From positions 1-24,585 of IMG/VR virus record IMGVR_UViG_3300031227_000404: a stretch of DNA of 24,585 bases; one strand, written 5' to 3'. The notes beneath the pieces were generated by a model. That model was not told the DNA's origin, made no database searches, and worked only from the letters and a program-made list of their open reading frames with translations. Positions 1 to 24,585 of this stretch are shown here, one piece after another; position 1 is the first letter of the stretch; the number at the start of each line of letters is the position of its first letter. The translations under genes and the position numbers were made by a program. Source of the DNA: a virus.

Positions 1-804
1 GAGTCCCAAAAAATTTACGACAAATATTCCAGGGCTAATGAGGAGAAGCGTTCGGAATTAGAAAAGCAACTGGAAAGTTCATTAAATTCTAAGTTCCTCA
101 TAGAAGATTTGTCTATTAAAAATCAAAAAAATCAAAAAGAAATCGATTCGTTGAAAGAAAGGATTGATAGCCTTTCCGCATATTCTTTGTCGGTTGAAAA
201 ATTCGAGCTTTCTAAACAAGAAGAGCTTACTTGTTCTAAGGACAAGCTGGCAAAGTTGGGCAATGAGCTATTGGTTTTGGAAAGGGACTTGTTGGCTTTA
301 GATTGTTTGATTGGGGCTTTTGGCAGGAAGGGTATCAAGTCTTTAGTTTTCAATCAATTGGTTTACGAGCTTAACAAATCAATTCAAAAGTACCTGAATG
401 ATTTGTTTGAACAGCAAGTCGAGTTATTCTTTGACCTAAAAAGCGAAGTGAAAACTACGCAATCTATTGTCGATAGGTTCAGCACCCATTTAAAGATAAA
501 CAGTGAGGAGGTGCCTTTTGGTTTGTTGAGTGGCGGGGAGAAGAAAAGGCTGATTTTAGCTGTTGATTTCGCTCTGTCCGAGATCGTGAGTCGCAGGAAT
601 AAAAATAATTTTGATTTCATTGTTTTAGACGAGGTGTTTGATGGGTTAGATTCTAATTCTAAAATCAAAATTATGGATTTCTTGCTGTCTTTGAGAGAAA
701 AAAAGAAGCAAATTTTTGTAATTGACCACGCCAGTGCTTTTACGGACCAATTTAATTGTGTTTTAAGAATCGAGAAGAAACAAGGCGAATCGAGGTTAGT
801 ATGA
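1..804 (+). CDS. SbcC/Rad50-like recombination ATPase, C-terminal part (T4 gp46-like)
   Basis: The reading frame is open from base 1, so this is the last 267 residues of a longer protein whose start is outside the window. The first half is a charged, coiled-coil-like stretch rich in Lys, Glu and Ser. The second half has the ABC-ATPase signature LSGGEKKR (near base 525) and a Walker B, FIVLDEVFDGLD (near base 620), followed by a D-loop and an IDHAS switch-His segment. That order is typical of the C-terminal lobe of SbcC/Rad50/gp46 proteins, which pair with an Mre11/SbcD/gp47 nuclease to process DNA ends in recombination. The nuclease partner is not in the window and may be upstream. SMC-like or RecF-like ATPases are less likely, because the segment before the signature (LIGAFGRKGIKSLVFNQL) is of the SbcC type. 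Confidence 0.85.
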   Translation, partial: ESQKIYDKYSRANEEKRSELEKQLESSLNSKFLIEDLSIKNQKNQKEIDSLKERIDSLSAYSLSVEKFELSKQEELTCSKDKLAKLGNELLVLERDLLALDCLIGAFGRKGIKSLVFNQLVYELNKSIQKYLNDLFEQQVELFFDLKSEVKTTQSIVDRFSTHLKINSEEVPFGLLSGGEKKRLILAVDFALSEIVSRRNKNNFDFIVLDEVFDGLDSNSKIKIMDFLLSLREKKKQIFVIDHASAFTDQFNCVLRIEKKQGESRLV

Positions 805-823
805 TTGAGGAGCCTTTTATGGT

Positions 824-851
824 TTGATATTAAATAAAAATGTCTTATACT
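824..851 (+). promoter_or_regulatory. candidate sigma70-like promoter before the HNH gene
   Basis: TTGATA (824-829) and TATACT (846-851) are separated by 16 bp in the short gap after the SbcC-like gene. Transcription would start at about 858, on or next to the HNH start codon, leaving no room for a ribosome binding site. It would therefore give a leaderless message or serve the genes further down. Found by eye only. Confidence 0.35.
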
Positions 852-857
852 AGGGGT

Positions 858-1409
858 ATGGAATCAAAAAAAATGTCCTCGTTGTAAGCGAGAAAGAGAA
901 CCGAAGTATTTCGGAAGAGACGGCGGTAAAAAAGATGGGATTTCTTTTTATTGCAAGGAGTGTACCAACAAAAGGTCTAAAGAAATATACGATAGGGACC
1001 CAAAGCATAAATTGGTTCTTAATAGGAGATCGAGGGAAAAGAATGCTGAAACATATGGGGCGTCAAAAAGACGCTATAGGAAATTGAATCATGAGAAATT
1101 ACTCAAAGACAGCAGAGAGAGATACAGAAATCGGACTAAAGAGGAAAAAAAGCGTTAAGGCAATATCAATCGGGATGGAGAGAGAGAGAGAAACGAACTG
1201 CAATACAATATCTAGGTGGGAAATGTTGCGAATGTGGACTAGAAGATGAATGTGTGGCCATTTATGATTTCCATCATTCAGACCCCAATAAGAAGGAGAC
1301 GACTATTGGTAGTTCACGTGCGTTTGAGTCTATGAAAAAAGAACTAGATAAATGTGCTCTGATATGTGCAAATTGTCATCGAAAGTTACATTATTATGAA
1401 GACCGCTAA
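858..1409 (+). pseudogene. HNH endonuclease gene with two compensating frameshifts
   Basis: Three overlapping frame segments together encode one HNH protein of about 183 residues. The ATG at 858 reads MESKK and then hits a stop at 885. Dropping one A from the A8 run (866-873) continues in frame into CPRCKREREPKYF, a zinc ribbon (CPRC and CKEC) with a basic helical region. That frame stops at 1156, but adding one base at the A7 run near 1145-1151 leads into LGGKCCECGLEDEC, then FHHSDPNKK and CALICANCHRKLH, which is a Cys-rich HNH nuclease core ending at 1409. The two shifts cancel exactly. HNH genes of this type are usually free-standing homing endonucleases in phages. The 3' end overlaps the ruvC start. 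It could be a real pseudogene, an assembly error at homopolymers, or slippage-expressed. Confidence 0.75.
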
Positions 1410-1914
1410 GATTATCGGAATTGATATCGGATTGAAAACAAGTTCTACGGCAATAGCAGTCTTAGAACATGATGGCGTTTTCTATTCTATCAAATATGTT
1501 CAAAAAATTGGCCCGTTTGAATCGTATCATACAAAAAAAAGCAATTTCACATTAATTATAGAATGGGTTACTAATATTTTGTCTACTATTATTTCGTTAG
1601 AATCCCCTGATTGTTTGACGATAGAAGAGGCGTTTTTGCCTGGTAAGGCTAATAAGAATTTTTTGAAATTTTTGGGGGTTTTGGAAAATAAAATTTTTAA
1701 AGAGTTCAACCCTATACTTCTTGCCCCATTACAAATTAAAAAGTTTTTGGGCAGTGGTAAACTTGATAAAAAAGAATTGGCAGAAGCAACTAAAAAGTAT
1801 TTCGTTGATAAGAAAGATATTAATTTAATAAATAAAGCCATTAACAATGAGGAGTGGGATGTTACCGATTCTATTGCTATTGCTATCTGTGGGGTGATAA
1901 AGCATGAATCTTGA
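1396..1914 (+). CDS. RuvC-like Holliday junction resolvase
   Basis: This 172-residue protein has an RNase H-fold resolvase pattern: IGIDIG near the N-terminus (Asp10), LTIEEAF around residues 75-80 (Glu77/78), and a C-terminal WDVTDSIAIA (Asp155, Asp158). The stretch IKKFLGSGKLDKKELAEA matches the DNA-binding/dimer helix region of RuvC. It would cleave branched DNA during recombination or before packaging. I chose the ATG at 1396 because it starts directly on the conserved core; a GTG at 1366 would add ten residues lying inside the HNH gene. It sits next to the terminase genes, a common place for phage resolvases that clear junctions before packaging. Overlaps both neighbours by about 10-14 bp. 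Confidence 0.85.
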   Translation: MKTAKIIGIDIGLKTSSTAIAVLEHDGVFYSIKYVQKIGPFESYHTKKSNFTLIIEWVTNILSTIISLESPDCLTIEEAFLPGKANKNFLKFLGVLENKIFKEFNPILLAPLQIKKFLGSGKLDKKELAEATKKYFVDKKDINLINKAINNEEWDVTDSIAIAICGVIKHES

Positions 1915-2308
1915 GGTGAATATAAAAGATAACATAGAGGCAATAAATCGTTGGTTCATCGAGAACGGTATTCTAAATGATCATGTCATCAATAATTTGA
2001 TAGTTTACGTAATGAGTTGTGATGAAAGGATCAGAGACGCTAATATCTTTATTTCTGCGGATAGGGCTAGCGTCGGGGTGTTGGTTTATTTGTCTAGATG
2101 GAGTATGTTTTTTCATTCAAAAAGAATTTATGCAGAATTAAGAGAAGCGTTAATGCATTATTTGTTCAGGTACCATGTAGACGTTTCGTTTGCTATTTAT
2201 AGCAAGAATGGGATTAAAAATGGCTCAAGAAGTAAAAAAGCAAGAAGTTCAAAAGGTGGAGAAAAAGATAGCGAAGCAACCAAAGAGGCAGGCGCGACCT
2301 CACGTTAG
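1904..2308 (+). CDS. hypothetical protein between resolvase and small terminase
   Basis: A 134-residue ORF starting inside the end of ruvC, with GGGGTGATAAAGC before the ATG. Residues 1-100 look like an ordinary globular protein (predicted helical, with aromatic residues such as RWFIENG and YLSRWSMFF). The last 33 residues are low-complexity Lys/Ser/Glu/Ala and lie in a second frame over the start of the small terminase gene. I recognise no family. Position suggests a packaging or recombination accessory role, but nothing in the sequence proves it. Confidence 0.6.
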   Translation: MNLEVNIKDNIEAINRWFIENGILNDHVINNLIVYVMSCDERIRDANIFISADRASVGVLVYLSRWSMFFHSKRIYAELREALMHYLFRYHVDVSFAIYSKNGIKNGSRSKKARSSKGGEKDSEATKEAGATSR

Positions 2309-2879
2309 GGTTCCCACTGTATTCAATAAGGAATTTGAGGAAGAGCTTTTTACCTTATGGTTTAATGGTATTCCCTTAGTCAAAATTCATGAAAAGTATG
2401 TCGACACCGATAAGAAATTTGCTCTCCCTAGCTTGGTTAAAATAAAAAAAATAAATAATTGGGAAAAGCGAAGGAAGAATTTAGAGTTGAGTATTGAAAG
2501 AGCAACGGAACAAGAAATTAAGAGTGCGAACAAGAGAAAGATAAGATTGCTTAACAATATGTTGATGGCGGCATCTACTGTTATTGAAAAAGAATTGAAA
2601 GATTTTAATGATGACCCTGATGCATTTATTGCCGCGAATGCCCTTGAAGATGGCCCGTTGTGGGTTATCAATAAGATGCAGGACTTAGAAAAGTTGTTTA
2701 AAATGCATGATGAGATCGTGAACTTAAAGCCTTCTGGTAAAGAGGTGACCCCTGGGGATACTTTTAATTTCAATCAATTGAATTTGGGTAGGGAGGTAGA
2801 GATTCTACCCCAAGAAACTCAGTCTAAACTTTTAGAGATTTTTTCAAAATCAAAAGACATAGAAAAAGATGAACCCTAA
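2220..2879 (+). CDS. putative terminase small subunit
   Basis: A 219-residue protein directly upstream of, and overlapping by 11 bp, the large terminase. A basic N-terminal tail (Lys/Gln-rich, to about residue 35) is followed by FEEELFTLWFNGIPLVKIHEKY and SLVKIKKINNWEKRRKN, a helix-turn-helix-like arrangement. Then comes a long helical, oligomerisation-like region and an acidic C-terminus ending KDIEKDEP. Small terminases recognise the packaging site and regulate the large subunit, and they typically have this plan. The family match is by architecture and position, not strong sequence recognition. The ATG at 2220 is preferred; ATG 2208 and TTG 2190 are alternatives. Any of these overlaps the previous ORF by about 90 bp or more. 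Confidence 0.7.
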   Translation: MAQEVKKQEVQKVEKKIAKQPKRQARPHVRVPTVFNKEFEEELFTLWFNGIPLVKIHEKYVDTDKKFALPSLVKIKKINNWEKRRKNLELSIERATEQEIKSANKRKIRLLNNMLMAASTVIEKELKDFNDDPDAFIAANALEDGPLWVINKMQDLEKLFKMHDEIVNLKPSGKEVTPGDTFNFNQLNLGREVEILPQETQSKLLEIFSKSKDIEKDEP

Positions 2880-4707
2880 TAACGAAAAAAATACGGAGAT
2901 GTTGAGGCGACTCAGGGACACCCCGTTAAGAAGCATAGAGGACTTAGATAATTACTTAAGGGTTTTCTATGGAGTTTATCTGGCCAAAGTCCCAATGGAA
3001 GAGGGGAATTCTGCTCCTTTGCTTTTTGTTTGGGATATCTACAAAACAGCTTTATGGGGCGGTATTGATGATCTATACAATTTTTTAGGTGTAGCTGGTC
3101 GTGGTGCTCAAAAGAGTTTGTCTTGTGGGGCTTCAGAGACATTGCTGATGACTCATGATAAGAATCGTGATTTTTTCCACATGGCCTCCATTAAACAGCA
3201 AGCCAAGGTCACGTATAATTACGTCCAAAGCTTTTATAAAAAACCTATCCTTTCTGAAACAATTGACAAATGCATAATGTCTGAAACAAGGAGTCGGTTT
3301 AATAAACAATTGGTTATTGGGACTGGCACAATGGATTCTGTTAATTCTTTCCATGGTTCTGTTTGGCAGGATGAGGTTGATTTGACTCCTCCGTCTGTTT
3401 TTAGGGAGTCTCGGGGGATGTTAACGGCTCAAGAGGGGAAGATGCCCCTTAATGTTTGCATCAGTTCTAGGAAGTTTGCTTTTGGGAACATACAAGAGTT
3501 GCTGGACAAGGCTTCCCGTGGCAATTATCCTTTAAAAATTCACAAATGGACAATACTGGAAGTTACAGAAAAATGTAAAGAGAAGCGTTCTGGTGAATAT
3601 GGTGTTAATTATTATGTAGATGAGGAATTGTTAGAGGCGATAACAGAAGATCAGTTCCTGGCAATAAAGGAGCCGTTTAGAAGGGAAAGGTTTGGCAAGG
3701 TAGTTGGATATAAAAATTGTGGGAAGTGCGGAATCTTTTCTTTTTGTCAGGGAAGGTTGAAAAAGCAAGAAGAAGATAACAAATTTTTGCAACCGATTGA
3801 ACAAGTTAGGAATCTATTTTTTACTGATGATCTTTGGTTCTTTTTATCCCAAAGGCTTAACCGAAAACCTTCTTCTAAGGGAACGGTCTTTCCCATGTGG
3901 AGTGAAGAATCTCATGTGAAATCTTATGAAGAAATGTATCGTATTCTAACTGGTGAGCCGTATAAAGATGGGGAATCTTTAACATTAGATCAATTAGTTA
4001 CAGAGTTTGAAAAATATAATTGTCCTGGGTATATCGGGGTCGATTTTGGGTTCAATTGCGCTGTTTGTTTGTTGGCGTTTGTTGATGGCTCCGATAGGAT
4101 TTATGTCGTTGATGAATATGTATTTTCTGGGGGCTCTGACGCTGATTTTGCGTATGCCTGTAACAAAGAGTGGGGGGCATACTCAAAGCTTATGACAAAG
4201 GGGTTCCCAGATATTGCTAGTCCTGGCGGGATTAAGGAGTTTGCTAAATATTTCCCTATGGTTAAAGATGACAAAGAATACAACAAGATGAGTAAGATCC
4301 CTGAATATAGGTCTGGTTGGATAAGGAAAATGTTGAAAGGCCCTGGGACTAATTTGGTGAGGCTTTATACGAGTTACAATGTCGCAAAGCTCAGGGAAGA
4401 AATGCCATTTTATCACTATAAAATTGATATAAAGTCTGACGAACCTAGTGATATTATTGAAAAGAAAAACGACCACGCAATTGATAGTTTGGGAAATATT
4501 TTGGTGGGGCTGTTCGGTCTTACAAATCAAGAGGTTACAGTAGCTTTAGATTCTGGGCTCGATCATATCGAAAGTTCTTTGCCGATGAAGGCCCCTACAG
4601 CGGTTGAATTGGCAGATTTTGCTGGCAGGGGTTCTGAGTTCGTGGCAGAACGCGTTCCAGAAGATAACGATGTTTCTGACGGTGAGGTTGATTTTGATTT
4701 TGCTTAA
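2869..4707 (+). CDS. terL: terminase large subunit (TerL)
   Basis: A 612-residue packaging motor protein. The N-terminal ATPase has a degenerate Walker A, GVAGRGAQKS (74-83), and a Walker B, SVWQDE (164-169). The C-terminal RNase H-like nuclease has YIGVDFGF (Asp392), IYVVDEY (Asp415) and NDHAIDSLGN (Asp535, Asp539), all expected for a headful or cos nuclease. An unusual Cys cluster lies between the domains: Cys236, then NCGKCGIFSFCQG at about 283-294, possibly a metal site. The length is in the normal range for TerL. It pumps DNA into the prohead through the portal encoded 450 bp downstream. The start is translationally coupled to the upstream gene (ATG at 2869 before its TAA). Confidence 0.93.
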   Translation: MNPNNEKNTEMLRRLRDTPLRSIEDLDNYLRVFYGVYLAKVPMEEGNSAPLLFVWDIYKTALWGGIDDLYNFLGVAGRGAQKSLSCGASETLLMTHDKNRDFFHMASIKQQAKVTYNYVQSFYKKPILSETIDKCIMSETRSRFNKQLVIGTGTMDSVNSFHGSVWQDEVDLTPPSVFRESRGMLTAQEGKMPLNVCISSRKFAFGNIQELLDKASRGNYPLKIHKWTILEVTEKCKEKRSGEYGVNYYVDEELLEAITEDQFLAIKEPFRRERFGKVVGYKNCGKCGIFSFCQGRLKKQEEDNKFLQPIEQVRNLFFTDDLWFFLSQRLNRKPSSKGTVFPMWSEESHVKSYEEMYRILTGEPYKDGESLTLDQLVTEFEKYNCPGYIGVDFGFNCAVCLLAFVDGSDRIYVVDEYVFSGGSDADFAYACNKEWGAYSKLMTKGFPDIASPGGIKEFAKYFPMVKDDKEYNKMSKIPEYRSGWIRKMLKGPGTNLVRLYTSYNVAKLREEMPFYHYKIDIKSDEPSDIIEKKNDHAIDSLGNILVGLFGLTNQEVTVALDSGLDHIESSLPMKAPTAVELADFAGRGSEFVAERVPEDNDVSDGEVDFDFA

Positions 4708-4729
4708 TAAAATTATTGAGTAAATATTA

Positions 4730-4767
4730 TATAATATATGGATACTATTAAGAACGGAGGCTAGTAA
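4730..4767 (+). promoter_or_regulatory. possible -10 element and strong RBS before the 127-residue ORF
   Basis: The 60-bp gap after terL is very AT-rich and contains a TATAAT at 4730-4735 but no good -35 at 16-18 bp. It also carries a strong ribosome binding site (ACGGAGG, 4753-4759) placed correctly for the ATG at 4768. The RBS is clear; the promoter is only a possibility. Confidence 0.35.
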
Positions 4768-5151
4768 ATGTCGACATTAAATTTTTATTTAAAATTGTAT
4801 GGGTATAGCGACGAAGACGACGTTGTAACGCCACAAGAGCAGGATTTTAATTGGACTAGGGACATAAAAGATATTTCAACGACCCTACAAGGGGATATGA
4901 CCTATACCCTTTCTGGTTCGGGAGATACAACAATCCCGCTTCCAACAACTGCGATTAACTTTTTGTACATCGAAGTTGACGGTACTGTCTATTTGAAGTT
5001 GAACGGTGATACTGGGATTACCCAAGTTATTTCACCTTCTGAGGCTGGAGAGAGGGACGGGCTTTATTTTAAGCGCGGGAGTGTAACGAGCATAGTCATA
5101 ACAGTTCCTGGGGCCGACGATGTCAGTGCTAAAATTATAATGGGAGTGTAA
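4768..5151 (+). CDS. hypothetical beta-rich protein between terL and portal
   Basis: A 127-residue acidic protein with alternating hydrophobic/polar segments (INFLYIEVDG, VYLKLNG, SIVITVPG, AKIIMGV) that suggest a beta-sandwich or jelly-roll-like fold. It has no Cys and no membrane segment. It has its own strong RBS and sits between the packaging motor and the portal. Small beta-rich proteins in virion gene blocks are often decoration, stopper or fibre-associated proteins, so a virion role is plausible. I do not recognise a specific family. Confidence 0.65.
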   Translation: MSTLNFYLKLYGYSDEDDVVTPQEQDFNWTRDIKDISTTLQGDMTYTLSGSGDTTIPLPTTAINFLYIEVDGTVYLKLNGDTGITQVISPSEAGERDGLYFKRGSVTSIVITVPGADDVSAKIIMGV

Positions 5152-5154
5152 TAC

Positions 5155-6864
5155 ATGTTTGAAAAAACAAGAAATTTATTTTCAAAGACGTACGAAATTG
5201 TAGAGGGGAGGCTGGACGAATATATTTTGAAGGCCAGGGCTTCTTCTTTTGACAATTTAGAAAAGTACGCTATTGATTTTGAGGAAGATGAGAATTCCTT
5301 GGGCTCTGCTCAGGGTTGGTTGGAGAAATATTCCTACATCAATTTTGATTTCCTATACCAGATGTCTGTGAATAGTGTATTCACAGCTATCCTTTTAAGG
5401 AGAGTCAACGAGATTGCTTCGTTTGCTCATCCTCAAAGGAATAAGTATGAGCCAGGGTATATGATTAAAAAACGTGATGAAAAAGAGGAAGTAAACGACA
5501 AGGAACAATCAGAGATCAAAGAGCTTGAAGAGTTTATTTTTAACACTGGAATGGAAGAGGGTAGAAGTAAAATAACAAGAAACCCAAAGAATTTTGAGGA
5601 GTGGGTGAGGCTCACCATAAGGGACCGATTAATTTATAACATGTTAGCCACAGAGCGTGTTTTTAAACAGGTTCAAAAAAAGGAAGATAAATTGCCAGGG
5701 CTTCATTCTTTTTATCATGTTCCGTCTCACAGCATCAGGTATGCCGTGAACACAAGTGACGATAGCAACCTTGGAGACGCCAAAAAGATTAAAGAACAAA
5801 TAAAAGCTTCTATGTTAGACAACGTATTCACCAACAATCCTTCTACTCGCACGGAAATCCAAAAAAGAATTACAGCCGAAGACATTTGGTACGTTCAGTT
5901 ACATCATCAAAGGATTATCAATGTTTTTAACAATGAGCAATTGGTTGTCAAGCAAGGCAATTTAAATGCGGAGCTTGATAATAACGGGTACTCTCAAGGT
6001 GAATTAGAGTTGGCGGTTAATTTGATCAGTGCTCATGTGTTCACGGAAACTCATAACCGTCTTTATTTCACACAAGGATTTTCTAATAAGGGGATTCTGG
6101 TTATTAAGCAAAGCATGAACCGTAAAGTAATGGAAAGGTTTAAGCAACAATTCCGTCAACAAATGCAAGGAACGGCAAATGCGTTTAGGGTTCCTATTTT
6201 ATCTGGGACAGATGTCAGTTGGGTCCCCCTTCAGGCCAATATGAAAGATATGGAATGGGAAAAGTGGACTAACTATTTGATTAAATTAATTACGGCTATT
6301 TTCCAAATGTCCCCTCAAGAAATCAATTTTGATATTTCAAAAGAAGGTTCTGGCCTTGGCGATAGTGGTGAAAGACAAAAGAGCATTATCGCTCATTTTA
6401 AAGAGACAGGCGTACAGCCCCTTTTGAGATGGCTAGAGGGTGTTATAAATAAAGAAATTGTTCGTTACTATAACGAAGACTATTATGCGAAGTATGTTTT
6501 TAGGTTTGTCGGCATAGATAATGAACAAGAAAAAGAGGAAGTCGAAAGGCTTACCAAAGAAGTTCAATTTTATAAAACTGTTAATGAGGTGAGGAAAGAA
6601 AGAGACTTGGAAGAATTGAGTGAGGGTGGAGATATTATTCTTAGCCAAGTCTATCTCCAAGCTCAACAATTTGCTGAGATGGGTGAGGGTGGTTTTGACG
6701 GAGAGGGGCCTGTTGATCAATCAGAAAAGCAATCTTCTAGTGACAAGACCCCAGAGATGAAGGATGTCATGTCTCAAGACCCTGGAAAGGCCAAAAAAGC
6801 AGTTAAGAAGTCGGTCGCAAGTCTTTCTAATAAGCTCCATAAGGTCGAGTGGTACAATAAATGA
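5155..6864 (+). CDS. phage portal protein
   Basis: A 569-residue protein placed between TerL and the minor head protein, the standard position for the portal. The sequence has the hallmarks of the HK97/SPP1-type portal superfamily: an N-terminal alpha/beta region with DFLYQMSVNSVFTAILLRRVNEIA, a wing with charged insertions, and the late segment ITAIFQMSPQEINFD followed by GLGDSGERQKSI, where portals have their stem and clip helices. Lys/Ser-rich residues end the chain. Twelve copies form the ring through which DNA enters and leaves the capsid. It starts four bases after the previous gene and overlaps the next by four (ATGA). Confidence 0.9.
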   Translation: MFEKTRNLFSKTYEIVEGRLDEYILKARASSFDNLEKYAIDFEEDENSLGSAQGWLEKYSYINFDFLYQMSVNSVFTAILLRRVNEIASFAHPQRNKYEPGYMIKKRDEKEEVNDKEQSEIKELEEFIFNTGMEEGRSKITRNPKNFEEWVRLTIRDRLIYNMLATERVFKQVQKKEDKLPGLHSFYHVPSHSIRYAVNTSDDSNLGDAKKIKEQIKASMLDNVFTNNPSTRTEIQKRITAEDIWYVQLHHQRIINVFNNEQLVVKQGNLNAELDNNGYSQGELELAVNLISAHVFTETHNRLYFTQGFSNKGILVIKQSMNRKVMERFKQQFRQQMQGTANAFRVPILSGTDVSWVPLQANMKDMEWEKWTNYLIKLITAIFQMSPQEINFDISKEGSGLGDSGERQKSIIAHFKETGVQPLLRWLEGVINKEIVRYYNEDYYAKYVFRFVGIDNEQEKEEVERLTKEVQFYKTVNEVRKERDLEELSEGGDIILSQVYLQAQQFAEMGEGGFDGEGPVDQSEKQSSSDKTPEMKDVMSQDPGKAKKAVKKSVASLSNKLHKVEWYNK

Positions 6865-7076
6865 GCGTCGTAAAGATTTATTGCGAACATGGCGAATGTA
6901 TTGAAGAGGTTAAAGAGGAGCTGATAAAAGCGTTCTCAAGTAACATGGATGCGTCTGATCGTTTTGCAGATCCGCTTATGGAAGAGCTGTTAGAGGAAGG
7001 TGATAGTTGGTATAATTTTTATTTTTTAGAAATGGTCAAAAAAATTATCGAGGTTTTATCTAGCGATGTTGATTAA
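6861..7076 (+). CDS. small acidic hypothetical protein
   Basis: A 71-residue, strongly acidic, probably helical protein (EECIEEVKEELIKAF, EELLEEGDSWYNFYFLEMVKKIIEVL). It overlaps the portal stop (ATGA) and the next start, so it is translated as part of the portal and minor-head unit. No family recognised. Confidence 0.65.
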   Translation: MSVVKIYCEHGECIEEVKEELIKAFSSNMDASDRFADPLMEELLEEGDSWYNFYFLEMVKKIIEVLSSDVD

Positions 7077-8658
7077 CAAAAGCAAGAGAAAAAAAATAGA
7101 GAAAACAATTGATAAGTTTTTCAACGCCATAATCTTCAAAATTGCTGGCTCAAGTGAGATTACGGCTTCAGAGCGTAAAGAGCTGGAAGAAGAAGGCATT
7201 ATCGGGATTTACGAGGCGCAAAGGCCCTACTCCGAAGAAGCCTACTACATCGGTAGAATTAGGAACCCGTTGGCTGGCAAATACGAAAAAAGCGATTTAA
7301 ACAAATTCAGAGTTTTTGACTCTAGGAATTACGTCCCTCTGGGTGAAAAAGAAAAGTTCGCCATTGCCAACGCAAAAGAATCTATGGGTGTTCACATAGC
7401 AAAATTAAAGGCGAATGTAAAGGGCTCTGTTTTGGGTTCTATTGCCGATGCCAATAATGATTTCGCCCAAAAAACATTAATGCAATCGCTTAGTAGCATA
7501 ACAGAAGACAATATAGCCAAAAGAAAAGGCGTTAGGAAATTGGCTGTTGATTTAAGAGATGCTACTGGTGATATGAATAGGGATTGGCAGAGGGTGGCTT
7601 CTACAGAATTAAGTTCTGCTTTCAACAACGGGGCCGCAGATGCGATTGCCGCAAGGAACAAGGGCAAGGACGCGGGGGAAGTTTTGGCATATAAAATTGT
7701 CTCAAAAGATGCGGCTTTATGTAAGTATTGTAGGGGGTTCTATTTGATGCCTAATGGTGAAAACAAAGTTTATAAGTTGTCACAACTAAAGGCCAATGGG
7801 ACTAATTATGGGAAGAAGGCTTCTGAATGGAAGCCAGTGATCGGTCCGACTCACCCGAATTGTTTTATTGATGGGAGGGTAAAGGTTTATACTAGTACTG
7901 GTTGGAAACAAATAAGGGATATAAAAATTGGGGAATTTGTTTTGTCTCATAAGGGTAAATTTAAGAGGGTTATCAATACAATCCAAAATCAGGTACAGCA
8001 AAATCCTGAATTGTATTCAGATAAATACGGTGGAGATGTATACAAAATTACATATAATTTGAAGAGAGTTTTTGGTGGTAAAAATAATTTAAAAAGAGTG
8101 TTAAAGGTCACCCCCGACCACAAGTTTTTAACACAAAGGGGGTGGATAGAAGCGCAAAATTTATCCAATAAAGATGAATTTTTTCAGCCGTATTTTGTTT
8201 CTGATTGTTGTAATGACGATGTGATATTCCTTCCTTATGGCGAATGCAGTGGCAAATGTAAATGCGTAAAAAGGGGAAATTGGGTGGTGGGGAACAGAAA
8301 GGGTAAAAATACGGAGGAATATCGTCAAAGGGTTAGAGAGCAAATGGAGAAAAGATACGAAGGGTCTTCTTTGAAGTTGAATCATGGTGACAGATATGGG
8401 TTTGATAATGGTGTCGAGATTCTATCGGTAGAGAAATTCAAACATGGAAATTTAAAACATGGGAAGTATCGCGAATGTACGCTATACGATATAACCGTAG
8501 AGGACGATGAGAGCTTTATCGTTGAGGGAGTGGTTTCTCATAATTGCCGCTGTACGTTGGTGGAATTGCCTAAAGGTTGGGGGTTTAAAGAAGGGACTCA
8601 AAGGCCGACTTTCGAGGGTATGGATTTCAACATATTGAAAGAACAAAAAACAAAATAA
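7066..8658 (+). CDS. minor head / head morphogenesis protein (SPP1 gp7 / Mu F-like) with in-frame intein
   Basis: The 530-residue precursor consists of an N-extein (1-265), an intein (266-493) and a C-extein (494-530). Spliced, the 302-residue product has the Mu F/SPP1 gp7 domain: RDWQRVASTELSSAFNNG around residue 170, DAALCKYCRGFY (CxxC) near 215, and the terminal motif HPN-CRCTLVELPKGW, which is restored only after splicing. Proteins of this family sit inside the head near the portal and are needed for head assembly or DNA ejection. The unspliced protein would have the HPNCRC motif split by 228 residues and would probably be inactive. The start at 7066 overlaps the preceding stop. The assignment rests on the motifs and the position after the portal. 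Confidence 0.9.
   Translation: MLINKSKRKKIEKTIDKFFNAIIFKIAGSSEITASERKELEEEGIIGIYEAQRPYSEEAYYIGRIRNPLAGKYEKSDLNKFRVFDSRNYVPLGEKEKFAIANAKESMGVHIAKLKANVKGSVLGSIADANNDFAQKTLMQSLSSITEDNIAKRKGVRKLAVDLRDATGDMNRDWQRVASTELSSAFNNGAADAIAARNKGKDAGEVLAYKIVSKDAALCKYCRGFYLMPNGENKVYKLSQLKANGTNYGKKASEWKPVIGPTHPNCFIDGRVKVYTSTGWKQIRDIKIGEFVLSHKGKFKRVINTIQNQVQQNPELYSDKYGGDVYKITYNLKRVFGGKNNLKRVLKVTPDHKFLTQRGWIEAQNLSNKDEFFQPYFVSDCCNDDVIFLPYGECSGKCKCVKRGNWVVGNRKGKNTEEYRQRVREQMEKRYEGSSLKLNHGDRYGFDNGVEILSVEKFKHGNLKHGKYRECTLYDITVEDDESFIVEGVVSHNCRCTLVELPKGWGFKEGTQRPTFEGMDFNILKEQKTK
7861..8544 (+). other. mini-intein (228 residues) within the minor head protein
   Basis: This is a protein-splicing element. Block A starts at Cys266 (CFIDGRVKVYTSTGWKQI), Block B is VTPDHKFLT (Thr349, His352), Block F is LYDITVEDDESFIVEG (473-488), and Block G is VVSHN (489-493), followed by Cys494 as the +1 residue. 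These are the class 1 intein residues: Cys1, TxxH, penultimate His, terminal Asn and +1 Cys. There is no LAGLIDADG pair. The region between B and F (about 75 residues) holds a Cys-rich part (CC, GECSGKCKC) and a basic NUMOD3-like stretch (RKGKNTEEYRQRVREQ), perhaps the remnant of a lost homing endonuclease. It most likely self-splices post-translationally. Confidence 0.93.
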
Positions 8659-8675
8659 AAAAAATAGGGGGAAGT

Positions 8676-9251
8676 ATGGGCAGACCAAAAAAGGAAAATT
8701 CTTTAAAAGGTCAGGTTTTAGATCCTTTAGAGGAAGAAGAGAAGAAATTAGAAGCTCAATTAAAAAAGGTTCAGACTTGTAATAAGCTGATTAAAGCACA
8801 AAATCCTTTTTCTGTTGACATCCCCGATAAGGGGCTTCTAGGCTCTTTAATTAAAAATTTCAGGGAATTCATCAAAACTCAGATTTTGTTGACTCAAGAG
8901 GGCACAGACGGTGCTTCTCGTGCTTGTTGCCCTGCTTCAGGGAGCGGTTTCAGCGATGAAGAGGTGAAGACGCTAAAAATGTTTGCTAAAAGAGCCGTCA
9001 GTGTCGCCACCCCAAATAAAAAAGAGAAAAAAATAAAAACAGGGGTTGATTTAGAGAGTGGTGATAGGCTATTAATAAAAAGTAAGGCGGTTTTTGATAA
9101 GGGGGTTGAAGGTAGGGTGTTGTTGGCGGCTGGGGAGAGAGTTTTCTTTAACAAAAGCATAGATAATGATTTGATTTTGGTGATTGATGAAGAGGGCTGT
9201 GAAGGCAAAATCAGCAAAAACAAAGTAGTGAAAGAGGGCTCAGATGTGTGA
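8676..9251 (+). CDS. hypothetical protein, possible head-associated
   Basis: A 191-residue protein with a good RBS (AGGGGGAAGT). The N-terminus is basic (MGRPKKE) and runs into an acidic/lysine coiled-coil-like segment. The middle contains ACCPASG. The C-terminal 65 residues (DRLLIKSKAVFDKG, EGRVLLAAGERVFF) look like a small beta-barrel (SH3-like). It follows the minor head protein and overlaps the next gene by 8 bp. A scaffold or head-completion role is possible from position but is not shown by sequence. Confidence 0.65.
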   Translation: MGRPKKENSLKGQVLDPLEEEEKKLEAQLKKVQTCNKLIKAQNPFSVDIPDKGLLGSLIKNFREFIKTQILLTQEGTDGASRACCPASGSGFSDEEVKTLKMFAKRAVSVATPNKKEKKIKTGVDLESGDRLLIKSKAVFDKGVEGRVLLAAGERVFFNKSIDNDLILVIDEEGCEGKISKNKVVKEGSDV

Positions 9252-9534
9252 TAAACAAATACAAATTGGCACTAAAGTTTTTTATGTTCAAAGGGACCCG
9301 ACCCTGGAAAAACACTATTGCTTTGGTTGCGCCCCTGTTGTTGAAATCTTTACGTACGATTCAATAGAGGGGGTTGGGTCTTTTGATATTGATAATGTAG
9401 AAAGGGTTATTGTTGAGGTCGATATAAATGACAATGGGGAAACAGAGTACAGGTTAGATTTGAACAAGGAAGAATTCATGTTGGAAATTACTGATTATAT
9501 CATAAGACTGAATCAAGTAGTAGGAAATATTTAA
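9244..9534 (+). CDS. hypothetical protein
   Basis: A 96-residue acidic protein with a Cys pair (CFGC) near residue 28 and beta-like segments (VERVIVEVDIND), ending in a helix. Its ATG lies inside the end of the preceding gene, indicating translational coupling. No family recognised. Confidence 0.6.
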   Translation: MCDKQIQIGTKVFYVQRDPTLEKHYCFGCAPVVEIFTYDSIEGVGSFDIDNVERVIVEVDINDNGETEYRLDLNKEEFMLEITDYIIRLNQVVGNI

Positions 9535-9558
9535 TAAATAAAAGAAAAGGAGAGCAAA

Positions 9559-10209
9559 ATGGCTGACAAGAAGAAGGGCACAGGCACAGTTGTTAATGGT
9601 AAATTTGGTGGTGGCAATGGACCTAAAGGGCCACCAACCGACGCAATGGGGCAAATGTTGCAAATGGTTCGCTCACATGAAATCGGACTGAAGATGATTG
9701 CCAAAAAAATAGCAGAAATCGAAGAGGGCGTTTTTACTAATTCCCGTTACCATGATTTGATTACTTTGTCTATCAAAGATGTTGTCTTTGAAAAGCTTGG
9801 GGTGACTGAAAAAGAATGGGATAAGATTGTCGAAAAAACTGCCAAAAAGATTGGTGAAAGCCAAGAAGAAGACTTTAATAATAGGAATAGCTTGTTAAAG
9901 GTGGACCGTGTCGCAAAGGATAAGGATTGGGTTATGGTTTCTTTTGTTGGCAAGATTGAAGGTGAGGCATTTGATGGTGGCTCCAGCAATGGGACTCATG
10001 TGGTTCTAGGAGATAAGAAGTTTTTGCCAGAATTGGAACAAAGTTTAGAAGGCAAAAAAGCTGGTGATGAATACGACGTTGAGTTGGTTTTCCCTGAGAG
10101 CTATGCCCCTAATTTGAAGGGGAAAAAGTCTGTTTTTTCTGTTAAGGTGATCTCGGTAAAAGAAAAAATTGAGCTTGTAAAAGGGCCAGAACCAGGACCT
10201 AAAGAATAA
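9559..10209 (+). CDS. trigger factor/FKBP-type peptidyl-prolyl isomerase domain protein
   Basis: A 216-residue protein. Residues 1-30 are a Gly/Lys/Pro-rich tail and residues 31-110 are helical. Residues about 114-205 read as an FKBP domain of the trigger-factor type: VMVSFVGKIEGEAFDGG, VVLGDKKFLPELEQSLEGKKAGD and LVFPESYAPNLKGKKSVFSVKV, the usual pattern of an F-G loop, LG-x-x-F-x-P-x-LE and FP-x-x-Y-x-x-x-L-x-GK. FKBP domains catalyse cis-trans isomerisation of prolyl bonds or act as chaperones. A phage copy placed after head genes may help virion proteins fold, or the domain may be a virion part. The ribosome-binding tail of host trigger factor is not recognisable. Strong RBS (AAAAGGAGAGC). 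Confidence 0.8.
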   Translation: MADKKKGTGTVVNGKFGGGNGPKGPPTDAMGQMLQMVRSHEIGLKMIAKKIAEIEEGVFTNSRYHDLITLSIKDVVFEKLGVTEKEWDKIVEKTAKKIGESQEEDFNNRNSLLKVDRVAKDKDWVMVSFVGKIEGEAFDGGSSNGTHVVLGDKKFLPELEQSLEGKKAGDEYDVELVFPESYAPNLKGKKSVFSVKVISVKEKIELVKGPEPGPKE

Positions 10210-10252
10210 TAGAAATTTTAGTCATATTCTAAAAACACATTGGTGGTTCAAG

Positions 10253-11464
10253 ATGATGCATTGTCCTATTTGTGGTAATAGTGATGGTATAATTAAGAAT
10301 GGGTTTAATAGAGGGACACAGAGATATAAGTGTATATTTTGTGAGAAGGGTATTTCTCCTGTTATCTCACATGATGAAGAAGTTCTGGAGCAAAACGTAC
10401 GATTCAAAAAGGATGCCCAACGGTATCAAGACATAAGTAGGATAGAGCGTAAGTCTTTCAGGGAACAGGCTAGGATCGAGAACTCCCTTTGCGGATACAA
10501 CAAAGAGCTTATCCAAATATTGAACCAAAAAAATCTTGGCCACCTCGTTAAGTCTCATGAAAATGCAGATGGCAATGATGCCGTTGCGATTGTTCATATT
10601 TCTGATACTCATTTCAATGAGTTGGTAGATTTAGAACATAATAAATATGATTTCGTAATAGCCTCGAAAAGGCTTCATAAATTTGCCCAAAGAATAAAAA
10701 TGTATTTGGGCCCATTGAATATAAAGAATGTTTTTATTGCTTTGACTGGCGACCTTCTTAACAGCGACAGAAGGTTAGACGAAATCCTCAATATGGCCAC
10801 CAACCGTAGCAATGCAACTTTTTTGGCTGTAGACCTGCTCAAGAGTTTTATCTTGGACCTGAATGATTGTTTCAACTTGTCTATAGGTTGTGTTTCTGGG
10901 AATGAAAGCAGGCTAAACAAAGAAACTGGGTTTACAGATATTTTGGCTACTGATAATTATGATTTCACAATTTTTAATATTTTAAGATACGTTCTTGGTA
11001 ATTTAGAAGAAGAAAGTGGTATCAATTTTATTTCGGGTGACCCTGTTGAGTTATTGGTTAATGTTGCGGGTCAGCACGTCTTGTTGACTCACGGTTTGAA
11101 TATGGATAAGGACATAGAAAAGAAGGTCCAGCAAGTTGCGGGTAGGTATTCGGCGCAAGGCCAGCAAATTGATTACATGATTTTTGGCCATACCCATAGT
11201 TGCAGGATCGGGGACATATATTCTAGGTCTTCCAGTTTGGTTGGCTCTAACGCTTATTCTGAGCGTGGATTAAATTGTAGCGGCAGGGCTAGTCAGAACG
11301 TCTATGTCTTTTATGGAGACGGTAGTAGGGACGGAATAAAGGTAGACCTACAAAACACAGAGGGGGTTCCTGGTTATCCTTTAGAGGTGATGGAGGATTG
11401 TTATAACCCCAAAGCCCCTTCGAAGAATTTGCAAAAACGAACCATAATGGAAATCGTTATATAA
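10253..11464 (+). CDS. zinc-ribbon metallophosphoesterase
   Basis: A 403-residue protein. The N-terminus is a four-Cys zinc ribbon (Cys4, Cys7, Cys27, Cys30) with HCPICGN and RYKCIFCEKG, like the ribbons of IS1-type transposases. After a helical linker comes a calcineurin-like phosphoesterase domain: HISDTHFNE (Asp118, His120), LTGDLLNSDRR (Asp167), SGNES (Asn217), LLTHG (His280) and FGHTHS (His313, His315). These are the metal-binding residues of the superfamily, complete and in order. The substrate is unknown: DNA ends, nucleotides and phosphoproteins are all possible. The zinc ribbon suggests nucleic acid binding. It is the first of three metallophosphoesterases in the window. Start at 10253 or the adjacent ATG at 10256. 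Confidence 0.85.
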   Translation: MMHCPICGNSDGIIKNGFNRGTQRYKCIFCEKGISPVISHDEEVLEQNVRFKKDAQRYQDISRIERKSFREQARIENSLCGYNKELIQILNQKNLGHLVKSHENADGNDAVAIVHISDTHFNELVDLEHNKYDFVIASKRLHKFAQRIKMYLGPLNIKNVFIALTGDLLNSDRRLDEILNMATNRSNATFLAVDLLKSFILDLNDCFNLSIGCVSGNESRLNKETGFTDILATDNYDFTIFNILRYVLGNLEEESGINFISGDPVELLVNVAGQHVLLTHGLNMDKDIEKKVQQVAGRYSAQGQQIDYMIFGHTHSCRIGDIYSRSSSLVGSNAYSERGLNCSGRASQNVYVFYGDGSRDGIKVDLQNTEGVPGYPLEVMEDCYNPKAPSKNLQKRTIMEIVI

Positions 11465-11482
11465 AAAAGGAGGATTGACAAC

Positions 11483-11782
11483 ATGCCCGCTCAAAAAAAG
11501 AAATTGCCTAAAAAGTGTAAAATCAACAAAAAGAAATATCCGTTTGTGAGGGTAGAGTGGGTTGATATTAATTCCGATTCTGGTTGGGACGATATCGAAA
11601 CAATCTTATCTGACGAGCCCGCAGATTGTATTTCTCATGGCTGGCTTTTGTTGAAAAACGATGAGAAGGTTATCATCGCTAGCTCTAATGCTGATGATGG
11701 TGACTTTGGGGACAGAACCGTGTTCCCTGCCTCTGTGGTCAAGAAAATAGAACAAACAAACTTGAAAGAGCCGGTATGTTAA
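11483..11782 (+). CDS. hypothetical phage protein with a beta-rich domain
   Basis: A 99-residue protein with a Lys-rich N-terminus, then YPFVRVEWVDINSDSGW, CISHGWLLLKND and TVFPASVVKKIEQ. The VEWVD...GW...GWLL...P...V pattern is one I associate with small conserved phage proteins of unknown function, probably SH3-like barrels. It has a strong RBS (AAAGGAGG). The last bases overlap the amidase start. Confidence 0.6.
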   Translation: MPAQKKKLPKKCKINKKKYPFVRVEWVDINSDSGWDDIETILSDEPADCISHGWLLLKNDEKVIIASSNADDGDFGDRTVFPASVVKKIEQTNLKEPVC

Positions 11783-12435
11783 GGTATAAGGTTAAATTTT
11801 ACGAGGGTTGGTATAAGACGAGGCAAAAGAAAGCCAATAAAGATGGGGCTATTTGTTACGTTGAGCACCATTTGAATTCAATTGGTAATGACAGTTCTAT
11901 CAATTATGGGATGGTTATCGTGGCGACCAATGCTTCTGAAAGAGGCAAAAGTTGGGCAAAAAAATATTGTGAAGGATTGTCTTTACTTTTTGAAATCCCG
12001 CTTTATAATCGCCACGGGATGAATATTGGGGGATTTGATTTAAGAGGCAATAATAATTTATTGTTCACTTCAATGCCTGCCATTCTGGTAGAACCCTTTT
12101 TCCTGACTAATCAGGAAATACAAAAACAACTGTCTAAAGACTTCCATTTGACCGTTAGTAAGTTAGGGGCTGTCTTGGCTATGTCTATTATAGATCAGTT
12201 TCCCGAGGGCGGTCTGGTGGCGTTCAGTGTGGGCCATAAGGGCAAGCCCAAGCCGAGTGATAAAGATTTGGGTAAGGTTATAAGTTTTGAATTACCCAGA
12301 AGTCTGTCTTGGTTTTATAAAATTTGGAATAAGATTGGAGGTTCGAGCGAATTGACAAGAAAGTATTATTTTGCAGAGGCTGAAATATCAGAGCTTGCGA
12401 TGTTGAGGGCTAAAACAATTTTAGAAGGAGTCTGA
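11776..12435 (+). CDS. N-acetylmuramoyl-L-alanine amidase-like endolysin
   Basis: A 219-residue protein resembling the Amidase_3 family, which cuts the bond between MurNAc and L-alanine in peptidoglycan. Visible matches are YVEHHLNS (Glu30, His31/32; metal-ligand region), a TNASERGKSWAKKY helix, the glycine-rich NIGGFDLRGNNNLL and MPAILVEPFFLTN (101-112), whose Glu106 corresponds to the catalytic Glu of the family motif MPAxLVE. The usual N-terminal DPGHGG motif is not recognisable, so the protein is a short or divergent form. There is no signal peptide; as an endolysin it would need a holin. The context, with a transglycosylase 1.2 kb on, supports a lysis role. Confidence 0.7.
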   Translation: MLRYKVKFYEGWYKTRQKKANKDGAICYVEHHLNSIGNDSSINYGMVIVATNASERGKSWAKKYCEGLSLLFEIPLYNRHGMNIGGFDLRGNNNLLFTSMPAILVEPFFLTNQEIQKQLSKDFHLTVSKLGAVLAMSIIDQFPEGGLVAFSVGHKGKPKPSDKDLGKVISFELPRSLSWFYKIWNKIGGSSELTRKYYFAEAEISELAMLRAKTILEGV

Positions 12436-12477
12436 GAAACCATAGTTATATTAATGTAATAAAAAAAAGGAGAAGAA

Positions 12478-12735
12478 ATGAAAAGAAAATTAAATGATAA
12501 GCCGTTGGGTGGGGTTTCGGAAAAAATATACTCTACCATTAAAAAACGACCTTCAAAGGGTTGGACTTTGATGGAAATGATTGACAAGCTTTGGGATGAT
12601 GGCGTTGAGGCTCTCTATGGCACTGTCTCTGGGCGTTTAAGTGATTTAAAAGCGAGTGGATATGTTAAAGCCGCTGGTAAGAGAAAATGTGGTGAAACCG
12701 GATACAATACTAGTTTCTATGTTCCTGCGCAATAA
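12478..12735 (+). CDS. winged-helix DNA-binding protein
   Basis: An 85-residue protein, SEKIYSTIKKRPSKGWTLMEMIDKLWDDG then VSGRLSDLKASGYVKAAGKRK, ending in a beta-hairpin-like GYNTSFYVP. This is the pattern of a winged helix: a helix, a recognition helix in the GTVSGRLSDLKASG segment, and a wing. Likely a transcription regulator or DNA-binding accessory. It has a strong RBS (AAAAAGGAGAAGA) and a 42-bp gap before it. Confidence 0.65.
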   Translation: MKRKLNDKPLGGVSEKIYSTIKKRPSKGWTLMEMIDKLWDDGVEALYGTVSGRLSDLKASGYVKAAGKRKCGETGYNTSFYVPAQ

Positions 12736-12750
12736 ATAAAAAGAAAGACT

Positions 12751-13605
12751 ATGGTTAATTTAAACAAAAAGCATGTCTATGATGGCCTGGGAGAATTAGA
12801 AGCTTTTAGGCGGGTGTCGATTTTAAGGGGGTTCCCTGGGATCGATGCCCGCTTTTTGTTTTCTGACGAGGACAAGGTTCTTATCGGTAGAGTCCCAATA
12901 GAAGATTATTATTTGAATTATGAGGAACAAATTTATCAAATTTTTAATAAAAACAAAGAGTTGTTCCGTGGTTTCGAGCTTTTTGGTATTGTTTCTGGGA
13001 AAGAGATTTTGAAACAAGATCTAGTAGAAGAGGATTTTGTGTTCTTTGTTTTCGCCGCCTACAATCATTTCCTTAAAAAATGGGTTCGGTATGAGGATTT
13101 AAAAAGGTTTGAGTGTGACCTGTTGAGGATTTGCCCGAAAATTGGGGATTTTAAAAACGAATATGATGTGATTAAAAAGGAATGTTTAGGGGAAGACGTA
13201 TTTACTGCCTTGCTACAGCCTTATCCCGATGATTTTATCACAAAAAAGGATGAGCCTATTTTTGTAGAGTTCCCCAATCACGTCTATAGGGAAACCAAAA
13301 TTGATTACAAGGCAAATCCGTCCTTTGTTTATTCTGATTTGAGAAACAATTTGGAATTTTTGTTCGACAGAAAGCATTTTCGTAAATTATTATCAGATTT
13401 TTCTTTTAAAAATGAGTTGAATGGTATAGAGAGCTTAAAGGGGGAGCATCTAGACAAATTAAAATCTTTTTGTGTTAAGGTTCTGAAGTTAGAAGAAGAC
13501 CTGTTGGGGGCTCGTGTTAAGACTCATTTTGAAATTTTCGAAATAATGATTTGTCTACGGGTAAGGGAGTGGTTTTTGGATTTTTTGGTTAAGGGGATTA
13601 TTTAA
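12751..13605 (+). CDS. hypothetical protein of 284 residues
   Basis: A soluble protein rich in aromatic and charged residues, with no membrane segment and no motif I recognise. Its middle contains EDFVFFVFAAYNHFLKKWVRYEDLKRFE and its C-terminus FEIFEIMICLRVREWFLDFLVKG, both probably helical. It is preceded by a weak RBS and followed by the lipoprotein transglycosylase. Function unknown; the long intact frame with normal codon use supports a real gene. Confidence 0.7.
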   Translation: MVNLNKKHVYDGLGELEAFRRVSILRGFPGIDARFLFSDEDKVLIGRVPIEDYYLNYEEQIYQIFNKNKELFRGFELFGIVSGKEILKQDLVEEDFVFFVFAAYNHFLKKWVRYEDLKRFECDLLRICPKIGDFKNEYDVIKKECLGEDVFTALLQPYPDDFITKKDEPIFVEFPNHVYRETKIDYKANPSFVYSDLRNNLEFLFDRKHFRKLLSDFSFKNELNGIESLKGEHLDKLKSFCVKVLKLEEDLLGARVKTHFEIFEIMICLRVREWFLDFLVKGII

Positions 13606-13635
13606 ATAACGTCAATTTATAACTAAAATATTGGT

Positions 13636-14184
13636 ATGAATAAAAAAAAGATAGTCTATTGTTTACTTTGTTCTGTTGTTTTGTTGTGTTCTTGCCCTTC
13701 TTCTCCTCATGAGAATGAAGAAGGTCTATTGCTTAATTCAGAAATTAAAAGCGTTGGCCAAGTAATAAGAAAAATGAACAGCGGCCTCAATGAAATGTAT
13801 GTCGATAGCTTGGCTTCTGAGATCGTTGACCTGTCGAGTCAATATGATATCCCAAAAGACATTATAATAACAATTGTTGCTCATGAGAGTAGTTTCGATC
13901 CGTTTGCTACCAATCCAAGGTCAAATGCAACAGGGTTGGGCCAAATCATTCCCAAGTGGTGGGGTGAAAAATATAATTTTACAAAAGAAGATTTGTTTAA
14001 CTGGAAGATCAATTTGGAAATGACAGTAAAGATTTTAAAAGAATTAAGGTCTAATTATGGACACCGTTCTAATTGGATTGTCAATTATTACAGTCGTAAG
14101 CCTTCCGTTCAGAGATTAAGATATTATAACGAATGGAAGCGTAAAAATAGGTATGTAAGGTATCTATTGGTTCAAGGGGATTAA
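13636..14184 (+). CDS. lipoprotein lytic transglycosylase (SLT domain)
   Basis: A 182-residue secreted enzyme. Residues 1-20 are a lipoprotein-type signal: basic MNKKK, a hydrophobic core, and a lipobox-like LCSC with Cys20 as the acylation site. From about residue 60 there is an SLT/lysozyme-like domain with IVAHESSFDPF (catalytic Glu84) and NATGLGQIIPKWWG, then NYYSRKPSVQRL. Such enzymes cut MurNAc-GlcNAc bonds with formation of 1,6-anhydroMurNAc. Lipidation would anchor it in a membrane, probably the outer membrane of a diderm host. It could act in lysis, in cell-wall remodelling, or on a later infecting phage. The lipobox is imperfect (Cys at -2), so a plain signal peptide is the alternative. 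Confidence 0.8.
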   Translation: MNKKKIVYCLLCSVVLLCSCPSSPHENEEGLLLNSEIKSVGQVIRKMNSGLNEMYVDSLASEIVDLSSQYDIPKDIIITIVAHESSFDPFATNPRSNATGLGQIIPKWWGEKYNFTKEDLFNWKINLEMTVKILKELRSNYGHRSNWIVNYYSRKPSVQRLRYYNEWKRKNRYVRYLLVQGD

Positions 14185-14186
14185 GT

Positions 14187-14324
14187 ATGTACGCTCAAGA
14201 CGAAACAAAGATGGTGACGATTGATCACTATTTAGAATATTTGGAAGAAATAGAGAAGAAATTAATTAAATTGGAGAAGGAAAGAAAGAGAGTTAAAAAA
14301 ATAATCAAACAAAAGGGAGGTTGA
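14187..14324 (+). CDS. small charged coiled-coil protein (45 residues)
   Basis: ATG two bases after the previous stop, reading MYAQDETKMVTIDHYLEYLEEI, then a long Lys/Glu/Arg helix (KLIKLEKERKRVKKIIK) ending GG. Probably a single amphipathic coiled coil. Its end carries the RBS (AAGGGAGG) of the next gene. No homologue recognised; too short to be certain. Confidence 0.5.
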   Translation: MYAQDETKMVTIDHYLEYLEEIEKKLIKLEKERKRVKKIIKQKGG

Positions 14325-14325
14325 A

Positions 14326-14691
14326 ATGGGGGAGGTCATCTTTGAGGAAGGGGCAAAAGCCCAACCACCATGTAGTTATAATTGGAAAATACTGGTTGCG
14401 AGTGGGGATGTAAAGGACATAAAGTTTTCGTTATCTCATCAGTTCTTGGATTTCTCAAAAAGCCGTAAAGACAACAGTTTCTTGGACTGGGAGAAGAGAC
14501 TTCAAGAAATCCAAAAACCATATATTCTGGCCGTCGGCAATATCAGAGAAGAGGTGCTGGATAAAGTAAAATCTTATAAAATTGCCAAATATTTAGATAA
14601 GAATGGTCGGTTACCCAAGGGTTTTAAAAGTAAAAAGGCCAAACTGCCTATCCATGAGGTCTACGGTCTTTTTTCGGAGCAGTGTCTATAG
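14326..14691 (+). CDS. hypothetical protein
   Basis: A 121-residue protein starting one base after the previous stop, with a strong RBS (GGGAGGTTGAA). It contains WKILVASGDV, a charged middle section (SKSRKDNSFLDWEKRLQE) and a basic KSKKAKLPIHEVYGLF tail. No family recognised. It is the last gene before the terminator-like structure at 14.7 kb, so it closes the preceding transcription unit. Confidence 0.65.
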   Translation: MGEVIFEEGAKAQPPCSYNWKILVASGDVKDIKFSLSHQFLDFSKSRKDNSFLDWEKRLQEIQKPYILAVGNIREEVLDKVKSYKIAKYLDKNGRLPKGFKSKKAKLPIHEVYGLFSEQCL

Positions 14692-14733
14692 GGCCCTTTG
14701 TTGATAGGCCCTAGCGGGGAGGCATTTTTTTTT
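14689..14733 (+). terminator. terminator-like hairpins followed by T9
   Basis: Directly at the stop codon, TAGGGCC (14689-14695) can pair with GGCCCTA (14707-14713), a perfect 7-bp stem. Overlapping it, GCCC (14708-14711) can pair with GGGC formed by 14719-14723 with a bulged A, directly before nine Ts (14725-14733). The second hairpin plus T-run is the intrinsic-terminator form, and the first is mutually exclusive with it. Likely end of the late-type gene block. Confidence 0.55.
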
Positions 14734-14766
14734 GTTTTAGTTTGTTTTGCTCTTTACTTCGTTTCG

Positions 14767-14796
14767 TTTTTGTAGTATTGATTCTATTCTTATAAT
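14767..14796 (+). promoter_or_regulatory. candidate promoter for the 14.8-20.9 kb gene block
   Basis: A perfect -10 hexamer TATAAT lies at 14791-14796. The -35 is weak: TTTTTG at 14767-14772 with 18-bp spacing, or TTGTAG at 14770-14775 with 15 bp. It lies between the terminator-like structure and the next gene, 22 bp before its ATG, which is where a promoter is needed. Confidence 0.5.
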
Positions 14797-14817
14797 GTAA
14801 AATTTAGGGAGTTTAGG

Positions 14818-15669
14818 ATGAAAATTCTATATGTTACAGATCTTCACGGGGACTATAAGAAATACAAAAAGGTTTTAGACATCGCAAAGAACGACCACTA
14901 TGATGTGGTTGTGAATGGCGGGGATATGCTCCCCAAGTGTGCTGGCGACATGCATAAAATTCAGTCGAATTTCTTGTCTTGGCTGGGCACCTCTCACTTC
15001 CCAAAATACAAAGAAAACAAAATTTTTTATTTAGGTATGTTGGGGAACGATGACTTAATGGTTTTTGATAGCGACTTCTGTTCTTTGGAGGGGAGGAACC
15101 AATACTTCAAGGATTTGTCACAAAGCAAAGTTACTGTTGGAGGCATTGATTTCATAGGCTGTAATTATGTCACCGATTACCCCTTTCGTTTGAAAGACAG
15201 GTGCCTGAGAGACACAAAGGAAAGCCCTATGTGTCCCCAATATGGTGGCGGTTTATATTCTGAAGTCGACGGGAGTTTTTACAATATAGAGGATTGGCCT
15301 GAGGCAATCAAGAAAATACCAACGCTGAAACAGAAGCTGGATTCTTTGCCTGTCTCGGCTTCCGATAAGGTCATTTACGTCATACATAACCCACCCACTG
15401 GGTGTGGGCTTGATGTACTGAGAGATGGCAGTTCTGTTGGATCTAAGTCGGTTTCTGATTTCATTATGAGGAAGCAACCTCTTTATAGTTTGCATGGTCA
15501 TGTCCATGAGTCTCCTGATGTCTCTGGTAAGTTTTATGCCTATCTAGACAATACGGTCTCTATTCAGCCAGGGCAATTGGGGCTGAGTCACTTAAGCTAC
15601 GTCCGTATTGACATAGGGAGAGAAAACCATAAGGAACATAAATTTGACGCATATGTCGTCCCTGTTTGA
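14818..15669 (+). CDS. metallophosphoesterase (second copy)
   Basis: A 283-residue calcineurin-like phosphoesterase starting directly with the domain: ILYVTDLHGDY (Asp8, His10), VVNGGDMLP (Asp36), MLGNDDL (Asn77), VIHNPP (His190), and LHGHVHESP (His228, His230), ending with IQPGQLG. All metal-binding motifs are present. It resembles YfcE/MJ0936-type small phosphodiesterases more than the large first copy at 10.3 kb, with which it shares only the motifs. Possible substrates are cyclic nucleotides, nucleotide second messengers or DNA ends. First gene of the new transcription unit, with RBS TAGGGAG. Confidence 0.87.
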   Translation: MKILYVTDLHGDYKKYKKVLDIAKNDHYDVVVNGGDMLPKCAGDMHKIQSNFLSWLGTSHFPKYKENKIFYLGMLGNDDLMVFDSDFCSLEGRNQYFKDLSQSKVTVGGIDFIGCNYVTDYPFRLKDRCLRDTKESPMCPQYGGGLYSEVDGSFYNIEDWPEAIKKIPTLKQKLDSLPVSASDKVIYVIHNPPTGCGLDVLRDGSSVGSKSVSDFIMRKQPLYSLHGHVHESPDVSGKFYAYLDNTVSIQPGQLGLSHLSYVRIDIGRENHKEHKFDAYVVPV

Positions 15670-15681
15670 AATGGAGGAATT

Positions 15682-15969
15682 ATGGATACAGCAAAAGTGA
15701 TAACAAAGGAATGCGACGCTATTAAGGAAATGTTGTTAGACAAGAACCGTAAGTACGGGGATTCCGCTATACATCCTTTGAGGATTTTTAGTGATTGCGA
15801 CTCTATTGAGCAAATCAATGTGAGGATTGATGATAAGCTTAGTAGGATTTCTAGAGGCTGTAGGGAAGGGGATTCAGAGGATTCTGAATTTGATTTAATT
15901 GGGTATCTAGTCTTAAAGCGTGTGGCAAAAATAATAACGGGATTCAAAAAACAGGAATTGATTTTTTAG
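15682..15969 (+). CDS. DUF1599 / nucleotide modification associated domain 1-like protein
   Basis: A 95-residue protein matching, to my reading, the DUF1599/Nmad1 pattern: LLDKNRKYGDSAIHPLRIFSD (18-38), IEQINVRIDDKLSRIS (42-57), and EDSEFDLIGYLVLKR (66-80). The family occurs in phages and is proposed to take part in modified-nucleotide metabolism. Its acidic helical motifs recall the all-alpha NTP pyrophosphatases (MazG-like), but no activity is proven. Small size is normal for it. Strong RBS (ATGGAGGAATT). Confidence 0.75.
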   Translation: MDTAKVITKECDAIKEMLLDKNRKYGDSAIHPLRIFSDCDSIEQINVRIDDKLSRISRGCREGDSEDSEFDLIGYLVLKRVAKIITGFKKQELIF

Positions 15970-15988
15970 TAGAGGATGTCATATTATA

Positions 15989-16216
15989 ATGTCAGTGGGG
16001 TTATTCTTGGGCAAGATTAAAGATAGAATTTTAAGTCATTTCGGTTATTCACAACGGGTTTTATTGAATGCCAAAAAATTTGAAATAGTTGAATCAATGT
16101 TGATAGGATTGAGTAGAAGGCATCCTCGTTTATATGCTTTTCTAATCAAGCCGTTAAAAGACAAAAGCTTAGAAGAGCTGGAAAGAATTGAAGTCAATGA
16201 GCGAAAAAGAAAATAA
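15989..16216 (+). CDS. small basic hypothetical protein
   Basis: A 75-residue protein, basic and helical (GKIKDRILSHFGYSQRVLLNAKKF; ending EERIEVNERKRK-like). No motif is recognised. It has a distant GAGG (13 bp from the ATG) as its best RBS and overlaps the next gene by about 20 bp. Confidence 0.5.
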   Translation: MSVGLFLGKIKDRILSHFGYSQRVLLNAKKFEIVESMLIGLSRRHPRLYAFLIKPLKDKSLEELERIEVNERKRK

Positions 16217-16514
16217 GGTTATGAGTAAAGAGGCATTGTTAAGAGACAAGTTGAAAGATCCAATTCAAATGCCGCCTGTTACTTCTGCTCCTGGGACTCT
16301 TTTGTTGTTACATACGGCACAACAAACTTTAGACGTCTTTATCAAGGGTGGGTTTGGGCCTCCTGATTCTTTGGTAGATGTTTATTTGAGTTGTAAGAAA
16401 AAATATGACAATGGGGGATTATTAACGGAAGAAGAGGGCGGGGAGTTGATCTTTCAATTGAATAGTTTGGCTTTTTTGTCTAGCTTATTGGAGTCTGAAT
16501 TTTATTGTAATTAA
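16197..16514 (+). CDS. hypothetical protein
   Basis: A 105-residue protein. The start is chosen at ATG 16197 (MSEKENKV); TTG 16188 and ATG 16221 are alternatives and none has a strong RBS. It has a Pro-rich part (PIQMPPVTSAPGTLLLLHTAQQ) followed by helices. No family recognised; overlaps the previous gene. Confidence 0.55.
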   Translation: MSEKENKVMSKEALLRDKLKDPIQMPPVTSAPGTLLLLHTAQQTLDVFIKGGFGPPDSLVDVYLSCKKKYDNGGLLTEEEGGELIFQLNSLAFLSSLLESEFYCN

Positions 16515-16530
16515 AATAGGGAGAGCTGGC

Positions 16531-16752
16531 ATGCCCGATAAAACGAAAAGAAATACAATACAAAAAAGAAGAAACAAGGTTGGAGCCGAGAAGGAGCTTA
16601 GGCGTAAAAGGATGAGAAGGCGTCTTAAACAAGAAACCGAAATGAGGTCTATCAGTTACAGGCGCAAAGATAAGATTGCGTTGGAAGAGATAGAAAAGAT
16701 TAAACAAGAAAACAATGCCGATGGTTCTTTCCTGGATTTTCTGAAAGGATAA
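16531..16752 (+). CDS. small Arg/Lys-rich protein
   Basis: A 73-residue, very basic protein (KRNTIQKRRNK; RRKRMRRRLKQ) with a short acidic C-terminus (ENNADGSFLDFLKG). The charge suggests nucleic acid binding. RBS TAGGGAG upstream. No family recognised. Confidence 0.55.
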   Translation: MPDKTKRNTIQKRRNKVGAEKELRRKRMRRRLKQETEMRSISYRRKDKIALEEIEKIKQENNADGSFLDFLKG

Positions 16753-16764
16753 GGAGAAAGTGAA

Positions 16765-16836
16765 ATGCCGGGGTTTATGTGGATTATTGGGCCGATTTTT
16801 ATTTTCGGTTTGGTCTGGTCTATCTTTTGGGAGTAA
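16765..16836 (+). CDS. 23-residue single-span membrane peptide
   Basis: ATG with an excellent RBS (AAGGAGAAAGTGAA) reads MPGFMWIIGPIFIFGLVWSI then FWE and stop. Almost the whole peptide is one hydrophobic span. The spacing to neighbours and the RBS argue that it is translated. Role unknown; membrane micropeptides in phages include holin-like and host-inhibiting factors. Confidence 0.5.
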   Translation: MPGFMWIIGPIFIFGLVWSIFWE

Positions 16837-16854
16837 AAAAAAGGAGGGGGTTTT

Positions 16855-17094
16855 ATGGTTTGTTTGCATTGTGGGAGTAAAGAAGCCAATGGTAATCAAA
16901 AGGAATATTTAGATTATTTGATGAAAGAAAATAGCGAGTTGCGAGAAGAGAATAGGAAGCTAAGAGGGGTTAAAGAGGCCGCCAGTAATGTAATAGATAG
17001 GTTCCCCGAGATGTTGGTTGCCAATCCAGATGGTGGGTATGAAGACGGCTTTAAGGAATTAAGAGATTCTTTACGGTTTAGACTTGACTTCTAA
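16855..17094 (+). CDS. small CxxC and coiled-coil protein
   Basis: A 79-residue protein with an N-terminal CLHCGSKE motif, a leucine-rich acidic/basic helix (YLMKENSELREENRKLRG) typical of a short coiled coil, and the tail DRFPEMLVANPDGGYEDGF. Probably a small dimeric regulator or adaptor; no family recognised. Strong RBS (AAAGGAGGGGG). Confidence 0.6.
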   Translation: MVCLHCGSKEANGNQKEYLDYLMKENSELREENRKLRGVKEAASNVIDRFPEMLVANPDGGYEDGFKELRDSLRFRLDF

Positions 17095-17128
17095 AGAGAA
17101 TACATATAAAAGATAAAAAGGCGGTTTT

Positions 17129-17338
17129 GTGGATATACATTCCAAAAAAGGTTCAAAAGTAAAGTTTGCCAACCCTGATTCGGGTTACCCTCATCATCAA
17201 CAAGATGCGTTGGATCATTTGGTTGTGGGTGAGGTCTACACTGTTTTAGAGACAGATGTTCATAATTTTGCTACTGATGTCTATTTGAAGGGGTTCCCAG
17301 AGATTCCGTTCAATAGTGTTTTGTTCGACGACGTTTAA
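17129..17338 (+). CDS. small conserved-type phage protein
   Basis: A 69-residue protein starting at GTG 17129. The plan SKVKFANPDSGYPHHQQDALDHLVVGEVYTVLETDV followed by YLKGFPEIPFNSVLF is one I associate with short phage proteins of unknown function, probably a small beta-barrel. The weak RBS (AAGGCGG) and GTG start lower certainty about the exact start. Confidence 0.55.
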   Translation: MDIHSKKGSKVKFANPDSGYPHHQQDALDHLVVGEVYTVLETDVHNFATDVYLKGFPEIPFNSVLFDDV

Positions 17339-17352
17339 AGGGGATAGGTTGT

Positions 17353-17838
17353 ATGGGTGTGGTTTATTTAGACGTGGATGGGGTTTGTAATTATTACTAC
17401 AAAGAGTTATTGGGACCTGTTGGTCTTTTGACTCCAGAGTTAAGGCCCAAACTACAAGAGCTTATTCAAGCGGGCCACAAAATTAAATGGTTGACTTGCC
17501 ACGGTACTAAGGACGTCCCTATGAATAGTGGGGCTTTTGTTTGTTTTTGTGGTGTTAATCAATTACAGGTCATGATGGGGTTTGATTATGATAGCCCTAA
17601 TTTCGAATATGCTGATTGGAAAGAGAATGGCCAACGTCTTAAAACTTCGGCTATAGATTTTTCTGAGAATTTCGTTTGGTTTGAGGATGGGATTCTTGAA
17701 GAAGAGGAGCAAGACCTATCCGATAATGATTGTCTTGATAGGTATTTTGAGGTTGATGAGGACAGGGGCTTAACTTGGGAATTGGTTTCTAGGGCTTTAA
17801 TCAGACTTAAAGAGGGGGAAAAAGATGACTCTGAATAA
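17353..17838 (+). CDS. HAD-superfamily-like phosphatase
   Basis: A 161-residue protein. The N-terminus VVYLDVDGVCNYY carries the HAD DxD motif (Asp7, Asp9). KIKWLTCHGT (Thr48) fits motif II after a helix, and FVWFEDGILEEEE could be the C-terminal acidic motif. HAD enzymes hydrolyse phosphoesters through an aspartyl-phosphate. Small phage HAD proteins of this type act on nucleotides or 5'/3' ends, but the substrate here is unknown. The RBS GGGGATAGG is good. The next gene begins within its last codons. Confidence 0.7.
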   Translation: MGVVYLDVDGVCNYYYKELLGPVGLLTPELRPKLQELIQAGHKIKWLTCHGTKDVPMNSGAFVCFCGVNQLQVMMGFDYDSPNFEYADWKENGQRLKTSAIDFSENFVWFEDGILEEEEQDLSDNDCLDRYFEVDEDRGLTWELVSRALIRLKEGEKDDSE

Positions 17839-17986
17839 TGTTGTGGACGGGCTCGCTTATTTTCAAGCGGTAACCTATATGTTATTAGCAGTCCTTCATT
17901 GTATTCGGAGAGATTATCAATTAGGATTGACTTCTATTTTTTATAGCCTATCTATTGTAACCCTTTTTATTCTTTGGAGAAAATAA
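17825..17986 (+). CDS. small two-span membrane protein
   Basis: A 53-residue ORF starting in the end of the HAD-like gene (RBS GGGGGAAAAAG). It has two hydrophobic segments, AYFQAVTYMLLAVLHCI and LTSIFYSLSIVTLFILW, with a charged RRDYQ loop between. This is holin-like in plan, although the distance from the amidase and transglycosylase argues against a clear call. Confidence 0.5.
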   Translation: MTLNNVVDGLAYFQAVTYMLLAVLHCIRRDYQLGLTSIFYSLSIVTLFILWRK

Positions 17987-18300
17987 TGAGATTGAAAGAG
18001 GACAAGAGCTCTTGGAATTCTAGTGGTGTCATGCGTAAGGACGAAAGAAACACAAAGATAGAATTTAAACAAATGAGACATAAGTCTAAAAAGAATAAGA
18101 AGAGATGGTGTCGGGGCAAGCCTGGAGTGGAGCACGACAAGGTTTGGGATAAAAAGGTCAGGTACAATCACGATTTTTGGACTTTGCTTTGTAAAAATTG
18201 CGGTAGGGAGTTCGATATTTGGTTTGACGGTAAAATCTGTGGCAAGCCCAAACCCGAGGGCGTGTTGTTAGCAGAGAGAGAAATGAGGGATAAGCGATGA
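17986..18300 (+). CDS. hypothetical basic protein with CxxC
   Basis: A 104-residue protein with start ATG 17986 overlapping the previous TAA (TAATG); an in-frame TTG at 17974 is rejected. It is basic throughout (KSKKNKKRWCRGKPG), with a late CKNCGREFDIWFDG and CGKPKPEG suggestive of a metal site. Role unknown. Confidence 0.55.
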   Translation: MRLKEDKSSWNSSGVMRKDERNTKIEFKQMRHKSKKNKKRWCRGKPGVEHDKVWDKKVRYNHDFWTLLCKNCGREFDIWFDGKICGKPKPEGVLLAEREMRDKR

Positions 18301-18848
18301 ATAAGATTTACCTAACAACTGATACTCATTTTGGCCATCAGAATATAGTGGAGTTTTGTGGCAGGCCCGACAACCATGAGGAATTAATGGCCAATGGTTT
18401 CAAGGATTTGTGCCCAGAACACACCCTTATTCATTTGGGGGATATCTGTATGGGGAACGATCAACTTCATCATGAAAAATATATTATGCCATTGACGTGT
18501 AAGAAGATTCTTGTTAGGGGGAACCACGACAGGAAGAGCAATTCTTGGTACTTAGATCATGGTTGGGATTTTGTTTGCAGGCAGTTCGTTGACAAATATT
18601 ATGGCGTAAAGATTCTTTTTAGCCATAAGCCTCAAGTTTGGGATGGTGAGTATGATATTAATATACATGGTCATTTTCATAACACTGATCATCGAAGGAA
18701 AGAGCCTGAATTGAATAAGGTTTTGACTTTGAAACATATTCTATTGGCTCTTGAGTACAACAATTATAGGCTTTATTCTCTTAGGGATATTTGTGAGCCC
18801 ATTGCCGCTTTAATGTCTGAAAATAATAAGGAGGAGTTATGTACGTAA
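18297..18848 (+). CDS. metallophosphoesterase (third copy, short)
   Basis: A 183-residue, minimal calcineurin-like phosphoesterase: YLTTDTHFGHQNIVEF (Asp9, His11, His14), LIHLGDICMG (Asp49), LVRGNHDRKS (Asn76, His77), ILFSHKP (His110) and NIHGHFHNT (His126, His128). The GHQNIVEF segment and short length resemble phage and bacterial small phosphoesterases annotated as YfcE-like or YmdB-like. It starts in the last codon of the previous gene (ATGA overlap) and its end overlaps the next. With the copies at 10.3 and 14.8 kb it makes three in 9 kb, each divergent from the others. Confidence 0.87.
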   Translation: MNKIYLTTDTHFGHQNIVEFCGRPDNHEELMANGFKDLCPEHTLIHLGDICMGNDQLHHEKYIMPLTCKKILVRGNHDRKSNSWYLDHGWDFVCRQFVDKYYGVKILFSHKPQVWDGEYDINIHGHFHNTDHRRKEPELNKVLTLKHILLALEYNNYRLYSLRDICEPIAALMSENNKEELCT

Positions 18849-19111
18849 CAAACTGGTTCGCAAATGTAGTCTGCAATGTTGTCCAATTTTGTTCGCCATG
18901 GATTAAATTTGTCTGGGGGTTTACATGGTGGCCTTTTATCTTTATTCGTCCCGACCACAATCACGTTGCCGCGAGGAACCACGAATGGGAACATTGGAAG
19001 CAGTGGCTTTATTGTGGGGTTGTGTTTTTCCCATTAATATATCTTGTGATTTTGCCATTTACGGGTTATAGGGACCACCCGTTTGAAAAATGGGCAAGGG
19101 AGGCTGAGTAA
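18839..19111 (+). CDS. small membrane protein with HExxH metalloprotease-like motif
   Basis: A 90-residue protein. An aromatic N-terminal part (WIKFVWGFTWWPFIFIRP) is followed by AARNHEWEHWKQW, which contains HEWEH (His48-His52), the zinc-protease HExxH pattern. A hydrophobic span follows (LYCGVVFFPLIYLVILPF), then GYRDHPFEKWAREAE, where Glu83 is a plausible third metal ligand. Small phage proteins with HExxH followed by an FE-x(2)-A-R-E tail resemble membrane-associated minimal proteases (gluzincin type), but enzyme activity is unproven. RBS AAGGAGGAG. Confidence 0.6.
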   Translation: MYVTNWFANVVCNVVQFCSPWIKFVWGFTWWPFIFIRPDHNHVAARNHEWEHWKQWLYCGVVFFPLIYLVILPFTGYRDHPFEKWAREAE

Positions 19112-19115
19112 AATT

Positions 19116-19313
19116 ATGAGAGCAATTATTTTTGCGATAGTTTCTGTTGGGGTACTACTTATTTCGTCGATCGCATATTTGGTGGTCGAATTTTTTATGG
19201 GTTGGGATTCGTGGAGTGTTTTCGAAAAGGTGATAGGTTGTGTTGGGGTATATTTTGTTGTAGGAGTAATTGCTTGTACGATTGTTGATGTTATTAAACC
19301 TGATGAAGATTAA
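19116..19313 (+). CDS. two-span membrane protein
   Basis: A 65-residue protein starting at ATG 19116 (MRAIIFAIVSVGVLLISS); a TTG at 19083 would place the start inside the previous gene. It has two hydrophobic spans (residues about 3-25 and 38-58) and an acidic tail (VIKPDED). The neighbouring HExxH protein is also a membrane protein, so the two may act together. Confidence 0.55.
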   Translation: MRAIIFAIVSVGVLLISSIAYLVVEFFMGWDSWSVFEKVIGCVGVYFVVGVIACTIVDVIKPDED

Positions 19314-19322
19314 GGGGGAAAG

Positions 19323-19553
19323 ATGGAGAACGAACTACAATTTACTTATCCGATAGAGCTTCTGAGAGCTAATCAATTAACTAAGATCGAGTGGATGCTG
19401 AATCAGTTGATGAGGAGGTTTCCAGTTAAGAAAGAAGAAGTTAAAAAGCCTGTTACTGCTTTTGAGATCGAGCATTGGTTTGACACAGAGCAGTATTCTT
19501 CCAGTGTAGGCAAAAGGTTTGTGCAGGATTTTAATGTTTACAAGAAAGACTAG
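19323..19553 (+). CDS. small hypothetical protein
   Basis: A 76-residue soluble protein (IELLRANQLTKIEWMLNQLMRRF; EIEHWFDTEQYSSSVGKRF) with a good RBS (TAAGGGGGAAAG). No recognised family. Confidence 0.5.
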   Translation: MENELQFTYPIELLRANQLTKIEWMLNQLMRRFPVKKEEVKKPVTAFEIEHWFDTEQYSSSVGKRFVQDFNVYKKD

Positions 19554-19562
19554 GAGGATGAT

Positions 19563-19937
19563 ATGAAAGACCTAAAAGAATTCCAAGACAGTATATTATT
19601 TGAAATGATTAAGTCTTTAGGGCATGACGAGCCCCTTGTAGATGCAATAAAATATCCAGGTAGGCGTTATCATGCGATATTTCATATAATAACAACTATT
19701 CTACATAAGTTTCCAGGGCTTATCAAAGAATGTGTCGGCGAACAAAAGCCACAAAATATAAATCGAAGCCTAGCATTTTCTCTTGTAGAGGAGATGAACA
19801 TGAGCTATAAGTGTCAAAAGGCACTTGGATTCTATGAAAAACAAGATAATTGGGTTGGGACCTATCGTGCGGAAGGCCAGTCGATTGTTAGTAAAGACAA
19901 GGGTAGAGTAGCCAGAGAGGCATTGAAAATTAGATGA
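19563..19937 (+). CDS. hypothetical protein
   Basis: A 124-residue, mostly helical protein with the segment RRYHAIFHIITTILHKFPGLIKE and a basic C-terminus (SKDKGRVAREALKIR). It has a strong RBS (AGGAGGATGAT) and overlaps the next gene by four bases (ATGA). No motif recognised. Confidence 0.55.
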   Translation: MKDLKEFQDSILFEMIKSLGHDEPLVDAIKYPGRRYHAIFHIITTILHKFPGLIKECVGEQKPQNINRSLAFSLVEEMNMSYKCQKALGFYEKQDNWVGTYRAEGQSIVSKDKGRVAREALKIR

Positions 19938-20317
19938 AGCAAGAATGTAAACAATGTGGTCAATGCTGTAGGGATGTTCAACTTATCTATAGCCCTAAAG
20001 AATTGGAAGACAATTATAGTGGCTGGGCCCAGGGTATAGAAGGGCATAGAGGTTGGACTGATATCCATTTAATATACCCAATGTTGGAATTTATACGATA
20101 TGATAAGCGGGATAAAAAATATCATTATCGTTGTAAACATCTAATGTGGATTACTATAAAAAATAAAAAGAAGGCATTCTGTGGTATTAATGATAATAAA
20201 CCACGGATGTGTTCAGGGTTTCCTTATTACAATAGAGAAGATCTTTATATGAATGATGTAAAGCCAAGTCAATATAAGGGGTGTGGGTATAATTTAAATC
20301 AAGGAGAACACTCATGA
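19934..20317 (+). CDS. YkgJ-family cysteine cluster protein
   Basis: A 127-residue protein with the YkgJ-type metal-cluster pattern: ECKQCGQCCRDV (CxxCxxCC) at the N-terminus, then YHYRCKHL (Cys in the middle), AFCGINDNKPRMCSGFPYY. The family is thought to bind zinc or iron, and the function is unclear in most members; phage copies are common in accessory regions. ATGA overlap with both neighbours indicates translational coupling. Confidence 0.8.
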   Translation: MKQECKQCGQCCRDVQLIYSPKELEDNYSGWAQGIEGHRGWTDIHLIYPMLEFIRYDKRDKKYHYRCKHLMWITIKNKKKAFCGINDNKPRMCSGFPYYNREDLYMNDVKPSQYKGCGYNLNQGEHS

Positions 20318-20490
20318 GTAATAAAAGAAGACTGCCAGACGGCAGATGGATTTCAATGGATTTCATAGAGGGCGTGGTTGCATCTGATTACGATTCGGTA
20401 TGGGTTGTTTTCTGGTATGGCTCGGAAGAGATATCTGTCAACAGTTGTGACATCATAACAAGGGGGAGTTCGCGTGGTGGTTTTGACTAG
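20314..20490 (+). CDS. small hypothetical protein (58 residues)
   Basis: ATG overlaps the previous stop and has an AAGGAG RBS. The protein (MSNKRRLPDGRWISMDFIEG, VVFWYGSEEISVNSC) is beta-like and small. Another ORF starts inside its end. Likely a real gene by coupling, but no family is recognised. Confidence 0.5.
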   Translation: MSNKRRLPDGRWISMDFIEGVVASDYDSVWVVFWYGSEEISVNSCDIITRGSSRGGFD

Positions 20491-20551
20491 ATCACAAGTA
20501 GAGGCACTTATTCCACATTTAGTTAGGTTCGCTGAAACAGGAGATCTTTAA
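20474..20551 (+). CDS. 25-residue peptide, GTG start
   Basis: GTG with AGGGGGAGTTCGC upstream reads VVVLTRSQVEALIPHLVRFA then ETGDL. Located in the gap before the next gene, in a frame different from the preceding ORF it overlaps. Very short, so low certainty. Confidence 0.3.
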   Translation: MVVLTRSQVEALIPHLVRFAETGDL

Positions 20552-20563
20552 ACAGGAGGCAAT

Positions 20564-20899
20564 ATGGGAACAGATATTTTATTGAGGTGTAAGAGTTGTA
20601 GGAGGGTACTGGCAAACATAGGTAGGGCAAATCACTACAGTGATTACGATGAAGCCGAAGACTCCATTTGTCCAAAAGTAAACGAAGCTGTGTCAAAAAT
20701 ATTACTTCATTTGGTGACCTTGCTCCTTAGTGGTAATGGTGGTGAAAAAATTGGATTTGAAGATTTAGAAGATTTAAGGGAAGACTTTGAATGGATATTA
20801 GCGGACGTTTATGGCTCTGGTAGGCTGTTTGGAGCCAACAAATTATTGGAGATTTTGACTGATAAAATTGATGGTGGGATTGAGGAAGAGAAATGTTAG
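20564..20899 (+). CDS. hypothetical protein with N-terminal CxxC
   Basis: A 111-residue acidic protein, LLRCKSCRRVLANIG near the start, then helices (KILLHLVTLLLSGNG; DLEDLREDFEWILADVYG) and a short acidic tail. RBS ACAGGAGGC is strong. Possible small metal-binding adaptor; not recognised. Confidence 0.6.
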   Translation: MGTDILLRCKSCRRVLANIGRANHYSDYDEAEDSICPKVNEAVSKILLHLVTLLLSGNGGEKIGFEDLEDLREDFEWILADVYGSGRLFGANKLLEILTDKIDGGIEEEKC

Positions 20900-20955
20900 C
20901 CCATTCTAACGTAACTACTTGATTTTATTAATGAAATGAAGTTTGATATTTTTGT

Positions 20956-20976
20956 TCATAAGTATCTCATAAGTAT
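20956..20976. repeat. tandem direct repeat TCATAAGTAT x2, 11-bp period
   Basis: TCATAAGTAT occurs at 20956-20965 and again at 20967-20976, one helical turn apart, in the 205-bp gap after the CxxC protein. It lies about 30 bp before the small ORF at 21009 and looks like an operator. The remaining gap is AT-rich with an A6-C/G-T5 hairpin at about 20980-20995. Confidence 0.5.
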
Positions 20977-21008
20977 ATGAAAAAACGGGGTTTTTAAGGG
21001 AGGAATAT

Positions 21009-21115
21009 ATGAAAGAATCAGAAGCAATTACTGAGATCATAAGAAGTTTGTAGAAGAAATTAATTTAAGCTTTAAAAAACGCTTCTTAAAAGTTAATATT
21101 AATTATGGACGTTGA
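21009..21115 (+). pseudogene. small ORF, apparently frameshifted
   Basis: ATG at 21009 with a strong RBS (AAGGGAGGAATAT) reads MKESEAITEIIRSL and stops after 14 codons. One extra A near 21041 would continue the frame as KKFVEEINLSFKKRFLKVN, ending at 21115, giving a 35-residue basic peptide that overlaps the next ORF by 11 bp. The strong RBS suggests translation; the break could be a sequencing error or decay. Confidence 0.4.
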
Positions 21116-21242
21116 AAAACCTAAAGACTTTTACTTATTGGGGATTTTAGAGAAAATAAGAAAAGCCTTGGGTCTGAAGGTAGCTTTAAAGGATTTGCCT
21201 GCGGCCTGTAAGAAGATAGTTAAAAATAAAATAAAAAAATAA
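21105..21242 (+). CDS. small basic hypothetical protein (45 residues)
   Basis: Reads MDVEKPKDFYLLGILEKIRK then ALGLKVALKDLPAACKKIV and a lysine-rich tail. No good RBS of its own, but its start overlaps the preceding small ORF. No family recognised. It is the last ORF before cysC. Confidence 0.4.
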   Translation: MDVEKPKDFYLLGILEKIRKALGLKVALKDLPAACKKIVKNKIKK

Positions 21243-21260
21243 GAGTACGGAGGAATACAT

Positions 21261-21860
21261 ATGCAGGGGATAACTCTTTGGTTCACGGGACTGCCCTGTA
21301 GCGGCAAGACCACAATAGCAAAAAAATTAATTAGGTCTATCAGACAACTAGGCTTCTTCCTAGAGCCCTTTGATGAGGGCTTACGAGTAGAGCATCTTGA
21401 TGGAGACAATATCCGTCGGGGCCTCACTGCTGACTTGGGGTTTTCTAAGGAAGACCGCCGTAAGAACCTGGAGCGTGTTGCTTTTGTTGCAAAGCTGTTG
21501 ACTAAGCATGGCGTTGTGGTGCTTTGTACGTTTGTTTCTCCCTATAAAGACACGAGGAAGTGGTTAAAGCAGGAAATAGGGAGCTTTGTAGAGGTATATT
21601 GCGATTGTTCCGTGGAGGAATGTATTAAGAGAGACGTCAAGGGAATGTATGCCAAGGCAATCAAAGGGGAAATCAAGGAATTCACTGGCATCAGTGATCC
21701 CTATGAGGTCCCTAAAAAGCCAGATCTAGTCATTAACACTGAAAAGGAATCAGAGGACGATTGCGTCAAGAAGGTCTTGGACTATTTGGTCAAGAAGATC
21801 TGCGATCAGGAACAACAGAAGTTGCTGTCGGAAAACCATAAGTTGTGCAAATGCACCTAA
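21261..21860 (+). CDS. cysC: adenylylsulfate (APS) kinase
   Basis: A 199-residue CysC-type kinase, which phosphorylates APS at the 3' position to make PAPS, the sulfate donor. Visible: P-loop GLPCSGKT (10-17), LDGDNIRRGL (46-55, Asp/Asn/Arg of the APS-binding site), FSKEDRRKN (61-69), FVSPYKDTR (91-99), the lid motif KRDVKGMYAKAIKGEIKEFTG with SDPYEVP, and PDLVINT near residue 160. All catalytic motifs look intact, and length matches free-standing APS kinases. A DUF2061-like membrane protein follows, as it does in many bacteria. No sulfotransferase or sulfurylase is visible, so its product must be used by host enzymes or by unrecognised genes. RBS ACGGAGGAAT. Confidence 0.92.
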   Translation: MQGITLWFTGLPCSGKTTIAKKLIRSIRQLGFFLEPFDEGLRVEHLDGDNIRRGLTADLGFSKEDRRKNLERVAFVAKLLTKHGVVVLCTFVSPYKDTRKWLKQEIGSFVEVYCDCSVEECIKRDVKGMYAKAIKGEIKEFTGISDPYEVPKKPDLVINTEKESEDDCVKKVLDYLVKKICDQEQQKLLSENHKLCKCT

Positions 21861-22069
21861 GGAAGATTAAGCTAGGAAGTCTGGGGCTGTCTGGGGCTGT
21901 TTATCGCGTGCATGTTGTTCTGGTGCAATCATTGTTTTTTTATGCGTTGACTGGAGAGTGGAAGTGGGCCATTGGAGCTTCTTTGGCTTGGGGGTTGATT
22001 AATACGTTCTTGTATTACAACTATCATTATTGGTTTGCTAGGTTGTTTAAGATTGGGGTAGAGGAATGA
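21851..22069 (+). CDS. DUF2061-like small membrane protein
   Basis: A 72-residue membrane protein. AVYRVHVVLVQSLFFYALTG and WAIGASLAWGLINTFLYYNY are two hydrophobic spans, followed by HYWFARLFKIG, the plan of DUF2061 proteins (YR near the start, two spans, then a tyrosine/aromatic region). DUF2061 commonly sits beside or fused to cysC. It overlaps the CysC stop by 10 bp. An exact 10-bp tandem duplication (CTGGGGCTGT at 21881-21900) lies in its N-terminal part. Start ATG 21851 preferred over GTG 21845; no strong RBS. Confidence 0.7.
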   Translation: MHLRKIKLGSLGLSGAVYRVHVVLVQSLFFYALTGEWKWAIGASLAWGLINTFLYYNYHYWFARLFKIGVEE

Positions 22070-22152
22070 GGAAAGATCTATTCAATTCTTGGACAATATT
22101 AACTATTTCATTATTAGTGCTTGCTTATGAAGCCTATATGTATTATGGTTAA
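22066..22152 (+). CDS. 28-residue membrane peptide
   Basis: ATG overlaps the previous TGA, with RBS-like GAGGA. MRKDLFNSWTILTISLLVLA then YEAYMYYG is one hydrophobic span behind a short charged head. Translational coupling supports it, though the small size limits certainty. Confidence 0.4.
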   Translation: MRKDLFNSWTILTISLLVLAYEAYMYYG

Positions 22153-22160
22153 CAAGTATT

Positions 22161-22233
22161 TGCAGAGTAGAGAAGTGGTTATCTCGCTTGGCTCATAACC
22201 AAGATGTCAGTGGTTCGAGTCCACTCTCTGTAA
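22161..22233 (+). tRNA. tRNA with CAU anticodon (Met elongator or Ile2)
   Basis: A full 73-nt cloverleaf: acceptor TGCAGAG (22161-22167) with CTCTGTA (22226-22232), D-stem GAGA/TCTC, anticodon stem CTTGG/CCAAG around loop CTCATAA (anticodon CAT), T-stem AGTGG/CCACT around TTCGAGT, discriminator A at 22233. CCA is not encoded. The U1-A72 pair and CTTGG stem rule out an initiator tRNA. Sequence alone cannot separate Met from lysidine-modified Ile2. Confidence 0.93.
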
Positions 22234-22236
22234 CAT

Positions 22237-22527
22237 GTGGCAGTAGGACGTTGGCCGTGCCTACTCGAACGAACGGATAGCAAAGTGGCCCGGCTCAGAC
22301 CAAAAAAAAGCTGACTCCGTTACGACAGAAACCTCGATAAGGTCTCTCTCGCCAACCGAGGTGTGTTGGGAATCTAGCTAGTAGGCAACGTCAGCCTTAA
22401 AGGCGTGACAGCCCGGAGAGACGGGCAAAATTTTGAATTGATCTTTGAGTGGTGGTGTGAGGATAAAGGGAGTGTACTGTCTAGTGCTCGCCCTCCTCTT
22501 TGCAGGTATCCAATCCTGCCACCACCA
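22237..22527 (+). ncRNA. candidate structured noncoding RNA next to the tRNA
   Basis: About 290 nt between the tRNA and the next ORF have no convincing ORF, are visibly richer in G and C than the surrounding genes, and hold many complementary segments. GTGGCAG (22237-22243) can pair with CTGCCAC (22516-22522), closing the whole region. Others are AGTAGG-ACG/CGT-CCTACT (22242-22265), AACGGA/TCCGTT (22272-22277/22316-22321), ACCTCG/CGAGGT (22331-22336/22357-22362) with CCAAC/GTTGG (22352-22356/22365-22369) as a possible pseudoknot, GTCA-GCC/GGC-TGAC (22390-22409) and GCCCG/CGGGC (22411-22426). Several are mutually exclusive alternatives. I recognise no known RNA family. The pairings were found by eye; no folding was run. 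Confidence 0.5.
22451..22527 (+). ncRNA. tRNA-like element without a D-arm
   Basis: Exactly 77 nt closed by the perfect 7-bp stem GGTGGTG (22451-22457)/CACCACC (22520-22526) with a following A. A T-arm-like hairpin GCAGG/CCTGC (22502-22506/22515-22519) stacks directly on the closing stem, as in tRNA, but its loop TATCCAAT has 8 nt. The rest forms one long hairpin (GAGGA/TCCTC, GGG/CCC, AGTGT/GTGCT) instead of D and anticodon arms. It may be a decayed tRNA or a tRNA-mimic domain of the larger RNA. Confidence 0.4.
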
Positions 22528-22552
22528 TTGAGAGATTAAGGAGGATGAAGAT

Positions 22553-22687
22553 ATGAAGAGAATTTTAATAAGAATTATGAATTTTCCAATATTTTTGTTG
22601 GTAGTTGTTTTTCTTATCACTGCATATTTTTTTATACCTAGCACAGAATTGAATAAGGTTTTTTGGAAATGGGAGTTGTGGGAATAG
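22553..22687 (+). CDS. 44-residue single-span membrane protein
   Basis: RBS AAGGAGGATGAAG is strong. MKRILIRIMNFPIFLLVVVF then LITAYFFIPSTELNK and WKWELWE: one long hydrophobic span with a basic head and aromatic tail. Role unknown. Confidence 0.5.
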   Translation: MKRILIRIMNFPIFLLVVVFLITAYFFIPSTELNKVFWKWELWE

Positions 22688-22713
22688 TTTTAACCACAAG
22701 AAAGTGAGGTCGT

Positions 22714-22971
22714 ATGAATAAAATTCTTGTTTACTGCGAAAACTGCAAATACTATGCACGCTATCTTGATGCTTTTCGTGTCGAACGACACTGCTACTGT
22801 TCAAACAACATATCTGTTGAATCCAAGCCGCAGTACAAACATAGAGTCGAGAAAAGATCGACTGATGAAATAAATAAGAACAATGATTGCGCGTGGTATG
22901 AACGGAAATGGTGGAAGTTTTGGGTTAAGTCGCTGTGTAAAGACGAGATTGACAAATCGGAGGGAATATGA
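22714..22971 (+). CDS. small Cys-rich protein, possible metal site
   Basis: An 85-residue protein with YCENCKYYARY, RHCYCSNN and DCAWYERKWWKFW, a spaced Cys pattern (CxxC, CxC, C) like that of small zinc-binding proteins found in phages and bacteria. The C-terminus is basic and aromatic. It is preceded by a GTGAGG RBS-like sequence and overlaps the next start by four bases. No function assigned. Confidence 0.6.
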   Translation: MNKILVYCENCKYYARYLDAFRVERHCYCSNNISVESKPQYKHRVEKRSTDEINKNNDCAWYERKWWKFWVKSLCKDEIDKSEGI

Positions 22972-23216
22972 GAAAGATATTAATCACGCTAATATGTGCT
23001 GTTCTGCTATCATCCTGTGGGTCTTCGATGGTAGTCGATGGAACCGAATACGAAACCAGGGGATTGCTAACATATGAAGAGAGGCCCAAGGAAATAAGGT
23101 ATGAGCCAATCATTGGAAATGTAATCTGGGGGGTAATTTTAATCGAGACCGTGATAGCTCCGATATACTTTTTTGGGTTTTCAATGTATGAACCAGTTGG
23201 GAAGGTGGACAAATGA
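22968..23216 (+). CDS. small lipoprotein with a membrane span
   Basis: An 82-residue protein. The signal MRKILITLICAVLLSSC has a good lipobox (LSSC, Cys17). After it comes a short charged exterior (GTEYETRGLLTYEERPKEIRY), then a second hydrophobic segment (GNVIWGVILIETVIAPIYFFGF) and YEPVG. Phage lipoproteins of this size often alter superinfection or the host surface, but I cannot assign one. Starts four bases before the end of the Cys-rich gene. Confidence 0.65.
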   Translation: MRKILITLICAVLLSSCGSSMVVDGTEYETRGLLTYEERPKEIRYEPIIGNVIWGVILIETVIAPIYFFGFSMYEPVGKVDK

Positions 23217-23337
23217 AACGATAAAAGACATCGCAACTCGTTATAGTCTTACAGAAGGACATATTTACTACATAATTCAGAAACAAAAAGCCCTAATAGA
23301 CCAAGGACTCGACGTTGGGGAGATGAGAAATAAATAA
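23188..23337 (+). CDS. small helix-turn-helix protein (49 residues)
   Basis: Starts in another frame within the end of the lipoprotein gene, with no clear RBS. IKDIATRYSLTEGHIYYIIQ fits a helix-turn-helix, with the second helix GHIYYIIQKQKA as recognition helix. Likely a small DNA-binding regulator, e.g. an excisionase- or Cro-sized factor, by motif only. Confidence 0.5.
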   Translation: MNQLGRWTNETIKDIATRYSLTEGHIYYIIQKQKALIDQGLDVGEMRNK

Positions 23338-23349
23338 AAGGAGGAAAAT

Positions 23350-24099
23350 GTGACAGATAAAAACAATAACTCTGGGAACAATAACTCTGGGAGCATGAAC
23401 TCTGGGGACAGGAACTCTGGGTACAGGAACTCTGGGAGCATGAACTCTGGGGACAGGAACTCTGGGGACATGAACTCTGGGTACAGGAACTCTGGGTACA
23501 GGAACTCTGGGAGCATGAACTCTGGGTACAGGAACTCTGGGTACAGGAACTCTGGGAACAATAACTCTGGGAGCAGGAACTCTGGGTACAGGAACTCTGG
23601 GAGCAATAACTCTGGGGACATGAACTCTGGGAGCAATAACTCTGGGTACAGGAACTCTGGGAGCAATAACTCTGGGGACATGAACTCTGGGGACTTCAAC
23701 ACGAACGAACCAAAAATGCGGATGTTCAATAAAGACTGCGGGTTCACTAGAACAGAACTTTCAAATCAAGGCAGACTCCCACACAGTAGCGAATTTTATC
23801 TAACAAAATGGATAAGAGAATCTGATATGACTGATGAACAAAAAGTTAATGATCCTGATTTTCACGTTAAAGAAGGAACGCTTATTACGTTTTCTAATGA
23901 AGAGGCATGGGCTAATTTTTGGAGAGACACAAGTGAGGAGAACAGACAGAAGTATTTAGATCTTCCAAACTTTGTCGCAGACATTTTTAAAGAAATTACA
24001 GGCATTGACGTTAACAAGCCAGAGGAAATGGTTGAGATTGATGGGAAGAAATATAGCAAATCAACACTTAAAGAGGCCATGAGGCTGTACGTTAGATGA
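23350..24099 (+). CDS. NSGxx pentapeptide-repeat protein
   Basis: A 249-residue protein with GTG start and strong RBS (AAGGAGGAAAAT). Residues 7-114 are 22 five-residue repeats N-S-G-x-x, where x-x is drawn from D/Y/S/N and R/M/N. This is the NxGxx type of pentapeptide repeat, expected to form a beta-helical rod. The C-terminal half starts DFNTNEPKMRMFNK and goes on to SDMTDEQKVNDPDFH, FANFWRDTSEENRQK-like text and LPNFVADIFKEITGIDV; this repeat-plus-domain plan resembles one I have seen in gut phage and bacterial proteins. The role is unknown; an adhesin or spike-like surface part is one guess. Confidence 0.75.
   Translation: MTDKNNNSGNNNSGSMNSGDRNSGYRNSGSMNSGDRNSGDMNSGYRNSGYRNSGSMNSGYRNSGYRNSGNNNSGSRNSGYRNSGSNNSGDMNSGSNNSGYRNSGSNNSGDMNSGDFNTNEPKMRMFNKDCGFTRTELSNQGRLPHSSEFYLTKWIRESDMTDEQKVNDPDFHVKEGTLITFSNEEAWANFWRDTSEENRQKYLDLPNFVADIFKEITGIDVNKPEEMVEIDGKKYSKSTLKEAMRLYVR
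23368..23691 (+). repeat. 15-bp tandem repeat array (22 units)
   Basis: AACTCTGGG followed by a six-base variable part recurs 22 times with no change in the 9-base core. The variable codons are only GAC/TAC/AGC/AAC and AGG/ATG/AAT. Identity at silent positions suggests recent expansion or gene conversion by slippage. Because the unit is 15 bp, length change keeps the frame. Confidence 0.9.
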
Positions 24100-24109
24100 G
24101 GAGGAAGGG

Positions 24110-24355
24110 ATGACTGAGGAAGAGATACTAAAGAAAGCGATTGAAAGAGCGGATAAGGTTAATCCAAATTGGTATGTTGAATTGCATAAGGATTGGCATG
24201 GTCACGAGGACTTCATCGGTGTTTATGAGATCATATTCAGTCATTCGTTTGCGAAAGCCCTTTTTGGGATTGGTTGGGCTTATAGCTTATCACACATGGT
24301 TACATGGAAAGAACCGTTGAAATTTATAGAGAAGTTTATGGAGGACGCCCCATGA
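24110..24355 (+). CDS. hypothetical protein (81 residues)
   Basis: Reads EEEILKKAIERADKVNPNWYVE, IFSHSFAKALFGIGWAYSLSHM, PLKFIEKFMEDAP. It is helical, and the FSHSFAKALFG plus EPLKFIEKF pattern is one I associate with small phage proteins of unknown role. Strong RBS (GAGGAGGAAGGG). Overlaps the next gene by four bases. Confidence 0.65.
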   Translation: MTEEEILKKAIERADKVNPNWYVELHKDWHGHEDFIGVYEIIFSHSFAKALFGIGWAYSLSHMVTWKEPLKFIEKFMEDAP

Positions 24356-24585
24356 TACAAAAGATAATAAAAAAAGCAGAAGAGAATTACAAACAATCTC
24401 TTTGTGATTTAGATACATTTGAAATTGTAAGCACTTTGGTACAATTCGCCAAAGAGGCGATTGAGGCATTAGGGTTTTATGAGGAAGAGTCTAATTATTC
24501 AGATGGGGTAGTTGGTGCATATATTCGTCATGATGACGGACGATTATGTGATTGTGAATGGGAAGATGATAACGGACAGTTAGCC
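24352..24585 (+). CDS. hypothetical protein, cut by the window end
   Basis: Starts with ATGA overlap and stays open for 78 codons to the last base. Visible part: IQKIIKKAEENYKQSLCDLD, STLVQFAKEAIEALGFYEEE, VVGAYIRHDDGRLCDCEWEDD. Acidic, with a CDC motif. No family recognised; the 3' end is outside. Confidence 0.6.
   Translation, partial: MIQKIIKKAEENYKQSLCDLDTFEIVSTLVQFAKEAIEALGFYEEESNYSDGVVGAYIRHDDGRLCDCEWEDDNGQLA

Follow-up and report, generated by a model that had tools for sequence, protein, structure and literature searches.

A probably splicing-competent class 1 intein, lacking its homing nuclease, in a MuF-type minor head protein gene of a virus

Here, we report a predicted class 1 intein in a minor head protein gene on a 24,585-nucleotide stretch of viral DNA (IMG/VR record IMGVR_UViG_3300031227_000404, positions 1 to 24,585; called the window below). 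The gene, a single uninterrupted open frame on the plus strand, follows a portal protein gene and one open reading frame (ORF) of 71 amino acids (Table 1). The open frame rules out a frameshift or an intron. An assembly artefact was rejected on a second IMG/VR contig (L001; 6351 bases) with 100% DNA identity to window positions 3418-9768, which may stem from a related sample and is only partly independent. Elsewhere in the window, a protein adjoining the head genes carries an FKBP-type peptidyl-prolyl isomerase domain (9559-10209; PF00254, E = 1.3e-8), and three ORFs are of the calcineurin-like phosphoesterase type (10253-11464, 14818-15669, and 18297-18848), the first also matching PHROG 284, a phage exonuclease. 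An adenylylsulphate (APS) kinase gene (21261-21860; PF01583, E = 2.2e-56) is probably a phage-borne sulphur-metabolism gene, and a pentapeptide-repeat protein is encoded at 23350-24099 (PF01469).

Table 1. Positions in the window of the portal gene, the intein-bearing head protein gene, and the parts of the latter (aa, amino acids)
Feature	Position	Strand	Basis
Portal protein gene, upstream	5155..6864	+	PF04860 (E = 8.1e-18); PHROG portal
Precursor gene, MuF/SPP1 gp7-like minor head protein with in-frame intein (530 aa)	7066..8658	+	ORF, PHROG, hhalign
N-extein, aa 1-265, ending in GPTHPN	7066..7860	+	Alignment to intein-less homologues
Conserved CxxC motif (CKYCRG, aa 219-224), MuF C-terminal region	7720..7737	+	Alignment
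Intein, 228 aa (aa 266-493)	7861..8544	+	PF14890, intein_Cterm, Foldseek of precursor model
Block A, CFIDGRVKVYTS, with Cys1 nucleophile	7861..7896	+	Aligned in three alignments of relatives
Block B, VLKVTPDHKFLT (T-x-x-H)	8098..8133	+	Thr and His invariant in alignment of relatives
Degenerate Cys cluster, SDCCNDDVIFLPYGECSGKC; putative leftover of the zinc-finger-like CxxC..CxxxC module seen in relatives that carry the nuclease	8200..8259	+	Three alignments
Putative helical remnant, NTEEYRQRVREQMEKRYEG, fused to NHGDRYG, the C-terminal border of the lost nuclease region; Vsr/DUF559-like domain of relatives absent between	8308..8400	+	Alignments
Blocks F and G, LYDITVEDDESFIVEGVVSHN, with penultimate His and terminal Asn	8482..8544	+	intein_Cterm match, alignment
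C-extein, aa 494-530, starting CRCTL; Cys494 is the +1 nucleophile	8545..8655	+	ORF, alignment

Direct profile evidence for the identity of the host protein was modest: the ORF had a PHROG head morphogenesis match (E = 2.5e-5) and a weak, below-cutoff match to TIGR01641 (phageSPP1_gp7; E = 0.0047), and Pfam family PF04233 gave no match in it. Profile-profile comparison (hhalign) of window-type exteins with intein-bearing PF04233-type homologues, in which PF04233 itself reaches E = 3e-17, returned E = 3.6e-6 and paired the CxxC plus the HPN ahead of the insertion point. Both cysteines of this CxxC (C219 and C222) are nearly invariant in one alignment, and the motif was found in 57 of 58 intein-less homologues. 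Because of the hhalign chain to PF04233-type proteins and the gene order after the portal, the MuF/gp7-type identity proposed in an earlier, sequence-only reading of this DNA appears well supported.

The insert scored above cutoff with PF14890 (Intein_splicing; E = 5.6e-12, 46.2 bits, cutoff 35.8) and NCBIfam intein_Cterm (TIGR01443; 27.2 bits, cutoff 15.6), while the N-terminal intein model TIGR01445 stayed below its cutoff (19.7 bits against 24.5). All class 1 residues are present, namely Cys266 (Cys1), the T-x-x-H of block B (TPDH), the C-terminal His-Asn, and Cys494 at +1; a class 3 intein is ruled out by the presence of Cys1. Block F is LYDITVEDDESF, and the His-Asn end is followed directly by Cys494 of CRC. 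The sequence-only reading had named blocks A, B, F, and G (Cys1, TPDH, YDITVEDD, and SHN; found here as Cys1, TPDH, LYDITVEDD, and His-Asn) and had proposed that the intein splits HPN from CRC, with Cys494 doubling as the +1 residue and as the first cysteine of CRC; the ORF, PF14890, the junction, and the fold match described next bear this out. Excision in silico reproduced its insert of 228 residues and its spliced length of 302, with the junction THPN/CRCTL, which aligns gap-free to intein-less homologues of Lysinibacillus, Bacteroides, and Chryseobacterium phages; 58 intein-less homologues are continuous across the insertion site. An AlphaFold model of the 530-aa precursor (29-sequence alignment, mean pLDDT 70.7) matched the gp41-1 intein 6qaz in Foldseek (E = 9.5e-7, TM 0.78 on target), as well as DnaB, DnaX, and RecA intein structures, as expected of a Hint fold. 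By profiles, residues, and modelled fold, the insert is confirmed as a complete class 1 intein on evidence far beyond chance.

If the insert were instead a bacterial intein-like (BIL) domain or an intein in decay, it would cleave, or stay put, without ligation, leaving the head protein as fragments or as a fused precursor. PT-HINT and Hint_2 profiles also score, below their own cutoffs, the fold matches of the precursor model include a BIL domain structure (2lwy), and the nuclease is already gone. However, every class 1 splicing residue is in place, including the +1 Cys and the His-Asn, intein-specific profiles score above cutoff, and the C-extein, only 37 aa long, joins a motif that is contiguous in homologues; we regard this alternative as very unlikely. 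Purifying selection on the splicing residues is not measurable, because the window allele is represented by one sequence only (L001 being identical at the DNA level). With a GC3 of 0.346, the insert falls near the bottom of the range seen in other window stretches (0.338-0.425), so composition is uninformative on recent arrival and gives no clear sign of it.

By alignment, the window intein is a nuclease-deleted form of a family with a Vsr/EDxHD-like homing endonuclease, which the sequence-only reading had missed. In same-site relatives of 330-430 aa, block B is followed by a CxxC..CxxxC finger, helices, and then a domain matching DUF559/MTES_1575/Vsr profiles (Pfam; DUF559 E down to 6.5e-9). 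EDxHD/Vsr-type homing endonucleases are reportedly treated in the 'Fractured genes' study of Dassa et al. from 2009. A structure model of one such intein (L016; mean pLDDT 74.5) matched the catalytic domain of I-Bth0305I (3r3p; E = 3.2e-3, prob 1.00, TM 0.66 on target), a homing endonuclease of the EDxHD type (PMC3943268); the L016 nuclease region found no match among PDB sequences with phmmer, and fold comparison was used instead. I-Bth0305I is intron encoded, whereas the domain of the relatives lies inside contiguous inteins. Both flanks of that domain align to the window intein, from which the intact domain itself is missing; homing-endonuclease profiles gave no score on the window intein, and Pfam gave no match on its middle region alone (8158-8470). 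Because remnants of the finger and helices are retained, we infer that the nuclease was lost here rather than gained elsewhere, leaving an intein that probably splices but cannot home by itself. The earlier label of mini-intein therefore holds in that no nuclease remains, but the element is not minimal: about 80 of its 228 aa are degenerate endonuclease-associated sequence. Minimal inteins comprise about 130-150 aa.

We thus read the insert, with a probability of about 0.9, as a class 1 intein within a MuF-type minor head protein, competent to splice but defective in homing and derived from a mobile family by deletion of the nuclease. Translation would give the 530-aa precursor, in which Cys266, helped by the block B TPDH, would start an N-S acyl shift; the N-extein would pass to Cys494, Asn493 would cyclise with the help of His492, and the exteins would be joined as THPN-CRCTL, releasing the 228-aa intein and leaving a head protein of 302 aa. 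The ancestor would have belonged to a mobile family whose Vsr/EDxHD-like nuclease repeatedly invaded this MuF codon. Deletion of the nuclease domain would have left the zinc-finger-like and helical remnant, and consequently the window element would now be inherited with its gene unless recombination moves it. Continued mobility would call for a nuclease acting in trans, encoded by a different element of this phage or by a co-infecting one. The retained finger/helix remnant and the nuclease-bearing copies at the same site in relatives are compatible with this, but the element has no nuclease domain and the window record, a fragment, yielded no further copy of either the gene or the intein, and we hold such mobility to be highly improbable.

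Relatives were gathered by scans with the intein plus short flanks and with the intein alone, and 83 non-redundant inteins remained once near-copies were removed. MuF-type proteins host 76 of the 83, a count over the best-matching loci of a MuF-derived seed that shows MuF as a major host, not its share of all inteins, with the MuF assignment checked by Pfam or PHROGs on a sample only. For L104, L126, and L016, no direct head-protein profile match was obtained, and assignment there follows motif and site. The insertion point precedes the first MuF CxC cysteine in 66 cases and the second in 4, and lies at an upstream CxxC-type Cys in about 6 (clear in L109 and L112; tentative in L303, L304, L319, and L331), and the remaining 7 inteins lie in other proteins. 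Among the proteins retrieved with MuF homologues as queries, some carried an insert at the same place and others did not. The viral-contig scan with the single host protein matched only one identical contig, the plasmid scan gave no match, and the genome-contig scan returned mostly inteins in other proteins (SufB, UDG, and methyltransferase-like by motif), together with two clear MuF-type cases (L177 and L187) and one likely one (L205).

On a tree of 68 MuF proteins, 10 bear an intein, and their placement requires 8 gains or losses, no fewer than 6 of them forced by well-supported branches; this patchy distribution is consistent with repeated invasion and loss. The identities of inteins and of their hosts are correlated (Spearman 0.49; as high in 0 of 500 permutations), so vertical inheritance may account for part of the pattern; in outlier pairs, the inteins share 55% identity or more and their hosts 27% or less, and the history may mix vertical descent with transfer. 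Every intein bearer on the tree has Cys at +1, a position held by E, D, T, S, or G in 13 of the 58 homologues that lack an intein (Fisher p = 0.19), and in the L015 clade the closest intein-less relatives have Asp there; this is only suggestive of splicing holding the +1 Cys in place.

These sites make MuF a supported intein hot spot. A broader proposal would have it phage-wide, with several cysteines of the conserved C..C..H..C.C region colonised by inteins with Vsr/EDxHD-like nucleases and splicing coupled to how that region matures, making head assembly responsive to redox or metal state; taken whole we think this unlikely, and its regulatory part is speculation. Conditional splicing of the window intein itself, distinctly unlikely in our view, would make it a switch, governed by redox or metal, that holds back head protein maturation, the split falling between the CxxC and CxC of a possible metal/redox site. 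It draws on the use, at the MuF sites found, of a Cys of the C..C..H..C.C region as +1 and on a 2004 suggestion by Ward et al. that intein excision could regulate head morphogenesis in a Methylococcus prophage (PMC517821). Yet regulation is not required to explain the coincidence: the +1 position of every class 1 intein must be Cys, Ser, or Thr, and conserved codons are the preferred targets of homing endonucleases. Nor is a fixed metal site general, since the first Cys is missing from 13 of the 58 intein-less homologues and both are missing from 7.

The sequence-only reading had judged a head morphogenesis host unusual, which does not stand against known cases. In Ward et al. (2004), a Mu-like prophage of Methylococcus capsulatus (Bath) is described with an intein in F (Mu gp30) without recognisable endonuclease (PMC517821). 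It resembles the window intein in its Mu F-type head assembly host and missing endonuclease but differs in being reported closest to archaeal IF-2 inteins (PMC517821), a comparison that covers its host protein and content; the Methylococcus intein was not found in our sample of 369 genomes of one class. The Gordonia phages Nordenberg, Lennon, Sitar, Thing3, Barsten, and SchottB carry an intein at the window's junction. Proteins of the Nordenberg/Lennon/SchottB type (L003-L005), annotated as MuF-like minor capsid proteins, have an identical junction (N/C...HN/CRCT), whereas their intein is 275 aa long with a different middle region in which the zinc-finger/nuclease remnant was not detected. The intein at this CRC junction is unannotated in the feature tables of the public records L003-L005. 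The gp41-1, Ssp DnaB, and Mtu RecA mini-inteins share the splicing-domain fold and residue pattern, but their hosts are replication or repair enzymes, and they are shorter than the window intein, which retains nuclease-associated remnants. Mycobacteriophage TerL inteins likewise recur at functional motifs of a phage packaging gene, though the host is a terminase (Kelley et al. 2016, PMC5050341); a search of the paper's main text found no term starting with 'head', 'capsid', or 'MuF' and no head protein named as an intein host. A systematic account of inteins in MuF, SPP1, minor head, or head morphogenesis proteins was not found in the open-licence literature and may be given elsewhere. The window intein is thus ordinary in its chemistry and known in its kind of host, and the MuF hot spot, apparently uncatalogued, is the more interesting part.

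Within one phage structural gene, the same site occurs empty, with nuclease-bearing inteins (about 330-430 aa), and with nuclease-less ones (283 aa, the 228 aa of the window, 193 aa in L327, and 173 aa in L330), a series on which the homing cycle could be tested outside its usual DNA-replication hosts. Automated metagenome annotation of MuF genes should expect inteins at HPxC/CRC, and intein-bearing precursors explain unusually long minor head proteins.

Several relatives deserve mention in their own right. L109 (ORF from 1) and L112 (ORF from 3236) each have two inteins per MuF gene, one at the CxxC and one at the CxC, and the first intein of L112 is only 129 aa long. The intein-bearing MuF-type genes L187, L205, and L177 lie in bacterial metagenome-assembled genome (MAG) contigs that are probably prophages or phage contigs; the L187 intein has about 146 aa and apparently Ser as its first residue. 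Related inteins with family 4 uracil-DNA glycosylase-like flanks (ITNxVK/C...HN/CRPPxNR), a host named by motif alone, were seen in L172, L174, and L178-L185 (Rokubacteria, Nitrospira, and other MAGs), the last group ranging in intein size from 146 to 352 aa.
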